A stretch of 64,000 nucleotides of DNA from Clostridia bacterium (GTDB lineage: Bacteria; Bacillota; Clostridia; Christensenellales; CAG-138). This document shows, piece after piece, positions 1 to 64,000 of the stretch. Both the position numbers and the translations under genes were made by a program. The stretch covers positions 1 to 64,000 of the forward strand of contig JAFXVP010000058.1 in assembly GCA_017524445.1 (NCBI GenBank). The letters run 5' to 3'. Numbering within the stretch: the stretch's first letter is position 1; each line of letters starts with the position of its first letter. Under the pieces are notes generated by a model. The model saw only the letters and a list, made by a program, of their open reading frames with translations, ran no database searches and was not told the origin of the DNA.

Positions 1-468
1 GGCAAGGAAGGCGCGGGCTTCAAGATCGCGATGGCAACGCTCGACGGCGGCCGCATCGGTATCGCGGCGCAGGCGCTGGGCATCGGCGAAGGCGCGATCC
101 TCGAGGCGATCAAGTACACGAGCGAGCGCGTCCAGTTCAAGAAGCGCATCAGCTCGTTCCAGAACACGCAGTTCCAGCTTGCCGACATGCACACCCGCAT
201 GCAGGCGGCGCAGTTCCTCGTATATAACGCCGCGCTGAAAAAGCAGGCGCACGAGCGCTGCAGCATGGAAGCGGCGATGGCGAAGCTGTTTGCCGCGGAA
301 GCCGCGTCCGACGTGACGCGCAGAGCCGTGCAGCTGTTCGGCGGTTACGGCTACACGCGTGAATATCCCGTGGAGCGCATGATGCGCGACGCGAAGATCA
401 CCGAGATCTACGAGGGCACGAGCGAGGTCCAGCGCATGGTCATCGCCGCCAACCTCGGCGTGAAGTAA
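1..468 (+). CDS. bcd: Acyl-CoA dehydrogenase (butyryl-CoA dehydrogenase type), C-terminal part
   Basis: The reading frame is open from base 1, so the gene starts outside the window; about 155 C-terminal residues are present. They form the helical C-terminal domain of the acyl-CoA dehydrogenase family. The FGGYGYTREYPVERMMRD stretch and the following YEGTSE motif, which carries the usual catalytic glutamate of short-chain enzymes, are visible. The gene is followed 14 bases later by etfB and etfA, the standard bcd-etfBA arrangement. The likely reaction is crotonyl-CoA to butyryl-CoA, with electrons passed through the electron-transfer flavoprotein. This would finish the lysine fermentation encoded at 5.2-12.7 kb, which delivers crotonyl-CoA. 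Exact chain-length preference cannot be read from this fragment. Confidence 0.92.
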   Translation, partial: GKEGAGFKIAMATLDGGRIGIAAQALGIGEGAILEAIKYTSERVQFKKRISSFQNTQFQLADMHTRMQAAQFLVYNAALKKQAHERCSMEAAMAKLFAAEAASDVTRRAVQLFGGYGYTREYPVERMMRDAKITEIYEGTSEVQRMVIAANLGVK

Positions 469-482
469 GGAGGGCAGAGGAC

Positions 483-1283
483 ATGAAGATTTTCGTTACG
501 GTAAAGCAGGTTCCCGATACCTCCGGTACGGTCGCCGTCAATCCGGACGGCACGCTGGACCGCGCGTCCATGCAGACCATCATCAACCCCGACGACATGA
601 ACGCGGTCGAAGCAGCGCTCACCTTGAAGGACGAGCTCGGCTGCAAGGTCATCGCGTTCACGATGGGACCGCCGCCCGCAGAGGGCATGCTCCGCGAGCT
701 CATGGCAATGGGCGTGGACGAGGGCGTTCTCATCACCGCGCGTGAGTTCGGCGGCTCCGACACCTACGCGACGAGCCAGATCATCGCGGCGGCGATCGAC
801 ACTTACGGCGTCGAGCCCGAGGACATCATCCTTGCGGGCCGTCAGGCAATCGACGGCGACACCGCGCAGGTCGGTCCGCAGATCGCGGAAAAGCTGCACC
901 TGCCGCAGGTCACCTACGCGGGCGAGATCAAAAAGGACGGCGATACGCTGACGGTCAAGCGCATCCTTGAGGACGGCTACATGACAGTCAAGGTCAAAAC
1001 GCCCTGCATGATCACCTGCATTAAGGAGCTGAATAAGCCGCGTTACATGAACATCGGCGGCATCTTCGCGTGCTACAATATGCCGGTCGTCACGATGACC
1101 TATGATACGTTGAAGGATCATCCGCTGATCGACAAGTCCACGATCGGACTTTTAGGCTCGCCTACGAACATCCTTACGTCGTTCACGCCGCCGCAAAAAG
1201 GCGCGGGACAGATGCTCCCGGGCGACGGAAAAGAAACGACCGACAAGCTTGCGGGCATCCTTGCCGCAAAGCACATCATCTGA
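483..1283 (+). CDS. etfB: Electron transfer flavoprotein, beta subunit
   Basis: A 266-residue protein of normal length for EtfB. The N-terminus MKIFVTVKQVPDT and the central DGDTAQVGPQIAE segment are typical of the family. It forms a heterodimer with EtfA and carries electrons to or from the preceding acyl-CoA dehydrogenase; in clostridia such complexes often bifurcate electrons between ferredoxin and crotonyl-CoA. The ATG has an AGGAGG site upstream. It sits between bcd (14 bases) and etfA (17 bases), so the three genes are almost certainly one transcript. Bifurcation is inferred from the family context and not read from the sequence. Confidence 0.96.
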   Translation: MKIFVTVKQVPDTSGTVAVNPDGTLDRASMQTIINPDDMNAVEAALTLKDELGCKVIAFTMGPPPAEGMLRELMAMGVDEGVLITAREFGGSDTYATSQIIAAAIDTYGVEPEDIILAGRQAIDGDTAQVGPQIAEKLHLPQVTYAGEIKKDGDTLTVKRILEDGYMTVKVKTPCMITCIKELNKPRYMNIGGIFACYNMPVVTMTYDTLKDHPLIDKSTIGLLGSPTNILTSFTPPQKGAGQMLPGDGKETTDKLAGILAAKHII

Positions 1284-1300
1284 GGAAGGGGGAAGGAATC

Positions 1301-2419
1301 ATGTTTAACAGCAGCGAAATCAATGCGTTCAAGAACGTCTGGGTCTTCTGCGAACAGCGCGAAGGCGTGATGATGCCGACCACCTTCGAACTCATCTCCG
1401 AGGGACGCAAGCTTGCCGACGAGCTCGGCGTGGAGCTTTGCGGCATCCTCCTGGGCGACGACGTCGACGGCATTGCAAAGGAACTGGGCGTCTACGGCGC
1501 GGACAAGGTCTATGTGTACAACAGCCCGCTTCTCAAGGTATTCACCACCGACGCATACGCAAAGGTCATCGTCGACGCAGTCGAGGAATGGAAGCCCGAG
1601 ATCCTTCTGTTCGGCGCATCCACGATCGGCAGAGACCTCGCCCCGCGCTGCGCGGCGAGACTGCACACCGGTCTCTGCGCGGACTGCACGCATCTGGATA
1701 TCGACCTTGCGAACTATCAGCAATTCCTCCGTGAAGCGTCCACGCTTCCCGAGGACCGCATCGAGCGCACGAAGAGCGTGCGTCTCGCGGGTGAGGATCA
1801 TTCCGTCGCAAGAGATCTCAAGATGACCCGTCCGGCATTCGGCGGTCACCTCATGGCGTCCATCATCTGCCCGCGCTTCCGTCCCGCGATGGCGACGGTC
1901 CGTCCGGGCGTTATGAAGCGCCGCGAGAACCCGCGCGAGGTCGAGCTTCTGCATCCCGCGTTCGATCTGAAACCCGAAGACATCAAGACCGAAGTGGTCG
2001 AGGTCGTGAAGGCAGGGAAGAAGCTCGTCGATCTGATCGGCGCGGACTTCATCGTCTCCGTGGGTCGCGGAATCTCTAAGGACGTCGAAAAGGGCCTCGC
2101 CCTTGCAGAGGAGCTTGCAAATGAGCTCGGCGGCGTGGTGGGCGCTTCCCGCGCGTGCGTGGACGCCGGCTGGATCGGCGCGGACCATCAGGTCGGACAG
2201 ACCGGCAAGACCGTCCATCCGAAGGTGTATATCGCGCTCGGCATCTCCGGTGCGATCCAGCACAAGGCGGGCATGCAGGAATCCGAATGCATCATCGCGG
2301 TCAACAAGAACGAGAACGCCCCGATCTTCGAATGTGCGGACTACGGCATCGTGGGCGACCTCTTCAAGGTCGTTCCGGAGCTCATCGAATCCATTCGCGC
2401 TGCCAAAGCGGCAAAATAA
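1301..2419 (+). CDS. etfA: Electron transfer flavoprotein, alpha subunit
   Basis: A 372-residue EtfA. The C-terminal FAD-binding domain is clear: VSVGRGIS, GASRACVDAGW, and QTGKTVHPKVYIALGISGAI, the usual FAD-contact region of the family. It pairs with EtfB and serves the crotonyl-CoA/butyryl-CoA step. The start is supported by a GGAAGG-rich site just before the ATG. The gene is the last of the bcd-etfBA transcript and is followed within 12 bases by an intrinsic terminator. There is no N-terminal ferredoxin domain, so any low-potential ferredoxin partner must be separate. Confidence 0.96.
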   Translation: MFNSSEINAFKNVWVFCEQREGVMMPTTFELISEGRKLADELGVELCGILLGDDVDGIAKELGVYGADKVYVYNSPLLKVFTTDAYAKVIVDAVEEWKPEILLFGASTIGRDLAPRCAARLHTGLCADCTHLDIDLANYQQFLREASTLPEDRIERTKSVRLAGEDHSVARDLKMTRPAFGGHLMASIICPRFRPAMATVRPGVMKRRENPREVELLHPAFDLKPEDIKTEVVEVVKAGKKLVDLIGADFIVSVGRGISKDVEKGLALAEELANELGGVVGASRACVDAGWIGADHQVGQTGKTVHPKVYIALGISGAIQHKAGMQESECIIAVNKNENAPIFECADYGIVGDLFKVVPELIESIRAAKAAK

Positions 2420-2429
2420 GAAACGATAT

Positions 2430-2463
2430 ACGTCCCGGGGGCAAACCTCGGGACGTGTTTTAA
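2430..2463 (+). terminator. Intrinsic terminator after etfA
   Basis: An 11-base-pair GC-rich stem (ACGTCCCGGGG against CCTCGGGACGT, one wobble pair) with a short loop is followed by a T-rich tract. It lies 10 bases after the etfA stop codon. Confidence 0.85.
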
Positions 2464-2494
2464 TCATTTTCAAAAAAACGGAGCATACGGCACC

Positions 2495-3505
2495 ATGGGA
2501 GAAATCATTGCAAACAAAGAGGAAAAGCGAGTTTGGGGCATTCATTGCAGGGATGACGGTTTATTCCGCAAGGAAAACATCATTGCAATAGGGTGGAGAG
2601 AGATGGGCGATCTCAGCGTTCTCGGCGCAGATCGTGAAGCATTCAAAAAACGGTATGCAGAAGTATATGCCGATGCAAGTAAGGGCAATATCGCAAACGG
2701 CGCGGGGATGCTGTATCGCTTTTGCCATGAAGCGCAAATCGGTGATTATGTCGTCTATCCTTCCAAAAACGATCGGCAAGTGAATTTCGGTATCATAGAA
2801 AGTGAGTATCGTTACGATGCTTCGCAGCCGGAATATGTACAGACGCATAAGGTCAAATGGCTGAAACAACTGCCGCGCACCTACTTTTCTCAGGGAGCGC
2901 TGTATGAAATAGGTGCTGCGCAATCCTTCTTTATGGTGAAAACCTATGCGGAAGAGTTTCTTGCTGCACTTGATAAAGGATTTATGAAACCCTATGATCC
3001 TGAAAATGAGGACGAAACAGTAGCTGCAACAGCAGATGAGATCGTTGAAAGCACCAGAGATTTCATCTTGAAAGAACTAAGCCGACAGCTGAAAGGGTAC
3101 GATCTTGAAGAATTTGTAGCCGATCTTTTACGGGCGATGGGGTATCGTACAACGGTATCGCCGCACGGCGGAGACAGTGGGATCGATATCACAGCGTACA
3201 AGGATGAATTGCCGCCGCGTATTTTGGTACAGGTTAAGAGTCAGGATGGCGAGATTAAAGAGACGACCATCCAATCTCTGAAAGGTGCTATGCGTGAAGG
3301 CGATTACGGCCTGTTTGTCACGCTTTCGGATTATACGAAGAATGCGAAGGCATATCTTCGCAGCACACCTATCATTCGCGGGATTAATGGAACGGAACTG
3401 GTTGATCTTGTTTTGAAGTATTACAAAGATTTGAGCGAGAAATACAAGCGGATAATTCCAATGCAGATGGTTTATATTCCTGTTTCAAAGGAAAATTTAG
3501 AATGA
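2495..3505 (+). CDS. Mrr-type restriction endonuclease with N-terminal EVE/PUA-like domain
   Basis: A 336-residue protein in two parts. Residues about 200-310 form an Mrr_cat domain of the PD-(D/E)xK nuclease superfamily: GYDLEEFVADLLRAMGY, then GGDSGIDI with Asp231, then VQVK with Gln246 and Lys248. Residues about 10-150 begin WGIHCRDD and contain AIGW, resembling the EVE/PUA-like modified-base readers often fused to type IV nucleases; this part is inferred from pattern only. No methyltransferase or specificity gene is adjacent, so it is a solitary enzyme, probably cutting modified foreign DNA. It stands between two terminators, and its codon and base composition is visibly richer in AT than the flanking operons, suggesting acquisition by transfer. 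A GGAG site lies 11 bases before the ATG. Confidence 0.85.
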   Translation: MGEIIANKEEKRVWGIHCRDDGLFRKENIIAIGWREMGDLSVLGADREAFKKRYAEVYADASKGNIANGAGMLYRFCHEAQIGDYVVYPSKNDRQVNFGIIESEYRYDASQPEYVQTHKVKWLKQLPRTYFSQGALYEIGAAQSFFMVKTYAEEFLAALDKGFMKPYDPENEDETVAATADEIVESTRDFILKELSRQLKGYDLEEFVADLLRAMGYRTTVSPHGGDSGIDITAYKDELPPRILVQVKSQDGEIKETTIQSLKGAMREGDYGLFVTLSDYTKNAKAYLRSTPIIRGINGTELVDLVLKYYKDLSEKYKRIIPMQMVYIPVSKENLE

Positions 3506-3511
3506 GCGTTA

Positions 3512-3640
3512 TAATGCCTTCCCCTGCTACAGCATGGGGAAGGGGGACCGCTTGCGGTGGATGAGGTTTCCTTGTCCCCCTCATCAGTCACCTGCGGTGA
3601 CAGCTTCCCCACCAAGGGGGGAAGCCTCTGAAATGAAACG
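3512..3640. repeat. Palindromic intergenic repeat, copy 1 (CCTTCCCC/GGGGAAGG family)
   Basis: Two adjacent units in inverted arrangement. Each has a CCTTCCCC...GGGGAAGG or CTTCCCC...GGGGAAG hairpin next to a GATGAGG or CCTCATC end, with a small GGTGAC/GTCACC-type stem between. Related copies lie at 4930-5042, 26770-26894 and 32738-32915. All four are between genes. Confidence 0.8.
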
Positions 3641-3668
3641 ATCCCGGGGGAAGCCTCGGGATCGTTTT
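3638..3668 (+). terminator. Intrinsic terminator between the Mrr gene and the AraC-type regulator
   Basis: The stem ACGATCCCGGGG / CCTCGGGATCGT with a GAAG-type loop is followed by TTTT. Its core is nearly the same as in the terminators at 2430 and 4666. Confidence 0.8.
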
Positions 3669-3699
3669 ACAGAGCCGACAGACGACCGCAGAATATGTC

Positions 3700-3728
3700 G
3701 GGACAGCTTCGCAAAAAGCGTGTATGAT
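3700..3728 (+). promoter_or_regulatory. Candidate promoter for the AraC-type regulator
   Basis: GGGACA (3700-3705) and TATGAT (3723-3728) are separated by 17 bases; a GGAGG ribosome site follows before the ATG at 3752. The -35 box is imperfect. Confidence 0.45.
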
Positions 3729-3751
3729 GATCGTGTCAGGAGGAAACGGAC

Positions 3752-4654
3752 ATGGAATGGATTGAAGCGATACAGCGGGCAATCGACTACGTCGAGGCGC
3801 ATCTTTGCGATGAGCTGGACGCAACGAATATTACGGGCGAAAGCTATTATTCCTCGTTTCATTTTCAGCGCGCATTCAGCATCCTCTGCGGCTATACGCT
3901 CGGTGAGTATATCCGGAACAGGCGATTGTCTGCGGCGGGCGCGGAGCTTGCAGAGGGGAAAGCACGGGTCATCGACGTTGCGTACAAGTACGGCTACGAA
4001 AGCCCGGACAGCTTCGCAAGAGCGTTTCAGCGATTCCATGGGGTCACGCCGTCCCGGGCGCGCACGGGCGGGGTCCGGCTTCGTTCGTTCTCTCCGCTGA
4101 CGATCAATCTGCATTTTGAAGGAGGAACTGTGATGGATTACAGGATCGAAACAAAACCGGACATGCTGCTGACCGGATTCAAACGCCGCTTTACCGGCGA
4201 CCCAAACGAGAAACAGGATCAGGATCATTATTTTGCCTGCGAAACGCGGCTGGAACAGTACGTGCTGGAAGGAATGAGCCGGGAACATGAGACGACGTAT
4301 GCCGTGCTGACGAACTTTGACGACGAGGGATACGATTTCTATTTCGCGGCGAAGCTGCCCCATTGGGCGCTCGAGGACTTTGACGAGGATCTCGGCGAGT
4401 TTGCAAAGCGATACGAGCATCTTTCCATCCCGGAAGGGCTGTACGTGGTCTGCGAGACGGAACGCTGTAAGTTTCCGACCAATCTGGTCGACGGGCTCAG
4501 AAAACGCATCGTGACGGAATGGCTGCCTGCGTCCGGTTACGAGCTTCGGAACGCGCCGGAGATCAACGTGATTCACTGGCCGTTCGAGGACGGAAACGAA
4601 ACGGTCAACAGCTCGCACTGGTGCGAGATCTGGCTGCCGATCGAAAAGAAATGA
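3752..4654 (+). CDS. AraC-family regulator with C-terminal GyrI-like ligand-binding domain
   Basis: A 300-residue protein. Residues about 1-105 are an AraC-type double helix-turn-helix placed at the N-terminus (SFHFQRAFSILCGYTLGEYIRNRRL, then DVAYKYGYESPDSFARAFQRFHGVTP). Residues about 130-298 resemble the GyrI/SOUL-like effector domain found in Rob- and BltR-type regulators, which bind bulky hydrophobic or cationic compounds. It is a single-gene transcript with its own candidate promoter and terminators on both sides, and no efflux pump is adjacent, so its target cannot be read from context. The start is supported by GGAGG eight bases upstream. Confidence 0.85.
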   Translation: MEWIEAIQRAIDYVEAHLCDELDATNITGESYYSSFHFQRAFSILCGYTLGEYIRNRRLSAAGAELAEGKARVIDVAYKYGYESPDSFARAFQRFHGVTPSRARTGGVRLRSFSPLTINLHFEGGTVMDYRIETKPDMLLTGFKRRFTGDPNEKQDQDHYFACETRLEQYVLEGMSREHETTYAVLTNFDDEGYDFYFAAKLPHWALEDFDEDLGEFAKRYEHLSIPEGLYVVCETERCKFPTNLVDGLRKRIVTEWLPASGYELRNAPEINVIHWPFEDGNETVNSSHWCEIWLPIEKK

Positions 4655-4665
4655 CGACACATATA

Positions 4666-4697
4666 GCGATTCCGGGGGAGACTCCGGGATCGTTTTT
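4666..4697 (+). terminator. Intrinsic terminator after the AraC-type regulator
   Basis: CGATTCCGG pairs with CCGGGATCG (one wobble) around a short loop and is followed by TTTTT, 12 bases after the stop codon. Confidence 0.8.
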
Positions 4698-4732
4698 GCG
4701 TTATCCGAACGACGGTTCGGCGTGATACAAAT

Positions 4733-4842
4733 ACCCCCTGTGTGTATTCTTGTTGATTTTGTTGTTTTTGTTGTTTGACAGACAAAGAAAGAGTATCCAA
4801 AATACAATTTCAACAAAATCAACAGCGCTACGCACAGGGGGT
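4733..4842. repeat. Long imperfect inverted repeat, element A
   Basis: The ends are ACCCCCTGTG (4733-4742) and CACAGGGGGT (4833-4842). Inside, TGTTGATTTTGTTG on the left pairs with CAACAAAATCAACA on the right, giving an interrupted hairpin of about 110 bases. No protein is convincingly encoded. A structure of similar shape and base bias lies at 31322-31446. Confidence 0.65.
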
Positions 4843-4929
4843 GCATGTGTCATGAGAATCATCAAAACCCGACGCCCCGTCAAGAAGGGGAGATACCGAT
4901 CCGCGAAAAGCCTGCGCTTTTCCACGTGC

Positions 4930-5042
4930 CACCTCATCCGGCTCGTTCCTCGCCACCTTCCCCTCGGAGGGGAAGGCTCTGCATGTGCGTATTCAAATGC
5001 CTTCCCCTTGAGGGGAAGGTGCCGTTAGGCGGATGAGGTGGA
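4930..5042. repeat. Palindromic intergenic repeat, copy 2
   Basis: CACCTCATCCG at the left end and CGGATGAGGTG at the right end flank two CCTTCCCC(N)GGGGAAGG hairpins, so the whole element is an inverted pair with outer and inner symmetry. The 4655-5159 gap contains this copy, element A, the hairpin array at 5040 and terminators, and no supportable gene. Confidence 0.8.
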
Positions 5043-5120
5043 ATGAATTGCGCCGGAGGCGCATGAATTGCCTGCGGCATGAATTGACCTTCGGTCATGA
5101 ATTGCGACAATGGCGCATGA
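5040..5120. repeat. Array of small hairpins separated by ATGAATTG
   Basis: ATGAATTG occurs four times (5043, 5063, 5079, 5097) at 16-20 base spacing. A fifth partial copy follows. Between copies lie different small palindromes: GCGCC/GGCGC, GCCTGCGGC, GACC/GGTC and GCG/CGC. The spacing is too short and the spacers too palindromic for a CRISPR array. Confidence 0.75.
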
Positions 5121-5148
5121 AAAAGCCCAACCGTGCGGTCGGGCTTTT
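5120..5148 (-). terminator. Terminator of the lysine fermentation operon
   Basis: AAAAGCCC-ACC-loop-GGT-GGGCTTTT. On the minus strand the stem ends in a T-run. It lies 12 bases beyond the stop codon of the CoA-transferase beta subunit. Confidence 0.85.
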
Positions 5149-5159
5149 GTGATGTTTGC

Positions 5160-5828
5160 TTAGTCGATCATGCTCTTGAGGTTCTCGGAGACCGTGATCG
5201 GCGCGGCGGTGACTGCCTGCACCTGTTCCGGGGTGAATTCCGGGTTGATCTCGGTCATCAGAAGTCCGTTCGGCGTGACTTCGAGGACGCACATCTCGGT
5301 GATGATCTTCTTTACGCAATGCGAAGCGGTCAGCGGCAGACGGCACTTTTCGAGGATCTTCGGGTTGCCCTTCGCGGTGTGCTCCATGCAGACGATGCAG
5401 TTCTTTGCGCCGACGCAGAGGTCCATAGCGCCGCCCATGCCGGGCATGCGCTTGCCGGGGATGATCCAGTTTGCGAGGTTGCCTTCCTGGTCGACTTCGA
5501 GCGCGCCGAGGAAGCACGCGTCGACGTGACCGCCGCGGATCAGACCGAAGTTCGTTGCGGAATCGATGAAGCCGCCGCCGAACGCCACGGACGCGACGTT
5601 GCCGCCCGCGTCGACGACGTGGTACGGATCGTAGTTCGGGTCTTCGGGCTTCGGAGTCGCGCCTGCGCCGACGATGCCGAGCTCGGCATGGATGACGAGG
5701 TCAACGCCCTCGGGAAGGAAGCCGGGGATCATGGTCGGAAGGCCGATGCCGAGGTTGACGACGTCGCCGTCCTTCAGTTCTTTCGCGCAGCGCTTTGCGA
5801 TAAAGGCTTTGATTTCAGACTTATCCAT
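5160..5828 (-). CDS. atoA: 3-oxoacid CoA-transferase, beta subunit (butyryl-CoA:acetoacetate type)
   Basis: A 222-residue subunit B of a family I CoA-transferase. The active-site glutamate is expected at Glu49, in HAELGIVGAG, followed by the glycine-rich oxyanion region FGGGFIDSA. Upstream in-frame codons exist, but MDKSEIKAFIAKR is the family start. Its ATG overlaps the stop codon of the alpha subunit (TAATG), indicating translational coupling. In lysine fermentation this enzyme moves CoA from butyryl-CoA to acetoacetate, releasing butyrate and making acetoacetyl-CoA; the assignment of these substrates rests on its position at the end of the kam/kce/kal operon. Confidence 0.92.
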   Translation of the reverse strand: MDKSEIKAFIAKRCAKELKDGDVVNLGIGLPTMIPGFLPEGVDLVIHAELGIVGAGATPKPEDPNYDPYHVVDAGGNVASVAFGGGFIDSATNFGLIRGGHVDACFLGALEVDQEGNLANWIIPGKRMPGMGGAMDLCVGAKNCIVCMEHTAKGNPKILEKCRLPLTASHCVKKIITEMCVLEVTPNGLLMTEINPEFTPEQVQAVTAAPITVSENLKSMID

Positions 5829-6520
5829 TATTTTCTCTCTCCTTCCACGATGTAGTCGACGCACATGCCGTACGTGTGGATGTTCTCTGGCTCGATCTCG
5901 CCGATCGGGACGAGGTATTCGGTCTCGGCAATGACGGTGTCCGCCGCAGTCGCCATGACGGTGTTGAAGTTGCGCATCGTGCCCTTGTACCAGCAGTTGC
6001 CGGCTTCGTCGCACTTATAGGTGCCGAGGAGCGCAAAGTCCGCATGGATCGGCTTCATCAGAAGATACTGCTTGCCGTCGATTTCCTGCTTGCCCATGCA
6101 CAGCGGGCTTTCCTCGATCAGCGTGTCGACGCCGACGGGGGTGAGTACGCCGCCGAGTCCCGCGCCGCCCGCGCGGATGCACTCCGCCATCGAGCCCTGC
6201 GGGATCAGGTTGACCTCGAGCGTGCCGGCGTTCATCTGTTCGCCGACCTCGGGCGTCATGCCGACGTGCGTTGCGATCACGCGCTTGACCTGATGGTTGT
6301 GGATGAGCTCCGCAATGCCGAAGAACTCCTCGCCCATGGGACCTGTCGCACGACCCATGTCGTTTGCGATCAGCGTGAGGTCCTTGGTGCCGAGCTTCAC
6401 AAGCTCCTTGACGATGGCGCGCGCCTGTCCGCAGGCGAGAAAGCCGCCGCACATGATCGTAGCGCCGTCGGGAATCATTTTCGCTGCCTCGGCGGCAGTG
6501 ATGACCGGTTTCTTTGCCAT
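5828..6520 (-). CDS. atoD: 3-oxoacid CoA-transferase, alpha subunit
   Basis: A 230-residue subunit A of a family I CoA-transferase, recognised by the glycine-rich CGGFLACGQ loop near residue 25, the NDMGRATGP segment and the MAECIRAGGAGLGGVLTPVG region. It forms a heteromer with the beta subunit, whose start overlaps its stop. A GGAGG site precedes the ATG. It lies 42 bases after kamE in the same direction, so it belongs to the lysine operon and supplies the last CoA-conserving step that yields butyrate and acetoacetyl-CoA. Confidence 0.92.
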   Translation of the reverse strand: MAKKPVITAAEAAKMIPDGATIMCGGFLACGQARAIVKELVKLGTKDLTLIANDMGRATGPMGEEFFGIAELIHNHQVKRVIATHVGMTPEVGEQMNAGTLEVNLIPQGSMAECIRAGGAGLGGVLTPVGVDTLIEESPLCMGKQEIDGKQYLLMKPIHADFALLGTYKCDEAGNCWYKGTMRNFNTVMATAADTVIAETEYLVPIGEIEPENIHTYGMCVDYIVEGERK

Positions 6521-6562
6521 TTCTTATTCCTCCTTGATGAATTTCGTATCTATCTTGGCGGC

Positions 6563-7351
6563 TTATTTCATGCCGCGTTTGACCATTTCCGTCACGACGA
6601 AACTCGCCACGTCGTCGCCGTACGTGCCCGCGCCGAAGCCGGCGTCGAAGCCGAGCTCCTTGGCAAGCTCATGCGTGATGCGCGGACCGCCGCAGACCAC
6701 CACGAACTTGTCGCGAAGACCCTCCGCTTCCAAAAGCTCAATGAGGTTGGTGAGGTTCTGGATGTGGATGTCCTTCTGCGTGACCGTCTGCGAGACGAGA
6801 AGCGCGTCCGCGTGGACCTCGACCGCCTTTTTGATAAAGTCTTCGTTCGTCACCTGCGAGCCGAGGTTGTACGCCTCGACCATCTCGTAGCGCTCCACGC
6901 CGTAATGCCCCGCAAAGCCCTTGCGGTTCATGATCGCGTCGATGCCGACCGTGTGCGCGTCGGTGCCGGTAGAGGCGCCCACCATCACGACCTTGCGCCC
7001 GATGTGCTCGCGGATGTAGTCGTTCGTTTCCTCCATGCTCATCACCTCGGATTCGACGGTGATGACGTGGATGTCCTCGTAGTTTACGGTGTGCACGCAG
7101 CTGCCGTAGACCACGTAGAACGTAAATTCCTTGTCGAGCGCCGCGTGATACGTCACGTTCGGCTCGTCAAGGCCCATCTTCTTTGCGATCTGCCGCGCCG
7201 CTTCCACGCCGCGTTCGTCGTCCTTGACCGGCAGGGTAAAGGAGAGCTGCACCTTGCCGTCGTTCATCGTGTCGCCGTACGGCTTCAAGCGTGTCAGATC
7301 GAGCGTGGTGTCGAATTCGATCTTATGCGTGTTGTACAATCCGCTGCTCAT
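6563..7351 (-). CDS. kamE: Lysine 5,6-aminomutase, beta subunit (B12-binding)
   Basis: A 262-residue beta subunit of the adenosylcobalamin- and PLP-dependent D-lysine (or beta-lysine) 5,6-aminomutase. The cobalamin motif DAHTVG supplies the lower axial ligand His133. Lys144, in MNRKGFAGHYG, matches the lysine that forms the internal PLP aldimine in the characterised clostridial enzyme. Both residues fall at the same numbers as in that enzyme, which supports the chosen start. The ATG overlaps the kamD stop by four bases. It converts L-beta-lysine made by KamA into 3,5-diaminohexanoate together with KamD. Confidence 0.96.
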   Translation of the reverse strand: MSSGLYNTHKIEFDTTLDLTRLKPYGDTMNDGKVQLSFTLPVKDDERGVEAARQIAKKMGLDEPNVTYHAALDKEFTFYVVYGSCVHTVNYEDIHVITVESEVMSMEETNDYIREHIGRKVVMVGASTGTDAHTVGIDAIMNRKGFAGHYGVERYEMVEAYNLGSQVTNEDFIKKAVEVHADALLVSQTVTQKDIHIQNLTNLIELLEAEGLRDKFVVVCGGPRITHELAKELGFDAGFGAGTYGDDVASFVVTEMVKRGMK

Positions 7352-8910
7352 TCGTTTGCCACCTTGCCTTTCATGACCTCGATAAACGGGTTGAAGTAGT
7401 GTTCATCCTTCAATACGACGCCCGCAAGGCCCTTGCCGCCGTCCTTCGGACGCTTGACGTCCGCGAAGATGCCGCGTTCGAGCGTGGTGAAGAGCCCGAG
7501 CGTTTCGATCTCCTTCAAGAGCTCTGTCGCTTTCGTCAGCACTTCGTTTGCGCGGGAGCGGATGACGCCGCCCTCCCTGAAGGTGAGTTCTGAGCCGAGA
7601 TCCTTCATTGTGCGGAAGATGTACTGCGCGTTTTCGATCGACAGCGCACGGTCGGACATGAACGGCGTGTGAATCGCCTCGGTCATCATGCCCAAAAGAT
7701 GCAGCTTTTGATTGGTCAGGATCGTAACCATGTTGAACAGCGCGTCCTGAATGTGCCCGCGGAAGATGTTGCCGGTCATGTACTTCGTCGGCGGCATGTA
7801 TTTGAGAGGCGCTTTCGGGAAGATCTCGCGCGCCATCTGCGCCTGCGCAAGCTCGTAGAGGAACGTGTTTTCGACCGCGGGATCCATCTCGAACGCGTGT
7901 CCGAGACCCATCTGTTCCTCGCGCATGCCGGCGCACTTCGCGAACGCCTCATTCAGGAACTGCGACGCAAGCACCGTGTGCGCGGACGTGATCGCGTCGT
8001 CGGTCGTGAGGTAGTTGTCCTCGCCAGTGTTGATGATGACGCCCGCGTAGCCGTTGATGATGCGGGAAAAATACTGGTCCACGATCGTGCGCTGCATGTT
8101 GATGTCGCGGAACAGAATGCCGTACAGCGCGTCGTTCAGCATGACGTCGAGCCGTTCCAATGCGCCCATGGCCGCGATCTCCGGCATGCAGAGACCCGAG
8201 CAGTAGTTGCACAGGCGAATGTAGCGGTGCTGTTCCTCGCCGACCTCGTCGAGCGCCGCGCGCATCAGGCGGAAGTTTTCCTGCGTTGCGTAGGTGCCGC
8301 CGAAGCCCTCGGTCGTCGCGCCGTAGGGAACGTAGTCGAGGAGCGACTGTCCCGTCGTGCGGATGACCGCGATGATGTCCGCGCCCTGCTTCGCGCCGGC
8401 CTTCGCCTGGATGATGTCCTCATAGATGTTGCCGGTCGCGACGATGATGTAGAGGTACGGACCTTGCTTGTCGCCGAAGCGTCCGAGGTATTCGTTGCGC
8501 TTTGCGACGTTCTTGTTGATCCGCGCCATCGCCGCGTCGATATGCGGCTGCAGCGCTTTTCGGATCTCCGCTTCGTCGTGCGCGGGCAGTTTCGTAAGGT
8601 CGATCTCGCCGCGGTCGATCGCTTCCGCGACGCCCTGCGGATCGAGCCCGGTTTCAAGGATCAGCGTGCCGATGAGCCACGCCGCGCCCTGCGGCAGCAG
8701 CGCGTCCTCCATCATGCGGTCCACGACCACGTTCGGCATGGGAACGTCCATGTCGTTGACGCCGTCGATACCGAGAAGACGACAGACGGTGCGCTCGACC
8801 GTGACGGTCGTGTGTACGTCGATGAAGCGCTGCACGTCCGCCGCGACGTGCGCCGCGGAGGTACGCGCCTCGTTGACAAGATCAAAGTTCAAGCCGAGTT
8901 TGCTTTCCAT
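7348..8910 (-). CDS. kamD: Lysine 5,6-aminomutase, alpha subunit
   Basis: A 520-residue alpha subunit with the TIM-barrel that binds PLP, adenosylcobalamin and substrate; the length is normal for the family. Characteristic stretches include PKAPLKYMPPTKYMTGNIF and TNQKLHLLGMMTEAIHTPF. It partners KamE, whose start overlaps its end. It lies nine bases after kamA on the same strand and has a GAGGTG ribosome site. The enzyme inactivates during turnover in related organisms and is rescued by a dedicated reactivase, which is encoded nearby as kamB-kamC. Confidence 0.96.
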   Translation of the reverse strand: MESKLGLNFDLVNEARTSAAHVAADVQRFIDVHTTVTVERTVCRLLGIDGVNDMDVPMPNVVVDRMMEDALLPQGAAWLIGTLILETGLDPQGVAEAIDRGEIDLTKLPAHDEAEIRKALQPHIDAAMARINKNVAKRNEYLGRFGDKQGPYLYIIVATGNIYEDIIQAKAGAKQGADIIAVIRTTGQSLLDYVPYGATTEGFGGTYATQENFRLMRAALDEVGEEQHRYIRLCNYCSGLCMPEIAAMGALERLDVMLNDALYGILFRDINMQRTIVDQYFSRIINGYAGVIINTGEDNYLTTDDAITSAHTVLASQFLNEAFAKCAGMREEQMGLGHAFEMDPAVENTFLYELAQAQMAREIFPKAPLKYMPPTKYMTGNIFRGHIQDALFNMVTILTNQKLHLLGMMTEAIHTPFMSDRALSIENAQYIFRTMKDLGSELTFREGGVIRSRANEVLTKATELLKEIETLGLFTTLERGIFADVKRPKDGGKGLAGVVLKDEHYFNPFIEVMKGKVANE

Positions 8911-8919
8911 AGCCGCACC

Positions 8920-10170
8920 TCAGTGCTTGACGTGCCGCTCGTTGCGCAGAAGCTTCGTCGGCTCGAGGTAGTGCTGCTTCGTGCCCTCGGCAACGTACGC
9001 GACGCCGGTCTTTTCGATCTTCTTTTTGCCGGTGCAGACGTCGCAGTGGCAGTTGGACACGTAGTGCTCCGGCTCGGTGTAGGACGTGATGACGCCCTCG
9101 AAGTTTCTCAGGATGACCTTTCTCGGCGTCTGCGAGATCAGATACGTCGGCATGACGGGCGTCTTGCCGCCGCCGCCCGGCGCATCGACCACAAAGGTGG
9201 GTACGCAGTAACCGGAGGTGTGTCCGCGCAGCGCTTCCATGATCTCGATGCCCTTAGAAACCGGGGTACGGAAATGCGAAAGACCGAGGGACGGGTCGCA
9301 GGCGTAGATGTAGTACGGACGCACGCGCATCTTGACAAGCCCGTGCACGAGCTCCATCATGACGTGGCTGCAGTCGTTGATCCCGGCGAGAAGCACGCTC
9401 TGGTTGCCCAGCGGAATGCCCGCGTCTGCGAGCATGGCGCACGCCTTTGCCGCCTCGGGCGTGAATTCCTTCGGCGTGTTGAAATGCGTGTTGAGCCAGA
9501 TGGGATGGTACTTTTTGAGCATATTGCAAAGCTCCGGCGTGATGCGCTGCGGGCACACGACCGGCGTGCGCGAGCCGAGACGGATGATCTCGACGTGCGG
9601 GATCGCGCGAAGCTTCTGAATGATGCTCTCGAGCACAGCGTCGCCGACCATCAGCGCGTCGCCGCCAGAAAGCAGCACGTCGCGGACCTCGGGGTGGTTT
9701 CTCACGTATTCGATGCACTTGTCGATTTGCGCCATCGGAACGCCGCAGTCGTTCTGCCCTGCAAAGCGGCGGCGCGTACAGTGACGGCAGTACATTGAGC
9801 ACATATCCGTGATGAGCAGCAGCACGCGGTCGGGATAGCGGTGGGTGAGACCCGGCGTCGGGGAATCGGTGTCCTCGTGCAGCGGGTCGGCGTCCTCATA
9901 GTCGGCATAGTCGAGCTCCTCCGCGCGCGGGATCGCCATCTTGCGGATCGGATCGTATGGATCGTCGAGATCGATCAGCGAGAGATAGTACGGCGTGATC
10001 GCCATGCGGAGCTTGCCGAGCGTCTTTTTCACGCCTTCCTCCTCCTCGGGGGTCAGCGTCATGATCTTTTTGAGATCGTCGAGCGTTTCGGCGCGGTTTC
10101 TTACCTGCCAGTGCCAGTCGTTCCACTGTTCTTCCGGAACGTCGGCGAAAAGACCGTTGCGGGTTTTCAT
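8920..10170 (-). CDS. kamA: Lysine 2,3-aminomutase (radical SAM)
   Basis: A 416-residue radical SAM, PLP-dependent enzyme that converts L-lysine to L-beta-lysine, the entry step of lysine fermentation. The cluster motif CSMYCRHC supplies Cys124, Cys128 and Cys131; the PLP lysine is Lys336 in PGGGGKTP; a C-terminal CHCDVC motif (near residue 378) matches the zinc site of the clostridial enzyme. The start is preceded by AAGGAG. It begins a kamA-kamD-kamE-atoDA block that is separated from kdd by a 235-base gap holding a hairpin and a dispersed repeat. EpmB-type relatives are shorter and lack the C-terminal zinc part, so the catabolic assignment is firm. Confidence 0.97.
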   Translation of the reverse strand: MKTRNGLFADVPEEQWNDWHWQVRNRAETLDDLKKIMTLTPEEEEGVKKTLGKLRMAITPYYLSLIDLDDPYDPIRKMAIPRAEELDYADYEDADPLHEDTDSPTPGLTHRYPDRVLLLITDMCSMYCRHCTRRRFAGQNDCGVPMAQIDKCIEYVRNHPEVRDVLLSGGDALMVGDAVLESIIQKLRAIPHVEIIRLGSRTPVVCPQRITPELCNMLKKYHPIWLNTHFNTPKEFTPEAAKACAMLADAGIPLGNQSVLLAGINDCSHVMMELVHGLVKMRVRPYYIYACDPSLGLSHFRTPVSKGIEIMEALRGHTSGYCVPTFVVDAPGGGGKTPVMPTYLISQTPRKVILRNFEGVITSYTEPEHYVSNCHCDVCTGKKKIEKTGVAYVAEGTKQHYLEPTKLLRNERHVKH

Positions 10171-10218
10171 AATAGATCTCCTTTTTCAAAGTCAAGTTTC
10201 ATGCAGCGAGCCGGATAG

Positions 10219-10332
10219 GTGCGTTGTAAACGCACGATCGTAAGCGGCGGAGGAAGAACGGGAGGCTTCAAATCGTCAAATTCAGCGACATGTGCGGTGA
10301 ATTTGACTCCTTTCAGTGCCCGCCGCCCGGAA
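10219..10332. repeat. Dispersed repeat D, copy 1
   Basis: A small palindrome (GTGCGTT-GTA-AACGCAC) is followed about 40 bases later by a perfect inverted repeat GTCAAATTCA...TGAATTTGAC (10275-10307) and a CCCGCCGC tail. The same arrangement occurs in the opposite orientation at 22568-22672, where 36 bases around the second palindrome are identical. Confidence 0.8.
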
Positions 10333-10360
10333 ATGCGTAAGCAGTTCAGGCGGGCGCTGC

Positions 10361-10399
10361 AAAACGGTCTGCCGAAAAACACAGTTTTTCGACAGACCG
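10361..10399 (-). terminator. Terminator-like hairpin after kdd
   Basis: On the minus strand CGGTCTG...CAGACCG forms a near-perfect stem through an AAAAAC/GTTTTT section and is followed by TTTT, six bases after the kdd stop. It lies inside the lysine gene series, between kdd and kamA, and would reduce or time-shift expression of kamA-kamDE-atoDA. Confidence 0.7.
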
Positions 10400-10405
10400 A
10401 ACGCT

Positions 10406-11458
10406 TTAGCAGTATTTTTCGTCGAACAGCTTGCGGAGCTTCGCGTTCTCGCGGAGCACGTTCAGCGTGATTTCGGCGTGGTTCTTGGTGTAGCCGTTGC
10501 CGACGATCATGGTGACGTCCTTACCGACGCCCTCCGCGCCGAGCGCCGCCTTTGTGAACGAGGTTGCCATGGAGAAGAAGTACACGAGACCGTCGTCGCG
10601 GACCGGGAGGATCGCGCTCATCTCGCAGGACTCGATGTTGACGCAGCAGATGGAGATGTCGTATTCCTTGCCGCCGTTGACTTCGAGCGCCTTTTCAAGC
10701 ACTTCGACGGGCTTCGTGCAGTCCGCCACGATGACGTCGGTGTAAACGCCGAGCTCGATCAGTGCCGGGACCTGCTTCGGGTTTCTTACGACGCCGACGA
10801 CCTTGCCGTTCGGGCCGACCTTTTTCAGCGCTTCCCAGCCGCAGAGCACGCCGGACTTGCCGTTTGCGCCGAGGATCAGGACGGAATCGCCTTCCTTCGG
10901 GAGCTTTCTTGCCTGCGCAGGCGCGCCTGCTACGTCGAGCGCCGCAAGCGCAAGCGCTTCGGACATATCGTCGGGCAGCTTTGCGTAGATCGCGGATTCA
11001 AACAGCACCGCCTGACCGTCGATGTCGACGCGGTCGATGTCCTTGTGGATCGCCTTGATGCGGTCGATCCTGAGCGGCGTCATGGAGAGGGAGACGAGGG
11101 ACGCGATCTTGTCGCCGACCTTGAGGTCAAAGTCCGGCTTTTTGAGGAGATCTTCGCCGATGTAGGCGACCTTGCCGATGAACATGCCGCCGCTTCCCGT
11201 GACCGGGTTCTGCTGCTTGCCGCGTTCCGCAACGATACCGAGGATCATTTCACCGATCTTCTGCTCGTCGCCGCCGCACGCTTCTTCGATCTGCGTGAAC
11301 GACGCGGAGTCGATGTTGAGCGAGATGACGTCGCAGATGATCTCGTTGCTGTAGCGCTTCGTCATGTCGTTGTCGATCTTCCATGCCGCCTGCGTGAGAA
11401 CGCCCTTCGGCTCGATGACGCGGTGGGTGCCGTACTTATTGCCCTTTAACTGTTCCAT
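10406..11458 (-). CDS. kdd: L-erythro-3,5-diaminohexanoate dehydrogenase
   Basis: A 350-residue NAD(P)-binding oxidoreductase of the Kdd family. It oxidatively deaminates 3,5-diaminohexanoate to 3-keto-5-aminohexanoate (5-amino-3-oxohexanoate). The N-terminal GTHRVIEPKGVLTQAAWKID is typical of the family, and the nucleotide-binding region lies near residue 195 (VLILGANGKSGVL). AGGAGG precedes the ATG. It sits between kce and kamA in the lysine operon and supplies the substrate of Kce. The protein is distantly related to medium-chain alcohol dehydrogenases but lacks the usual zinc ligands. Confidence 0.95.
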   Translation of the reverse strand: MEQLKGNKYGTHRVIEPKGVLTQAAWKIDNDMTKRYSNEIICDVISLNIDSASFTQIEEACGGDEQKIGEMILGIVAERGKQQNPVTGSGGMFIGKVAYIGEDLLKKPDFDLKVGDKIASLVSLSMTPLRIDRIKAIHKDIDRVDIDGQAVLFESAIYAKLPDDMSEALALAALDVAGAPAQARKLPKEGDSVLILGANGKSGVLCGWEALKKVGPNGKVVGVVRNPKQVPALIELGVYTDVIVADCTKPVEVLEKALEVNGGKEYDISICCVNIESCEMSAILPVRDDGLVYFFSMATSFTKAALGAEGVGKDVTMIVGNGYTKNHAEITLNVLRENAKLRKLFDEKYC

Positions 11459-11492
11459 AGTGATTCCTCCTGAAATGTATTTGATATGTTTA

Positions 11493-12320
11493 TTATTGAC
11501 GCGGTTTCATGCCGAGGATCGCGCGCGCCTCGTCCGGCGTTGCGATCTCACGACCGAGTTCCTTTGCAAGGCGAACGACCTTTTCGACGAGCTCGCCGTT
11601 AGAAGCCGCCTTGTGCCCTTTTCCGAGGTACACGTTGTCCTCGAAGCCGACGCGGACGTTGCCGCCCATGATGATGCCTGCCGCCGCCATGGTCCATGCG
11701 GAACGGCCGACGCCGGTGACCGTCCAGGTCGAGCCCGCGGGGATCTTACTGACCATGTAGGCAAGGTTGTCGACGGTCGCGGGCGCGCAGCCGGGAACGC
11801 CGAGCACGAAGTTGAACTGCATCGGCGCGCCGGGGACTTCGCCCTTACGGGCCATCGTGAGCACGGTGTCGAGATGCCCGAGCTCGAAGCATTCGTATTC
11901 GGGCTTGATGCCGTTTTCGATCATGCGCTTGCCGAACGCGCGCATCGTGGGCATCGTGTTTTCAAACACATCGTCGCCGAAATTGCAGGTGCCGCAGTCG
12001 AGCGTCGCCATTTCCGGCATGAGCTCGGTCGGCTGCAGACGCTCCTCGGGCGTCATGCCGGTCGCGCCGCCGGTCGACGGGATCATGATGACATCGGGAA
12101 GTTCCGCTCTGATTGCGTCCATCACGACGCGGAAGCGCTCACGGTCCTGCGTCGGCGTGCCGTCGTCCCAGCGGACGTGCACATGGATGATCGCCGCGCC
12201 CGCTTCATAAGCGAGCTTTGCTTCGCGAACCATTTCCTCGACGGTGTAGGGGACGGCGGGATTATTCGCCTTGGTGACTTCGGCGCCGCAGATGGCGGCG
12301 GTGATGATGAGCTTTTCCAT
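11493..12320 (-). CDS. kce: 3-keto-5-aminohexanoate cleavage enzyme (BKACE family)
   Basis: A 275-residue member of the beta-keto acid cleavage enzyme family (DUF849). Zinc ligands His46 and His48 are seen in IIHVHVR, with a further acidic ligand expected around Glu227 (VGFEDN). It condenses 3-keto-5-aminohexanoate with acetyl-CoA to give acetoacetate and L-3-aminobutyryl-CoA. It lies ten bases after kal and 34 before kdd on the same strand, with AAGGAG before its ATG. Neighbouring kal and kdd make the lysine substrate much more likely than other BKACE substrates. Confidence 0.96.
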   Translation of the reverse strand: MEKLIITAAICGAEVTKANNPAVPYTVEEMVREAKLAYEAGAAIIHVHVRWDDGTPTQDRERFRVVMDAIRAELPDVIMIPSTGGATGMTPEERLQPTELMPEMATLDCGTCNFGDDVFENTMPTMRAFGKRMIENGIKPEYECFELGHLDTVLTMARKGEVPGAPMQFNFVLGVPGCAPATVDNLAYMVSKIPAGSTWTVTGVGRSAWTMAAAGIIMGGNVRVGFEDNVYLGKGHKAASNGELVEKVVRLAKELGREIATPDEARAILGMKPRQ

Positions 12321-12330
12321 GGCGTTCTCC

Positions 12331-12738
12331 TTATTTGTCCCTGCTCCGGTCGATGCGCTGGCAGTCCTTCGGCGTGACGCAGGTGCCGTGCGCGCGGCAG
12401 ACCACGATCGGTTCGGGCAGCACTTCGGCGGCGGAGGGGGAGATGTCCGGACGCGCCTGAATGACTTTCCGCGCTTCGAACGTCATGCCGCGGGAGGTGT
12501 TGCCGATGCGGTCGATCTCGCCGTACGCTTCGATGTAATCGCCCGCGTAGACCGGCGCGAGAAATTCGATCTTGTCGTAGGCGCAGAACAGCCCTTCGTC
12601 GCCGTCGCATTGGATCAGAAGCTCGGTCGCGACGTCGCCGAACAGGTGCACCATGTGCGCGCCGTCGACCAGATTTCCGCCGTAGTGCGCGTCCTTCGCG
12701 CTCATGCGGAGCCGGAGCATAGAGGTCATTTTTTCCAT
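12331..12738 (-). CDS. kal: 3-aminobutyryl-CoA ammonia lyase
   Basis: A 135-residue hotdog-fold protein of the Kal family, which eliminates ammonia from L-3-aminobutyryl-CoA to give crotonyl-CoA. The [21 protein letters not shown] region near residues 20-40 and the [13 protein letters not shown] strand are characteristic. Its ATG is preceded by AAGGAG at 12747-12752. It is the first gene of the riboswitch-controlled operon, directly downstream of the leader terminator. Its product feeds the acyl-CoA dehydrogenase/Etf system at the start of the window. Confidence 0.95.
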
Positions 12739-12811
12739 GTGTCATTCTCCTTCGCAATTGAAATTTGAAATGGGATCAGCGTTTCCGCGGGGTCCTCGAC
12801 ACGATCGGTAT

Positions 12812-12853
12812 AAAAAAGGGCGCTGTCGGCCGAACGATCGGCCAATAGCGCTC
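12812..12853 (-). terminator. Riboswitch-controlled terminator in the kal leader
   Basis: On the minus strand GCGCTATTGGCCGA pairs with TCGGCCGACAGCGC (one mismatch) around a TCGT loop and is followed by six T. The 5' arm includes the 3' strand of riboswitch helix P1, so the two structures exclude each other. Confidence 0.88.
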
Positions 12854-13018
12854 CATGTCCTTTTTGTATCGAAACATGACAGCATTGCCGCTTACACGGC
12901 AATGCCAGAAACCGGATCGGGCGGTTCCGATCTCTTCGGCGGACGGCCCCTTTCCCGAACGACGTTCCCGGCTGCCCAAGCCGGTCGGACGGGTACCCTG
13001 CTGTCCGCACCTCTATTG
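12843..13018 (-). ncRNA. Lysine riboswitch (L box) aptamer
   Basis: On the minus strand, about 176 bases with the conserved parts of the lysine riboswitch in order: GAGGTGCG just inside helix P1 (13006-13013), a GGGAAAGGGG segment (12947-12956), GCCGAAG (12934-12940), a CTGG followed by a strong GCATTGCCG/CGGCAATGC hairpin (12882-12905), and GTCATG...GGACATGG before P1 closes. P1 pairs CAATAG (13013-13018) with CTATTG (12843-12848). The aptamer sits between a strong promoter and kal, the first gene of a lysine-degrading operon. Since P1 uses bases needed by the terminator, lysine binding should favour read-through. Confidence 0.93.
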
Positions 13019-13044
13019 AAGACCTGATGGAAATCTGTATGAAA

Positions 13045-13074
13045 ATTATACCCGATTTTAAGGTCTGTTGTCAA
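13045..13074 (-). promoter_or_regulatory. Promoter of the kal operon and riboswitch
   Basis: A perfect TTGACA (13069-13074) and TATAAT (13045-13050) with an 18-base spacer, reading toward the riboswitch. The -35 box begins only nine bases after the kamC stop codon. Confidence 0.92.
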
Positions 13075-13083
13075 GGAAATATC

Positions 13084-14547
13084 CTATTCTTTATATGCCT
13101 CTTCGATGCACGCGAGAATCTCCGGCTGCATCGAAAGCATGCGGCAGATGTTCAGCGCATCCTTCGGGCAGTCGGCCTTTCCTTCGACCCGATACAGCCC
13201 GTAATTCATATGCCGCGCGATGACCGCAACGCCGTCCTCATGCGCTGCGGAAAGCTCCGCTTTGATCGCGTCCGGGTCGACGTCCTTCAATCCGATGATC
13301 TGATAGTGCATCCGCGCGTGCTCCGCGACGCCGTCGTAGTGCGTGGCCAGGATCGAGATCGCGTCGAGCGCGTTCAGATGCCGCGTCACCGCCTGCACGA
13401 TCACCGCGCCCTCGTCCGGATTCGTGCCGCGGCCGAGCTCGTCGATGAGAAACAGGGAATACCCCTGTTCAACCTCTTTCAGCGCTTCGTTGAACCGCAC
13501 GATCTCCGAACCGAAGCCGGATAGCCCCGACTGCATCGACTGCGCGTCGTCAAAGAGCATTCTGACGCAGTGCAGCATCGGCATTTTTGCGGCTTTTGCG
13601 CAGACCGGAAAGCCCGCGTGGAACAGCAGCGCGTTCAGCGCGATCGTTTTCATGGCGACGCTTTTGCCGCCCATGTTCGCGCCGGTGACGACCGTCGCGC
13701 CGCGATCGGTCGCGATCGAAACGGGCACGAACGCGCGGCCCTTGGCTTTCAGCAGGTCGACAAGCTCCGGGTTTGTCATGTCTTGAAGTTCCAGCGCGCT
13801 TTCCGTGATCTCGGGACGCACGCCGCCGTATTTCTTCGCAAACAGCGCCTTCTGGATGAGAAAGTCCAGCCGTCCCGCCGCATCCGCGTTATTGAGCATC
13901 GCGGGAACGTGGGGGAGAAGCGCCGTACACATTGCCTTTCGGATCTCGCGCTCCTCGGTCTCCTCCTCGGCGCAGACGCGCGTGCGTTCGGTCTTGATCG
14001 TGTCCTTTTCGGCGTCCGGCGCTTCGTACAGGCGCTGTTCGAGCCGCTTCTTTTCCGCGCGGATCGCTCTTAACTGTTCGCTTGCGCCGTCCGGAATATA
14101 GAACCCGCGCGAGCGCGTTCCCTCCGGATCGAGCACGGAAAGTGCGGCAGAAGGGTCGGAGAACGCGATCCCGTTCGCCTGCGCCGTTTCCTGCATCTTT
14201 TCGAACAGCGGAAGCAGATCTGCGACGCGGAGCAAAAAGCCTTTGAGCTCAAACAGCTCGACGTGGTCGAGTATCGCGCCTTCGGATAGTCTTCTCAGCG
14301 AGCCGCGGATATCCTTCAGCTGACACAGCACGAGCATGATCTTTTCATACAGCGGACCGAGCGCGTCCGCCGCGTTTGCCGCGCGCTCCGTGTTTTTTAG
14401 TTCCGTTTCGAGCAGCTCACGCTCGTCGGGCGCGTAAAAGCGCAGCTTCCGCACGCGCTCCGCGCCGAACGGACAGCACGGATGCAGCGTTTCCAGTACG
14501 TATTGAAGACCGATCTTTACGGAATCGTCAAAGCCGATCGAGATCAT
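13084..14547 (-). CDS. kamC: Lysine 5,6-aminomutase reactivase, MutS-like ATPase subunit
   Basis: A 487-residue protein with a MutS-type ATPase domain in its C-terminal half: Walker A VTGANMGGKS, then FLIDELGRGTNPDEG (Walker B and signature) and ILATHYDG. The N-terminal half lacks the mismatch-recognition domain of MutS, and a coiled-coil-like charged segment lies near residues 180-220. MutS-like proteins of this type encoded with kamDE act as the ATPase of the aminomutase reactivase. The true start is MISIGFDD, preceded by AAGGAGG; it overlaps the kamB stop by four bases. It is upstream of, and so outside, the riboswitch-controlled transcript. Confidence 0.88.
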   Translation of the reverse strand: MISIGFDDSVKIGLQYVLETLHPCCPFGAERVRKLRFYAPDERELLETELKNTERAANAADALGPLYEKIMLVLCQLKDIRGSLRRLSEGAILDHVELFELKGFLLRVADLLPLFEKMQETAQANGIAFSDPSAALSVLDPEGTRSRGFYIPDGASEQLRAIRAEKKRLEQRLYEAPDAEKDTIKTERTRVCAEEETEEREIRKAMCTALLPHVPAMLNNADAAGRLDFLIQKALFAKKYGGVRPEITESALELQDMTNPELVDLLKAKGRAFVPVSIATDRGATVVTGANMGGKSVAMKTIALNALLFHAGFPVCAKAAKMPMLHCVRMLFDDAQSMQSGLSGFGSEIVRFNEALKEVEQGYSLFLIDELGRGTNPDEGAVIVQAVTRHLNALDAISILATHYDGVAEHARMHYQIIGLKDVDPDAIKAELSAAHEDGVAVIARHMNYGLYRVEGKADCPKDALNICRMLSMQPEILACIEEAYKE

Positions 14548-15473
14548 AAAGCTGCCTCCTTCACATTGATGACCGGGACGTCGACCGCGGCCTGCATGGC
14601 GTTTCGGAACGCCTCGGCGTCGAACGTCCAGCCGTATGCGGAAACGGGATTGACCGTCACGCACAGCACCTTCGCCGCTTCGACCGTTTCGAGCGTGACG
14701 TTTCGGATCGCGAGCTTGTCAAGCGTGTCGGGCGACAGAAGCACCTTGCTCGGGTCCTTGACCACGAGCCGTGCGTTTCTGAGCGCGCCGCTTTTCAGAA
14801 GCGGCACGACCGCGGCGTCGGTGAGCGCGCCGGGGATCAGCGCTTCGGGGGATGCCTTCAATATTTCGGCAAGCGGCCTGTCGCTTTCCTCCGGCACGGT
14901 TTCCGCTTTTTTGAGGTTCATGACGCGGAAGACGTTTGCGGTGTCGCCGACGACCTTTTCCATGCGCCGGTCGTAGCTTGCGCCGGTGCAGAGGATCACG
15001 CCCTCCGCGATCGCCCGCGCGCCGAGCGACTTTCTGCCGAGCGCGCCGTCGATGATCGCCTGTTCCGCGCCGAGCGAAAAGAACAGATCGGATACGGTTT
15101 TAAGCTGCGACGTGATCGACGGGCCCGCAAGCTGCACGCTGCCCGCGCTTCTTGCGCGGACGAGCACGACCTCGCCCAGCGGCGTCGGGATGCCGGTGGT
15201 ATAAACGATCTCCTGCGTGACGTCGCAGAGGGAGAGCATGTCCTTTGCGGTCGCAAACAGCGTGCCTTCGGGGATGAAAATGCCGGGCTTTTCCGTGCCG
15301 GTGACGACGTCCGTGGATTCGCCGTCCCGCCCGATCGAAGTAAGCCCGAGCACGCGCCCGTGCGATTCCGACAAAAGCCGGTTCAGCACGGTCGTTTTGC
15401 CCGCGTTTTTGCACATGCCGACGATGGACAGGGTCCGCGTATTGATGATGCTTTTCCAAAGCGCTGTCTGCAT
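14544..15473 (-). CDS. kamB: Lysine 5,6-aminomutase reactivase, P-loop subunit
   Basis: A 309-residue protein with an N-terminal P-loop (GMCKNAGKTT, residues about 19-28), the form found in NTPases that service B12 enzymes and in dethiobiotin-synthetase-like folds. The body contains IDGALGRKS and GVILCTGASYD. With the adjoining MutS-like KamC it should exchange damaged cobalamin in KamDE. The ATG at 15473 has AAAGGA eight bases upstream; an in-frame ATG seven codons earlier has no ribosome site. The stop overlaps the kamC start. Function is inferred from family position in kam clusters. Confidence 0.82.
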   Translation of the reverse strand: MQTALWKSIINTRTLSIVGMCKNAGKTTVLNRLLSESHGRVLGLTSIGRDGESTDVVTGTEKPGIFIPEGTLFATAKDMLSLCDVTQEIVYTTGIPTPLGEVVLVRARSAGSVQLAGPSITSQLKTVSDLFFSLGAEQAIIDGALGRKSLGARAIAEGVILCTGASYDRRMEKVVGDTANVFRVMNLKKAETVPEESDRPLAEILKASPEALIPGALTDAAVVPLLKSGALRNARLVVKDPSKVLLSPDTLDKLAIRNVTLETVEAAKVLCVTVNPVSAYGWTFDAEAFRNAMQAAVDVPVINVKEAAL

Positions 15474-15506
15474 CCGAACGTCCTTTCGGTTCATTTCGTA
15501 TATTTC

Positions 15507-15512
15507 ATCATA
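15507..15512 (-). promoter_or_regulatory. Candidate extended -10 promoter for kamBC
   Basis: On the minus strand TGG-TATGAT forms an extended -10 box about 30 bases before the start of kamB. No good -35 box is seen. It lies back to back with the plus-strand promoter at 15572. Confidence 0.4.
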
Positions 15513-15571
15513 CCATATCCGCGTGAAAAAGAAAAGGGAAAAAGCGGAAGCCCGTATAAAAACGCGCTCGG

Positions 15572-15600
15572 TTGACAAAAGGGTCGTTCTATAATACAAT
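15572..15600 (+). promoter_or_regulatory. Promoter of the VTT-acyltransferase/YfcC genes
   Basis: TTGACA (15572-15577) and TACAAT (15595-15600) are 17 bases apart, 47 bases before the start codon. Confidence 0.8.
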
Positions 15601-15647
15601 ATTCTATTATTTGTTGTACAACATTCCGGAGAAAGGAGGGGAAGCGC

Positions 15648-17501
15648 ATGAAGAAATCGACGCAGCGGATCATCATCCTCGTATCGGTGATCGCGGCCGT
15701 CGCGCTGTTCGCGCTGTTCCTGTCCGATATCCTGATCCCGTTTATCCGTCTTGAGATTAATAACGACGTCGAAGGCGCGAAGGAGCTTCTCGTCGACAAG
15801 GGCGTGCTCGGCTTCCTTTCCGTCGTGCTCGTCGAGGCGCTGCAGATGGTCGTCGTGTTCATTCCGGCGGAGTTCATCCAGATCTCGTCGGGACTCAGCT
15901 ATCCGTTCTATATCGCGCTTCTTTTGTGTGATCTCGGCGCGTGTCTCGGCGCGACGATCATTTACGTGCTGGTCACGACGTTCCGGTTTTCAAGCGAGGC
16001 GTACGAAAAGAACGAACGAAAGATCGAAAAGCTTGCCGCAAGGGTCAAAAAGGACCGCGGCACGCAGCTTTTGCTGTACCTGCTGTTCATCATGCCGTTG
16101 ATCCCGTTCGGCGCGATCTGCTACTACGGCAGCTACAGCAAGATGAAATACCGCCGCTATATCTTCACCGTCGCGACCGGCGTCATCCCGTCGATCGTCA
16201 CGTCCAACCTCATGGGCATGGCGGCGCGGTATTTCATCAGCAACGACCTTCCGTTGTGGCTTCTGATCCTCATCATCATCGGGCTTGCCGCCATTCTGCT
16301 CGTCATTCTGTTCCTGTTCCTCAACAAGGTCTTTTTGAAACAGAACGCGGGCACGCCGGATTCGGTGTACCTCACCGGCTTTTTCTCCCTGCTGCACCGG
16401 TTCTGCCGTCCCAAATGCAGGCTGCACGTGGACGACGCGAAGCTTCGCGATCTTCCCGCGCCGTTTATCGCGCTCTGCAACCATGAGTCGTTCTTCGACA
16501 TGTACTACACAAACCGCCTGTTCCAGAATGCGAAAGCGACCCCGTCGTACGTCGTGAACAAGCATTACATCGCAAGCCCTCTCGTCCGAAAGATCGCGGC
16601 AAAGGGCGGCGTGATCCCGAAAAAGCTGTTTACGCCGGATCTGTCCGTGCCGGTGCAGATCATGCGCATGCTCAAAAAAGGGTATCCGGTCATCATCTTC
16701 CCGGAGGCGCGGCTTTCGGTCGACGGGCGCAATAATCCGATCATCGACAGGAGCGCGGCGTTTTACCGCAGGCTCAAAACTGATCTTGTGCTCGTGAAGA
16801 TCCGCGGCTCGTACTTCGCAAAGCCCAAGTGGCGCAAAACCTTTTTCCGTTCGGATATCTTCGTTTCCGCCGAACGCGTGATCACCAAAGACGAGATCGC
16901 CGCCATGACCGACGACGAACTGAACCGGCTGATCGACGAGTCGTTCGCGTTCGACGAATCCGTCGATCCGGTCAACACATACAGGCAAAAGAACAAGGCG
17001 AAGGGACTTAGTAACATCCTGTACCGCTGCGTCGACTGCGGCGCGCTGTATACCACGCAGGGCGCGGGGAACGAGCTCACTTGTTCCGCCTGCGGAAAGG
17101 TACACCGGCTGAACGAGCAGTATCTCTTTGAAGACGAGCCGTTTTCGATCGGCGCGTACTATGCAAAGATCAAGGACCTTGAGAAGGCGGAGCTGAATGA
17201 GCTGCGCCTCGAAGCGGACGTCGACACCGTGATCTTCCGTGATACCGGCAGGTACAGGACCAGGGAGAAGGGGCATTGCACGCTGACGAACGAGGGCTTT
17301 TCCTACCGCTCGGAGAGCGTCCGCTTCACGCTCGGCTTCGACGCGCTGCCGGCGCTGCCGTTCTCTGTGAACGAAGAGTTCGAAACGTATTACAACGGAG
17401 ACCAGTACTATTTCTACCCGACCGAAAACCGTCGGCAGGTCGTGCGCTGGGCGCTGATCGTCGACCTCGTCAAGGAGCTGCGTGATGAAACAGAATCGTA
17501 A
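15648..17501 (+). CDS. VTT/DedA-like membrane protein fused to a PlsC-type acyltransferase and zinc ribbon
   Basis: A 617-residue protein in three parts. Residues about 1-235 are membrane-embedded with five or six hydrophobic segments and look like the SNARE-associated VTT/DedA family, which includes lipid scramblase-like proteins. Residues about 250-430 are a 1-acylglycerol-3-phosphate acyltransferase-type domain with NHESFFD (the H-x4-D motif) and FPEARLS. Residues about 460-490 hold two CxxC pairs (CVDCG, CSACG) that suggest a zinc ribbon. The likely role is membrane phospholipid acylation coupled to lipid movement. A GGAGGGG site precedes the ATG, and the last 17 bases overlap the next gene. 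Confidence 0.75.
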   Translation: MKKSTQRIIILVSVIAAVALFALFLSDILIPFIRLEINNDVEGAKELLVDKGVLGFLSVVLVEALQMVVVFIPAEFIQISSGLSYPFYIALLLCDLGACLGATIIYVLVTTFRFSSEAYEKNERKIEKLAARVKKDRGTQLLLYLLFIMPLIPFGAICYYGSYSKMKYRRYIFTVATGVIPSIVTSNLMGMAARYFISNDLPLWLLILIIIGLAAILLVILFLFLNKVFLKQNAGTPDSVYLTGFFSLLHRFCRPKCRLHVDDAKLRDLPAPFIALCNHESFFDMYYTNRLFQNAKATPSYVVNKHYIASPLVRKIAAKGGVIPKKLFTPDLSVPVQIMRMLKKGYPVIIFPEARLSVDGRNNPIIDRSAAFYRRLKTDLVLVKIRGSYFAKPKWRKTFFRSDIFVSAERVITKDEIAAMTDDELNRLIDESFAFDESVDPVNTYRQKNKAKGLSNILYRCVDCGALYTTQGAGNELTCSACGKVHRLNEQYLFEDEPFSIGAYYAKIKDLEKAELNELRLEADVDTVIFRDTGRYRTREKGHCTLTNEGFSYRSESVRFTLGFDALPALPFSVNEEFETYYNGDQYYFYPTENRRQVVRWALIVDLVKELRDETES

Positions 17502-18951
17502 AACACTGTTGAACCTGTCGACCAAGACGTTCATTCAGGTCGTCGTGCTGCTGTTCGTGCTGATGCTCGTCGCGGTCGTGCTGACGTACGTGATTCCGAA
17601 GGGCGAATTCGGCAAGCTGACCGACGAAGCCGGGAACGTCCTTGTGGACGAAAAGGGCAATGAACAGCTTGATTTTACCGACTACCGGAGAATCGAAGGC
17701 GCGTCCGGCATTCCGATCTGGAAGGGCCTGCTGGCGCCGATCCTCGTGTTCGGCTCGGCGAACGGGCTGGAGCTCATTATGCTGTCGCTGTTCCTCGTCA
17801 CGGTGTTCGCCGCGTTCCAGGTCATGAGCGACGTCGGCGGCATCCGCGCGCTGGTCGGACGGGTCGCAAGCCGGTTTGAAAAGCGAAAGGGCCTGCTGCT
17901 GGCGGCGATCGCGCTGGTGTTCATGGCGTTCGGCGCGTTCCTCGGCCTGTTTGAGGAGATGCTGTCGATGCTGCCGATCGTGACCGCGCTGTGCGTGCTG
18001 ATCGGTTACGACTCGTTCACGGGCTTCCTCGTCAGCATCATCGCCTGCGGCTTCGGCTTTGCAAGCGCAATCACCAATCCGTTCACGGTGCTGACGGCGG
18101 CGCGCCTGATCAACGCGAACCCGATGGAGCATATCTGGTACCGCATCGTCATCTTCGCCGTGATGTACCTGCTGCTGCTCGGCTTCGTGTTCCTGTATGT
18201 CAGACGGCTTAAAAAGGATCCGACAAGGAGCCTGACGCTTGCGCACGACGAAACGCTGCGCGCGGCGGGGACCGCGCAGGACGGGACTGCGCTGTCGCCG
18301 GAGAACGAAAAGCGCATTTCGCGCATCTACATTGTATTTCTGCTTTTAGGTCTTGCGCTGATCGTCACCTGTTCGCTGATCGAGTCGCTTCGCGGCGTGA
18401 CCGTCGTGGTGCTGATCGCGTACTTTTTGATCTTCGGGCTTTTGGCGGGTTTCCTTTCCGCAAAGGCCGCGAAGCCGGTCCTGAAGAGCTTCGGGAAAGG
18501 GATCGTCGGCGCGCTGCCCACGATCGTGTTCATTGCGCTCGCGTCGTCGGTCAAGTACGTCTTTGACGAGGGCGGGATCATGCCGACAATCGTACATTCG
18601 ATCAACACGCTCGTGTCCGGGCACAGCCCGTTCATCGTCACGCTCGTGCTGTACGCGATCATCCTCGTGCTCGAGTTCTTCATCTCGTCCTCGACGGCGA
18701 AGGCGATCCTCGTCATGGGCATGCTCGCGGTGGTTTCCGTGTCGCTCAGTAAGCAGATGCTTGTGCTCATCTACACCTTTGCCGACGGCTATACGAACGT
18801 GCTGTTCCCGACGTCGCCGGTGCTGCTGATCTCGCTTTCGATGATCGGCGTCGACTATTTCAAGTGGGTGAAAAAGAGCGTGCCGCTGTTCGTTCTGAAC
18901 CTTGCGCTCGTCGTCGGTTTTATCGCGCTCGGGATTACATTGGGGTACTGA
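17485..18951 (+). CDS. YfcC-family membrane transporter
   Basis: A 488-residue polytopic membrane protein with about twelve hydrophobic segments. FGAFLGLFEEMLSMLPI in the first half and EFFISSSTAKAILVMGML in the second are the repeated re-entrant motifs of the YfcC/DcuC/AbgT-like superfamily. Members move amino acids, peptides or dicarboxylates; the substrate is not evident. The ATG at 17485 has AAGGAG seven bases upstream and overlaps the end of the acyltransferase gene; a GTG one codon earlier is less likely. It is the nearest transporter to the lysine genes but on another transcript. Confidence 0.8.
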   Translation: MKQNRKTLLNLSTKTFIQVVVLLFVLMLVAVVLTYVIPKGEFGKLTDEAGNVLVDEKGNEQLDFTDYRRIEGASGIPIWKGLLAPILVFGSANGLELIMLSLFLVTVFAAFQVMSDVGGIRALVGRVASRFEKRKGLLLAAIALVFMAFGAFLGLFEEMLSMLPIVTALCVLIGYDSFTGFLVSIIACGFGFASAITNPFTVLTAARLINANPMEHIWYRIVIFAVMYLLLLGFVFLYVRRLKKDPTRSLTLAHDETLRAAGTAQDGTALSPENEKRISRIYIVFLLLGLALIVTCSLIESLRGVTVVVLIAYFLIFGLLAGFLSAKAAKPVLKSFGKGIVGALPTIVFIALASSVKYVFDEGGIMPTIVHSINTLVSGHSPFIVTLVLYAIILVLEFFISSSTAKAILVMGMLAVVSVSLSKQMLVLIYTFADGYTNVLFPTSPVLLISLSMIGVDYFKWVKKSVPLFVLNLALVVGFIALGITLGY

Positions 18952-18958
18952 TTCTTTC

Positions 18959-18998
18959 AAAAAGCCCGTCCTGTCAACTTGACACGGCGCGGGCTTTT
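18959..18998 (+). terminator. Intrinsic terminator after the YfcC-type gene
   Basis: AAAAGCCCG...CGGGCTTTT stem with an inner TGTCAA/TTGACA palindrome. The inner TTGACA doubles as the -35 box of the next promoter. Confidence 0.8.
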
Positions 18999-19008
18999 CT
19001 TGTATGAT
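18979..19008 (+). promoter_or_regulatory. Promoter of the GH31/GPH transporter genes
   Basis: TTGACA (18979-18984) and TATGAT (19003-19008) with an 18-base spacer; the -35 box is in the loop side of the upstream terminator hairpin. Confidence 0.75.
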
Positions 19009-19033
19009 AGAAAAAAGCGCTTAAGGGGTATTT

Positions 19034-21013
19034 ATGCTGTCATCTCACATGCAGTCCGGCGTCTGGACGCTTGCGTTCAACGACCGGCAGATCCTTTCCC
19101 ATTCGCCCGAGCAACCCTTTCTTACGGCGATCCGCCGCGAAAAAACGTATGAAACCGACCGCGGCACGGTCAAGGAGACCGTGACGGAGGTCGAGCGCGT
19201 CCCGCTGACAGAATGCACCGAAAACGGCGACGCCGTCGTGCTTTCCGCAAACGGGCACAGCGTTACTGTTTCGATGACCGAGCGTGCAGACGGCGCAACG
19301 CTTTCGTTCTCCGGCGAAGCGGGCTGGGCGTATGAATTCCGGCTTTTAGCAATCAAAAACGAAGCCGTGTTCGGCGGCGGCGAGCAGTACAGAAAGACGA
19401 ACCTCCGCGGCGAAACGGTCGTCAATTTCGTGTCTGAGCACATCAAGGCAAAGACGGTCATCGAAAAGGCGCTTCTGCCGCGGCGTCTGTACCGCGAAAA
19501 GCCGCATTCCGCGATCGGCAGCTATGCGCCGATGCCGGTGTTTGTGACCGACAAAGGCCGGATGATCCGCTTCGACACCGCTTCCGACGGGAAATCGCAC
19601 TTCGGCGACGACGCATATATCTTTACATTCGACGCCTGCCCGAGATCGCTCACCGTCACGTTCGGCAACAGCTACGACGAACTGCTCCTGTCGTACGCAA
19701 AGGACGTCGAAAACCGGCAGTATCTGCCCGACTGGTGCTTCGACGGCATGATCCTCGGCATTCAGGGCGGCACGCAGACGATCCTCGAAAAGACGTTTGC
19801 CATGCTCGACGCCGGCGCAAAGATTTCGGGCGTCTGGAGTCAGGACTGGTCCGGCGAAAACCGCACGGTCATGGGCAAGCAGGTCTGGTGGAACTGGGAG
19901 GTCGACGAAAATCTCTATCCCGATCTATCGGGCGCAATCGAAAAGCTCAACGCCCGCGGCGTGCGCTTCCTCGCCTATATCAACCCGTACCTTGTCAGGG
20001 ACGGGCGGCTGTATAACGAATGCAAAGAGAAGGGCTATCTCATCACGCGCACGGACGGCAGCGTGTATCACATCAAGTCCACGACGTTCGACGCGGGCAT
20101 GCTCGATCTCACGAATCCCGAGGCGGTCCGCTTTACAAAGGACGTGCTGATCAAAAAGAACATGCTCGATCTCGGCGTGTCCGGCTGGATGGCGGACTTC
20201 GGCGAGTATCTGCCGGTCGACTGCGTGCTTAACTCCGGCGATCCGAAGGAGCTGCATAACCTCTGGCCGGTTCTGTGGGCAAAGCTGAACCGCGAGGCGG
20301 TGGAGGAGTACGGCAGGGACGATATCATGTTTTTTATGCGCTCGGGCTACGTCGGCGTCCAGACCTACGCGCCGGTGCTGTGGAACGGCGATCAGCACAC
20401 CGATACGACGAAGGACTACGGCATGCCGTGCGTCATGCCCGCAAGCTTCTCGCTCGGCTTCTCCGGCGTGCCGATGATCCACTGCGACGTCGGCGGGTTC
20501 TTCTCGTTCGGCAAGATGAAGCGGAACGAGGAGCTGTTTACGCGCTGGATGGAGATGTGTACATTCTCGCTTCTCATGCGCAGTCACGAGTCGATCCGTC
20601 CGTGGGCGAACGCGCAGTTCGACGCGGACAAGGTCAAGGCGCATACCGTGCGGCTCACGAACATTCACGTCGCCTTAAAACCGTATCTCAAACATTGCGA
20701 AGCGCTTGCGAAAGCCGGTCTTCCCGCCATGCGCCCGGACTTTTACGAGGCGATGGAGTACGGCGCAAGCCGCGACATGTACAGCTATCTCCTCGGCGAA
20801 GACCTCTATGTCTGTCCGGTGATCGAACGGCATGCAAAAACGCGCAAGGTGCATCTGCCGAAGGGCGATTGGATCGACTTCTGGACCGGGAAGGAATGTG
20901 CGGGCGGCGCGGAATACACCGTGCCCGCGCCTTTGGGGACCACTCCCGTGTTTTATAAAAAGAACAGCGCATATTCGGATCTGTTCCGCAAAGCAGCGGA
21001 TTTGGATACATAA
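19034..21013 (+). CDS. GH31 alpha-glycosidase, YihQ (sulfoquinovosidase)-like
   Basis: A 659-residue cytoplasmic (no signal peptide) family GH31 enzyme. It has FGGGEQYRK near residue 113, the SQDWSG segment near 273, the nucleophile in GWMADFGEYLP, and the acid/base aspartate in LWNGDQHTD. These are the forms found in the YihQ branch. In E. coli YihQ, Gln288, Arg301 and Trp304 hold the sulfonate (from memory). Here the equivalents are Gln (SQDW), Gln (GKQ) and Trp (VWW), so the arginine is missing. The substrate may be a sulfoquinovoside or another alpha-glycoside. It is followed 18 bases later by a GPH sugar transporter, as in sulfosugar loci. AAGGGG precedes the ATG. Confidence 0.85.
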   Translation: MLSSHMQSGVWTLAFNDRQILSHSPEQPFLTAIRREKTYETDRGTVKETVTEVERVPLTECTENGDAVVLSANGHSVTVSMTERADGATLSFSGEAGWAYEFRLLAIKNEAVFGGGEQYRKTNLRGETVVNFVSEHIKAKTVIEKALLPRRLYREKPHSAIGSYAPMPVFVTDKGRMIRFDTASDGKSHFGDDAYIFTFDACPRSLTVTFGNSYDELLLSYAKDVENRQYLPDWCFDGMILGIQGGTQTILEKTFAMLDAGAKISGVWSQDWSGENRTVMGKQVWWNWEVDENLYPDLSGAIEKLNARGVRFLAYINPYLVRDGRLYNECKEKGYLITRTDGSVYHIKSTTFDAGMLDLTNPEAVRFTKDVLIKKNMLDLGVSGWMADFGEYLPVDCVLNSGDPKELHNLWPVLWAKLNREAVEEYGRDDIMFFMRSGYVGVQTYAPVLWNGDQHTDTTKDYGMPCVMPASFSLGFSGVPMIHCDVGGFFSFGKMKRNEELFTRWMEMCTFSLLMRSHESIRPWANAQFDADKVKAHTVRLTNIHVALKPYLKHCEALAKAGLPAMRPDFYEAMEYGASRDMYSYLLGEDLYVCPVIERHAKTRKVHLPKGDWIDFWTGKECAGGAEYTVPAPLGTTPVFYKKNSAYSDLFRKAADLDT

Positions 21014-21031
21014 AAAACGGAGGGTAAATTC

Positions 21032-22483
21032 ATGGAGTCTTACATTTCCCGCACGAGCGGGATTCGGATGAAGGACAAGCTCGGCTACGCGTTCGGCGAT
21101 CTCGCGAGCTGCCTCGTGTTCGGGCTCACGCAGAGCGTTCTGAACAAGTTCTACACCGACGTCCTCGAAATCAGCGTTCTGAGCGTTATGATCATGACGA
21201 TCATCGCCCGCGTGTGGGACGCGATCAACGACCCGATCTGGGGCAGACTGATCGACCGCTCGCGCGTGTATCCGGACGGACGCTACCGCCATTGGCTGAA
21301 GATCTTTGCCGCGCCGGTCGCGATCGCGGCGATCCTGATGTTTTTCAATGTCAAGGGGTTCGCCATGACTTGGCGCACGGTCTGGATCTACGCTACCTAC
21401 ATCCTGTTCGGCATGCTCTATACCTGCATCAACATCCCGTACGGCTCGATGGCGCAGGTCATCACGTCCGACGACAAGGAGCGCTCGTCGCTGTCCGTGT
21501 TCCGTTCGATCGGCTCCACGTTCGGCGCCATGCCCGCCATGGTGCTCGCGTCCTTTTGCTACGTGAAGGCGCTTGACGCGAGCGGCAACGAGATCCTCGA
21601 CGCAAACGGCAATGCAATGAAGGTCATGAGCCCTACGATCACGATCATCGGCGTCACGATCATCGCCGTGCTCTCCGTCGTGTTCTATTTCCTCTGCTAC
21701 GGCTGGAGCAGGGAGCGCGTCGCCTCGCATCCCGACCCGAAGACGAAGGGGCAGACGTGGAAGGTCGTCAAGACGCTTTTGAAGAGCCGTCCGTTCATGG
21801 CGGTCTCGATCGCGTCCATGCTGTTCCTTGCCGCGCAGATGTTCGGACAGGGCTACAACGCGTACCTGTTCGATAAATTCTTCAACGCGCAAAAGCTGAC
21901 CATGCTCCCGACCGTGTTCCAGTATCTGCCGGTCGCGGTCATCATGTTCTTTGCAACGAAGATGGGCAACAAATTCGGCCGCCGCGAGGTCTGCTCCTAC
22001 GGCGTGCTTGCCGCCGCGGTGTTCTATCTCATTCTGTTCGTGCTCGCGCTCTTTAAGGTCGCGAACGTGTGGCTGTACCTTGCCGCAAACTTCGTCGCGG
22101 GCGTCGGCACGGCGTTCATCTTCCTGCTCATCTGGGCGCTTGCGAACGACGCGATCGACTACAACAAGGTCACCTATAAGCTGAACGACGACGCGACGAG
22201 CTACGCGTTCTATTCCTTCATGCGCAAACTCGGTCAGACCGTCGCGACGATCCTCATCAACGTGCCGCTGCTCATCATCGGCTACGAGGGCAGCAAGCTG
22301 AAGACGGAAAGCTTAGGTCAGCCCGAGCTTTGGACCATGTACAACTACTCGGTCATGATCCCCGCGGTGCTGTTCCTGCTCGTGTTCCTCATCCTGCGGT
22401 TCGTCTATCCGCTTTCAAAACATCGAATCGACGCGCTCCAGGTCGAGAAGGAAGAATACCTCCGCGAACAGGAAGAAGCGTAA
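21032..22483 (+). CDS. GPH-family (MelB-like) sugar/cation symporter
   Basis: A 483-residue protein with twelve predicted membrane segments. DAINDPIWGRLIDRSR near residue 65 is the hallmark cytoplasmic loop of the glycoside-pentoside-hexuronide family, and NIPYGSMAQVITSD near 145 is typical too. It should bring in the glycoside cleaved by the adjacent GH31 enzyme by ion symport; YihO/YihP of sulfoquinovose loci belong to the same family. The ATG is preceded by GGAGGG. An intrinsic terminator follows. Confidence 0.9.
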   Translation: MESYISRTSGIRMKDKLGYAFGDLASCLVFGLTQSVLNKFYTDVLEISVLSVMIMTIIARVWDAINDPIWGRLIDRSRVYPDGRYRHWLKIFAAPVAIAAILMFFNVKGFAMTWRTVWIYATYILFGMLYTCINIPYGSMAQVITSDDKERSSLSVFRSIGSTFGAMPAMVLASFCYVKALDASGNEILDANGNAMKVMSPTITIIGVTIIAVLSVVFYFLCYGWSRERVASHPDPKTKGQTWKVVKTLLKSRPFMAVSIASMLFLAAQMFGQGYNAYLFDKFFNAQKLTMLPTVFQYLPVAVIMFFATKMGNKFGRREVCSYGVLAAAVFYLILFVLALFKVANVWLYLAANFVAGVGTAFIFLLIWALANDAIDYNKVTYKLNDDATSYAFYSFMRKLGQTVATILINVPLLIIGYEGSKLKTESLGQPELWTMYNYSVMIPAVLFLLVFLILRFVYPLSKHRIDALQVEKEEYLREQEEA

Positions 22484-22496
22484 ACGCTGACGCGTT

Positions 22497-22533
22497 CGGT
22501 CCGGTGAAAACCTGTTTTCACCGGACCGGTTTT
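22497..22533 (+). terminator. Intrinsic terminator after the GPH transporter
   Basis: A perfect stem CGGTCCGGTGAAAAC / GTTTTCACCGGACCG followed by GTTTT. It has the same layout as the hairpin at 10361-10399, and in both cases repeat D follows. Confidence 0.88.
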
Positions 22534-22567
22534 CAGATCCCGCCTATGATTCTTCGAATCATGCGAG

Positions 22568-22672
22568 CGGCGGGATCTGCAAGGAGTCAAATTCACCGCA
22601 CATGTCGCTGAATTTGACGGATTGCGCTTTCGTTCTTCCGTCGAAGCTTCCGCGCGTGCGTTTACAACGCAC
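22568..22672. repeat. Dispersed repeat D, copy 2
   Basis: The reverse-orientation partner of the element at 10219-10332. The GTCAAATTCA/TGAATTTGAC palindrome is at 22586-22618 and the GTGCGTT/AACGCAC palindrome at 22656-22672. Confidence 0.8.
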
Positions 22673-22691
22673 TTACGGTGCACGCAGAACA

Positions 22692-22730
22692 AACAACGGC
22701 ACGGATCGGTCCGTGCCGTTGTTGTGTTTT
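22692..22730. terminator. Hairpin between convergent genes, probable terminator of the nucleoside phosphorylase operon
   Basis: A perfect 14-base-pair inverted repeat AACAACGGCACGGA / TCCGTGCCGTTGTT with a TCGG loop. It is T-rich on both sides. It is followed by a GTCATTCTGAG...GAAGAATC segment (22731-22757), of a kind widespread between bacterial genes. Confidence 0.65.
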
Positions 22731-22761
22731 GTCATTCTGAGCCGCAGGCGAAGAATCCGGA

Positions 22762-23511
22762 TCAGATCCGCTTTGCAATCTCAAGTGCAATGTCGAGCTT
22801 GTCGAGATCGTGGTTTGCGCTGTGCAGCCCGTCGTTTTCATAGACCGGCGCGTCGAGCACGTCGCCGGTGACCAGAAAATCGTACAGCTCAAATCCGTGA
22901 AAATCGCAGACCGCCTGCACGCCCGCAAGCTCCATTTCAACGGCGAGACAGCCCTCCGCTTTGCGCTTTTCGAACTGATCCCGCGTCTCACGGTAGAACG
23001 CGTCGGTTGTCCACACGCGCCCCTTGACGTACGGCAAGCGCAGTTCGTCGAAGATCGCGGCAGTTTTGTCCGCGTTTCCGATCGCGATATAGTCGGAGGG
23101 CGGTGCGTAATGATAGGACATGCCCTCGTCGCGGTACGCCTCGGTCGGGATCACGTATTTTCCCGCCGTCGCTTCGCGGTTCAGGTTCCCCGCTGAGCCG
23201 AACATCACAAATTTCGTCGCGCCTGTCTGCCAGTTCAGTTCGATCACGTCGTTTCCGGCAATGGTCGAACCGAGGCCGGCAAGCATTACGGCAAGCGTCG
23301 TTCCGTTGTGTTCGAATGCGTAGACCGGACGGCTGCCGCCGGCGGAATCGAGACTGCCGACCTCGCGCAGCACAAAGCGCGCCTGCATCTCCTTTAAGAT
23401 CACGTGCGAAAAGGTCAGAAGGCAGACGTCCGAGAGGTGCTTTTGCGGACCGAGAAAGTGCCCGGGCGTGAACAGCGGTTCCGATTTGGGATCGAACGAA
23501 TCTGTGATCAT
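22762..23511 (-). CDS. Nucleoside phosphorylase family protein
   Basis: A protein of about 249 residues of the purine/uridine phosphorylase (PNP_UDP_1) family. GSAGNLN near residue 98 matches the phosphate-binding loop, and CLAVEMELAGVQAV near residue 190 matches the nucleoside-binding VEME motif. It would cleave a nucleoside, or a related N-glycoside, with phosphate. The ATG at 23511 is three bases past the preceding stop codon; a TTG at 23517 overlapping that gene is an alternative. It is co-transcribed with the isomerase-like gene upstream, so its substrate is probably linked to that sugar pathway. Its place in a sulfosugar route is not obvious. Confidence 0.8.
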   Translation of the reverse strand: MITDSFDPKSEPLFTPGHFLGPQKHLSDVCLLTFSHVILKEMQARFVLREVGSLDSAGGSRPVYAFEHNGTTLAVMLAGLGSTIAGNDVIELNWQTGATKFVMFGSAGNLNREATAGKYVIPTEAYRDEGMSYHYAPPSDYIAIGNADKTAAIFDELRLPYVKGRVWTTDAFYRETRDQFEKRKAEGCLAVEMELAGVQAVCDFHGFELYDFLVTGDVLDAPVYENDGLHSANHDLDKLDIALEIAKRI

Positions 23512-23513
23512 AC

Positions 23514-24854
23514 TCAATACCTGAAAACCGGGAAACCCAAATATGCCGCAAGCGCCTCGAGCGTCTTTGCGTGGCGTCCCCTGATGACGACGAAGTGCGG
23601 CTCAAACCCGGCTAATACGCTGTCCTCAACGATCTCGCGCGCGGGGCTGTCGGTCTTGATCACGATGCTCGTGCCGGTAAACTGTTTCGGCTTGTCGAGC
23701 GCCGTGCCCTCGGTGAGAAAGAACCGGAACGAGCCGTCCGGCTCTCTGCCGATGCGGAACACCGTCGCGTCCTCGAACGCTTCGCAGCCGAAGTCCATGG
23801 CGGGACCGATCTTCCGATTCGGGTGCACGCCGACGACCGCGCCGGTGTCCTTCCGCGCCATGGAGCACGCCGCCGCGCCGCAATGCCAGTAGGTGATCGT
23901 GTTTTCGTCCTCGGAAAGCGAGACCGGATCGCCGAAAAAGACGGGGGAGCCGGAAAGCCGCATGCCGATCCACATGGACAGCGCGCCGTAAATATCCGCT
24001 TCGCAGGCGGAGGCGATCCCGTCGTCGTTCAGCATGGACAGCACCGTGCAGACGGGCGTGCCGAACGCGGTGAAAAAGTCCGGCCAGCAGCGCGACGCAA
24101 GCGCGCCGACGCCGTTTTCTTTGACCCATTCGCTGTACGCCTTATAAAGCCGCGCGTGGTCGAGCCGGTTTTTCTCCGGCGTGGCGTCAAGCTCGCAGGT
24201 CGCGCACGTGGTCTTTTCGAGGTACGGCCTGCATTCCTCGTCGGTATATCCCTTCGCGCGGTCGATCAGCTCCCGCGCTTCGATCGAAACGAGCTCCGCG
24301 CCGAAGACGTTCATCATTTCCGTATCGAGCGCTCTGCCGAAGCCGAAGCCCTGCGGGGTGTGTCCGATCGCCGCGATCCTGAGATCGCGCATGGCGTGCA
24401 TGACGGAAGCCGCTTTGATCGCCGCGTTCAGCTCTTCCTGTACCCGTGCTTCCTCCGGCGCGCCGAACACGTAGGTAAACGGCCGGTCGTTGAACGCGCG
24501 GAGCGTGTTTGCCGCGGAGTACGCACCGGTGAGCGAATTGAGACGCAGCCGTCCGCCGTCGATGACCGGCTCTCTCAAAGTCCAGAGCACGACGGGGCAG
24601 TTGGTACGGAGCAAAACTTCGGACATATACGCCGCGTTCGCGAACGTCAGGTTCTGAAAGACGATGAGATCGGGATCGAGCGGCTCGAGATACGCGTGCA
24701 AAGAATCGATCGAGAGCAGCTTTTCCGCGGGGCAGACGAAGCGTTCGTCAAGCGAACGGAGCGCTGTGCACGAACGCGCAAACGCGTCCTCCGCGCTTTC
24801 CATATGAAACGTGCCGACGCCGACGGGGACGTAAACGGGGGTAAACTCCTTCAT
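23514..24854 (-). CDS. L-fucose/L-arabinose isomerase-like sugar isomerase
   Basis: A 446-residue protein of the FucI/AraA fold. The C-terminal half carries RCWPDFF, ACEADIYGAL, FFGDPVS and YWHCGAA; the Glu, Asp and His in the last three match the metal ligands of fucose isomerase. It would interconvert an unphosphorylated aldose and ketose. It has its own strong promoter, divergent from the split-transketolase operon, and an AAGGAG site. There is no sugar kinase nearby, which is unusual for ordinary pentose or fucose use and fits a sugar whose own anionic group replaces phosphate. The exact substrate is unknown. Confidence 0.8.
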   Translation of the reverse strand: MKEFTPVYVPVGVGTFHMESAEDAFARSCTALRSLDERFVCPAEKLLSIDSLHAYLEPLDPDLIVFQNLTFANAAYMSEVLLRTNCPVVLWTLREPVIDGGRLRLNSLTGAYSAANTLRAFNDRPFTYVFGAPEEARVQEELNAAIKAASVMHAMRDLRIAAIGHTPQGFGFGRALDTEMMNVFGAELVSIEARELIDRAKGYTDEECRPYLEKTTCATCELDATPEKNRLDHARLYKAYSEWVKENGVGALASRCWPDFFTAFGTPVCTVLSMLNDDGIASACEADIYGALSMWIGMRLSGSPVFFGDPVSLSEDENTITYWHCGAAACSMARKDTGAVVGVHPNRKIGPAMDFGCEAFEDATVFRIGREPDGSFRFFLTEGTALDKPKQFTGTSIVIKTDSPAREIVEDSVLAGFEPHFVVIRGRHAKTLEALAAYLGFPVFRY

Positions 24855-24892
24855 GGATCATTCTCCTTCGAATTATTTCAAACATTTAATCA

Positions 24893-24921
24893 ATCATAAT
24901 CCAAAGACCGCGGAAAGTCAA
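24893..24921 (-). promoter_or_regulatory. Promoter of the isomerase/nucleoside phosphorylase operon
   Basis: On the minus strand TTGACT (24916-24921) and TATGAT (24893-24898) with a 17-base spacer. Confidence 0.85.
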
Positions 24922-24931
24922 TGTTTTTCTC

Positions 24932-24960
24932 TTGACAATGACCGAACATACGGATAAAAT
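24932..24960 (+). promoter_or_regulatory. Promoter of the split-transketolase operon
   Basis: TTGACA (24932-24937) and TAAAAT (24955-24960) with a 17-base spacer. Its start region would lie about 35 bases before the ribosome site of the transketolase gene, which rules out the in-frame ATG codons within the promoter. Confidence 0.85.
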
Positions 24961-24963
24961 ACA

Positions 24964-24982
24964 ATTAGTTAACAAATCTAAT
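24964..24982 (+). promoter_or_regulatory. Candidate operator, ATTAG-N9-CTAAT
   Basis: A palindrome with perfect five-base arms placed at the expected transcription start of the promoter at 24932. A repressor bound here would block initiation; the ROK-family regulator at 29431, in the same operon, is the natural candidate. This is inference. Confidence 0.4.
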
Positions 24983-25003
24983 CAAATAAAGGAGAATACG
25001 GAA

Positions 25004-25831
25004 TTGGACAAGAATTTACGGGAGATCGCAAAGGATATCCGCTGCGACGTGCTGACCTGCATCGGGCACTTGGGCGTCGGGCACATCGGCGGCTGCCTGT
25101 CGGTCGTGGAGCTATTGACGGTGTTGTATTTTGAAGCGATGCACATCGATCCGAAGGACCCGAAGATGGCGGGACGCGACCGCTTTATCTGCTCGAAGGG
25201 ACACGCCGGTCCCGCGGTGTACGCAACGCTCGCGAATCGCGGCTACTTCGATAAGAAGGAACTTCTGACGCTGAATCAGGGCGGCACGAACCTGCCGAGC
25301 CATTGCGATATGAACCGCACGGTCGGGATCGACATGACGACGGGCTCTCTGGGACAGGGCTTTTCCTGCGCGGTGGGCGTTGCTCTGGGCAGCAAGCTTG
25401 AAGGCGACGGCGCGATCATCTATACGCTGATCGGCGACGGCGAAACGCAGGAGGGACAGATCTGGGAGGCGGCGATGTTTGCTGCGGCAAAGCATCTGGA
25501 CAATCTGATCGCGTTCACCGACTACAACAAGCTGCAGATCGACGGCACGGTCGAGGAAGTCAACGGCATTGCGCCGCTGGACGAAAAATGGAGAGCGTTC
25601 GGCTGGAACGTGATCGACGTCGAGGACGGCAACGACATCGATGAGGTCAGCGCCGCGGTGCAGCACGCAAAGCTCGGCATCGGCAGCGGCAAGCCCACGA
25701 TGGTCATCCTGAACACGAAAAAGGGCTGCGGCGTCAAATGGATCGAGGATCTCGGCGCGGGCAACCACAACACGAACGTCACGGCGGAGCAGGCGGAAGC
25801 CGCCATCCGCGAACTGAGAGGGGAGGCATGA
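25004..25831 (+). CDS. Transketolase, N-terminal (TPP-binding) subunit, copy 1
   Basis: A 275-residue protein equal to the N-terminal third of transketolase. GDGETQEGQIWEAAMFA with the downstream DYNK is the thiamine diphosphate motif, and GHLGVGHIGG and CSKGHAGPA are typical. The start is a TTG at 25004 with GGAG nine bases upstream; the in-frame ATGs farther upstream are within the promoter. The stop overlaps the start of the C-terminal subunit by four bases. A second, different split pair lies at 32931-34740, so this copy is probably dedicated to the local sugar pathway. In the sulfo-TK pathway a split transketolase cleaves 6-deoxy-6-sulfofructose. Confidence 0.9.
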   Translation: MDKNLREIAKDIRCDVLTCIGHLGVGHIGGCLSVVELLTVLYFEAMHIDPKDPKMAGRDRFICSKGHAGPAVYATLANRGYFDKKELLTLNQGGTNLPSHCDMNRTVGIDMTTGSLGQGFSCAVGVALGSKLEGDGAIIYTLIGDGETQEGQIWEAAMFAAAKHLDNLIAFTDYNKLQIDGTVEEVNGIAPLDEKWRAFGWNVIDVEDGNDIDEVSAAVQHAKLGIGSGKPTMVILNTKKGCGVKWIEDLGAGNHNTNVTAEQAEAAIRELRGEA

Positions 25832-26760
25832 CCATGGAAATGCGGGCGATTTATGCAGAATGCCTGAAAAAGCTCATGGAAGCCGACAGGCACGTCGTGC
25901 TTTTAGACGCGGACCTTGCGAAGGCAAGCGGCACGGTGGGGCTTAGGAAGCAGTTCTACGGCACGCAGATCTTTGACTGCGGCGTCGCGGAAAGCAACAT
26001 GGCGTCGATCGCGGCGGGGCTTTCTTCCTACGGGTTCAAGCCGTGGATCGAAAGCTTTACGCCGTTTGCGTCCCGCCGCATCTGCGACCAGATCGCGATC
26101 TCGATCGCGTACGCGAAGCAGAACGTGAAGATCGTCGGCACCGACCCGGGCATCTCGGCGGAGCTGAACGGCGGCACGCACATGAGCATGGAGGATATCG
26201 GCGTGCTGCGCTCGATTCCGGAGCTCGTGATCTTTGAGCCGGTCGACGGCGTGCAGCTTCGTGCGGCCATGCCGGTGCTGAACGACTATTACGGCGCGGT
26301 CTACGTGCGCCTGTTCCGAAAGGAGCTGCCCGACGTGTTCCCGGCGGATTACAAGTTCGATCTGTTCAGGGCGGACACATTGCGAGAGGGCAAAGACCTT
26401 TCGATCTTCGTCTCCGGCATGCTGACAAAGGACGTGCTGGACGCGGCGGACGCGCTTGCAAAGGAGGGGATCTCCTGCGAGGTGATCAACGTCCATACGA
26501 TCAAGCCGATCGACCGCGAAACGGTGCTTGCGTCCGCGAAAAAGACCGGCGCTGTGCTGACGGTCGAAAACCACAACGTCATCGGCGGACTCGGTTCCGC
26601 GGTGCTCGAAACGCTTGCGGCGGAAAAGATCCCGGTAAAATCGGTCGGGATCCGGGATCGCTTCGGCGAGGTCGGCAAGCTCCCGTATCTCAAAGAAGCG
26701 ATGGGAGTGACCAAAGAAAACATCATCAAAACCGCTAAGGAAGCGGTTGCGCTGAAATAA
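25828..26760 (+). CDS. Transketolase, C-terminal (pyrimidine-binding) subunit, copy 1
   Basis: A 310-residue protein equal to the middle and C-terminal domains of transketolase. DCGVAESNMASIAAGL carries the conserved glutamate that activates the thiamine ring, and GTDPGISAELNGGTH follows. The correct ATG is 25828, in GGGAGGCATGA, overlapping the stop of the partner subunit. The two subunits together form the active site. A repeat-filled gap of 195 bases separates it from the RpiB-like gene, which probably still belongs to the transcript. Confidence 0.9.
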   Translation: MTMEMRAIYAECLKKLMEADRHVVLLDADLAKASGTVGLRKQFYGTQIFDCGVAESNMASIAAGLSSYGFKPWIESFTPFASRRICDQIAISIAYAKQNVKIVGTDPGISAELNGGTHMSMEDIGVLRSIPELVIFEPVDGVQLRAAMPVLNDYYGAVYVRLFRKELPDVFPADYKFDLFRADTLREGKDLSIFVSGMLTKDVLDAADALAKEGISCEVINVHTIKPIDRETVLASAKKTGAVLTVENHNVIGGLGSAVLETLAAEKIPVKSVGIRDRFGEVGKLPYLKEAMGVTKENIIKTAKEAVALK

Positions 26761-26769
26761 GGGAAAGAT

Positions 26770-26894
26770 ATACCCCCTCATCACCGCTTCGCGGAGCTTC
26801 TCCACCCTAAAGGGGGAGAAGCCTCCGAATTTGCGAAACCAAAAGCCTTCCCCTTGATGGGGAAGGTGACGCCGTCAGGCGGCGGATGAGGTGA
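26770..26894. repeat. Palindromic intergenic repeat, copy 3
   Basis: Two inverted units: CCCCTCATCACC with a CTTCTCC...GGGAGAAG hairpin, then a CCTTCCCC...GGGGAAGG hairpin with GCGGATGAGGTG. It fills most of the gap between the transketolase and RpiB-like genes. Confidence 0.8.
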
Positions 26895-26955
26895 AGGTCA
26901 ATCATTCTTGCGCACAAATTACTGAAAAGATCAAATAATCAAGGAGGAGAATCAT

Positions 26956-27432
26956 ATGAAACTTGTGATCGGAAGCGATAAATCCGGCTTTGCCGTCAAG
27001 GAAGCGATCAAGGCGTATCTTGCTGAGGCGGGCGTCGACTTCGACGATCTCGGCACAAAGGATCTCAACGAAGTCCATCCCTACTACCGCGTGGCGGGCG
27101 ACGTCGCGCCGCTTGTGCAGAACGGCACCTATGAAAAGGCGATCCTGATCTGCGGTACCGGCGCGGGCATGTGCGTCGTGTCCAACAAGTTCAAGGGTGT
27201 GCATGCCGTCGCGTGCGAGGGCGTCTATTCGGCGCGGATGGCGCGCGCGATCAACAACGCGAACGTGCTGTGCATGGGCGGCTGGATCGTCGGTCCCGAG
27301 ATGGCGATCGAGATGGTCAAGGCGTTCCTCAATACCGAATGGTGCGAGGGGCTTGAGGACTGGCGCGCGGTGAATATGCATAAGTTCTCCGCGGAGGTCA
27401 AAAAGATCGAGGACGGCATCTATGGCGCTTGA
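26956..27432 (+). CDS. RpiB/LacAB-family sugar isomerase
   Basis: A 158-residue isomerase of the ribose-5-phosphate isomerase B family. The catalytic cysteine is in ICGTGAGM, and NNANVLCMGGW is typical. The usual N-terminal SDHAG is SDKSG here: the histidine expected next to the catalytic aspartate, near the phosphate end of the substrate, is lysine. This points to a substrate other than ribose 5-phosphate; the sulfo-TK pathway uses an RpiB-like isomerase on 4-deoxy-4-sulfoerythrose. AAGGAGG precedes the ATG, and the end overlaps the next gene by 11 bases. Confidence 0.87.
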   Translation: MKLVIGSDKSGFAVKEAIKAYLAEAGVDFDDLGTKDLNEVHPYYRVAGDVAPLVQNGTYEKAILICGTGAGMCVVSNKFKGVHAVACEGVYSARMARAINNANVLCMGGWIVGPEMAIEMVKAFLNTEWCEGLEDWRAVNMHKFSAEVKKIEDGIYGA

Positions 27433-28519
27433 GTTTCTGTATCGGCAGCCGGTTCAGATCCGTTTCGGTTCGGGCTGTATCAAAAAACTCGGCGAAGAGA
27501 TCAAAACGCTCGGCGCGGCGCGCTGCCTCGTCGTCTGCGACCGGTTTTTGAAGGCGACCGTTGAAGCGATGCAGGGGGAGATCCCGGAGATCGCCGCGGT
27601 CTTTTCGGACGTCGAAGAGAACCCGCAGCTTTCCGGCGTGATCGAAGCGACGCGCCTTGCGCGTGAGGCACAGGTCGACGCGATCGTCGGGATCGGCGGC
27701 GGCAGCACCATGGACACCGCGAAGTTTACGGCGGCGATCGCACGGGAAAACGCCGACGCGCTCGCGTGCTTTTCGGGCGAAACGCCGTTTCCGGAAACGC
27801 GCTTTCCGATGATCGCGGTCCCGACCACCGCCGGCACCGGCAGCGAGGTCACGCAGGTCTCGGTCATCAGCCACGGCAGGGAGAAGAAGACGATCAATAA
27901 CCCGGTCTTTATGCCGACGCTTGCGATCGTCGATCCCGCTTTGACGCTTACCGTACCGCCGCGCACGACGATGAACACGGGACTCGACGCGATGGCGCAT
28001 GCACTGGAGGGCTACTGGAGCCGTAACCATCAGCCGATCTCCGATCTTTGCGCGATCGAGGCGGTACGGCTCGTGCTCGAAAACCTCGAAACGGCGTACC
28101 GCGACGGGTCGAATCTTTTCGCGCGTGAAAACATGTCGCTTGCGGCTTTGCTCGGCGGCATGAGCTTCGCTTTGCCGAAGACCGCGGGCAGCCACGCCTG
28201 CAGCTATCCGCTTTCCGAGGACTACCATCTGCCGCACGGCGAAGCATGCGCGTTCACGCTCGACAGCTTCGTGTGCATCAACGCGGACGAGCGGCTTGAA
28301 CTGCTTGCCCGCCGCGTCGGACTTTCCGGAACGGACGCGCTGAGCTCCCGCATCAGGGCGCTCAAAAAGCTCGGAGGACTTAAAACGACGCTTTCCGATC
28401 TCGGCGAGGTTGATCTCGATAAGCTCTGCCGCGACGCGGCGAAGCATCCGCTGATGGGCAACAACCCGGTCCCGATGGACGAAAGCGCGCTCAGAAGAAT
28501 GTTTGAAGCACTGCAATGA
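27422..28519 (+). CDS. Iron-containing alcohol dehydrogenase
   Basis: A 365-residue type III alcohol dehydrogenase. GIGGGSTMDTAK is the cofactor-binding loop; metal ligands are expected at Asp and His in GLDAMAHALE, and at the first His of SHACSYPLS and the His of LPHGEA. The histidine usually found four residues after the third ligand is tyrosine here. It probably reduces an aldehyde or ketone end product of the local sugar pathway with NAD(P)H, recycling cofactor. In the sulfosugar hypothesis this would be sulfoacetaldehyde to isethionate; enzymes of this same family do that in other anaerobes. It overlaps both neighbours. Confidence 0.87.
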   Translation: MALEFLYRQPVQIRFGSGCIKKLGEEIKTLGAARCLVVCDRFLKATVEAMQGEIPEIAAVFSDVEENPQLSGVIEATRLAREAQVDAIVGIGGGSTMDTAKFTAAIARENADALACFSGETPFPETRFPMIAVPTTAGTGSEVTQVSVISHGREKKTINNPVFMPTLAIVDPALTLTVPPRTTMNTGLDAMAHALEGYWSRNHQPISDLCAIEAVRLVLENLETAYRDGSNLFARENMSLAALLGGMSFALPKTAGSHACSYPLSEDYHLPHGEACAFTLDSFVCINADERLELLARRVGLSGTDALSSRIRALKKLGGLKTTLSDLGEVDLDKLCRDAAKHPLMGNNPVPMDESALRRMFEALQ

Positions 28520-29430
28520 AGGGACGGGCAAAGGACGTCGGCATGATCGCCGGCATGGTGATCGCGTGGACGATCTACTACGCGGTCAGCAAATTTACGG
28601 TGGACCGGACGGGATCCCCGTACGCGGCGGGTTTTCTGCTGCGCGCGGCGGCGCTCGTCTTTCTCACCGTGCAGCTTGCGGTCACCGGCGGATTCCGCGA
28701 TCTGTTCCGGCAGGGCAAGGCGACGGTGATCCTCGTCATCATCGGTGTGTTCGGCTTCCTTCTGGACCTGTTCGCAAACCTCGGCTACGCAAACGGCGGC
28801 TCGCTCGGCACGGGGACCGCGCTTCTGAAAACCGATGTGCTGATGGTGAATCTCCTGACCGTCGCGATTCTTAGAAAGCGTCTGTACGCGACCGACTGGC
28901 TCGGCACGCTGCTGATGCTCGCGGGCGTACTTCTTGTGCTCGGGCTGAATTTTAAGGAGCTCACCTTCCGGCCGACGGACCTGTTCTTTATCGCAAGCGC
29001 GGCGTGCGTCACAGCGAACGCGTTCATCATCAAGGCGGCGCAGGACAAACACGGGCAGAAGGCGGACACGATCTCGTATTACAACAACTTTGTCGTGCTG
29101 CTGCTGTTTGCGCTCTTTGCGGTCTCCCGCGGGGACCTTGCGGCTCTCAGGTCCTCCGAAACGCCGGGCTTTTGGTGGCTTGTGGCACTCGGCGGACTTG
29201 CGCAGACGGGGATTTACTTTTTCTATTACCGGAACCTCAGACGTCACGAGGTATGGATCGTCAAGCTCTGGCTTTTGCTCATGCCGGTATTGAGCTGCAT
29301 CGTCGGCGTGCTGTTCTTAAATGAGGAGCCGACGGCATGGAAGCTTGTCGGGATCGGCGTGGTGCTTATCGGCGCCATGATCATTCTGCTTCGTGAGAAG
29401 CTGCATCCGGAAAAACGGGAGGACGCGTAA
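28516..29430 (+). CDS. EamA/DMT-superfamily permease
   Basis: A 304-residue protein with ten hydrophobic segments arranged as two five-helix halves, as in the EamA family of the drug/metabolite transporter superfamily. The second half holds GLAQTGIYFFYYRNL and FLNEEPTAWKLVGIGVVLIGA, typical end-of-domain motifs. It starts four bases before the end of the dehydrogenase gene. Its position after a reductase suggests export of the end product, or uptake of the starting sugar. The substrate cannot be read from sequence. Confidence 0.82.
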   Translation: MKGRAKDVGMIAGMVIAWTIYYAVSKFTVDRTGSPYAAGFLLRAAALVFLTVQLAVTGGFRDLFRQGKATVILVIIGVFGFLLDLFANLGYANGGSLGTGTALLKTDVLMVNLLTVAILRKRLYATDWLGTLLMLAGVLLVLGLNFKELTFRPTDLFFIASAACVTANAFIIKAAQDKHGQKADTISYYNNFVVLLLFALFAVSRGDLAALRSSETPGFWWLVALGGLAQTGIYFFYYRNLRRHEVWIVKLWLLLMPVLSCIVGVLFLNEEPTAWKLVGIGVVLIGAMIILLREKLHPEKREDA

Positions 29431-30651
29431 ATGCGGACCGAAGGCGACAACATGACAGGACTGAAACGGCAGAACCGCGCCGCGGTGCTTCTCGCTCTGC
29501 ACCGGTACGGCGGGCTTTCCCGCAAGCGCCTTGCGGCGATGCTCGGCCTGACCCCCGCGGCGATGACGAAGATCGTCGCGGAGCTGATCGCGGAGGGGCT
29601 CGTCTATGAGGAGGGTTCCATGCCTTCCGGCAGCGCGGGCAGGCGCGAGATCACGCTGCGGCTGAAAACCGACTCGCTCTGCACGCTCGGCGTGTCGATC
29701 GGGCTCAAAAAAGCGATCCTCTCGGCGGTGCGGACGGATGGGGAAGTGCTGACGAGCGTAACCGTCCCGCTGCCCGCAAGAGCGCCTGCGGAGGAGACCG
29801 TTTCCTTGCTGTGCGACAGGATGATGGATCTGATCGTGCGCACAAGAGATTTTCGCTATACCATTCTCGGGTTCGGCATTGCTGTACGCGGCGTGATCGG
29901 ACCGGACGGACGCACGGTCAAAACGACCTTCGACGCGCTCGACACGGCGGATTTTCCGATCTGCGACCGGTTTGAAGCGCATACGGGCTATCCCGCGGAG
30001 CTGTCGAACAACGTGCGCGCGCTGCTTGCGGCGCAGACGTTTTTATCCCGCGAGGAACAGCCGGAGAGCATCTTCTTTCTGCGGTGCGGCTCCGGCATCG
30101 GCGCGGCGTATTCCGCGGGCGGCGAGATCTTCGAGGGCGACCGGCGGCAATGCGCGGAGATCGGGCATATCCCGGTGATCAAACGCGGCGGAAAGCCGTG
30201 TCACTGCGGCAAGTCCGGCTGTCTCGAAACGATCGCGTCCCCCGCGGCGATCCGAGAGGACGCCGCGGCGATCCTTTCGGAAACGGAAACGCCGCTTCTT
30301 TGGAAGCTGACAAACGGAAATCAGGACGCGGTCACGACCGCGCTCGTGCTGGACGCGGCGCGGGGCGGGGACGCGGGCGCTGCAAGGATCACAGATCGCG
30401 CGGCGGAAGCGCTGGCCGACGCGCTGAAAAGCGTCGTGTATCTATTGGACCCCGGAAAGCTCGTGCTGTACGGCGGGATCTTCGAGCATCCGTACTTTAT
30501 GTCGCGGCTCTCGGCGGAGATGGACGTCGGCGTGGACGCGGCGCACGCGGCGCCGATGGAAAAAAGCCGCTTCAACGGGCGGCTGGAGCCATGCGCGGCG
30601 GGACTTCTGTACACGATCCGATTTTATAAAAACGGAGGTATGATCGAATGA
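29431..30651 (+). CDS. ROK-family transcriptional regulator
   Basis: A 406-residue protein with an N-terminal winged helix (GLSRKRLAAMLGLTPAAMTKIVAELIAEGLV, residues about 28-60) and a ROK sugar-binding domain. The zinc site CHCGKSGC lies near residue 260. ROK proteins with a DNA-binding head repress sugar genes until the sugar or its phosphate binds. It directly follows the permease stop (TAAATG) with GGAGG upstream, and overlaps the next start by four bases. It is the likely regulator of the divergent promoters at 24893-24960. The head shows it is a regulator and not a kinase. Confidence 0.9.
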   Translation: MRTEGDNMTGLKRQNRAAVLLALHRYGGLSRKRLAAMLGLTPAAMTKIVAELIAEGLVYEEGSMPSGSAGRREITLRLKTDSLCTLGVSIGLKKAILSAVRTDGEVLTSVTVPLPARAPAEETVSLLCDRMMDLIVRTRDFRYTILGFGIAVRGVIGPDGRTVKTTFDALDTADFPICDRFEAHTGYPAELSNNVRALLAAQTFLSREEQPESIFFLRCGSGIGAAYSAGGEIFEGDRRQCAEIGHIPVIKRGGKPCHCGKSGCLETIASPAAIREDAAAILSETETPLLWKLTNGNQDAVTTALVLDAARGGDAGAARITDRAAEALADALKSVVYLLDPGKLVLYGGIFEHPYFMSRLSAEMDVGVDAAHAAPMEKSRFNGRLEPCAAGLLYTIRFYKNGGMIE

Positions 30652-31316
30652 CGATCCTCGAACAGCTGCAAAGCAGGAACCCGGATCTGCAGCTTTATGT
30701 CGTGACCGATCCGGAATTTGAACGCTACGGACGCGTCCTGCCCTGCGAGGATACGCACGCGCTTTCCGAGGCAATGGAAAAAACCGGCGTCCCGGAAAGC
30801 GGCAACCGTTACGTTGCGAGCGATCCCGCGCTTGAAGCGCTTTCGACGATTGCAGAGATCGGACGCACGGTTTACGGCGGCATGCCGATCCAGGCGGGCT
30901 TCTGCAACGGGCGCGGCTTCACGCTGAACGCCGAGGAGTACCATAAGTGCAGCGAGGTCAATTACTCCACGACCGGGCTTGTGCTGCTTCTGGCGCTGCC
31001 GGACGATATTCATGGTCGTATGCTCGACGCGAAGGATGTCAAGGGCTTTTATCTCCCGCCCGAAACGCTTGTCGAGATCCATCCGCGCGTGCTGCATTTC
31101 GCGCCGTGCCGGATAACGGAATCGGGCTTCAACTGCCTCGTCGTGCTGGAACGCGGGACCAACGCGCCGCTCGATCACGTCGACACGTCCGCGCCGGGCG
31201 AAGCGGGGCTTTTGTGGATGCAAAACAAGTGGCTCATCTGCCATCCGGATTCTCCGCAGGCGCAAAAGGGCGCGTTTGTCGGGATCACAGGGGAGAACCT
31301 GACACTGAAGATATGA
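30648..31316 (+). CDS. DUF4867 family cupin-like protein
   Basis: A 222-residue protein that I recognise as DUF4867 by YHKCSEVNYS, VLHFAPC, GTNAPL and NKWLICHPD. The fold is probably a cupin-type barrel with possible metal ligands among the conserved histidines and glutamates (EYHKCSE). No reaction is established to my knowledge. Members sit in sugar catabolic operons with isomerases and transketolases, so it may be a sugar isomerase, mutarotase or lyase of this pathway. The start overlaps the ROK gene stop and has GGAGG upstream. It is the last gene of the operon. Confidence 0.85.
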   Translation: MTILEQLQSRNPDLQLYVVTDPEFERYGRVLPCEDTHALSEAMEKTGVPESGNRYVASDPALEALSTIAEIGRTVYGGMPIQAGFCNGRGFTLNAEEYHKCSEVNYSTTGLVLLLALPDDIHGRMLDAKDVKGFYLPPETLVEIHPRVLHFAPCRITESGFNCLVVLERGTNAPLDHVDTSAPGEAGLLWMQNKWLICHPDSPQAQKGAFVGITGENLTLKI

Positions 31317-31321
31317 AACAG

Positions 31322-31446
31322 ATGGTGTGTGCGTGTTTTTTGTGGAATTTGTGTTTTTTGTGGTTTTACGGCATAAGGATCAATGAATCTATCTGTATTT
31401 GATAATACATTCCACAATTTACACAATTTCCACAGGATACACACAT
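31322..31446. repeat. Long imperfect inverted repeat, element B
   Basis: ATGGTGTGTGCGTG...TTGTGG at the left pairs imperfectly with CCACAATTT...GGATACACACAT at the right, giving an interrupted hairpin of about 125 bases. Its left arm is GT-rich like that of element A at 4733-4842. Confidence 0.6.
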
Positions 31447-31455
31447 GAGGTCAAA

Positions 31456-31484
31456 ACAAAAAAGCGGGCAAAACGCCCGCTTAT
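31456..31484 (-). terminator. Terminator of the malic enzyme gene
   Basis: AAGCGGGC-loop-GCCCGCTT; on the minus strand it is followed by six T. It lies 14 bases after the stop codon. Confidence 0.85.
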
Positions 31485-31497
31485 GTATTTTTGGGGT

Positions 31498-32670
31498 TCA
31501 GATCCTTGCTACGCCGCTCTTACGTGCCGCTTCCGCGACCGCAGCCGCGACCGCCTTGCCTACGCGCGGATCGAACGCCTTCGGAATGATGTAGTCCGGG
31601 GAAAGCTCCTCAGGGGAAATGAGGTCCGCAAGCGCTTTCGCCGCCGCCATCTTCATCTCTTCGTTGATGTCGCTTGCCCGCACGTCGAACGTGCCGCGGA
31701 AGATGCCCGGGAACGCGAGGACGTTGTTGATCTGGTTCGGGAAGTCGCTTCTGCCGGTCGCGATGACCTTTGCGCCGCCTGCCTTCGCGTCGTCCGGGAA
31801 GATCTCCGGCGTCGGGTTCGCGCAGGCAAAGATGATCGCGTCGGGATTCATGGTCTTGACCATCTCGGTCGTGACCGTGCCCGGCGCGGAAACGCCGATG
31901 AACACGTCTGCGCCTACGAGCTGTTCCGCGATACTGCCCGCTTTGCGTTCGAGGTTCGTGACCTCCGCCATCTCCTCCTTGATCCAGTTGAGACCCTCGC
32001 GGCCCTTATAGATCGCGCCCTTGCGGTCGCACATGGTGATGCGTTTAAAGCCCGCGGAAAGCAGCAGCTTTACGATCGAGACCGCCGCCGCGCCTGCGCC
32101 GGAGGTAACGACCTTCACGTCTTCCTTCTTCTTGCCGACGACTTTCAATGCGTTCGTCAGACCCGCGAGGGTGATGACGGCGGTGCCGTGCTGATCGTCG
32201 TGGAAGATCGGGATGTCGCACTTTTCCTTGAGCTTGCGCTCAATCTCAAAGCAGCGCGGCGCAGAGATGTCCTCTAAGTTGATGCCGCCGAAGCTGCCGG
32301 AGAGCAGATACACCGCGTTGACGAACTCGTCCACGTCGTGTGTCTTGATGCACAGCGGGAACGCGTCGACGTTGCCGAACGATTTGAACAGGACGCACTT
32401 GCCCTCCATGACCGGCATGCCGGCTTCGGGACCGATGTCGCCGAGGCCCAGGACCGCGCTGCCGTCGGTGATGACCGCGCAGAGGTTGTGACGGCGGGTC
32501 AGCTCATAGCTCTTGTTGATGTCCTTCTGGATCTCCAGGCACGGCTGCGCCACGCCGGGGGTGTACGCAAGGCTCAGGTCGTCCTTTGTGGCGACGGGAA
32601 CCGTTGCGATGACTTCGATCTTGCCTTTCCATTCTCCGTGCAGCCGGAGCGATTCTGTTGCGTAATCCAT
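31498..32670 (-). CDS. Malic enzyme (oxaloacetate-decarboxylating malate dehydrogenase)
   Basis: A 390-residue malic enzyme of the short prokaryotic form, converting malate to pyruvate and carbon dioxide with reduction of NAD(P). SLAYTPGVAQPC near residue 35, FHDDQHGTAV near 155, and the nucleotide loop SGAGAAAVSIVKLL near 190 are all as expected. It lacks the C-terminal phosphotransacetylase-like domain of long MaeB proteins. It stands alone between a terminator and repeat copy 4. AAAGGAG precedes the ATG. Coenzyme preference is not assigned. Confidence 0.94.
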   Translation of the reverse strand: MDYATESLRLHGEWKGKIEVIATVPVATKDDLSLAYTPGVAQPCLEIQKDINKSYELTRRHNLCAVITDGSAVLGLGDIGPEAGMPVMEGKCVLFKSFGNVDAFPLCIKTHDVDEFVNAVYLLSGSFGGINLEDISAPRCFEIERKLKEKCDIPIFHDDQHGTAVITLAGLTNALKVVGKKKEDVKVVTSGAGAAAVSIVKLLLSAGFKRITMCDRKGAIYKGREGLNWIKEEMAEVTNLERKAGSIAEQLVGADVFIGVSAPGTVTTEMVKTMNPDAIIFACANPTPEIFPDDAKAGGAKVIATGRSDFPNQINNVLAFPGIFRGTFDVRASDINEEMKMAAAKALADLISPEELSPDYIIPKAFDPRVGKAVAAAVAEAARKSGVARI

Positions 32671-32737
32671 GTATATACTCCTTTAATTGAATTTCTGTCC
32701 CGGACTTCAACCGATCGAGCGGAATACGGATTTTCCT

Positions 32738-32915
32738 TCACCTCATCCGTCACGCCTTCGTCGTGACACCTTCCCCATCAAGGGGAAGGCTCAAATCAGT
32801 GGCTTCTCCCCCTTAAGGGTGGAGACAGCATGGTACGCGCGGGCAGCGTGCGATTTACCTCTGTAACGAAGTGGATCAGCGTCAGCTGACTGATGAGGGG
32901 GTTACTCCGTTCGCT
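32738..32915. repeat. Palindromic intergenic repeat, copy 4
   Basis: CACCTCATCCGTCACGCC with a GTCACG/CGTGAC stem, then a CCTTCCCC...GGGGAAGG hairpin, a second CTTCTCCCCC...GGG unit, and a terminal GACTGATGAGGGGG. It is the longest of the four copies. Confidence 0.78.
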
Positions 32916-32930
32916 CATTCCGTTGGAGAG

Positions 32931-33893
32931 TCACTTTCTTTGCAGTACGGCCTTGACCTGTTCTTCGACGTGCGCCGCGGTAAGCCCGAAACGCTCCTGC
33001 AGGTACGCCTGCGTGCCGACTTCGCCGAATTCGTCCTCGACCGCAACGCAGGCTGCGGGAACGGGGCAGCGCTCGGCGAGCACTTCGAGGATCATGCCGT
33101 AAAGTCCGCCGTGCCGGTTCGCGTTCTCGGCAACGACGACCGCACCGCATTTCTTTGCCCACGCTTCGACTGCGTCCGCGTCGACCGGCTTCACGGTGAA
33201 GCAGTCGACGACCGCGCAGGATGTGCCCTGCGCTTCGAGGGATGCAGCGGCTTTCATGGCTTCGTGCACCATGATGCCTGCGGCAAAGATCACGACGTCC
33301 GTGCCCTCACGGAGCGTGACGGCCTTGCCGATCGGAAGCTCCGTACCGTCTTCGTAGACGCGCGCGTACTGCTTTCTGCCGACGCGGATGTACTTGACGC
33401 CCGGACGGTTGACGCACTGCTTCAAAACGCTTGCAAGGCAGGTCGGGTCGGACACGTCGATCACGGTGGAGCCGGGCAGCGCGTTGTAGAGCGCGGTATC
33501 TTCAAACGGCATATGCGTGCCGCCGTTCATCGCCGCGGTCACGCCGGGGTCGGTGCCGATGACCGTGACGTCGTTCTTTGCGTAGCCGCCGGACAGGAAG
33601 ATCTGGTCATAGATGCGGCGGGACGCGAACGTGCCGAAGCTGTGAATAATCGGCTTGAAGCCCGCGGCGGCAAGACCTGCCGCGACGCCTGCCATGTTCG
33701 ATTCGGCGATGCCGCAGTCGATCGCGCGATCCGTGTGCGTTTTGGACCATTTCAGCGTGCCGGAGCAGCTCATCAGGTCTGCGTCCAGAAAGATCACGTC
33801 GGGATCGGTTTCGCATAATTCCGCAACCGTTGCGCCGATCACGTCCTTGCAGAGACGCGGGTCCATCTCTCCGTTATAAACGTTCTTTGTCAT
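32931..33893 (-). CDS. Transketolase, C-terminal subunit, copy 2
   Basis: A 320-residue C-terminal transketolase half. DCGIAESNMAGVAAGL carries the conserved catalytic glutamate, and GTDPGVTAAMNGGTH follows. The start is ATG 33893 with GGAGGG upstream, four bases after the partner stop; an earlier in-frame ATG lies inside the partner gene. With copy 1 it shares the split architecture but differs in sequence (for example AVEAWAKKCGAV against VLASAKKTGAV). It is the more likely housekeeping pentose-phosphate enzyme, since it is not in a sugar catabolic operon. Confidence 0.92.
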   Translation of the reverse strand: MTKNVYNGEMDPRLCKDVIGATVAELCETDPDVIFLDADLMSCSGTLKWSKTHTDRAIDCGIAESNMAGVAAGLAAAGFKPIIHSFGTFASRRIYDQIFLSGGYAKNDVTVIGTDPGVTAAMNGGTHMPFEDTALYNALPGSTVIDVSDPTCLASVLKQCVNRPGVKYIRVGRKQYARVYEDGTELPIGKAVTLREGTDVVIFAAGIMVHEAMKAAASLEAQGTSCAVVDCFTVKPVDADAVEAWAKKCGAVVVAENANRHGGLYGMILEVLAERCPVPAACVAVEDEFGEVGTQAYLQERFGLTAAHVEEQVKAVLQRK

Positions 33894-33897
33894 GGTT

Positions 33898-34740
33898 TCA
33901 GCCCTCCAATGCAGCGAGCTTGGCGGAAAGCTCTGCGGTCCAGTTTGCAAAACGCTCGTCGGTCACCGGCATGCTGTGGTTCATCGCGGTGTTTTCGACC
34001 TCGGTCACGCCGTGACCCTTGATCGAATCGAGCACGATCGCGTAGGGCTTTTCGCCGCCGTTTCTCGTGCGTTCCAACGCCGCCGCGATCTGCTCGACGT
34101 CGCCGCCGTCGACCTTGACGGTATCGAAGCCGAACGCTTCCATCTTTGCGGCGAAATCGCCCATCGGAAGGACCTCGTCAAGGTAGCCGTCCAGCTGGCG
34201 CTTGTTCCAGTCGATCAGCACGACGAGATTGCCTAACTTTTTCGCGCTTGCGAACATGAACGATTCCCAGCACTGACCTTCCTGCATCTCGCCGTCGCCG
34301 ACGATCAGAAAGACGCGGTTGTTTCGTCCCTTCAGCTTGTTGCCGAGGGCAAGACCCGCCGCCTGCGACGTGCCCTGACCGAGAGAGCCGGTCGTCATGT
34401 CCACGCCGGGGGTCTTGTTGCGGTCGCAATGGCTCGGAAGCCGCGTGCCGCCGCGGTTCAGCGTCTTGAGCTCTTCATAGGGGAAGAAGCCCTTCAACGC
34501 GAGCGTCGCGTAGACCGCGGGACCTGCATGCCCCTTCGACATGACGAGATAATCGCGATCCGGCCATTTCGGATCCTTGGGGTCATAGCGCATCTCGCGT
34601 CCGTACAGCACCGCGAGCGCGTCGGAAATGCTCATGACGCCGCCGACGTGCCCGGAGCCGATGGAGTGGATCGCTTCGAGCGCCGCCATGCGGATTTGCA
34701 GGGCAAACGCTTCGATGGATTTCTTTTCGGTTAGTTCCAT
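33898..34740 (-). CDS. Transketolase, N-terminal subunit, copy 2
   Basis: A 280-residue N-terminal transketolase half. GDGEMQEGQCWESFMFA with DWNK is the thiamine diphosphate motif, and SIGSGHVGG and MSKGHAGPA are as in copy 1. The ATG has AAGGAGG upstream and a promoter at 34778-34806. Together with the next gene it forms a two-gene transcript that ends before repeat copy 4. It transfers two-carbon ketol units in the pentose phosphate pathway. Confidence 0.93.
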   Translation of the reverse strand: MELTEKKSIEAFALQIRMAALEAIHSIGSGHVGGVMSISDALAVLYGREMRYDPKDPKWPDRDYLVMSKGHAGPAVYATLALKGFFPYEELKTLNRGGTRLPSHCDRNKTPGVDMTTGSLGQGTSQAAGLALGNKLKGRNNRVFLIVGDGEMQEGQCWESFMFASAKKLGNLVVLIDWNKRQLDGYLDEVLPMGDFAAKMEAFGFDTVKVDGGDVEQIAAALERTRNGGEKPYAIVLDSIKGHGVTEVENTAMNHSMPVTDERFANWTAELSAKLAALEG

Positions 34741-34777
34741 AGCTTCCTCCTTTGAAAATCAATTCTGTATCTTTATC

Positions 34778-34806
34778 AGTATAACAGTTTCGCTGCCGTT
34801 TCGCAA
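34778..34806 (-). promoter_or_regulatory. Promoter of transketolase copy 2
   Basis: On the minus strand TTGCGA (34801-34806) and TATACT (34778-34783) with a 17-base spacer. Confidence 0.65.
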
Positions 34807-34829
34807 CGCTTTTGATCGGATTTCGGCGT

Positions 34830-36089
34830 TCAGCCGACAAGAAAAATCATCGGTTTTCCGAAAAAGTGCGCCGTTCCGTTTTCGACCGTGCAGTCCGTGC
34901 CGGAAAGCAGATCGGTATACGCGCCGTCCGGGAGCGGGACTACGACGGACGCTTCTTTCGCGCGCATGCTGAACACGCCGACCGCCTTGCGGACTCCCAG
35001 CGTCCACGTTGAAACGATCACGTCGTTTTCCCGCGCCTCGAGCGTATAGACGCCGTCATTGAACAGCGGGTCCTTTTTCATGGCGATGAGCTTTTTGAGG
35101 AGCGCCTCATGCATCGGAGCGCCTTCGCGCAATACCGGGTCGGGATCGAACAGCGACGGCGTTTTTTCAACGCCCCATTCCTGCCCGCAGTAGAGCAATG
35201 CGAGACCCTTCTGGAAGAAGTTCCACGCGAGCCAGTTTTCCCTCACGGCGCGGTCCGGGAACAGCTCCGCCGTGCGCGGACGGTCGTGGTTTTCGGTATT
35301 ACGCAGCTTCACGTAATCGGCGGGATAGGTGCTCTCCTGCCGTTCGAGCGCCTTGACGTATGCGGAAAGCGGGATCTCTCCCTTTGCGTACGCAACGTAG
35401 TCCTCGTAGATATCGTAGTCGTAGCAGATATCGAACGCCCGATAGAGCTCGGAATCGGAAAGCGCAACGAGTCCCTGCATGCGGTTATAGCGGATGAACC
35501 CGTGCTCGACCGATTCCGCAAGCCAGATGCAGCCGGGACGGACCGTCTCGACGCGTTTTCTTGCCGAAAGCCAGAAATCGAGCGGCACCATCGACGCGAC
35601 GTCGCAGCGGAAGCCGTCGACGTACCGCGCCCAGAAGCAGAGCGTGTCAATGAGCTCGTCCCAGAGATCGCGGTTGTCGAATTCGAGATCGATGATGTCG
35701 GACCAGTCGCCGACGTGATTGCCGAAGCTGCCGTCGGGCTTTCGGTAGAAGTATTCCGGATGCGTTTTCACGAGCACGGAATCCGGCGAGGTGTGGTGAT
35801 AGACCACGTCGATCAGCACCTTTAACCCCAGCGCGTGCGCCGCGTCGCAGAGGTGCGCAAAATCGTCAAGCGTGCCGAATTCCGGATTGATCGCGCGGTA
35901 ATCGGAGATCGCGTACGGCGAGCCGAGCGTACCCTTGCGCTTCTCCGTTCCGATCGGATGGATCGGCAGAAGCCAGATCGCGTCGGCGCCGAGATCGCGG
36001 ATGCGGGGAAGGTCCGCTTCGACGGCTTTGAACGTACCGCCGAAGTTGCGGACAAAGATGGAGTAAAGCGTCATGTTGCGAAGCTGCAT
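34830..36089 (-). CDS. GH13 alpha-amylase family enzyme
   Basis: A 419-residue intracellular GH13 enzyme without a signal peptide. The four usual regions are present: DVVYHH, GFRCDVAS with the nucleophile Asp, WLAESVEHG with the acid/base Glu, and NTENHDRPR with the third Asp. The C-terminal beta domain is short. It may hydrolyse or rearrange maltodextrins or other alpha-glucans inside the cell; the exact specificity is not clear. It is the last gene of a three-gene minus-strand run, 18 bases after the thioesterase, with GGAGG before its ATG. Confidence 0.88.
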   Translation of the reverse strand: MQLRNMTLYSIFVRNFGGTFKAVEADLPRIRDLGADAIWLLPIHPIGTEKRKGTLGSPYAISDYRAINPEFGTLDDFAHLCDAAHALGLKVLIDVVYHHTSPDSVLVKTHPEYFYRKPDGSFGNHVGDWSDIIDLEFDNRDLWDELIDTLCFWARYVDGFRCDVASMVPLDFWLSARKRVETVRPGCIWLAESVEHGFIRYNRMQGLVALSDSELYRAFDICYDYDIYEDYVAYAKGEIPLSAYVKALERQESTYPADYVKLRNTENHDRPRTAELFPDRAVRENWLAWNFFQKGLALLYCGQEWGVEKTPSLFDPDPVLREGAPMHEALLKKLIAMKKDPLFNDGVYTLEARENDVIVSTWTLGVRKAVGVFSMRAKEASVVVPLPDGAYTDLLSGTDCTVENGTAHFFGKPMIFLVG

Positions 36090-36107
36090 GGTATTACCTC
36101 CGTTGAT

Positions 36108-36833
36108 TCAGGGTTCGTCCGGCGCGTAGGTCAGGGACAGCTTAAAGAGCTTCTGCCCGTCGCATTCGCCTGCTATCAGGAACGTATCGCCGTTCCGTTC
36201 GCTTTTCAGCGTGATCGGTTCGTCGAGCCGCGCCTCGCGCGAGTATTCGGTGCACACGCGGAGGAGCTTCTGCGTGCGCAGCGCGTCCGGCATGCGGTCC
36301 TCCGCAAGATCGAAATAGCGCGTGTTGTTCATATGCCCGTTCTGATCGACGTAGCTGTACGGCACGGCAAAGGTCGACGTCTCGTCCGTTTGCGGCGCCT
36401 GCGGCGGACGCGGCAGCGCGGATTCAAACCCCGTCTGCATGCCGGGCACGGCGATCCCGCATTGCTCGGGGAAGACCGCCTTGCGCGTATCCGCGTCCAT
36501 CAATGCCCAAAGGGAGCTTGCCTCGATCAGCGCGTTTCCCTGCGCATCCGTGACGCGGTAGAAACGCGGGAGCAGCAGATGCCGCGGCTTTCCGGGCCAG
36601 GTGACGAGACGCACGGGCTCGTCGTAAACGGGCATACGGTGAATGATCGCCTGCTGCAGCGTCACGATCCAGAGGATCCCGCGGTCCAGCGTACGCTCAC
36701 GGCCCGCGCCGAGCAGCGTGGCGTGATCCATCGCCGCTTCCTGCAGAAGTGTAAACAGCCGCGACAGCCGCAGCCGCCGCTTAAGATCGGTATCGGAATA
36801 CGCGATCCGGTAATCTCTTTCAAATAGATTCAT
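36108..36833 (-). CDS. Acyl-ACP thioesterase
   Basis: A 241-residue double-hotdog thioesterase of the bacterial FatA/FatB-like family. The N-terminal YSDTDLKRRLRLSRLFTLLQEAA and the second hotdog motif YVDQNGHMNNTRYFD, with the usual catalytic Asn and His, are clear. It would release free fatty acids from acyl carrier protein. Its ATG overlaps the stop codon of the esterase gene by four bases, so the two are translated together. A direct metabolic link to the amylase gene after it is not apparent. Confidence 0.9.
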   Translation of the reverse strand: MNLFERDYRIAYSDTDLKRRLRLSRLFTLLQEAAMDHATLLGAGRERTLDRGILWIVTLQQAIIHRMPVYDEPVRLVTWPGKPRHLLLPRFYRVTDAQGNALIEASSLWALMDADTRKAVFPEQCGIAVPGMQTGFESALPRPPQAPQTDETSTFAVPYSYVDQNGHMNNTRYFDLAEDRMPDALRTQKLLRVCTEYSREARLDEPITLKSERNGDTFLIAGECDGQKLFKLSLTYAPDEP

Positions 36834-37600
36834 GCCAGAAACGACCTGTCACAGAGATAGTTCATAAAATCGGGGATGCGCTTCTCCCACGCGGCTTCGC
36901 AGTGCGTCGCGCCGGGAATGACGTTTGCGGAGACGTCCGCGCCCATCCGGGACAGCTCCTTCGCGGTTTCGAAAATGCCGGAAGGCGTGCGGCGTCGGGG
37001 ATCGGTCTCACCGGTACCCATGTCGAGGTAGATCCGCGTAGGGGCCTCGAGCGGGTGCGAACGGATCAGCTCTTTCACCTTTGAAGGGGAGATCCACAGG
37101 CTCGGCGAAAGCGCCGCCGCGCGTGAAAAGACGTGATTGTACTCCGTGACGGCGTAGAGCGACATCAGCCCGCCCAGCGAACTGCCGGCGATCATCGTGT
37201 GTTCACGGTCGGGCAGCGTGCGGAATTCTCTGTCGATCTCCGGCTTCAATTCGGTCGTGAACCAGTCCATTGTGACCTTGCCGAGCCCTTTGACACTGCC
37301 GATCGGACGCGGCGCGGAAAAGTCCCAAGGACTGTATTCGAAAATGCGCCGGAAACCCTCCGTATTGCATGCGACCGCGACAAGGATCAGCGGAAGCTTC
37401 GCTTTTTTCAGGTATTCACGAAATCCCCAGCTCTTGCCGTAGGTCGCGTGGCGGTCGTAGAACACGTTGTGTCCGTCGAACATATAGAGGACGGGATAGC
37501 GGCGATCGCTTTTTTCGCAGTCCTTCGGCAGGCAGACGTACAGCCGGCGCGGTTTTTTCGTCGGCAGTTCGGGGATCTGTATCTTTTTGACAAGGATCAT
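36830..37600 (-). CDS. Alpha/beta-hydrolase, putative esterase (Fes/IroE/antigen 85-like)
   Basis: A 256-residue alpha/beta-hydrolase of the putative esterase D family. The nucleophile is the serine in GSSLGG near residue 140, with an acidic residue and the histidine in GATHCEAAWEKR near residue 237 completing a likely triad. It has no signal peptide. Related proteins cut siderophore esters, acetylated sugars or feruloyl esters; nothing here fixes the substrate. It begins the three-gene run and has its own promoter, divergent from that of the loaP-like gene. Confidence 0.8.
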   Translation of the reverse strand: MILVKKIQIPELPTKKPRRLYVCLPKDCEKSDRRYPVLYMFDGHNVFYDRHATYGKSWGFREYLKKAKLPLILVAVACNTEGFRRIFEYSPWDFSAPRPIGSVKGLGKVTMDWFTTELKPEIDREFRTLPDREHTMIAGSSLGGLMSLYAVTEYNHVFSRAAALSPSLWISPSKVKELIRSHPLEAPTRIYLDMGTGETDPRRRTPSGIFETAKELSRMGADVSANVIPGATHCEAAWEKRIPDFMNYLCDRSFLA

Positions 37601-37643
37601 ATGCGTTTCCTTTCCCTGCGACAGATTTTTCTTCTATTCTCTC

Positions 37644-37672
37644 ATTATATAGCAGATTGCGCGGCGTAGCAA
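37644..37672 (-). promoter_or_regulatory. Promoter of the esterase/thioesterase/amylase genes
   Basis: On the minus strand TTGCTA (37667-37672) and TATAAT (37644-37649) with a 17-base spacer. Confidence 0.75.
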
Positions 37673-37692
37673 GAGAAAAAACGGCGGCGTCC

Positions 37693-37721
37693 TTGACAAC
37701 GAATGCCGCGGTCTCTATAAT
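37693..37721 (+). promoter_or_regulatory. Promoter of the NusG-like gene
   Basis: Consensus TTGACA (37693-37698) and TATAAT (37716-37721) with a 17-base spacer, 41 bases before the start codon. Confidence 0.92.
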
Positions 37722-37762
37722 GGGAACGCCGAAAAACGCTTGCAGGGAAAGGGGGAGGATCG

Positions 37763-38308
37763 ATGGAAAGCTATTGCCTGTTCTGCAAAAGCGGACAGGA
37801 AGGTCTCGTGATCGACCTTCTCATGCACGGCGGATACGACGCGTTTTCCCCGCTTGCGGTACGGAACAAGCCGGACGCGAAGGGACTTCGGAGAACGAGG
37901 GCGCGGCTGCTGCCGGGCTACGTGTTTTTCGACGCTGAGGAGGAGCCGGATTGGGAGACGATCCGCCGCTGCTCCGGCGTACTGAAGGTCCTGCGCTATG
38001 ACGACGGGAGCCCGGCGCTGCACGGGGACGATCTGGCGTTCGTGAAGTGGCTCCGGCGGTACGAGGGCATGATCGACGTGTCGCAGGTCGTCAAGGTCGG
38101 CACGAAGATCGCGTTCGTCGGCGGACCGCTCGTCGGAATGAAAGCGAAGGTCCTGAAGGTCAACAAGAGCCGCAAGACGGTGCAGATCGCGCTCGGCGAG
38201 GGCGACGCGATCTTCCGGAACATCTGGTGCACGATCGAATATATTGAGGGCAACGCGGACCTCGACGTGCTGCATCAGTCCTCGGAACAGACGGGAGAAC
38301 GAACCTGA
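37763..38308 (+). CDS. loaP: LoaP/UpxY-type NusG paralogue (operon antiterminator)
   Basis: A 181-residue NusG-like protein. Residues about 1-85 are an NGN domain (YCLFCKSGQEGLVIDLL, then LLPGYVFFDAEEE), and a KOW-type segment lies near 112-140 (KVGTKIAFVGGPLVGMKAKVLKV). Specialised NusG paralogues of the LoaP and UpxY type are found at the head of long polysaccharide operons, where they let RNA polymerase pass terminators. This one directly precedes a polysaccharide operon of more than 25 kb and has its own promoter and terminator. GGGGGAGG precedes the ATG. It is not the housekeeping nusG, which would be next to secE and ribosomal genes. Confidence 0.88.
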   Translation: MESYCLFCKSGQEGLVIDLLMHGGYDAFSPLAVRNKPDAKGLRRTRARLLPGYVFFDAEEEPDWETIRRCSGVLKVLRYDDGSPALHGDDLAFVKWLRRYEGMIDVSQVVKVGTKIAFVGGPLVGMKAKVLKVNKSRKTVQIALGEGDAIFRNIWCTIEYIEGNADLDVLHQSSEQTGERT

Positions 38309-38328
38309 CGCTTTATCGCGGAAATCCG

Positions 38329-38355
38329 ACCGGCAGTATACGGACTGCCGGTTTT
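38329..38355 (+). terminator. Intrinsic terminator after the LoaP-type gene
   Basis: CCGGCAGT-loop-ACTGCCGG followed by TTTTC. It lies between the NusG paralogue and the polysaccharide genes, where an antiterminator could act. Confidence 0.85.
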
Positions 38356-38500
38356 CTTGACGAAAAATATAACAAAATGTCGAATAATGGTAAATTGATT
38401 GACGAAATGACGCAAAAGATGTATCATGCAGCATGCGAGACGATCGCGGGTGAAGCGAAAATGATTTTTGGAACAGACAATGAATATATTCTGCCGTATA

Positions 38501-38529
38501 TTGACGCGGAACAGCCTTTTGTGTATAAT
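38501..38529 (+). promoter_or_regulatory. Promoter of the exopolysaccharide operon
   Basis: TTGACG (38501-38506) and TATAAT (38524-38529) with a 17-base spacer. About 150 bases of leader follow before the first start codon. The 38309-38685 gap holds the terminator, this promoter and the leader, and no convincing gene. Confidence 0.82.
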
Positions 38530-38625
38530 GATAACGTCTTATATTATGCGGTAATATGTGCGGACTATGCCGTGAACCGCATATTCGGACGGATTCGCAC
38601 GGAAAATTGCGAAAAAAGATCATAA

Positions 38626-38651
38626 GACGCATTTGAACAGCGCGGTGCGTC
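38626..38651 (+). promoter_or_regulatory. Leader hairpin upstream of the chain-length gene
   Basis: GACGCA (38626-38631) and TGCGTC (38646-38651) can pair around a 14-base loop in the transcribed leader. It could be the RNA signal read by the LoaP-type protein, which is known to act through a leader hairpin; this is inference. Confidence 0.35.
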
Positions 38652-38685
38652 GGGTTTAAGACATTATCAGAAAGGATAAACAGCT

Positions 38686-39468
38686 TTGGAACAGATGAGA
38701 AGGGACAACAACGAAGTCGAAATCAATCTCGGGGACGTCTTTCAGATATTGCTTTCGAAATGGATATACATTCTGCTCGCGGGCGTACTCGTCGCCGTGG
38801 CGATCGGATTGATCACGCAGTTCTTCATCAAGAAGAAGTATACGGCGTCGGTATCCATGTATGTGTTTACGACGGCGGAGCAGTACCAGACCGGTACGAT
38901 CAGTTACAGCGAACTGAACGCTGCGGACAACCTGATCAAAACCTATCAGGTCATCGTCAAGAGCAATTCGGTTCTGGACGTCGTTGCGGACCGTTTCAAT
39001 TCCGAGCATCCGGAATATGCGGCATGGAACATTCAGAGCTCGACTCTGTCGGGGATCGCGTCCGTTTCCGTTCCGGACGGAACGAAGCTGATCAAGATCA
39101 GCGTCACGTCCCGTGATCCGAAGCTGTCGGCGGATATTGCCAATACGTTTGCAAAATACGTTCCGGAGCAGATCGTCCGCATCACGAAGGCGGGCGGCGT
39201 CGAGATCGTGGACAATGCCACGGTCCCGTCCGGACCGTCCAGCCCGAATCTCACGCGGAACATCGTGATTGGGTTTGCGGCCGGTTTCATCCTCGCGGCG
39301 GTATATTTCCTGCTGCGGGCATATCTTGATACGACGATCTATACCTCCGAGGAGGTACAGAAGGTCAGCCGTTGTCCGGTGATCGGAACGGTCCCGATGA
39401 TCGTCGTCGGCGCCGAAGAAACGACGCCGTGGGAAGTCTCGCTCCGGGAGGAAATCGTCAATGAGTAA
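38686..39468 (+). CDS. Polysaccharide chain-length determinant / kinase activator (Wzz, CapA-YveK type)
   Basis: A 260-residue membrane protein with two transmembrane helices (near residues 24-46 and 195-215) flanking an extracellular part, the layout of Wzz-type chain-length regulators of Gram-positive bacteria. The C-terminal cytoplasmic tail would activate the kinase encoded next. The start is a TTG at 38686 with AGGA nine bases upstream; the next in-frame ATG is 18 bases from that site. The end overlaps the kinase gene by eight bases. Confidence 0.9.
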   Translation: MEQMRRDNNEVEINLGDVFQILLSKWIYILLAGVLVAVAIGLITQFFIKKKYTASVSMYVFTTAEQYQTGTISYSELNAADNLIKTYQVIVKSNSVLDVVADRFNSEHPEYAAWNIQSSTLSGIASVSVPDGTKLIKISVTSRDPKLSADIANTFAKYVPEQIVRITKAGGVEIVDNATVPSGPSSPNLTRNIVIGFAAGFILAAVYFLLRAYLDTTIYTSEEVQKVSRCPVIGTVPMIVVGAEETTPWEVSLREEIVNE

Positions 39469-41014
39469 GAAGATCACATTCAAACAAACCGAAAAGGACC
39501 GCAAGCAGGAAGAACGCGCACAGATCCGGGAAAACCGGAAAAAGATCCTGACGGATACCAGCGCCTTCGCGATCCGTGAAGCATACGTACAGCTTCGTAC
39601 GAACCTGATGTACAGCGTCGCGTCGATGGACGACCGCGGCTGCAAGGTGTTCGGCGTCACGAGCGCGAATCCGTCCGAGGGCAAGAGCCTGACTGCGTCA
39701 AACATCGCGGTCTCGTTCGCGATGCTCGGCAAAAAGACGCTGCTCATCGACTGCGATATGCGTAAGCCGAACGTTGCGCGTCTCTGGCATATCCACACCA
39801 AGAACGGCCTGAGCGATCTCATCGCCAAGGTCGACATCTGTGACGTCTACGGCGTTGAAGGCCTGCCGCTGTCGATCATTGCGTGCGGCAAGATCCCGCC
39901 GAATCCGTCGGAGATGCTGGCGTCCGCAGCGTTCCAGAACGCGATCGAGCGTTTCCGCAAACAGTATAATTACATCATCATCGACACGCCGCCGACCAAC
40001 GAGGTCGCGGACGCGCAGATCGTGTCGCGCGTAGTCGACGGCATGGTTCTTGTCATCCGTTCCGCCAAGACGAAGCAGCGCGACCTTGCGGAAGCGGAGA
40101 GCGTCCTGCAAAGCGCGGGCAGCCGGATCTGCGGCGTCGTCATCAACGACCTGAATCTCAAGCAGGGCGGCAAATACGGCTACAAGTACGGCTATAAGTA
40201 CGGCTACAAGTACGGCTATAAGTACGGCTACAAGTACGGTTATAAATACGGCTACCAATATGACAGCAGGAAGCCGGATATAGAAACGGAAACCAGATCC
40301 GCTTCGGTACGCAGACCCGTGAAAAAACGCGCGGCGAAGGAGATCGATTTCCATGCGCATATTCTGCCCGGACTCGACCACGGCAGCAAGGATCTCGAGA
40401 ACTCGCTTGAGCAGGTGCGGCTCGCGCAGGAAAGCGGCGTGGACGTGATCTGCGCGACCTCGCACTTCTACGGTCAGCAGGTCAGCGTGGAATCGTTCCT
40501 GGAAAGCCGCGCACGCAGCTGGCTGGAGCTTAAGGCAAATCTGGGGGAGGGCAGCCCGAGGATCGTTCTCGGCGCGGAGGTGCTGGCATTCGAAGGGATC
40601 GACCGGCTGCCGCATATCGAGGACCTCTGCCTGATGGGAACGAATCTCCTGCTGCTTGAGATGCCGTTCTCCCACTGGTCGGACCGGCTGATCGACTCCG
40701 TTGAGACGCTGAGCGAACGGCAGGATCTTAAGATCGTGCTTGCGCACGTCGACCGGTACGACCGCAAGCAGGTCGAAACGCTGCTGTCGCTTGAAAACGT
40801 CAAGGGACAGGTCAACGTATCCGCGCTGACGAAAGCTTTGCAGAGCGGCTATCTGCGCGATTGGATAAAGGAAGGGAAGATCGTCGCTGCGGGAAGCGAT
40901 ATCCACGGCACAAAGACCGGGTATACGGAATGGCAGTCCGTCAGACAGAAGTATCCGGAGGAGTGGAAGACCGTCATGCAGGAATCGGAAGCAATGCTTT
41001 CGAATCTTCTGTAA
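39461..41014 (+). CDS. Fused tyrosine kinase (BY-kinase), KYGY repeat tail and PHP-type tyrosine phosphatase
   Basis: A 517-residue fusion. Residues about 30-235 are a bacterial tyrosine kinase with Walker A SANPSEGKS, Walker A' LLIDCDMRKP and Walker B YIIIDTPP. Residues 238-265 are seven exact KYGY repeats (bases 40172-40255), a tyrosine-rich tail of the kind such kinases autophosphorylate. Residues 296-517 are a CpsB/CapC-like PHP phosphatase with DFHAH, TSHF, GAEVL, LAHVDRY and GSDIHG as metal-binding motifs. In most Firmicutes the kinase and phosphatase are separate proteins. Here the enzyme that writes and the one that erases the tail are one chain. It controls polymer length and export with the preceding gene. 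Confidence 0.93.
   Translation: MSKKITFKQTEKDRKQEERAQIRENRKKILTDTSAFAIREAYVQLRTNLMYSVASMDDRGCKVFGVTSANPSEGKSLTASNIAVSFAMLGKKTLLIDCDMRKPNVARLWHIHTKNGLSDLIAKVDICDVYGVEGLPLSIIACGKIPPNPSEMLASAAFQNAIERFRKQYNYIIIDTPPTNEVADAQIVSRVVDGMVLVIRSAKTKQRDLAEAESVLQSAGSRICGVVINDLNLKQGGKYGYKYGYKYGYKYGYKYGYKYGYKYGYQYDSRKPDIETETRSASVRRPVKKRAAKEIDFHAHILPGLDHGSKDLENSLEQVRLAQESGVDVICATSHFYGQQVSVESFLESRARSWLELKANLGEGSPRIVLGAEVLAFEGIDRLPHIEDLCLMGTNLLLLEMPFSHWSDRLIDSVETLSERQDLKIVLAHVDRYDRKQVETLLSLENVKGQVNVSALTKALQSGYLRDWIKEGKIVAAGSDIHGTKTGYTEWQSVRQKYPEEWKTVMQESEAMLSNLL
40172..40255 (+). repeat. Seven 12-base tandem repeats encoding KYGY
   Basis: AAGTACGGCTAC-type units repeated seven times in frame. The last codon alternates TAC, TAT, TAC, TAT, giving a 24-base higher-order period over most of the array. 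Confidence 0.95.
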
Positions 41015-41189
41015 GGACCGCAGAGAAAAAAGGGGAAAAGAGACCGAAACGAGCGGTGCGCGGCCATAGTCGCCCCGCAAACGGCCGGTCGAACAAAGCG
41101 GATCTTGCGTGATGCGGAGCGAACAGACGCGCCGTATGCCGAAGGCAACGCAAAATTCGCCGAAATCCGATCAAAGGGAGGCCCCTGTT

Positions 41190-42734
41190 TTGGAAGAATT
41201 CAGCAGTCTACAGACCGAACAACCAAAGAAACCGAAAAAGACGAAAAAAAAGAGGATCGTTCTTTGGATCATCCTCGGCATACTGGCGCTTGCGCTGATC
41301 GGCGGCGGGATCTACGCCTGGCATATTCTGAAGCGGCCCGATGCGTTTTTTGATACATCCGTTCGCGTAAATACCGTACAGACGTCCGAGCCGACGCCTG
41401 CCTTCGATATCGAAGCGTACCTTCCGACGGCGGAACCGGGCGCAACGCCGATCCCGGCGCCCGCCGTACAGCAGACGGCGGTCCCGACCGAGCAGCCGGA
41501 GAAAGACGCGCCTTTGACGGGCATCGTCAATATCGCGCTGTTCGGGATCGACGCTTATGAGGACGGATCGTCGACAAGCGGATCCATGCCGCACACCGAC
41601 GCGAATATGATCGTTGCGATCAACTTCGACACGAAGGAAGTCAGCCTGATCTCCATTGCGCGCGACTGCCTGACGACCGCGCCGGGCTATACCGGTTTTT
41701 ACAAATTCAACGGCATATTCAACGTCGGCGGCGGTATGGCAGATCCGAAAGCGGGTCTTGCGCTGAGCTGCCGCGCGGCGGAGGAATGGCTCGGCGGCGT
41801 TTCCGTTCCGTATTATTACGGCGTGGATTTCCAGGCGGTGATCGATCTGGTCGATCTGATCGGCGGAGTTGATTTTGATCTGGATATCCGCGTGAAAACG
41901 CTTGACGGCAAATACATCAAGCCGGGGCATCGTCATCTTGACGGACAGGGCGTCATGGCATATATGCGTATGCGCCGCAGCGCAGGCGGGCTTGACTCTA
42001 AGCGAACCGCACGGCAGCGCAAGATGCTGGTCACGATCTTCAAAAAGCTCAAGCAGGAAGGCAAGCTTTCGATGATCCCGGATCTTCTTAAGACGATGGG
42101 GGACAACGTCTATACAAACACGACGCTCTCCCAGACGGCGGCCCTTGCCAATTTTGCAAAGGATATCGATCCGGACAGCATCAGGACCTACAGCATCCAC
42201 GGCGGCATCCAGATGAAATACGACTGGGCGTTCTGCTTTATCGATCAGCAGACCCGCCTTGACGCCATCAAGGATGTATACGGATTTGACGCGGAGCCGA
42301 TGCGGATCGATTCGACGGTTTATGAGACGTTCCTGCATGAAAGCGGATTCCGGGCGATCCAGTATCAGGGGATCGCAAAAAAGCTCTTTGCAGCCATCCA
42401 TGAGATCGCCGACGAGAAATCCATGAGCGAAGAACAGAAAACGGCATACGCTCTCTGCTGGCAGGATTATGAGAATCTGAAGAAAATGTTTCAGACGGTC
42501 GATCAATGGACGCAGGCGCATTATGACGGAAAGGTTCGCCTGACGGATGAGGAACTGCGAACGCGCAGTGAGTATTACAGAGCGCTTCAGAATCTTGAAA
42601 CGAAACTGAAGAATTCGGGAGACGCGCTGAACAAGCTGTTCAACGAACCGATCAGCCCGAGATGGGATTACAGTGTCGCTCTTTGGTATAGTGCATACAG
42701 CGATATCAACGAGGTATACGTCGATTTCCGCTGA
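41190..42734 (+). CDS. LytR-CpsA-Psr (LCP) family glycopolymer ligase
   Basis: A 514-residue membrane-anchored protein. A lysine-rich head is followed by one transmembrane helix (near residues 20-45), a linker rich in Pro, Thr and Glu, and then the LCP domain: NIALFGIDAYE, SISIARD-like LISIARDCL, and GHRHLDGQGVMAYMRMRR with the arginines that hold the polyprenyl pyrophosphate. Such enzymes attach polysaccharides to peptidoglycan. About 150 residues beyond the LCP domain are not recognised. The start is a TTG at 41190 with AGGGAGG upstream. Earlier in-frame GTG and ATG codons have no ribosome site. The 175-base gap before it shows nothing else. Confidence 0.88.
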   Translation: MEEFSSLQTEQPKKPKKTKKKRIVLWIILGILALALIGGGIYAWHILKRPDAFFDTSVRVNTVQTSEPTPAFDIEAYLPTAEPGATPIPAPAVQQTAVPTEQPEKDAPLTGIVNIALFGIDAYEDGSSTSGSMPHTDANMIVAINFDTKEVSLISIARDCLTTAPGYTGFYKFNGIFNVGGGMADPKAGLALSCRAAEEWLGGVSVPYYYGVDFQAVIDLVDLIGGVDFDLDIRVKTLDGKYIKPGHRHLDGQGVMAYMRMRRSAGGLDSKRTARQRKMLVTIFKKLKQEGKLSMIPDLLKTMGDNVYTNTTLSQTAALANFAKDIDPDSIRTYSIHGGIQMKYDWAFCFIDQQTRLDAIKDVYGFDAEPMRIDSTVYETFLHESGFRAIQYQGIAKKLFAAIHEIADEKSMSEEQKTAYALCWQDYENLKKMFQTVDQWTQAHYDGKVRLTDEELRTRSEYYRALQNLETKLKNSGDALNKLFNEPISPRWDYSVALWYSAYSDINEVYVDFR

Positions 42735-42753
42735 TCGGGATCGAAGGAGAAGC

Positions 42754-42777
42754 ATGCTGACAGCACTGTCGGCATGA
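42754..42777 (+). other. Eight-codon mini-ORF overlapping a hairpin
   Basis: AAGGAG and four bases precede an ATG that opens a seven-residue peptide (MLTALSA) ending in TGA. The same bases form a stem CATGCTGACAG/CTGTCGGCATG. It lies 16 bases before the next start codon and may be a small translational leader. No U-run follows, so it is not a normal terminator. Confidence 0.35.
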
Positions 42778-42792
42778 TACGGAGCATTGTAA

Positions 42793-44850
42793 ATGAACGA
42801 GTACACGATTGAACAACAGCCGGGTAAGAAAAAGGGAAAGAAGAAGCTGCTCTTTACCCTTCTTCTCGGCACATACGATTTCATAGCCGTCTGCATCGCT
42901 TATTTCCTGGCGCTGTGGATGCGGTTTGATTTCTTTTATTCACATATTGAGCAGAAGTATCTGGATGCGTTCAGCCACTTTATCCTGTTCTACGGCGCGT
43001 TTTCCGTTCTGATCCTGTGGCTGTTCCGGCTGTACAAGACCCTGTGGAGATACATCGGGATCAGAGAGCTCGTTCGAACGCTCGGCGTCTCCCTGATGCT
43101 TTCCGTTATACACGCCGTTGCGATCACGCTGATCTTCTGGCATCGCATGCCGATCTCCTATTATATCGGCGGCGCAATGATCCAGGCAGCGCTTTTGATC
43201 GGCATCCGGTTTTCCGCACGTCTGTTGGACGATTGGCATAAGAGAAGAAACCTCAGTCATACAGACCTGAAGCGTGTCATGCTGATCGGCGCAGGGAATG
43301 CGGGACAGCTGATATTAAAGGACATGGTCGCAAATCCGGGTACGCAGGACAAAGTCGTCTGTATCATCGACGATGATCCGAATAAACAGAACCGTTATAT
43401 TGACGGCATTCCGATCATCGGCGGACGTGAAAGCATCCTTGCCGGTGTGGAAAAGTATCACGTCGAAAAGATCTTTCTGGCGATCCCGAGCGCGACGGCG
43501 GAACAGAAACGCGACATCCTGGCGATCTGCAGCGAAACCGCCTGCGAACTCAAACAGCTGCCGGGTATTTTCCAGCTGATTTCCGGTCAGGTGACTGTCA
43601 ACGAAATGCGGGACGTTGCGGTAGAGGACCTTCTGGGACGCGATCCGATCCGTCCGGATCTGTCGGGCGTGTATTCGTTCATCAACGGCAAAACCGTTCT
43701 CGTGACCGGCGGCGGCGGCTCCATCGGCAGCGAGCTCTGCCGTCAGATCGCAGCGCACAAGCCGAAGCAGCTGATCATATTCGACGTATATGAAAACAAC
43801 GCGTATGACATTCAGCAGGAGCTGAAGGATCAGTACCCGACGATGGATCTTGTCGTGCTGATCGGTTCCGTCCGCGACAGCCGCAGGATGTTCAAGGTGT
43901 TCGATACCTACCGTCCGCAGATCGTCTACCACGCGGCGGCGCACAAGCACGTTCCGCTGATGGAGGACAGTCCGTGCGAGGCGATCAAGAACAACGTCCT
44001 CGGTACATACAAGACCGCGTATGCCGCCATGGTCCACGGCTGCGAGCGTTTCGTGCTCATCTCCACGGACAAGGCGGTCAACCCGACCAACGTCATGGGC
44101 GCGAGCAAGCGTCTTTGCGAAATGATCGTGCAGTGCTTCGACGCCAAGATCAAGGCGGGCAAGGCGAACGAGATCCCGCAGCTTTTCACGCATGAGGGCT
44201 GTGAAAATGCCGACAAGGACGGCACGGGCAGCGTGTTCCGCGGGATCAGAACGGAGTTTGTCGCCGTGCGGTTCGGAAACGTTCTCGGCAGCAACGGCTC
44301 CGTTATCCCGCTGTTCAAAAAGCAGATCGCGAAGGGCGGACCGGTCACGGTCACGCATCCGGACGTCGTCCGTTACTTCATGACGATCCCAGAGGCAGTG
44401 AGTCTGGTCTTGCTTGCGGGCACTTACGCAAAGGGCGGAGAGATCTTCGTGCTGGATATGGGAAGCCCGGTCAGGATCGATACGCTTGCGAGAAATCTCA
44501 TCCGTCAGGCGGGGCTCAAGCCGGACGTCGATATCAAAATCGAGTATACAGGGCTTCGTCCCGGCGAAAAGCTGTATGAGGAAAAGCTGATGATGGAGGA
44601 AGGTCTCACAAAGACAGAAAACGAGCTGATCCATATCGGAAAACCGATCCGGTTTGATCAGGACATTCTTTTCAAAAACCTCAGCACCCTGATGAACGCA
44701 GCATACGCGAACGACGATCATATTCGCGAGCTTTTGATCGACGTCGTTCCGACCTATTCGCCCGCAAACAACAAGCCGGATAAGCCGGTGATCACCGTTT
44801 ACGGAACGGACGGAGAGGAAAAGAAAGACGAGCTGCATGCGGCGGGTTAA
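42793..44850 (+). CDS. Membrane-anchored UDP-sugar 4,6-dehydratase (PglF/CapD/FlaA1-like)
   Basis: A 685-residue protein with four N-terminal transmembrane helices (residues about 15-135), a first Rossmann-like region (LIGAGNAGQLIL near 170), and a C-terminal dehydratase domain (VTGGGGSIGSELC near 303, and STDKAVNPTNVMGASKR). STDKA matches the active site of UDP-GlcNAc 4,6-dehydratases such as PglF. It should make UDP-4-keto-6-deoxy-GlcNAc, the substrate for the aminotransferase at 45381. CGGAG lies ten bases before the ATG. Its end overlaps the VanZ-like gene by 14 bases. Confidence 0.92.
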   Translation: MNEYTIEQQPGKKKGKKKLLFTLLLGTYDFIAVCIAYFLALWMRFDFFYSHIEQKYLDAFSHFILFYGAFSVLILWLFRLYKTLWRYIGIRELVRTLGVSLMLSVIHAVAITLIFWHRMPISYYIGGAMIQAALLIGIRFSARLLDDWHKRRNLSHTDLKRVMLIGAGNAGQLILKDMVANPGTQDKVVCIIDDDPNKQNRYIDGIPIIGGRESILAGVEKYHVEKIFLAIPSATAEQKRDILAICSETACELKQLPGIFQLISGQVTVNEMRDVAVEDLLGRDPIRPDLSGVYSFINGKTVLVTGGGGSIGSELCRQIAAHKPKQLIIFDVYENNAYDIQQELKDQYPTMDLVVLIGSVRDSRRMFKVFDTYRPQIVYHAAAHKHVPLMEDSPCEAIKNNVLGTYKTAYAAMVHGCERFVLISTDKAVNPTNVMGASKRLCEMIVQCFDAKIKAGKANEIPQLFTHEGCENADKDGTGSVFRGIRTEFVAVRFGNVLGSNGSVIPLFKKQIAKGGPVTVTHPDVVRYFMTIPEAVSLVLLAGTYAKGGEIFVLDMGSPVRIDTLARNLIRQAGLKPDVDIKIEYTGLRPGEKLYEEKLMMEEGLTKTENELIHIGKPIRFDQDILFKNLSTLMNAAYANDDHIRELLIDVVPTYSPANNKPDKPVITVYGTDGEEKKDELHAAG

Positions 44851-45298
44851 GGACGGGCGGCTATCGGGCAAACGGATCGCGCTGCTGATCGCGACAGGGC
44901 TGACGCTTGTATTCATATTCGGTCAGTCCATGCTTCCGCAAAGCGTTTCCGCGGAAGAAAGCGGCTGGCTGACGGAGAATGTGCTGAACCCGGTTCTGGA
45001 TCTGCTTGGGATCGGACCGCTTACGCATCACATGGTCCGCAAGATCGCCCACGTGGCGGAATTCACGATCCTGTCGGTTTTGCTGACGCTTTGTTTTCGC
45101 GGACAGATCGTAAAAAGCGCGGGAGCCGGCTTTGCCGCGGCCTTCCTTGATGAGAGCATCCAACTCCTGTCCGGGCGCGGCGCATCGATCACCGACGTCT
45201 GGATCGATCTGATCGGCGTCGCCATCGGATCCGTTCTGGGGCTTCTGATCGTTCAATTACGGCTTAGCCACAGCAAACAGCGACAGAAACGGGCATAG
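44837..45298 (+). CDS. VanZ-like membrane protein
   Basis: A 153-residue protein with about four transmembrane helices and the VanZ signatures FIFGQSMLP, VRKIAHVAEFTILS, and SITDVWIDLIGVAIGS. VanZ-family proteins occur in polysaccharide and glycopeptide-resistance loci, with no firmly known reaction. It overlaps the end of the dehydratase gene, so it is translated with it. Nothing else in the window suggests vancomycin resistance. Confidence 0.85.
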   Translation: MRRVKDGRLSGKRIALLIATGLTLVFIFGQSMLPQSVSAEESGWLTENVLNPVLDLLGIGPLTHHMVRKIAHVAEFTILSVLLTLCFRGQIVKSAGAGFAAAFLDESIQLLSGRGASITDVWIDLIGVAIGSVLGLLIVQLRLSHSKQRQKRA

Positions 45299-45380
45299 AA
45301 TGATTTGACAGACACAGAGTCGTTTTAAACAGCAAACTTACGTGACAGAACATTGAAAAGGACAGTTCTTAGGGGAGAGT

Positions 45381-46691
45381 ATGAAACAGTTTATTGATGA
45401 TCCGCGCTTTTCGGGCATTCAGCCGTTTGAGAAGAAGGTCTGGCTTTCCAGTCCGACCATGCACGGCGACGAACAGCATTGGGTCGACGACGCGATCCTG
45501 ACCAACTGGGTCTCGACCGTCGGCGCAAACATCAACGAGGTGGAAAAGCAGGTCGCGGCACGCATCGGCGTCAAGTACGCGGTCGCGCTTTCCTGCGGTA
45601 CCGCCGCACTGCATCTTGCTACCAGGCTTGCCGGTGAAAAGCTCTATGGGCAGGCGCGTCCGAACGCGGGCACGCTGCAGGGGCACAAGGTCTTCTGTTC
45701 CGACATGACCTTCGACGCATCGATCAACCCCGTTGCATATGAGGACGGCGACGCGATCTTCATCGACACCGAGCCGGATACCTGGAACATGTCTCCGGAA
45801 GCGCTGGAGAAAGCGTTTGAACTCTATCCGGACGTTCGCCTGATCGTCGTTGCGCATCTGTACGGCACGCCCGGCAAAATGGCGGTGATCAAGCGGATCG
45901 CGGACGCGCACGGCGCGCTGATCGTTGAGGACGCCGCGGAATCGCTCGGCGCGAAGTACAAGCTGAACGGCGAATGGGTCGAAACCGGCACGCTCGGCGA
46001 CTATAACTGCATCAGCTTCAACGGCAACAAGATCATCACCGGCAGCGCAGGCGGCATGTTTTTGACCGACAGCGAAGAGGACGCCAACAAGGTCCGCAAA
46101 TGGTCCACGCAGAGCCGCGAGGCCGCGCCGTGGTATCAGCATGAGGAGATCGGCTACAACTACCGCATGAGCAACATCGTCGCGGGGGTCGTGCGCGGAC
46201 AGCTTCCGTACCTGAACGGGCATATCACGCAGAAAAAAGCGATCTACGAGCGCTACAAAGCCGGATTTGCCGATCTGCCGGTTAAAATGAATCCGTTTGA
46301 TCCCGAGAAATCGCAGCCGAACTTCTGGCTTTCCTGCCTCCTCATCGACGAGGACGCGATGGCGCCTATGGTGCGCGGTGAAAAGGACTATCTCTACACC
46401 TCGGTTCCCGGCAAAAGCAGCCCGATGGAGATCCTCGACGCCCTCGCTGCGTTCAACGCCGAAGGCCGCCCGATCTGGAAGCCGATGCATATGCAGCCGA
46501 TCTATCGGACGCATCCCTTCATAACGACCGAGGGCAACGGCCGTGCCCGCAGCAACGCCTATATCGCCGGTTCCGGTCTTGACGTCGGCGCGGACATCTT
46601 CCGCCGCGGTCTGTGCCTCCCGTCGGACAACAAGCTGACGCCCGAGCAGCAGGACGTCATCATCGACATCATCCATCGCTGTTTCCGATGA
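45381..46691 (+). CDS. DegT/DnrJ/EryC1 sugar aminotransferase (PglE-like)
   Basis: A 436-residue PLP enzyme. The PLP lysine is in SFNGNKIITG near residue 217; VEDAAESLGAKY holds the aspartate that contacts the pyridine nitrogen, and SCGTAALHLA is the phosphate-binding region. It should aminate UDP-4-keto-6-deoxy-GlcNAc with glutamate as donor. With the dehydratase, the acetyltransferase at 49287 and the phosphosugar transferase at 48595 it makes up a bacillosamine-type first-sugar set. GGGGAG precedes the ATG; the end overlaps the next gene by four bases. Confidence 0.9.
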   Translation: MKQFIDDPRFSGIQPFEKKVWLSSPTMHGDEQHWVDDAILTNWVSTVGANINEVEKQVAARIGVKYAVALSCGTAALHLATRLAGEKLYGQARPNAGTLQGHKVFCSDMTFDASINPVAYEDGDAIFIDTEPDTWNMSPEALEKAFELYPDVRLIVVAHLYGTPGKMAVIKRIADAHGALIVEDAAESLGAKYKLNGEWVETGTLGDYNCISFNGNKIITGSAGGMFLTDSEEDANKVRKWSTQSREAAPWYQHEEIGYNYRMSNIVAGVVRGQLPYLNGHITQKKAIYERYKAGFADLPVKMNPFDPEKSQPNFWLSCLLIDEDAMAPMVRGEKDYLYTSVPGKSSPMEILDALAAFNAEGRPIWKPMHMQPIYRTHPFITTEGNGRARSNAYIAGSGLDVGADIFRRGLCLPSDNKLTPEQQDVIIDIIHRCFR

Positions 46692-47689
46692 TTTCGGTGA
46701 TCGTGCCTGTCTATAACGTTGAAGCGTATCTCGCTCAATGTTTGGACAGTGTTCTGGCACAGACCTATCATGATCTGGAGATCCTGCTGATCGACGACGG
46801 ATCGACAGACCGATCCGGCAGCATCTGCGATGCGTATCAGGCGAAGGATGAACGGATCAGAGTTTTTCACACGGACAATCACGGATTGTCGGCAGCACGG
46901 AACGTTGGATTGGATCACGCTTCCGGAGATTACATTCTGCTGCTGGACAGCGACGACTGGATCGATGAGAATACAGCACAGATCCTCCTGGAATATGCGG
47001 CGCGATATGAAGCGGACGTCGTATCCTGTGCGTATTACTGCGAGTGGAAGAATCGCCGCGACATAAAAGAAAAGCTCGACCATCCGATCATTCTCGAAGG
47101 CAAACAGATCATGCGGGCGCATATTCAGGAGCCGTATCTCGGATATGTGCCATGGAATAAGCTCTATGATAAGCGGCTCTTCTCGGACATTCGCTATCCT
47201 GCCGGGAGAAAGCATGAGGACGTTATAATAACCCACAAACTGCTTGAATCGGCAGAGAGAGTCGTTTGTATACCGGAGGCGTTGTTCCACTACAGAAAAA
47301 GAGCAAATACCATCAGCCGGGTCTATTCCATGGATTCGATGGTCGCTTACTGGGAGGCGCATGATGAAAGATATAAAGCGCTGTCGAAGGCATATCCGGA
47401 ATATCAGGACGCGCTGATCGAGGAGTGTTTCCGTGCGATCAGCCGTATGTGCAGATGGTATGCGTCTTTTTCGAAGACGGAACGGGCTCGCGGCGAAGCG
47501 GTCATGCAGGAAATGCAGAGCTTTGCGAAACAGCATGAACGTCGTATTCTACAAGGAAAGCACTTTTCTTTCATGACAAAGGTTTCCTGCATATGCGTGA
47601 AAAAAAGAAGCCGTGTCCTGTTCACACTGTTGAATTTGCTCGTCAGAGTATACATGATCGGGAAAAACAGAAAGATGTATGCCTTTTAA
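46688..47689 (+). CDS. Family 2 glycosyltransferase
   Basis: A 333-residue GT-A fold glycosyltransferase. MISVIVPVYNVE at the start, LIDDGSTDRSG, GLSAARNVGLDHASGDYILLLDSDDW with the metal-binding aspartates, and GYVPWNKLYDK are standard for the capsule and O-antigen GT2 type. The start overlaps the aminotransferase stop (ATGA). It should add a sugar to the lipid-linked repeat unit; donor and acceptor are not known. Confidence 0.92.
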   Translation: MISVIVPVYNVEAYLAQCLDSVLAQTYHDLEILLIDDGSTDRSGSICDAYQAKDERIRVFHTDNHGLSAARNVGLDHASGDYILLLDSDDWIDENTAQILLEYAARYEADVVSCAYYCEWKNRRDIKEKLDHPIILEGKQIMRAHIQEPYLGYVPWNKLYDKRLFSDIRYPAGRKHEDVIITHKLLESAERVVCIPEALFHYRKRANTISRVYSMDSMVAYWEAHDERYKALSKAYPEYQDALIEECFRAISRMCRWYASFSKTERARGEAVMQEMQSFAKQHERRILQGKHFSFMTKVSCICVKKRSRVLFTLLNLLVRVYMIGKNRKMYAF

Positions 47690-47730
47690 GCAAAAACAGG
47701 CAGGACTGATACATTTTCAGACGATTGGGA

Positions 47731-48594
47731 ATGGCTGTGAAGATGTCTCTGCGATTGACGGTTTATAAAGCCCTGCGGTGGGCATACAGAAAATGTCCGT
47801 CGGGAGTAAAGAAAAGCCTTTTGGCAATGCAAAAGGGCGTCCGGAGGCTCTATTGCCGTATCGACGGTACGCTGTTTCCACGTAAAGCGATTTTCTCATG
47901 TCCGTGCTGCGGTTTTCGCTTCCGAAGCTGTAAAGCAAACCCGTATACCATGCGGACGGATTACTTCAATCCGGACAGATACAAAGGACAGGAGCAACGA
48001 ATCATTTGTCCGGTTTGCGGATCTTTTCCGAGACATCGGATCCTTACAACCTGGCTGGATTCGCACAAACGGGAACTGCGAGGAAACATCCTGTATTTTG
48101 CGATCGAGGACGGGATGCGCTGTTGGTTCAAACGGAACGGGATCGGCGTCACAACGGCGGATCTCAATGAAGAAGCCGACTTACAGCTCAACATCGAGAG
48201 TACTGGCCTCGAGGATGCGTCCCGGGATTGGATCGTCTGCAATCACGTGCTGGAACACGCAGATGATTATCAAAAGGCGTTGAGGGAACTGCACAGGATC
48301 CTGAAGCCGGGCGGACGCCTGATCATTTCCTTTCCGATCGATGAAACGCTGGAAACCGTCAAGGAGGATCGGAATGCGGACGAGAACGATCGGATCCGAT
48401 CGTTTGGACAGATCGATCATTGGCGGCTTTTCGGACGTGACAGCGAAGCAATGCTTCGAAATGCAGGTTTTGCAGTTTCCGGGATCAGCGGAAACGGATT
48501 GCCGGATTCGATCCGGCCGTACACCGGACCTGCCGACTACGACGTCAACTATTTGTTCTTGTGCGAAAGAACTGAGAAGCAGATGTGCAATTGA
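47731..48594 (+). CDS. SAM-dependent methyltransferase with N-terminal zinc-finger-like CxxC pairs
   Basis: A protein of about 287 residues. CPCCG near residue 58 and CPVCG near 94 suggest a zinc-binding head. The C-terminal part is a class I methyltransferase of the type 11 group (VCNHVLEHADDYQKALRELHRILKPGGRLIISFP); the glycine-rich SAM loop is weak. It may methylate a sugar of the repeat unit. Start choice is uncertain: TTG 47725, ATG 47731 and ATG 47743 are in frame and none has a strong ribosome site. Confidence 0.8.
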   Translation: MAVKMSLRLTVYKALRWAYRKCPSGVKKSLLAMQKGVRRLYCRIDGTLFPRKAIFSCPCCGFRFRSCKANPYTMRTDYFNPDRYKGQEQRIICPVCGSFPRHRILTTWLDSHKRELRGNILYFAIEDGMRCWFKRNGIGVTTADLNEEADLQLNIESTGLEDASRDWIVCNHVLEHADDYQKALRELHRILKPGGRLIISFPIDETLETVKEDRNADENDRIRSFGQIDHWRLFGRDSEAMLRNAGFAVSGISGNGLPDSIRPYTGPADYDVNYLFLCERTEKQMCN

Positions 48595-49290
48595 ATGATC
48601 CGAACGCCGCTTCTCACACAGAAAATGATGGAATTATCGAGTAAAACAGACAAGCATAAACCTTACGGACCCTATGAGCGGTTTGTGAAACGGCCGCAGG
48701 ATTTCCTGTGCGCGCTGCTGGCGATCATCGTGCTGTCGCCGGTGCTTTTGACCGTAGCGATCCTTGTACGCATAAAGCTCGGTTCACCGATCCTGTTCAG
48801 GCAGGAACGTCCGGGCAGAAACGGCAAGATCTTCAAACTGTATAAATTCAGGACGATGCTGCCGCCGAAGGACGGGATCATTGATCCGAAGCAGGACGCA
48901 GCGCGGCTGACGCCGTTCGGGAAAAAACTCCGCGCAACCTCGCTCGACGAGCTGCCGGAACTGTTCAATATTCTGAAAGGCGATATGGCGGTGGTCGGTC
49001 CGCGTCCGCTGCTGGTGCAGTATTTAAATCGCTATAACGCGCATCAGGCGCGCCGCCATGAGGTGCGGCCCGGGTTCACGGGCCTTGCGCAGACGCACGG
49101 ACGCAATGCGATCAGCTGGGAAGAGAAGTTTGATTGGGACGTGAAATACGTCGATCATATCACGTTTCTCGGCGATTGGAAGATCATCTTTGAAACAGTC
49201 AAAACCGTTTTGAAGCGGGAGGGTATCAACAACGAATCTTCCGCAACGATGACAGAGTTTATGGGAAATCAGGAGAAAACGGAACAATGA
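48595..49290 (+). CDS. Initiating phosphosugar transferase (PglC/WcaJ C-terminal type)
   Basis: A 231-residue monotopic phosphoglycosyl transferase with one hydrophobic re-entrant helix near residues 35-58, then LFRQERPGRNGKIFKLYKFRTM, the Asp-Glu catalytic pair in SLDELPELFNILKGDM, and VGPRPLL. It has the short form, without the N-terminal four-helix part of WbaP. It moves phospho-sugar from a UDP-sugar to undecaprenyl phosphate, starting repeat-unit synthesis. Its ATG follows the preceding stop directly, and ATGs ten or eleven codons later are alternatives. The end overlaps the acetyltransferase start by four bases, as in pglC-pglD pairs. Confidence 0.92.
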   Translation: MIRTPLLTQKMMELSSKTDKHKPYGPYERFVKRPQDFLCALLAIIVLSPVLLTVAILVRIKLGSPILFRQERPGRNGKIFKLYKFRTMLPPKDGIIDPKQDAARLTPFGKKLRATSLDELPELFNILKGDMAVVGPRPLLVQYLNRYNAHQARRHEVRPGFTGLAQTHGRNAISWEEKFDWDVKYVDHITFLGDWKIIFETVKTVLKREGINNESSATMTEFMGNQEKTEQ

Positions 49291-49934
49291 AGGACCTGAT
49301 CATTTTCGGAGCGAGCGGATTCGGACGCGAGGTCGCATGGCTGGTCGAACGGATCAACAAGGTTGCTCCGACATGGAATCTTCTCGGTTTCATGGACGAT
49401 AATGAAGCCATTCACGGAACGGAGATCAACGGCTATCGCGTGCTCGGCGGAACGGCTGCTGTCGCCGACTATCCGGATGCGTATTTTGTCTGTGCGGTAG
49501 GCGCATCGAAGGTTCGTGAAAAGATCATCGGCAACCTGAAGATGATCAACCCGAATATTCGGTTCGGCACAGTGATCGATCCGTCGGTCGAAATGTCCGA
49601 TCTTGTAACGGTTGGGGAAGGAACGATCATCTGCGCGCATACGATCATTACGGTGAATATCTCGATCGGCAGCCATGTTATCATCAATCTGGATTGTACG
49701 ATCGGACACGATGCGATTTTGCATGATTTTGTGACGTTGTATCCTTCGGTAAATGTTTCCGGCATAACCGACATCGGACATGCGGTCGAACTCGGAACGG
49801 GTATGCAGATCATTCAGGGCAAGACCGTCGGCGATTACAGCATTGTCGGCGCCGGCGCGGTTGTGGTCAAGGATATCCCGCCAAAGTGCACGGCGGTCGG
49901 CAGCCCGGCCAAGCCGATCAAGTTTTTTGACTGA
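49287..49934 (+). CDS. Sugar O/N-acyltransferase, left-handed beta-helix (PglD-like)
   Basis: A 215-residue protein with an N-terminal nucleotide-sugar-binding Rossmann part (LIIFGASGFGREVAWLVE) and a hexapeptide-repeat beta-helix (IGHDAILHDFVTLYPSVNVSG region and VGAGAVVVKDIPP). NeuD/PglD proteins of this form acetylate the 4-amino group of UDP-4-amino-sugars. The catalytic histidine is expected in TIGHDA. Together with the dehydratase and aminotransferase it would give UDP-2,4-diacetamido-trideoxyhexose for the transferase encoded just before it. Confidence 0.9.
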   Translation: MKDLIIFGASGFGREVAWLVERINKVAPTWNLLGFMDDNEAIHGTEINGYRVLGGTAAVADYPDAYFVCAVGASKVREKIIGNLKMINPNIRFGTVIDPSVEMSDLVTVGEGTIICAHTIITVNISIGSHVIINLDCTIGHDAILHDFVTLYPSVNVSGITDIGHAVELGTGMQIIQGKTVGDYSIVGAGAVVVKDIPPKCTAVGSPAKPIKFFD

Positions 49935-49997
49935 AGAGTTGTTTAATACGCACTCTTGATGATCGCGAGGAGAAGAAAAGGGGATAGTGATCTGTCA

Positions 49998-51263
49998 ATG
50001 AAAATCTGGTTGATGAACCATTATGCCACGGTTGGATTTGTGGACAAGGCGGGACGCCATTATTGGTTCGCGGAACAGCTTAAAAAACGCGGACATGAAG
50101 TGGCGGTATTCTGCGCTAATGTTTTTTTAAGCGGGAACCAACAAATCGATACCGAGGGAAGGAAATACATTACCAAAACGGCAAATGATATTCCTTTTGT
50201 GTTTGTAAAAACAATTCCGGCACAGGGAAACGGAATCAAGCGCGTTGAAAACATGGCGTTGTTTTATAAGAACCTGTTTCCTGCTGCGAAAGCATACGCG
50301 AAAGAGCATGGCAAGCCGGACGTGATCGTCGCTTCGAGCGTTCATCCGCTGACTATGGTCGCCGGAATCCAGATAGCAAAGAAAATGAAGATTCCGTGCA
50401 TCTGCGAGATCCGCGATCTTTGGCCGGAAGCGATCTTTCAGTTCGGCAAGGCAAGGGAGAACAGCCTGCTTGGGAAGGCTTTGATCAAAGGCGAGCACTG
50501 GATCTACAAAAAAGCGGATGCTTTGATCTTCACAAAAGAAGGCGATACCGACTACCTCAAGGAAAGACGATGGACGACGGCGCAGGGCGGAGACATCGAT
50601 CTCAATAAATGTCATTACATCAACAACGGCGTAGACGTCGCAGCCTGTGAGGAACGCAGCAGAACGATGCAATTGGATGATCCCGATTTGGTCGATGCAT
50701 CGAAGTTCAACGTGACATATGTCGGAACGATCCGTCCGGTCAACAACGTCGGAAACCTGCTTGATACGGCGAAGCTTCTGAAAGCAGCCAGAGGGTATGA
50801 AGACGTACAGTTTTTGATCTATGGCGACGGCAGTCAGCTTCCGGAATTGCGGGAGCGTGTTCAAAATGAACATCTTGACAGCGTGAAATTGAAAGGATTT
50901 GTTAATCGTCAGTATGTTCCGTATATCCTGAGCAAGTCCTCAGTGAATATGCTGAACTATGCACAGAATCAATATAACTGGACGCGCGGAAACAGCTCCA
51001 ACAAGCTGTTCGAGTATATGGCAAGCGGCAAGCCCATCATTTCCACTGTTCATATGGGTTACTCGATTATCAAGCGTTACAATTGCGGCGTTGAGCTGGA
51101 TGAGGACACGCCCGAAGCGCTGGCAAAGGAGATCATGCGCTTTCATGATATGAGCATAGAGGAACGGGATCAGATCGGCAGAAACGCAAGGGAAGGCGTG
51201 AAAGATTTCGATTTCAAAGCATTAACGGAAAAACTGCTCCGCGTGATCGAAAGTGTGATTTAA
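49998..51263 (+). CDS. Family 4 glycosyltransferase (WbuB-like)
   Basis: A 421-residue GT-B glycosyltransferase beginning MKIWLMNHYA. EIRDLWPEAIFQFG in the middle is typical of WbuB-type N-acetyl-fucosaminyl transferases, and KLFEYMASGKPIIST with the following EL is the donor-binding end. The same gene type is often found with UDP-ManNAc dehydrogenase, heparinase-like and two-domain oxidoreductase genes, all of which follow. An earlier in-frame start 14 codons upstream is less likely. It ends in TAATG, shared with the next gene. Confidence 0.88.
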   Translation: MKIWLMNHYATVGFVDKAGRHYWFAEQLKKRGHEVAVFCANVFLSGNQQIDTEGRKYITKTANDIPFVFVKTIPAQGNGIKRVENMALFYKNLFPAAKAYAKEHGKPDVIVASSVHPLTMVAGIQIAKKMKIPCICEIRDLWPEAIFQFGKARENSLLGKALIKGEHWIYKKADALIFTKEGDTDYLKERRWTTAQGGDIDLNKCHYINNGVDVAACEERSRTMQLDDPDLVDASKFNVTYVGTIRPVNNVGNLLDTAKLLKAARGYEDVQFLIYGDGSQLPELRERVQNEHLDSVKLKGFVNRQYVPYILSKSSVNMLNYAQNQYNWTRGNSSNKLFEYMASGKPIISTVHMGYSIIKRYNCGVELDEDTPEALAKEIMRFHDMSIEERDQIGRNAREGVKDFDFKALTEKLLRVIESVI

Positions 51264-53134
51264 TGCCAAGCGTTCGACTTTTGAAATCCATTGTAACTGA
51301 ATACGGCGTCGGATGGGCGATCAACCGTGTTCTGTACAGCGCAAAGCTGAAACTGCTTTGCCTGGTTCCGGCAACGGAGCGATTGTTTGAAAAGAAGACA
51401 GCATATTCAAAGAGACTGGATTTGTTCCAAATCGACGTACCGGCTCTGCGGAGCTTTTTACAGGGGCTGGACGATACGGAAAAAGCAAATTTGATTGCTT
51501 TGGCAGATGATGCGGCAAATGGGATCGTAAACGGGTTTTCTTCCACGAAGCTTGATTACGGCACGCCGTTCGATTGGCAGTTGAATCCGCTGACAGGAAA
51601 ACACTGTGACGCAAAACAGAAATGGTATCGTATCCCGGATTTTGATTCGGAGCGCGGCGATATCAAGATCATTTGGGAAGCGTCTCGCTTTTCGCACTTT
51701 ATCACACTGTGCAGAGCATATCTTATGACCAATGACGCGCGATACTATCGTGCGTTTTCCGAGCAGCTTTCCGATTGGTTGAAAACAAACCCGTATGGTC
51801 GCGGCGCGAATTTTAAGTGCGGACAGGAATGCAGCCTCAGAATGGTCAATGCGCTGCTTGCATATACGGTGTTTCAGACTTGCGGGATCGCGACGGACGC
51901 CGATGCAAGCAATATGAGGGATCTGACCGATCGCTGCTATCGCAAGGTCCTCGGCAATTTCTTTTATGCCTATCGCTGCATTAAAAACAATCATACCATC
52001 TCCGAACTGATGGGAATGATCGTCGGCGCATGGTGCTGCGAAGATGAAAAGCGCCTGAACAGAACGTTTGTACTTCTGGACCGCGTCATTGATGAGCAGT
52101 TTTCCAACGACGGCGGATACAAGCAGCTGTCGTTCAACTATCAGCGTCTTGCGCTGCAGGACCTCGAATGCGTGATGAGCATCGAGAAACGGATCGGAAA
52201 GAGTTTGTCCGTTCACAGCAAAGAGAAGATCAAAAATGCTGCTTTGTTGATGTATCAATGTCAGGATGCAAGCGGCGACGTTCCGAATTACGGCAACAAT
52301 GACGGCGCTTTGGTTTTCCCGGTCACGTCATGCGGATATCGGGATTTCCGACCGGTGATCAACACGGCTTGGACGCTGTGCGCCGGAAAACAACTGTATG
52401 CAAATGGACCGCATCAGGAAGAGCTTCTGTGGTTTTCTGCGGGAAACCCGCTGAAAGCATTCAAGCGGCAAAGCATTGAACGGGTTTCAAAAGCGTTCCG
52501 GGATGCCGGGCTGTTCACGCTGCGCGGCAAACGGTCCTGGGCAATGATCGTTGCGAATCGGTATCGATCCCGCCCGGCGCATATGGATCAGCTGCATTTT
52601 GATCTTTGGATCGACGGGATCAACGTGCTGTGCGACGCCGGAACATACTCCTATGCGGATGCGCTTGGGAAAGAACTGATTCAAAGCAAAAATCATAATA
52701 CGGCATCTTTAGACGGGATTCCGCAGATGCGCACAACAGGGCAGTTCATGGTCTGGAACTGGACAGGCAGAGAACAGATCTCGCATGAAACACATGCGTT
52801 TGAAGGGACTGTGAAGTCAAAGAACGGATACCGTCATAACAGACGGATCAGTCAGGACGGCGATTCATATGAGATCACGGACCGTGTCGATCGGGAATAT
52901 GAGATCTTGTTCCATACGCCATGTGAGGTTGCGATCGACGGCAATCGTGCTGTTCTGTCCTGTCGTGGGAAAGCTGTCTGCGAACTCATCGGCAGCGGTA
53001 CGATCGAACAGAGGCCCGCTGTGCGGAGCTTGTTCTATCTGAAAACAGAACCTGCTGCATGTCTGGTTTTACACGGACATGCGAATGAAGATATTACTAC
53101 ACGGATCAAACGTATTGAAGGAGAAGAAAAATGA
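51263..53134 (+). CDS. Heparinase II/III family protein
   Basis: A 623-residue protein. The N-terminal half is an alpha-helical toroid (DWQLNPLTGKHCDAKQKW, IKIIWEASRFSHF, LKTNPYGRGANFKCGQECSLRM), and the C-terminal half is a beta-rich heparinase II/III-like domain (MDQLHFDLWIDGINVLCDAGTYSY, then NHNTASLDG). No signal peptide is evident. Such proteins within assembly operons may cut or epimerise uronic-acid-containing polymer. The neighbouring UDP-ManNAc dehydrogenase-like enzyme would supply the uronic acid. The start overlaps the stop of the preceding gene, and the end overlaps the next by four bases. Confidence 0.9.
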   Translation: MPSVRLLKSIVTEYGVGWAINRVLYSAKLKLLCLVPATERLFEKKTAYSKRLDLFQIDVPALRSFLQGLDDTEKANLIALADDAANGIVNGFSSTKLDYGTPFDWQLNPLTGKHCDAKQKWYRIPDFDSERGDIKIIWEASRFSHFITLCRAYLMTNDARYYRAFSEQLSDWLKTNPYGRGANFKCGQECSLRMVNALLAYTVFQTCGIATDADASNMRDLTDRCYRKVLGNFFYAYRCIKNNHTISELMGMIVGAWCCEDEKRLNRTFVLLDRVIDEQFSNDGGYKQLSFNYQRLALQDLECVMSIEKRIGKSLSVHSKEKIKNAALLMYQCQDASGDVPNYGNNDGALVFPVTSCGYRDFRPVINTAWTLCAGKQLYANGPHQEELLWFSAGNPLKAFKRQSIERVSKAFRDAGLFTLRGKRSWAMIVANRYRSRPAHMDQLHFDLWIDGINVLCDAGTYSYADALGKELIQSKNHNTASLDGIPQMRTTGQFMVWNWTGREQISHETHAFEGTVKSKNGYRHNRRISQDGDSYEITDRVDREYEILFHTPCEVAIDGNRAVLSCRGKAVCELIGSGTIEQRPAVRSLFYLKTEPAACLVLHGHANEDITTRIKRIEGEEK

Positions 53135-54351
53135 TCAATGTAATCGGACTCGGCTATATCGGGTTGCCCACCGCGCTGATGATGGCGTCGCACGGCGTTG
53201 AGGTCGTCGGTACGGACTATAATAAGGAACTGGTCGCTACGCTGAATGCGGGCAAGACGACCTTTAAGGAAAAAGGACTGGACGAGCTGTTTGACGCAGC
53301 GGTCAAGGCGGGTATCCGCTTTACAACGGAGTATCAGGTAACGGATACGTACATTGTTTCGGTCCCGACGCCTTATGATAAATTCAGCAAAAAGGTCGAC
53401 GCTTGCTACGTGGTTGCAGCGGTCAAGGACGTCATGAAGGTCTGTCCGAAAGGCGCGACGGTCGTGATCGAGTCCACAGTTTCACCGGGAACGATCGATA
53501 AATACGTGCGCCCGGTCATTGAAGCGAATGGATTTAAGATCGGTGAGGATCTGAACCTGGTCCATGCGCCGGAGCGCATCATTCCGGGCAACATGGTTTA
53601 TGAACTGCTCCATAACAACCGCACCATCGGCGCGGACGACCGTGCGATCGGCGAAAAGGTCAAGGAATACTACGCTTCTTTCTGTCAGGGCGAGATCGTC
53701 GTGACCGATATCCGCACTGCCGAGATGACCAAGGTCGTGGAGAACACATTCCGCGCGGTCAATATCGCATTTGCCAACGAGCTTGCCAAGATTTGCCGTC
53801 ACGACAATATGGACGTGTATGAGATCATCCGTATCTGCAACATGCATCCGCGCGTGAACATCCTGCAGCCGGGGCCCGGCGTCGGCGGGCACTGCATCTC
53901 GGTCGATCCATGGTTTTTGGTCGGCGATTATCCGTCGCTTGCAAAGCTGATCGACCAGTCTATGCGTATAAACGACGGCATGCCGGATTTTGTTCTGAAT
54001 CGCATTTATGAGATCATGAAGGAAAAGGGCATGACCGATATTACCCGTGTCGGTTTGTACGGGCTGACCTATAAGGAAAACGTCGACGATATGCGCGAAT
54101 CTCCGACGCTGCAGCTTTTGGAGAGTCAGGAACGGCACCTCGCAACAGGTCTCAAGGTCTATGATCCCTTCATCGAAAAGGACGTGGTCGCAAACCAGTA
54201 TCATAATCTGGATGAATTCCTCGCCGCGGTCGATTTCGTGGTCATTATGGTCAAGCACAACGAGATCAAAGAGAATATGGACAAGCTTGCAGGGAAGGTT
54301 ATTTTGGACTGCCATAACATTTGTCAATTGCCCGGCGTGTATCATATTTGA
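53131..54351 (+). CDS. Nucleotide-sugar dehydrogenase (UDP-N-acetyl-D-mannosaminuronate-forming type)
   Basis: A 406-residue UDP-sugar 6-dehydrogenase. The N-terminal VIGLGYIGLPTA is the NAD-binding motif, ESTVSPGT and HAPERIIPG follow, and the catalytic cysteine is in GVGGHCISVDP near residue 253. The pattern is that of WecC/UDP-ManNAc dehydrogenases more than of UDP-glucose dehydrogenase. The 2-epimerase that would supply UDP-ManNAc is not in the window. Four bases overlap the heparinase-like gene. Confidence 0.92.
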   Translation: MINVIGLGYIGLPTALMMASHGVEVVGTDYNKELVATLNAGKTTFKEKGLDELFDAAVKAGIRFTTEYQVTDTYIVSVPTPYDKFSKKVDACYVVAAVKDVMKVCPKGATVVIESTVSPGTIDKYVRPVIEANGFKIGEDLNLVHAPERIIPGNMVYELLHNNRTIGADDRAIGEKVKEYYASFCQGEIVVTDIRTAEMTKVVENTFRAVNIAFANELAKICRHDNMDVYEIIRICNMHPRVNILQPGPGVGGHCISVDPWFLVGDYPSLAKLIDQSMRINDGMPDFVLNRIYEIMKEKGMTDITRVGLYGLTYKENVDDMRESPTLQLLESQERHLATGLKVYDPFIEKDVVANQYHNLDEFLAAVDFVVIMVKHNEIKENMDKLAGKVILDCHNICQLPGVYHI

Positions 54352-54372
54352 TACGTACGAAAAGGAGAGAAT

Positions 54373-56490
54373 ATGAAACAGCTGTTCTTATCTGTCAACA
54401 GCGGTGAAATGACCGTTGTCGAAACCCCTGCGCCTACCGTTAAGGATCATACGGTGATCGTTGAAACGCTGTATTCGGTGGTAAGCGCCGGAACAGAAAG
54501 AAGTCTGGCGTCTTTCGGGGGGAAAAATCTTCTGCAAAAGGCCATGGAACGTCCGGATCAGGTCAAAAAGGTGACGGAGAAGATGTCCACAGACGGTATC
54601 CTCACAACGATCGAAGGCGCGTTCGGCCGACTTAAGGATCCTATGCCGATGGGATATACGGCAGTGGGCAGGATCACCGACGTCGGAAGAGGCGTGACCG
54701 ATTTCAGAGTCGGCGACATTGTTGCGGAGGTCGGACAGGCATATCACAGCGAAGTTAACCGAGTCGGTAAAAACCTGGTCGTTAAGGTACCGCAGGAATT
54801 GGAGGACATTCGTCAGGCGGCTTTCGGTGCGCTTGGCGGAATAGCGTTGGAGGGAATCCACCAGGCGGAGGTCGTGCCCGGGGAAACGGTTGCCGTGATC
54901 GGGCTCGGTCTTCTCGGACATATCTGTGCACGTATTCTGTATGCCTATGGATGCGACGTGATCGGGTATGACGTCGTTGATAAATCGCTTCCGAATACAA
55001 AACTGAAAGCTTTTATCAACTCGGCTGACGACAGCGCCGTGGACATTACAAAATCTCTGACAAAAGGCCGCGGCGTCGATAAGGTCATTATTACGGCGGC
55101 AGCTAATTCAAACGCGCCGATTGAGCTGTCACAGCAGATTACACGCGACCGCGGCATTATCTGCATGATCGGCGTCACGCAGTTGAATCTGGATCGTCGC
55201 CCCTTCTACGAGAGAGAGCTGACGTTCAAGATCGCGCGTTCCTACGGCCCCGGCAGATATGATCCCGCATATGAAGAAGCAGGTTTCGATTATCCCATTG
55301 GATATGTGAGATTTACGGAAGGTAGAAACGTTGAGGAGTTTATTCGACTTCTGGCCACAAAGAGGATGGATATCTCCGATTTGATCACGCATGTATTTTC
55401 GTTTGCTGACGCTGCCAAAGCGTATGAAATGATCACCTCAAATCCGAACCATGAGAAGTATATCGGTGTTCTTCTGCAATATGATGAAAACAATGAAAAG
55501 TGGGATCGGGTCGTTAAAAGCCTTGCCGGTGAAAAAACGTCAGTTAAGGGTGATAAAATCGGCTTTGGATTGATCGGCGCCGGAAATTTTGCCCGTGTGA
55601 CAATGCTGCCTGCAATGCAGGCGACGGGCCTTTATCATTTCAAAGGATTGGCGACCACGGGAGGAATCGGCGCAGCGCAGGCAAACGAGGTCTTTCATTT
55701 TGACTATACGACGAACGATTATAAAGAGCTGCTCAAGGATCCGGATATCGATCTGATCGGGATCTCCACGCAGCACAACAGTCATGCAAAGTTCGTGATC
55801 GAGTCATTGGAAGCCGGGAAGAGCGTCTATTGTGAGAAACCGTTATGCCTGACCCTCGATGAACTGGACAGAATTGAGACAGCTTATCGGAAATCCGGCG
55901 CGCAGCTGTTCTGCGGTTTGAACCGGCGCCATGCGCCGCTGATCGGCGAAATCAAAAAAGATATGAAAACGGATTCAGTTCCGGCAGTCTATGATTATAT
56001 CGCGAATGCCGGTTTCATCCCGGAGAATCACTGGACGCAAGATGAGACAAAAGGCGGAGGGCGGATCATCGGTGAAGCGATCCATTTCGTTGATACGATC
56101 ATGTATCTGGACGGAAGTGAATTGACGGATCTGAAAGTCAGCTTTGCGGAGAACCCGGGTTATCCGAAGAAGGACAACGCAATCATCACGCTCCGGTTTG
56201 CATCCGGCGCAGTCGGTACGATTCTTTACACCTCCATGGGCTCCAAAAAGTATCCGAAGGAGCAGCTGCGCGTGTTCTCCAACGGTACCGTATATGAGAT
56301 GAATAACTATGTCAGTATGTTCAAATACGGCAGCGGCAAGAAGAAGGAGATCAAGCTTCGTCAGGATAAAGGATTCGGCGCGGAGTATGGGATGATAGCA
56401 GATGTTTTGAAGGGCAAGAAAGAGAACAACGTAGCGGATCATGCTCTGAAAGCGCACAGAATGCTTCTGCAGGCGCTGCAGCAGGATTGA
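54373..56490 (+). CDS. Two-domain oxidoreductase: MDR-type dehydrogenase fused to Gfo/Idh/MocA
   Basis: A 705-residue fusion. Residues about 1-370 are a zinc-type alcohol dehydrogenase-like domain (VAVIGLGLLGHICARILYAYG near 176), and residues about 395-705 are a Gfo/Idh/MocA domain (FGLIGAGNFARVTMLPAMQ near 397, and YCEKPLCLTLDEL near 485). This fusion is a recurrent member of polysaccharide loci next to heparinase-like genes, but its reaction is not established. Two successive oxidation-reduction steps on one sugar, as in an epimerisation, are possible. AAGGAG precedes the ATG. Confidence 0.9.
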   Translation: MKQLFLSVNSGEMTVVETPAPTVKDHTVIVETLYSVVSAGTERSLASFGGKNLLQKAMERPDQVKKVTEKMSTDGILTTIEGAFGRLKDPMPMGYTAVGRITDVGRGVTDFRVGDIVAEVGQAYHSEVNRVGKNLVVKVPQELEDIRQAAFGALGGIALEGIHQAEVVPGETVAVIGLGLLGHICARILYAYGCDVIGYDVVDKSLPNTKLKAFINSADDSAVDITKSLTKGRGVDKVIITAAANSNAPIELSQQITRDRGIICMIGVTQLNLDRRPFYERELTFKIARSYGPGRYDPAYEEAGFDYPIGYVRFTEGRNVEEFIRLLATKRMDISDLITHVFSFADAAKAYEMITSNPNHEKYIGVLLQYDENNEKWDRVVKSLAGEKTSVKGDKIGFGLIGAGNFARVTMLPAMQATGLYHFKGLATTGGIGAAQANEVFHFDYTTNDYKELLKDPDIDLIGISTQHNSHAKFVIESLEAGKSVYCEKPLCLTLDELDRIETAYRKSGAQLFCGLNRRHAPLIGEIKKDMKTDSVPAVYDYIANAGFIPENHWTQDETKGGGRIIGEAIHFVDTIMYLDGSELTDLKVSFAENPGYPKKDNAIITLRFASGAVGTILYTSMGSKKYPKEQLRVFSNGTVYEMNNYVSMFKYGSGKKKEIKLRQDKGFGAEYGMIADVLKGKKENNVADHALKAHRMLLQALQQD

Positions 56491-56558
56491 GAAACAGATC
56501 ATCGAAACGACGGCTGTTCGCAGACTGCGGATTGTCTTGCAAAAGAGGAGGATGTCGC

Positions 56559-57698
56559 TTGAACGTAAGCTTTTTATTGACGCATGTACCGAACCCGCGG
56601 ATCAATAAACGCATCGAGGTGTTCAAGCGGTTTGCGGATACGAGCGTAATATGTACACGCCGCTCGAGCCAAAATATATGGGAGCCTGCGCAGGATGTGA
56701 AGCATATCATCTTTGATATCGATTTACCGAGCGCAAAGCATATCGTGAAAAGAGTGATCGTTTCACGTAGCTTCCGAAAAAGAGCATTGGAGAATCTGGA
56801 GGAGCTGCAGCCGGATCTGATTTATGCAGAAGGTCTTGATTCTCTGATGATTGCAGGAGCTTATCAAAAGCGCCATCCGGTAAAGGTCTTTTTTGAAGTT
56901 GCCGACCTTCGGGAGAATTATATCGTCAAACCGAAGAATCCCGTAAAACGGCTGCTGACGGATGTTCTGCTGCGCAAAGAGAAAAAAGCATTCAGATCCG
57001 TGGATCATCTTGTGGTAACTTCACCGAAGTTCTACGATCTGCATTATCGGAACCTGATTCCAAAGGACCGGATGCTGTTCATTCCCAATGCACCGGACCA
57101 AAGCGTATTTGCATCCTACAAAAAAAAGGACAACGGTCGTTTTACGGTCGGATTTATCGGCGGCATCCGATATATAAAGCAAATGAAGAATTTGGTCGAT
57201 GCAGCAAACAAGACAGACGCCGATGTTTTGTTTGCAGGGAGCGCTTTCAATCCGGCGGAGTATGAAGAGATCAAGCGTTACTGCGAAGGAATGCCAAATG
57301 TCACCTTCACAGGGCGATACAATTATGACGCTGAGATTGCCGGATTATACGGAAAAGTGGATTGCGTGTATGCGGTTTACGATGCGGACAATCCAAATGT
57401 AAGGATCGCGCTGCCCAACAAGCTGTACGAGTCGATCTTATGCGAGCTTCCGATCATCGTCGCAAAAGGCACATATTTGTCAGAACTAGTAGAGGCAAAC
57501 GGAATCGGTGTTTCCGTATCTCATCGGGACGAAACAGAACTGATCGAAGCGCTGCAAAAGCTTAAGACAGAACCGGAGTACAGAGAACAGAACGCCGGTA
57601 ATTGCCGGAAATGCAGGGAACAACTCTTGAATACAGAAAAAACGATGGAGCAGCTAAGAAACGCCGCAAACGAAAAAGCGCCTCATGATTTGAAATAG
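56559..57698 (+). CDS. Glycosyltransferase, GT-B type
   Basis: A 379-residue protein with a GT4-like layout: NVSFLLTHVPNPRINKR at the start, YAEGLDSLMIAGAY, VGFIGGIRYIKQMKNLVDAA in the donor domain, and IALPNKLYESILCELPIIV with the acidic residue near the end. The start is a TTG at 56559 with GGAGG seven bases upstream; an in-frame TTG 24 codons earlier overlaps the previous gene and lacks such a site. The donor sugar is not known. Confidence 0.87.
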   Translation: MNVSFLLTHVPNPRINKRIEVFKRFADTSVICTRRSSQNIWEPAQDVKHIIFDIDLPSAKHIVKRVIVSRSFRKRALENLEELQPDLIYAEGLDSLMIAGAYQKRHPVKVFFEVADLRENYIVKPKNPVKRLLTDVLLRKEKKAFRSVDHLVVTSPKFYDLHYRNLIPKDRMLFIPNAPDQSVFASYKKKDNGRFTVGFIGGIRYIKQMKNLVDAANKTDADVLFAGSAFNPAEYEEIKRYCEGMPNVTFTGRYNYDAEIAGLYGKVDCVYAVYDADNPNVRIALPNKLYESILCELPIIVAKGTYLSELVEANGIGVSVSHRDETELIEALQKLKTEPEYREQNAGNCRKCREQLLNTEKTMEQLRNAANEKAPHDLK

Positions 57699-57768
57699 CT
57701 TGACATCGGCAGTTCAATACACAGTGAACGCTGCCAAAAGAATGAAGGAAGACACGTATCAGGATATG

Positions 57769-58905
57769 ATGAAAAAACTTTGTATTATTTCGGCATATTA
57801 TCCGTCCGAGCATGATCCGCATTATGCGTTTGTCGGAACGTTGATCAGTGCAATTGCCGATAAAGGAATCGAGTGCCATGTGGTTTCCCCGGTTTCGGTT
57901 TTCGAAAGAAAGCATAAGGCGGTTTCCAGAGTGGAAACAACGGAAAACGGCGCAAAGATATATGTACATTGTCCGAAATACTTCAGTCTGCCGAGCAAGA
58001 ATCGCATCCGTTTGACATTTTGGTTGTCTGCGCTTTTCAAGAGAAGAGCGATCAAAAGAACGTTTGACAGCGAGATAAAGGATTGCGACGCTATCTATTC
58101 GCATTTCGTCGGTTCGGGGATTCATGCGGGCTGGCTGTCTGAGCAGACGGGCATTCCCGCGTTTACGGCAATCGGCGAAAGCAATATCAAAAACTCCAAA
58201 CTAAGCTATACATTATTCAGAAACGATCTACATAAACACATTCGCGGCGTTATCTCAGTCTCTTCCGAATTGGCGAAGGAAGCTCGGCAGATCGGTATTT
58301 TTTCAGAACAAACACCGATAGAAGTATTTCCCAACAGCATCAACACAGATTTGTTTAAGCCACTTGACAGAGAGCGCTGCAGATCAAAGCTTGGAATCAA
58401 TGCAGATGATTTTGTTGTGTCTTTTGTCGGCGCTTTTATCAAGAGAAAAGGATTTGATTATCTGCAGGAAGCAATTGCGCGTCATCCGGAATGGAAATGC
58501 ATTTTGATCGGAGCGGGCGAGCTTGCAGTATCACTACCCACTGAGCAGGTGGCTTTCAGCGGGAGGATCCCGCATGATCAGATCCCCGAGTATATCTGCG
58601 CATCCGATGTATTTGCACTTCCCACACAAGCGGAAGGCTGCTGCAATGCGATTGTAGAAGCGATGGGCTGCGGGCTGCCGATCGTTTCTTCGGACAGGGG
58701 CTTCAATTATGACATTCTTTCAAACGAGAATGCAATTCTGGTCAATCCGGACAGCGTTGACGAGATAGAACAGGCGCTGAAAACATATGCAGCGGATCCG
58801 AAGCTGCGGGCGACGCACGCGAAAAACAGTTTGCAGACGGGAAGATCATTATCAATTGGTGAACGTGCAAAAAGTATTATCAACTTTATGGAGTCAAATC
58901 TATGA
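57769..58905 (+). CDS. Family 4 glycosyltransferase
   Basis: A protein of about 378 residues. SAYYPSEHDPHYAFVGTLI at the start, YSHFVGSGIHAGWLSEQTGIP, VSFVGAFIKRKGFDYLQEA, and ALPTQAEGCCNAIVEAMGCGLPIVSS are standard GT4 features, the last carrying the donor-binding E-x7-E type motif. The start is unsure: ATGs at 57742, 57766 and 57769 and a TTG at 57700 are in frame. AGGA lies four bases before 57769. It overlaps the polymerase gene by four bases. Confidence 0.88.
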   Translation: MKKLCIISAYYPSEHDPHYAFVGTLISAIADKGIECHVVSPVSVFERKHKAVSRVETTENGAKIYVHCPKYFSLPSKNRIRLTFWLSALFKRRAIKRTFDSEIKDCDAIYSHFVGSGIHAGWLSEQTGIPAFTAIGESNIKNSKLSYTLFRNDLHKHIRGVISVSSELAKEARQIGIFSEQTPIEVFPNSINTDLFKPLDRERCRSKLGINADDFVVSFVGAFIKRKGFDYLQEAIARHPEWKCILIGAGELAVSLPTEQVAFSGRIPHDQIPEYICASDVFALPTQAEGCCNAIVEAMGCGLPIVSSDRGFNYDILSNENAILVNPDSVDEIEQALKTYAADPKLRATHAKNSLQTGRSLSIGERAKSIINFMESNL

Positions 58906-60134
58906 ACCGCTCGTTGGATCTTCGATTCAATTTTCAGGTATTGAGCAAGGTCTTTTTTGCAATATATTTGGCATATTCGAATGTACTTCGATACTCTGTT
59001 ATTAATATACGCGGATTATCTGAAGTGTTGTTGATAATTGCAATTGCAGCTCAATTGATTCATGAGAAGTTTCGCCTTCGATTAGATAAAAGTCTTCTCG
59101 CTCTAATTGTATTCGCTCTGTATGTGTTCCTTTCCGGCTTCCTTGTCGCACAGGACTTTGATAGACTGCTAAGTTCACTGTTAACGTTTGTTGAATGTAT
59201 CCTGGTTTTTTATTTGGTAATTTGTTATATTGCAGCAGACGGAAAGCCGGATTTTCCGATGATTGCATTTATCGGCTTGGCATTGATAACAACTTTCTTT
59301 CTGGTTTTTCGAGGCGTCGGGCTCAAAAGAATCAACATAGCGGATACTGTAAATGTCAATGCGATCGGGGTGACGTTGTCTTTTGCAATTGGCTTTGTTC
59401 TGTATTTATTGATTTCAAAGAGAAATAGCCCGATAAAGTGGGTAATAGGTATCGCTTCAATTGCGATTCTGCTGGTAGGTGTTATGATGACGGCTTCCAA
59501 AAAAGCAATTATCAGCGGAGCGGCATTGATTATCCTGTGGATTTTTCTCTGTTATCGTTTTACATTTGCAAGAATACCGCTTGCTTTGCGATTTGCCGTT
59601 TTTGGCGGCATAATCGCTGCAGGGATACTTGTTTACAGATGGTATACGTCTTCTTATGCACAGCAAATGGAATACATGATAAACAGAATGAGCGGTCTGT
59701 ATGTGGGTGAGAGCGACCAGGCGAGAATCGAAATGATTAAAGAGGGGTTACTGATTTTTGTATCGCACCCTATCTTTGGCGTCGGGTTTAATAATGCACG
59801 GTATTACATTTCGTATGCGACGTATACACATTGTTTTTATGCAGAAATGTTGGCGTGCACAGGCATTATCGGGACAATTCTGTTTGGATACGCTATGATT
59901 CGTCCATGGGCGATCATTGTCAAAACCAGACGACGTATTAAATTGCGTGATTCACTTCAGAATACAAAAATAATCTATATGTTGGCTGTTTTTATTGTCT
60001 TTTTGCTTCTTAATTTCACGCAGATCGCTTTCTATGCACAGAATCTGATGTATGTTTTTTCGGTTTTTTCTGCTTTTGCTATATGTTTGGACATAAACAA
60101 CAAAAGGATGGGTGTTGAAAATGAAAAAGATTAA
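58902..60134 (+). CDS. wzy: O-antigen polymerase/ligase-like membrane protein (Wzy type)
   Basis: A 410-residue protein with about eleven hydrophobic segments and one larger loop near residues 250-300 (IEMIKEGLLIFVSHPIFGVGFNNARYY), the layout and motif of the O-antigen ligase/polymerase superfamily. It would polymerise repeat units outside the membrane. From here to the end of the window the sequence is more AT-rich than before. The start overlaps the preceding stop (ATGA). Confidence 0.85.
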   Translation: MNRSLDLRFNFQVLSKVFFAIYLAYSNVLRYSVINIRGLSEVLLIIAIAAQLIHEKFRLRLDKSLLALIVFALYVFLSGFLVAQDFDRLLSSLLTFVECILVFYLVICYIAADGKPDFPMIAFIGLALITTFFLVFRGVGLKRINIADTVNVNAIGVTLSFAIGFVLYLLISKRNSPIKWVIGIASIAILLVGVMMTASKKAIISGAALIILWIFLCYRFTFARIPLALRFAVFGGIIAAGILVYRWYTSSYAQQMEYMINRMSGLYVGESDQARIEMIKEGLLIFVSHPIFGVGFNNARYYISYATYTHCFYAEMLACTGIIGTILFGYAMIRPWAIIVKTRRRIKLRDSLQNTKIIYMLAVFIVFLLLNFTQIAFYAQNLMYVFSVFSAFAICLDINNKRMGVENEKD

Positions 60135-61014
60135 GACACTCATTAAAGCATTTGTTCATAAAGGACTTCTCATATGGCTTCCTGATCAACCGTATTTAAG
60201 GCTTCTGTATTGGGCATATATCGGGAAAAAACTGGATATTAAGAATCCAAAGCGGTTTACCGAAAAACTGCAATGGCTAAAGATCTACGATAGAAAGCCA
60301 AATTACAGAACAATGGTCGACAAGTATGAAGCAAAGGTATATGTCGCAAAGATCATTGGGGGGGAATACATCATTCCTACATTAGGCGTATGGGATTCTC
60401 CGAGAGAAATTGATTTTGATAAACTGCCGAACAAATTTGTTTTAAAAACAACGCATGATTCGGGAACCGTGAGAATCATAGATCAGTCAAAAGAATACGA
60501 CAAAGGCGATCTGATCAAGTATTTTGAAAGTCGACAAAAAAGAAATCTTGGCAGGATTACCAGAGAGTGGCCTTATATGAATGTCAAACCGCGTATCATA
60601 GCGGAGCAGTATCTGGAAGCAAGCGAAACAAAATCAGATAATGAACTGCGGGACTACAAGTTTTTCTGTTTTAACGGGATCGTCAAATGCATGAAGATTG
60701 ACTATGATCGATTCACAAACCATCACGCAAACTATTATGGGAGAGACAAAAAACGGTTGCCTTTCGGAGAAATAAAGTTTCCGAGTGACGATAGTAAAAC
60801 AATAGAATTACCAAAGCATTTTGACGAAATGATTCAGCTTGCGGAGAAGCTGGCTAAGGACATCCCTTTTGTCCGCATTGATTTTTATGAAGTCAACAGC
60901 AAGGTTTACTTTGGTGAAATGACGTTTTACCCTGCTTCTGGTCTTGGCCCGTTTGAACCGGATGAATGGGATTACACGCTTGGAAGTTGGTTAGAACTTC
61001 CGAAAATCAGTTGA
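60121..61014 (+). CDS. TupA-like ATP-grasp glycosyltransferase family protein
   Basis: A protein of about 297 residues. FTEKLQWLKIYDR, VDKYEAKVYVAKIIGGEYIIPTLGVWD, KFVLKTTHDSG and VRIDFYEVNSKVYFGEMTFYPASG are characteristic of the TupA-like ATPgrasp family. It is found in teichuronopeptide and capsule loci and may join an amino acid or a sugar to the polymer. Start choice lies between TTG 60115 (AGGA six bases upstream) and ATG 60121. It overlaps the polymerase gene. Confidence 0.86.
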   Translation: MKKIKTLIKAFVHKGLLIWLPDQPYLRLLYWAYIGKKLDIKNPKRFTEKLQWLKIYDRKPNYRTMVDKYEAKVYVAKIIGGEYIIPTLGVWDSPREIDFDKLPNKFVLKTTHDSGTVRIIDQSKEYDKGDLIKYFESRQKRNLGRITREWPYMNVKPRIIAEQYLEASETKSDNELRDYKFFCFNGIVKCMKIDYDRFTNHHANYYGRDKKRLPFGEIKFPSDDSKTIELPKHFDEMIQLAEKLAKDIPFVRIDFYEVNSKVYFGEMTFYPASGLGPFEPDEWDYTLGSWLELPKIS

Positions 61015-61034
61015 GGGATAAACAGAGGTAGCAT

Positions 61035-62180
61035 ATGAGCATATTGATTGGCGCAGATCTGGTTCCGACACAATCAAATATTGATTTGTTCGAGGCAGGA
61101 GATCTCGAATCACTGATCGGGTCGGATTTGGTGAAATGCCTGAATAATGCGGATTATAGGATATTCAATATCGAAGCACCGATTACGGATACTATTGAAC
61201 CGATTCCCAAATGCGGACCAAATCTTCGAATTCCGAGCGCATGTATAAAAGGGCTTTCTGTTATGAAGATAGACCTTGTTACACTCGCAAATAATCATAT
61301 CCTTGATCAAGGAGAAACAGGACTTACAGATACATACAAGTATCTGGATGAGGCGGGTATTTCCTATACCGGGATAGGTGTAGATATCAATGCTGCGCGC
61401 AAGCCATTTGTTTTCTCACATAATGGAAAAAGAATAGGCGTCTATGCCTGTGCGGAACACGAGTTCTCCATTGCGACCGAAAATAGTGCGGGAGCAAACC
61501 CATTTGATCCTCTGGAATCTCCGGATGATGTATACAGATTGAAGCAGGAATGCGATTATGTGATTGTACTGTATCATGGAGGGAAGGAATTTTATCGTTA
61601 TCCGTCTCCGCAGCTTCAGAAAACGTGTCGGAAACTGATTGAAAAAGGCGCCGATCTTGTTGTTTGCCAACATTCGCATTGTATCGGGTGCGAGGAGAAG
61701 TATTATAACGGTACAATTGTTTATGGTCAAGGCAATTTCGTTTTCGACCGATCAAGCGATGAGTATTGGAATACAGGACTTTTAATCAAGATTGATGATC
61801 AGTATAAGGTTACATACATTCCTGTTGTGAAACATGGGGCAACCATAAAAAAAGCATCCGAAGAAGAGACAAAACAGCTTATCGAAGCTTTCCGGGATCG
61901 CAGCAGGGAAATTCTGACAGACGGTTTTATCACAGATTCCTATTCAGCGTTTGCAAGGGATAATTTGATACACTATCTTCGCGCTTGTTATCCGGAAAAA
62001 AAGAGTCTTCTCAACAAAGCAATGAGAAAGCTTCTTGGTGAAAAGTATTACCTGAATGTTATGGAAAAGCGATTCAGCACGATCAGATTGTTGAAACTAT
62101 ACAACTGTATCGATTGCGAAGCACACAAAGAACTTTTCACAAAAGGACTGCAGGAGAAACTGAAGGATAGAAAAGCCTGA
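61035..62180 (+). CDS. CapA-family putative metallophosphoesterase
   Basis: A 381-residue protein related to the CapA domain of poly-gamma-glutamate synthesis proteins, with a calcineurin-like fold. ADLVPTQSN, NIEAPIT, LANNHILDQGETG, and QHSHCIGCEEKYYNG carry the expected metal-binding residues. There is no signal peptide or transmembrane helix, unlike the CapA of poly-glutamate capsules. It probably acts on a phosphate ester in capsule assembly. AGAGGT lies before the ATG. Confidence 0.87.
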   Translation: MSILIGADLVPTQSNIDLFEAGDLESLIGSDLVKCLNNADYRIFNIEAPITDTIEPIPKCGPNLRIPSACIKGLSVMKIDLVTLANNHILDQGETGLTDTYKYLDEAGISYTGIGVDINAARKPFVFSHNGKRIGVYACAEHEFSIATENSAGANPFDPLESPDDVYRLKQECDYVIVLYHGGKEFYRYPSPQLQKTCRKLIEKGADLVVCQHSHCIGCEEKYYNGTIVYGQGNFVFDRSSDEYWNTGLLIKIDDQYKVTYIPVVKHGATIKKASEEETKQLIEAFRDRSREILTDGFITDSYSAFARDNLIHYLRACYPEKKSLLNKAMRKLLGEKYYLNVMEKRFSTIRLLKLYNCIDCEAHKELFTKGLQEKLKDRKA

Positions 62181-62201
62181 GGCAGATAAAGTAATGTAGT
62201 T

Positions 62202-63719
62202 ATGAAAAAAAGCACCGGACGATTAAAAAAAGCATTTTATAGTTCCGCAACTTCTGCATTGTATCAGATTGTCGCTATTATCTGCGGTTTTATTACATCA
62301 AGACTGATCATCAAGACCTATGGGTCTTCATGGAACGGGGTTTTGACTTCGATCACTCGGTTTTTGGGCTTGTTTACAATCATTGAAGTTGGGATCAATG
62401 GATCGACCCGTGTTGCACTTTATAAATCATTTGCAGAAAAGGACGATAAAAAAACGAGCTCTATCATTCGGGCAAATGATTTGTTCTACAGAAAGGTTTC
62501 CATATTCCTGATTTTCTATGTAATCGTCGTCGCATTTGTTCTTCCTTATTTCGTGAATTCGGATAAGGACCGGCTGATGATTTCATTGATGGTCGGAATC
62601 GTCGGAATCGGCAGTTTTGCAGAGAATTGCTGGGGGATAAACAGCAAGATCCTGCTGATGGCAAGCCAAAATCGGCATATTGTGAATATTGCACAGATCG
62701 TTGCGACTATTGCAAATGCGATTATTCTGATTGTGATCATTCAACTCGGCGGATCCATATTTGTCTCAAAAGCAGGCAGCAGTGCTGTTTTTACACTTAC
62801 TCCGATCGCTCTGTTTATCATTTCCAGGCGAATGTTCAAGATCGATCGACATGCGGAACCGGATAACAGCGCTTTAAAGGGCAGATGGGATGTAATGGCC
62901 AATTCCCTTTCGAATATGGTCCATGAGAATGTCGATGTATTCTTCCTGACCTTTTTTTGCGCGTCCACAGAGCTTTCCGTCTATAGCGTGTACTATGTTG
63001 TAGCGGGCGGATTGACGAAGGTTTTTCAGGTTATTATTAACGGAATTGAAGCCGGTTTCGGAAACATGTGGATGCGGGGAGAGGTAGATAATCTGAAAAA
63101 GAATCTGCGACGGTTTGAGTATGTCATGTACACACTTGCTGCGCTGTTGTTCGGCTGCATGATCGTTCTTATTGTCCCGTTCATGTCTGTTTACATGAGA
63201 AATATTACGGATGTGAATTATCAGAGATATGCGCTTGGTTTTTGCATCGGTATAGCGCAGATTCTGATGAGCATCCGGACTCCGTATGTCCTGTTGGTTC
63301 AGGCGGCAGGGCATTATAAACAAGTCAAAGTGGGAGCGTTCTTGGAAGCGGGCATCAATATCGTTTTAACATGGGTTTTGGTTGTAAAATTCGGGATAAT
63401 CGGTGCGATCATCGGCACAATTGTTGCAAATGCTTTCAGAACGGTGCAGTATGGGTGGTACGCTTCAAAACACATGATCGATCGAAGTTTCATGGAGATC
63501 GTTCGACGCTTCATCTGGATGGTCGCTTGCCTGGCGCTGTCGATTGTTCTGTCTCAGGTAGTCATTCGTTTCCTGCCTGTTACCGGATGGCTGACATGGG
63601 CCAGAGACGCAGTGATCGTATTTGCAATTCATGGCGTTATTCTGCTCGGGGCATCTTTGATATTCTATAAACAAGATTTGGTCGAGTGCTTGAGAATTAT
63701 CAAAAGGATAGGGAGATAG
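62202..63719 (+). CDS. wzx: Polysaccharide repeat-unit flippase (Wzx type)
   Basis: A 505-residue protein with about twelve to fourteen hydrophobic segments and the N-terminal pattern SALYQIVAIICGFITSRLIIKTYG of the oligosaccharide flippase (MOP) superfamily. It should move lipid-linked repeat units across the membrane to the Wzy-type polymerase. No strong ribosome site is seen; ATG 62202 begins the typical lysine-rich head. Twenty-one bases separate it from the preceding gene. Confidence 0.9.
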   Translation: MKKSTGRLKKAFYSSATSALYQIVAIICGFITSRLIIKTYGSSWNGVLTSITRFLGLFTIIEVGINGSTRVALYKSFAEKDDKKTSSIIRANDLFYRKVSIFLIFYVIVVAFVLPYFVNSDKDRLMISLMVGIVGIGSFAENCWGINSKILLMASQNRHIVNIAQIVATIANAIILIVIIQLGGSIFVSKAGSSAVFTLTPIALFIISRRMFKIDRHAEPDNSALKGRWDVMANSLSNMVHENVDVFFLTFFCASTELSVYSVYYVVAGGLTKVFQVIINGIEAGFGNMWMRGEVDNLKKNLRRFEYVMYTLAALLFGCMIVLIVPFMSVYMRNITDVNYQRYALGFCIGIAQILMSIRTPYVLLVQAAGHYKQVKVGAFLEAGINIVLTWVLVVKFGIIGAIIGTIVANAFRTVQYGWYASKHMIDRSFMEIVRRFIWMVACLALSIVLSQVVIRFLPVTGWLTWARDAVIVFAIHGVILLGASLIFYKQDLVECLRIIKRIGR

Positions 63720-63738
63720 TTGAGAGGAAACAATCAGA

Positions 63739-64000
63739 ATGAAGAATAAAATCGGCCTGTGTATGGCATATAAAGGCACAAATTACGGAATGCTCCTGCA
63801 AGCGTTTGCAACGCAGCAGATTGTAGAAAAAATGGGCTTCCGAACGGAGATCTTGGATTATACACCACGGTTTGTACAAAAAACCGTTTCTTCTCCGGCT
63901 GCGTGTTTATGGAAATTGAGAACAATGTTCCAAATAGTTTTTCTGCCCAAACATAAAGAACTCGAGCTTGATGATTTACATAAGGAAAACAGAAAGCAAA
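63739..64000 (+). CDS. Polysaccharide pyruvyl transferase family protein, N-terminal part
   Basis: The frame opens at ATG 63739 and is still open at the window end (87 residues seen). KNKIGLCMAYKGTNYGMLLQAFATQQ and MGFRTEILDY match the start of the polysaccharide pyruvyl transferase family (CsaB/WcaK), which adds ketal-linked pyruvate to sugars. AGAGGA lies upstream. It shows that the polysaccharide operon continues beyond the window. Confidence 0.8.
   Translation, partial: MKNKIGLCMAYKGTNYGMLLQAFATQQIVEKMGFRTEILDYTPRFVQKTVSSPAACLWKLRTMFQIVFLPKHKELELDDLHKENRKQ

What the first reader, a model, noticed from the sequence alone, without database searches (positions are those of the whole stretch)
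12812..13018. Lysine riboswitch predicted to switch ON a lysine-degrading operon
Seen: L-box aptamer landmarks and a terminator with six T between a consensus promoter and kal-kce-kdd. The P1 3' strand (12843-12848) lies within the terminator 5' arm (12837-12850), so a lysine-stabilised P1 should prevent termination. Known: most lysine riboswitches turn biosynthesis or transport OFF through a separate antiterminator. I recall proposals of lysine-activated elements upstream of catabolic genes in a few anaerobes, but cannot verify details. A direct P1/terminator overlap without an antiterminator is a simple ON design.
Basis: partly seen in the sequence, partly recalled or inferred. Interest (0 to 1): 0.85.

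Follow-up and report, generated by a model that had tools for sequence, protein, structure and literature searches.

The report
Lysine ON-riboswitch before lysine-fermentation operon
An RNA lysine sensor sits in front of a set of lysine-fermenting genes and is built so that lysine should switch the genes on, the reverse of the usual lysine sensor; this arrangement was predicted in the literature before, so the find is a well-supported new example rather than a new kind.

Summary
On the minus strand, 13023-12838 is a lysine riboswitch aptamer (RF00168, 90.8 bits, E 1.4e-22). A 12/12 sigma-70-type promoter match (13074-13045) lies upstream; the kal-kce-kdd-kamA-kamD-kamE-CoA-transferase operon lies downstream. 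The P1 3' strand (12848-12843) is inside the 5' arm (12854-12838) of a strong terminator ending in six T, so aptamer and terminator exclude each other: an ON design. Relatives agree: 39 of 80 kal loci carry RF00168, and in all 39 P1 overlaps the terminator. Of 30 lysine riboswitches in the same order without kal downstream, 22 have a separate terminator, 7 none called, and one nominal overlap is an antiterminator. P1 and terminator both covary across 41 leaders. In the window's genus all 17 kal genomes have the switch and none has lysA; four lysA genomes lack kal, and one has an OFF-type leader before lysA. Lysine switches before kal/kce (Mukherjee 2017) and lysine ON switches that bury terminator pieces (Barrick & Breaker 2007, citing Rodionov 2003) are in print. 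New member of a known kind. Lysine response itself is untested here.

The parts
13045..13074 (-). promoter TTGACA-18-TATAAT
   Evidence: 12 of 12 consensus match. Of 40 related leaders, 33 have a 12/12 match, six 11/12 and one 10/12; the -10 box ends about 20-25 nt before the Rfam match in most.
12838..13023 (-). lysine riboswitch aptamer (RF00168)
   Evidence: 90.8 bits, E 1.4e-22, model 1-182
13013..13018 (-). P1 5' strand CAAUAG
   Evidence: Rfam alignment, pairs listed; covariation with the 3' strand
12843..12848 (-). P1 3' strand CUAUUG, shared with the terminator 5' arm
   Evidence: all six bases lie in the terminator arm
12838..12854 (-). intrinsic terminator, 5' arm
   Evidence: fold -25.3 kcal/mol; covariation over 41 leaders
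12818..12833 (-). intrinsic terminator, 3' arm
12812..12817 (-). T6 tract of the terminator
   Evidence: sequence
12747..12752 (-). probable ribosome-binding site AAGGAG of kal
   Evidence: sequence, 8 nt before the ATG at 12738; inference
12331..12738 (-). kal, 3-aminobutyryl-CoA ammonia lyase
   Evidence: NF052388 equivalog, 193.8 bits, cut-off 160
11493..12320 (-). kce, 3-keto-5-aminohexanoate cleavage enzyme
   Evidence: NF052387 equivalog, 421.7 bits, cut-off 382
10406..11458 (-). kdd, 3,5-diaminohexanoate dehydrogenase
   Evidence: NF052381 equivalog, 262.3 bits, cut-off 200
8920..10170 (-). kamA, lysine 2,3-aminomutase
   Evidence: TIGR03820 equivalog, 598.5 bits, cut-off 525.4
7348..8910 (-). 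kamD, lysine 5,6-aminomutase alpha
   Evidence: NF052384 equivalog, 906.4 bits, cut-off 600
6563..7351 (-). kamE, lysine 5,6-aminomutase beta
   Evidence: NF052385 equivalog, 407.3 bits, cut-off 280
5828..6520 (-). CoA-transferase subunit A
   Evidence: TIGR02429, 184.6 bits, cut-off 128.5
5160..5825 (-). CoA-transferase subunit B (approximate 5' end)
   Evidence: ORF, named from neighbourhood and sequence; inference, not scanned

Best explanation
This is a transcriptional lysine ON-riboswitch. A strong promoter starts a leader RNA that folds the lysine aptamer. When lysine is scarce, the emerging terminator hairpin invades P1, takes its 3' strand and stops transcription before kal. When lysine is plentiful, ligand binding holds P1 closed, the terminator cannot form its lower stem next to the T-tract, and polymerase runs on into the lysine-fermentation operon. 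Shown here: aptamer, promoter, terminator, their mutual exclusion, conservation, and OFF-type layouts before other genes. Inferred: lysine binding, the direction and size of the response, and its kinetic nature.
For: RF00168 match well above the cut-off. P1 3' strand wholly inside the terminator arm, in the window and in all 39 kal loci with the aptamer. Kal leaders 17 of 19 overlap against 1 of 30 for non-kal lysine riboswitches in the relatives set, Fisher p 4e-10; the two kal exceptions and the one non-kal exception resolve by eye in the expected direction. P1: 97.6% of cells paired, 3 of 6 pairs with changes on both sides, 0 of 500 shuffles as high; terminator: 94.9% paired, 9 of 16 pairs with changes on both sides, 0 of 500. 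Where the shared strand changes, both partners usually follow. Growing-transcript folds: P1 probability about 0.9 up to 12830, near 0 by 12821. Terminator-forced ensemble -100.0 against P1-forced -89.4 kcal/mol, so the default is termination. With P1 forced, the remaining upper hairpin is separated from the T-tract. A same-genus lysA leader carries a separate terminator and an antiterminator-like pairing, i.e. OFF.
Against: No measurement of lysine binding or termination. Energies omit ligand, Mg2+, tertiary contacts and polymerase speed. The terminator is about 11 kcal/mol more stable than the P1 form, so a bound aptamer must resist by kinetics. The sampled leaders are related, so counts are not independent events; the tool warns that shuffle counts are not probabilities.
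Confidence: 0.9

Rival explanations
1. An ordinary OFF lysine riboswitch: lysine-bound P1 frees a terminator that an antiterminator blocks when lysine is low.
For: Most lysine riboswitches work this way, and the OFF layout exists in the same genus before lysA.
Against: There is no second terminator between P1 and kal; the only one uses the P1 3' strand itself. An OFF switch on a catabolic operon would also make little metabolic sense.
Confidence: 0.03
2. A translational switch, with the hairpin only incidentally terminator-like.
For: Some lysine riboswitches act on translation, as in E. coli lysC (PMC5584792).
Against: The hairpin ends directly at T6 and lies about 60 nt before the kal ribosome-binding site; the hairpin plus T-tract is conserved while the distance to kal varies widely.
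Confidence: 0.04
3. A decayed or unregulated leader: the aptamer no longer binds lysine and the terminator simply attenuates.
For: One position of the P2 internal-loop region departs from the Rfam consensus.
Against: The same variant is common in the clade, the core junction bases match the consensus, and P1 and terminator covary.
Confidence: 0.03

Closest known systems
Lysine riboswitches upstream of kal/kce in Clostridium sticklandii, Fusobacterium nucleatum and Thermoanaerobacter (Mukherjee et al. 2017, PMC5584792)
   Same: Same aptamer family, same first genes, said there to be positively regulated by lysine.
   Different: That paper gives no terminator or antiterminator anatomy and rests the ON claim on a review; here the layout, its conservation and OFF controls are shown. 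The operon here also carries kdd, kamA, kamD and kamE.
ON-logic lysine riboswitches mentioned by Barrick and Breaker 2007 (PMC2258182), citing Rodionov et al. 2003
   Same: Ligand binding buries part of a terminator stem in the alternative pairing; no extra antiterminator.
   Different: Stated there in one sentence; Rodionov 2003 could not be read here.
Adenine and glycine ON riboswitches
   Same: Same design: ligand-stabilised aptamer pairing takes up part of the terminator stem.
   Different: Different aptamer and ligand; named as ON switches in PMC2258182.
OFF lysine riboswitches (L-box) before asd, dapA, lysC, lysA and transport genes
   Same: Same aptamer.
   Different: Terminator lies downstream of P1 and is separate.

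Membership tests
Lysine riboswitch (Rfam RF00168) | five-helix aptamer with conserved core, score above gathering cut-off | tested here: met
   90.8 bits against 30, full model length
Lysine riboswitch (Rfam RF00168) | specific binding of L-lysine | not testable with these tools
   needs in-line probing or calorimetry
Transcriptional ON riboswitch with P1/terminator overlap | P1 3' strand is part of the terminator 5' arm | tested here: met
   39 of 39 related kal leaders
Transcriptional ON riboswitch with P1/terminator overlap | no separate terminator | tested here: met
   no separate terminator-like hairpin within 130 nt of the aptamer (window row)
Transcriptional ON riboswitch with P1/terminator overlap | ligand raises read-through | not testable with these tools
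   needs single-round transcription with and without lysine
OFF lysine riboswitch (L-box with antiterminator) | separate terminator downstream of P1 | tested here: not met
   window row
Lysine fermentation operon (3,5-diaminohexanoate pathway) | kal, kce, kdd, kamA, kamD, kamE present | tested here: met
   all six above NCBIfam equivalog cut-offs

The most novel reading that the evidence does not exclude
Within one rumen genus, lineages split into lysine makers (lysA, lysine riboswitch OFF or absent) and lysine eaters (no lysA, kal operon with a lysine riboswitch ON), and the ON platform arose from the OFF one by letting the antiterminator hairpin itself end at the T-tract. That would be a directly traceable reversal of riboswitch logic tied to a metabolic reversal.
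Probability: 0.2. Interest if true: 0.55.

Novelty: new member of a known kind. Interest (0 to 1): 0.38.

Why it matters
It is a clean, conserved example of a rarely described kind: a riboswitch that turns lysine breakdown on. I found no measurement of a lysine ON switch in the open-access papers searched, so this compact leader, with many natural variants and an OFF control from the same genus, would make a prediction in print since 2003-2007 easy to test. It also ties lysine fermentation in rumen bacteria to a simple RNA control.

Tried and rejected
The first automatic terminator scan misread several loci: loci from the genome search on the minus strand are not turned round, so the results for L002, L006, L008, L009, L012, L016-L019 and L021-L024 were redone. 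L120 and L114 were missed as overlapping by the strict rule; by eye L120 has the overlap hairpin GCTATCGA...TCGATAGC followed by a T-tract, and L114 has it with a short T-tract. L022 and L121 looked like overlaps, but the P1 3' pairing there reads as an antiterminator and a separate terminator follows. Rodionov 2003 and Serganov and Patel 2009 are not held. Na+/c-di-AMP tandem switches before lysine 2,3-aminomutase (PMC9337991) were considered; Rfam finds only the lysine family in this window. A phylum-wide kal sample gave only 2 of 29 loci with RF00168 nearby; by eye both are overlap designs, so the association is not phylum-wide.

Full report
What is there. On the minus strand, in transcription order: kamB (15599-14544), kamC (ORF 14664-13084), a promoter (13074-13045), a lysine aptamer (13023-12838), a terminator (12854-12818 plus T6 at 12817-12812), then kal, kce, kdd, kamA, kamD, kamE and a CoA-transferase. 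The protein assignments are above NCBIfam equivalog cut-offs for kal, kce, kdd, kamA, kamD, kamE, kamB and kamC. This is the pathway that ferments lysine through 3,5-diaminohexanoate. The aptamer scores 90.8 bits against a cut-off of 30 and is the only lysine riboswitch found in the assembly.

The anatomy of the switch. P1 pairs 13018-13013 with 12848-12843. All six bases of its 3' strand are also in the 5' arm of the terminator, which folds at -25.3 kcal/mol. The two helices therefore cannot coexist. With P1 forced, only an upper five-pair hairpin remains, separated from the T-tract. Partition-function folds of growing transcripts give mean P1 probability 0.93 at 12838, 0.94 at 12830, 0.28 at 12827 and 0.00 at 12821, while the terminator lower stem rises to 0.97. 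The terminator-forced ensemble is -100.0 and the P1-forced one -89.4 kcal/mol. So without ligand the leader should terminate, and ligand must act by slowing the invasion of P1. This last step is inference.

Relatives. A scan for kal relatives gave 80 loci; 39 carry RF00168 upstream. In all 39, and in the window, the P1 3' strand lies inside the terminator 5' arm. Of 40 related leaders checked for a promoter (these 39 plus L142), 33 have a 12 of 12 match, six have 11 and one has 10. In an alignment of 41 leaders, P1 is paired in 97.6% of cells with three pairs changed on both sides, and the terminator in 94.9% with nine; no shuffle of 500 reached these values and slid controls are far lower. 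At the shared strand the three partners differ together: for example A-T-G, G-C-G, A-T-A and T-A-T for P1 5', P1 3' and terminator 3' base at one position. The sequences are related, so this is support and not a count of independent events.

Controls. Among lysine riboswitches of 60 relatives, 19 loci with kal downstream were compared with 30 without. By a uniform rule 17 of 19 kal leaders overlap and 1 of 30 others do. The non-kal loci precede asd, dapA, lysC, an NhaC-type antiporter or a basic amino acid binding protein wherever the downstream gene was identified; for L023 it was not. Read by eye, kal exceptions L114 and L120 do overlap, and the non-kal exception L022 has a separate strong terminator with the P1 pairing acting as antiterminator.

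The genus. Of 23 genomes, 17 have kal, and each of these has RF00168 just upstream. Four have lysA, the last step of lysine synthesis, and none of these has kal (Fisher p 0.0017). In one, lysA itself follows a lysine aptamer whose leader reads as OFF: the P1 3' strand can pair with the 5' arm of a separate terminator, ACGGGCGGC-GTTTT-GCCGTCCGT then T-tract. dapA is present in 19 of 23, as expected if diaminopimelate is needed for the cell wall. Several genomes are incomplete, so single absences mean little; the exclusion pattern is more robust.

Reach. In a phylum-wide sample of kal, 2 of 29 loci have RF00168 within the flanks held. In both, the aptamer 3' end pairs with sequence directly before a T-tract (by eye). 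The association is thus strong in the window's order and its neighbours and patchy elsewhere.

What is known. Mukherjee et al. 2017 list lysine riboswitches before kal and kce in Clostridium sticklandii, Fusobacterium nucleatum and Thermoanaerobacter and call them positively regulated (PMC5584792); their text has no terminator analysis. Barrick and Breaker 2007 say certain lysine riboswitches with ON logic bury pieces of the terminator stem, citing Rodionov et al. 2003 (PMC2258182). So both the gene association and the mechanism are in print. I found no experimental test of a lysine ON switch in the open-access papers searched, which is not proof that none exists.

Verdict. It is a new member of a known kind.

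Noticed in passing
genus of the window, 23 genomes (G000-G022): lysA and kal exclude each other: 17 genomes with kal and no lysA, 4 with lysA and no kal, 2 with neither. Most of the genus looks unable to make lysine from diaminopimelate.
   Followed up: partly
L161:1064-1290: A lysine aptamer before lysA in a same-genus genome, with a separate terminator and antiterminator-like pairing (OFF layout).
   Followed up: partly
L120:1325-1420: A kal leader with two successive terminator-like hairpins, both starting with a copy of the aptamer 3' end (GAAGCGCTAT and GGAGCGCTAT); it looks like a duplicated expression platform.
   Followed up: no
window 17482-18951 +: YfcC-type gene (basic amino acid antiporter family, below the curated cut-off) near kamB; possible lysine transporter.
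   Followed up: no
genome G000: No dapA, dapB or lysA match in the window's own assembly, although dapA is in 19 of 23 genus members; may be an assembly gap.
   Followed up: partly
L062, L064, L067, L068, L070-L078 and others: 41 of 80 close kal loci, including Bacteroidales-labelled ones, have no lysine riboswitch in the DNA held; how they are regulated was not examined.
   Followed up: no

Follow-up and report, generated by a model that had tools for sequence, protein, structure and literature searches.

A BY-kinase, its tyrosine tail and a CpsB/CapC-type PHP phosphatase joined in one reading frame in a group of rumen bacteria

A single gene in the window, that is, the whole stretch of 64,000 nucleotides analysed here (contig JAFXVP010000058.1), encodes a BY-kinase, its tyrosine-rich tail and a phosphatase of the opposing type as one polypeptide, and the same architecture was found in related bacteria of the same genus. 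We consider it probable, at roughly 70%, that this protein is a PCP-2b BY-kinase (CapB/CpsD-like) tethered to its CpsB/CapC-type PHP phosphatase, forming a self-contained unit of a Wzy-type polysaccharide machine. As both parts belong to known families and the two enzymes are known to oppose each other, the fusion is best described as a known system in a new domain architecture.

The fused gene and its tyrosine ladder

The original prediction of one uninterrupted plus-strand frame, carrying kinase, substrate tail and opposing phosphatase, in which the tail helps to connect the two enzymes, was borne out (Table 1), and these three parts have been kept by selection. The Walker motifs, which it had described as intact, are all present in the window gene; A, A' and B were likewise found in 10 of the 11 distinct fused genes, whilst in the remaining one a contig end removes A and A'. 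The two enzymes are recognized by separate family models: TIGR01007 (BY-kinase) matches residues 40-243 of the fusion against a curated cutoff of 108.05 bits, and PF19567 (CpsB_CapC) matches residues 295-486 against a curated cutoff of 27. When compared by sequence with solved structures, the N-terminal half resembled the CapB, VpsO and Wzc kinases and the C-terminal half YwqE, and a profile search with the phosphatase half matched 3qy6, 2wjd and 3qy8 (YwqE, CpsB) at E values of 1e-44 to 1e-46. No solved chain spanning both kinase and PHP was present among the matches listed in the sequence comparison. The 50 Foldseek rows listed were all BY-kinases.

Table 1. Coordinates of the fused gene, its parts and the neighbouring genes in the window; residue numbers are those of the fusion.
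Feature	Position	Strand	Remarks
NusG/LoaP-like antiterminator gene, first of the cluster	37763..38308	+	PF02357 35.2 bits (cutoff 22.2); NF033641 LoaP 64.3 bits, under cutoff of 125
Membrane adaptor of the kinase, CapA/Wzz-like (PCP-2b partner); start codon TTG	38686..39468	+	PF02706 Wzz and PF13807 GNVR above cutoff
Fused BY-kinase / tyrosine tail / PHP phosphatase gene	39461..41014	+	517 aa, one uninterrupted frame
BY-kinase domain, residues 31-236	39551..40168	+	TIGR01007 185.8 bits; CapB/Wzc structures by sequence and fold
Walker A SANPSEGKS, residues 68-76	39662..39688	+	intact
Walker A' LLIDCDMRKP, residues 94-103	39740..39769	+	intact
Walker B YIIIDTPP, residues 171-178	39971..39994	+	intact
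Tyrosine ladder GKYGY(KYGY)6QY, residues 237-267	40169..40261	+	15 Tyr, i+2 spacing; 12/24-bp DNA tandem repeat
Variable linker, residues 268-293 (26 residues)	40262..40339	+	dN/dS 0.50; pLDDT mostly <50; no in-frame ATG
CpsB/CapC-type PHP phosphatase domain, DHG variant, residues 294-517	40340..41011	+	PF19567 69.2 bits; CpsB and YwqE by profile; metal-site comparison
LytR-CpsA-Psr (LCP) glycopolymer transferase, next gene	41109..42734	+	PF03816 91.3 bits
CapD-like polysaccharide biosynthesis dehydratase	42793..44850	+	PF02719 383.3 bits

Unlike the BY-kinase norm, in which the tail is a free C-terminus, 250 residues follow the tail of the window fusion; this is a departure in position, by which no part of the kinase is lost. 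The seven KYGY repeats (14 tyrosines) of the original prediction are indeed there, and with the final QY the tyrosines form an unbroken ladder over residues 239-267, such as was found in none of 10000 shuffles of residues 237-293. The tandem repeat encoding the KYGY units lies at 40171-40255 of the window. The tails of the fused relatives are not all equally long, and some differ by a single unit of four residues (12 bp), so that the tail can grow or shrink with the frame intact.

The ladders have 7-15 rungs in the fused genes and 3-14 in the split relatives, whilst the range is 1-12, and the median near 3, in 30 BY-kinase frames from the genome-search loci, among which are the close split relatives L014-L016 and L113. 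The comparison was based on these 30 frames because the loci of the genome_contigs scan had been chosen partly by the pattern KYGYKYGY and their tail statistics are therefore biased. Since split relatives carry ladders of up to 14 rungs, the fusion did not give rise to the long tyrosine tail, which, to judge from the sequences compared, is older than it.

Distribution and origin of the fusion

Among 103 family genomes searched at the protein level, 23 of them in the genus of the window, both domains lay in one frame in 10, all within that genus (10/23); in one of these, G022 (locus L013), the gene is cut by a contig end. Besides these ten and one genome with split genes (G016), the genus held 12 genomes with no match at 1e-30, so that the system is not essential, though many of the assemblies are incomplete; this is counted against our preferred reading. 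The genome_contigs scan gave 79 loci and added one further distinct fused gene (L039), in an unplaced MAG, along with duplicates of others; examination of all frames of 111 loci gave 20 fused frames, which represent 11 distinct genes, out of a total of 48 distinct kinase/PHP pairs. The carriers form a group of related rumen bacteria.

An in-frame join made during assembly, the artefact which the original prediction had named as fatal to it, was looked for and rejected. The named sources are nearly all metagenome-assembled and the assembly of the window genome is incomplete, which would favour such an error; however, the ten other distinct fused genes are 76-91% identical and come from different animals and assembly projects, which already refutes it, and the probability left to this explanation is negligible.

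The search for BY-kinase-PHP fusions that had been proposed as a check gave the 11 distinct genes and no other confirmed case in the samples of the class and phylum. In 391 class genomes (207 with PF19567) there was no PHP frame longer than 315 aa among the matches listed. The phylum sample of 398 genomes (164 with PF19567) contained seven PHP frames of 326-525 aa among the matches listed, none of which is a fusion: the kinase lies in a different frame in six and no kinase was found in the seventh. A protein search of the 398 phylum genomes gave no other stop-free match across both domains among the matches listed. Plasmid sequences yielded 756 matching records (15 listed), three of them with one place covering at least 80% of the query; two unannotated matches that were checked are split genes and an annotated one is a three-gene operon. 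Twenty-six phage records matched (10 listed), none covering 80% of the query. A PHP frame of 414 aa in the same genus (G004), lying close to the end of its contig, proved to be a PHP of the usual kind. No BY-kinase::PHP fusion was found in the literature searched, in which subscription papers and preprints had limited coverage.

The split relatives point to the source of the fused gene. In G016, of the same genus, a kinase 85% identical to that of the window is followed by a separate adjacent PHP gene, and adjacent pairs with the kinase first were also found in G089, G071 and G536 (another genus) and in G069, the identity of the split-relative matches to the window being 44-85%. In these pairs there is either a stop codon and a new start (ATG) between the genes, or the genes overlap in different frames. 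The PHP tree places the 11 fused genes in one clade (support 99/96), with the split gene of G016 as nearest neighbour. In the kinase tree, comprising ten fused rows since the kinase of L013 is cut by the contig end, the fused label requires a single change, although the support is lower (71/94); a single origin is thus backed only weakly on this side, and the 71% bootstrap is counted against our preferred reading. Loci L052, L071 and L084, in which the PHP is broken or cut, were left out of both trees. The trees fit one fusion event from adjacent genes.

No reversion to two genes was seen among the 11 fused genes, and in 10 of them there is no in-frame ATG between kinase and phosphatase. L013 has such an ATG directly before the EIDFH of its PHP, which may be left over from the start codon of a once separate phosphatase. 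These sites bear on whether the working forms are two proteins, produced by cleavage of the linker or by an internal start for the phosphatase. The linker is disordered and basic, and both the ATG of G022 and an in-frame GTG at the same place in three genes would suit this explanation, but the lack of an in-frame ATG in the other ten genes speaks against it, as does the window GTG (residue 288), which has no evident ribosome site upstream; we regard it as very improbable.

Selection, predicted structure and the phosphatase site

Median dN/dS over the 45 pairs of the 10 full-length fused genes (L013 being left out) was 0.069 for the kinase, 0.084 for the tail, 0.50 for the linker and 0.155 for the phosphatase. 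Purifying selection acts on kinase, tail and phosphatase, and far less on the linker; the low values in the first three as against that of the linker indicate that the functional parts have been kept, with the linker close to a free tether. In the AlphaFold2 model the kinase and PHP blocks mostly have pLDDT >90 (the last PHP block 87), residues 235-284, about 50 disordered residues, are nearly all <50, and the pTM is 0.51. The model is thus of two confident domains without a fixed mutual arrangement and with a flexible tether between them.

Constraint on the PHP domain is alike in fused genes (0.158) and in four split relatives (0.193, 6 pairs). This equality and the nearly free linker sequence would also agree with a nearly neutral joining of adjacent, co-translated genes, after which the enzymes act in trans as CpsB and CpsD do and the joint changes nothing important; that the split relatives are already adjacent in the same order, and that the long tail predates the fusion, can be read in the same way. 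However, all 11 descendants have stayed fused although a stop and a start codon would suffice for reversion, and 10 of the 11 have lost the in-frame ATG for separate synthesis of the phosphatase. A neutral joining is therefore unlikely in our judgement, and we prefer the tethered unit described at the outset.

The claim that the PHP phosphatase is complete with all its metal motifs stood only in part. The metal ligands of Cps4B are H5, H7, D14, H42, E80, E108, H136, D199 and H201, of which Asp14 binds the third metal, M3 (PMC2777267). Eight of the nine (H5, H7, H42, E80, E108, H136, D199 and H201) are kept in the window fusion and identical in 11/11 fused genes, and the catalytic Arg139 (R432 in the window fusion) is also kept in 11/11; Asp14, on the other hand, is replaced by His307 and Arg206, the second arginine that binds phosphate, by Gly487. 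These two residues unlike Cps4B are counted against our preferred reading. The Asp14 column holds His, itself a possible ligand, in 11/11 fused genes and in 8/8 close split rows, so that this change predates the fusion; it is also His in 1 of 26 more distant split rows. At the Arg206 column all 11 fused genes have Gly and the eight close split relatives have also lost the Arg, whilst the 26 more distant split PHPs have R in 14 and another residue in 12, which means that Arg206 is no strict mark of the family. The proteins with His for Asp14 and without Arg206 (L012, L014, L015, L016, L045, L046, L048, L050 and all fused loci) constitute a DHG subfamily of CpsB/CapC phosphatases. L051 has His at the Asp14 column but retains an Arg after its SDxH motif.

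The loss of an M3 ligand and of Arg206 throughout the fused genes could be taken to mean that the PHP part is no longer active as a tyrosine phosphatase and that its role is to cap or dock the tail. Against this stand the eight ligands and the key Arg139, the absence of Arg206 from so many distant split PHPs, the low dN/dS of the phosphatase, and the report that Cps4B R206A retains about 40% activity as compared with 5% for R139A (PMC2777267); an inactive domain is accordingly quite improbable. Since His is able to bind metal and the R206A enzyme keeps part of its activity, we expect from the sequence that the fused PHP is an active phosphatase, perhaps with a different metal preference.

Genomic context, known systems and a proposed cycle

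The fused gene lies among genes of polysaccharide synthesis. The CapA/Wzz gene, for which the best NCBIfam match is TIGR01006 (138.5 bits, under its cutoff of 296), overlaps the kinase gene by 8 bp and is directly upstream in 10/10 fused loci having upstream sequence; a LoaP-like gene is upstream in 9/10 of these, and the LCP gene is downstream in 11/11 fused loci. Beyond the CapD-like gene follow genes for a VanZ-like protein, an aminotransferase, a glycosyltransferase and a sugar transferase. Judged from the genes between LoaP and the sugar transferase alone, this looks like a Gram-positive Wzy-type capsular or exopolysaccharide cluster.

Its closest counterparts are the PCP-2b systems CpsBCD and CapABC of Streptococcus pneumoniae and Staphylococcus aureus, in which a polysaccharide operon likewise encodes a membrane adaptor, a BY-kinase with a tyrosine tail and a PHP phosphatase alongside an LCP ligase; there, however, kinase and phosphatase are separate, whereas in the window they form one chain with the tail internal. 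PtkA and PtpZ (YwqD and YwqE) of Bacillus subtilis belong to the same two families, YwqE being the nearest solved PHP by profile, and their genes share an operon (PMC4304235), but they too are separate proteins. In the Gram-negative PCP-2a pair Wzc/Wzb a kinase with a stepwise-phosphorylated YxY tail is similarly found at the cytoplasmic face, but in Wzc it is the adaptor that is fused to the kinase and not the phosphatase, and Wzb is an unrelated low-molecular-weight phosphatase. The split pairs of G016, G089, G071, G536 and G069 share gene order, tyrosine-ladder tails and the DHG phosphatase subfamily with the fusion and differ in being two genes, thus providing a natural control.

For Wzc it has been reported that the tail of each protomer sits in the active site of its neighbour within an octameric ring, that a YxY ratchet phosphorylates the tail step by step in the C-to-N direction, and that the octamer disassembles at about four phosphates; its authors suggest that the phosphatase acts once the octamer is disassembled (PMC11986026). 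Phosphorylation cycling is needed for polymer production (PMC11986026; review PMC12220298). The tail of the window fusion is itself a YxY ladder, without a break and of unusual length. By analogy, the membrane adaptor encoded upstream of the fusion would activate the kinase, which would form a ring; the tyrosine ladder of one subunit would thread the active site of the next and be phosphorylated stepwise until the ring breaks apart, and the phosphatase, anchored some 28 residues past the last tyrosine, would dephosphorylate the tail on the same subunit or on an adjacent one, allowing the ring to re-form. We infer the two enzyme activities, ring formation, action in cis and any effect on polymer length.

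The tether would hold the enzymes at a 1:1 ratio and a millimolar-range local concentration. A worm-like chain estimate, with an assumed persistence length of 4 A, gives each tail tyrosine a local concentration of 4-22 mM at the phosphatase, which by this estimate would be enough for dephosphorylation in cis whatever the protein level. With ratio and local concentration so fixed, the off-rate would be independent of the amount of any separate phosphatase, and as the phosphatase is fused at the C-terminal end of the tail, it is closest to those tyrosines that should receive phosphate first. The original prediction had suggested that the cycle may be intramolecular and that it could make a self-resetting timer for chain length. 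In the BY-kinases studied, tails are phosphorylated from neighbour to neighbour (PMC11986026), so that phosphorylation probably takes place between subunits; action in cis would be easy for dephosphorylation alone, and the term intramolecular is best restricted to resetting. In Wzc the end of the tail is free and its C-terminal tyrosines are phosphorylated first, whereas the end of the fusion's ladder is anchored, so that it must enter the active site as a loop, a point counted against our preferred reading.

A more tentative extension, which we think possible but would not back at present, is a self-resetting ratchet: the ring would count up the ladder from the phosphatase end and break at a threshold, the phosphatase would reset its own tail in cis, and the ladder (in 12-bp steps) together with the linker length would determine the period, and through it the length of the polymer, whatever the protein concentration. 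One proposal for how kinase and phosphatase cycling on a BY-kinase tail sets the chain length of a polysaccharide is that the phosphatase gains access to the tail only once the ring is disassembled (PMC11986026). A fusion in which the phosphatase cannot leave, with sister species in which the genes are unfused, makes a ready-made test of that proposal; it also offers a single-chain object for structure and kinetics, and the natural comparison of fused with split forms is of interest in itself.

Some minor features of the locus and genome may be added. A perfect TTGACA-17-TATAAT promoter match lies in front of the LoaP-like gene (37693-37721), and the leader of about 375 bp between the LoaP and CapA genes (38310-38685) contains several promoter-like sites (38399-38427, 38501-38529) and an 82-aa ORF with no Pfam match. 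The window genome has a second BY-kinase of 514 aa (L002, G000:C20:22132-22746), in which a Wzz part is fused to the kinase and the tail, YDYGYGYGYYYG, is short. In the genome as assembled, at 84.7% completeness, PF19567 matches once and LMW-PTP not at all, which speaks for our preferred reading, whilst six matches to the general PHP-superfamily model lie on other contigs. With one PF19567 match and no recognized LMW-PTP, both kinases may have to rely on the fused phosphatase.
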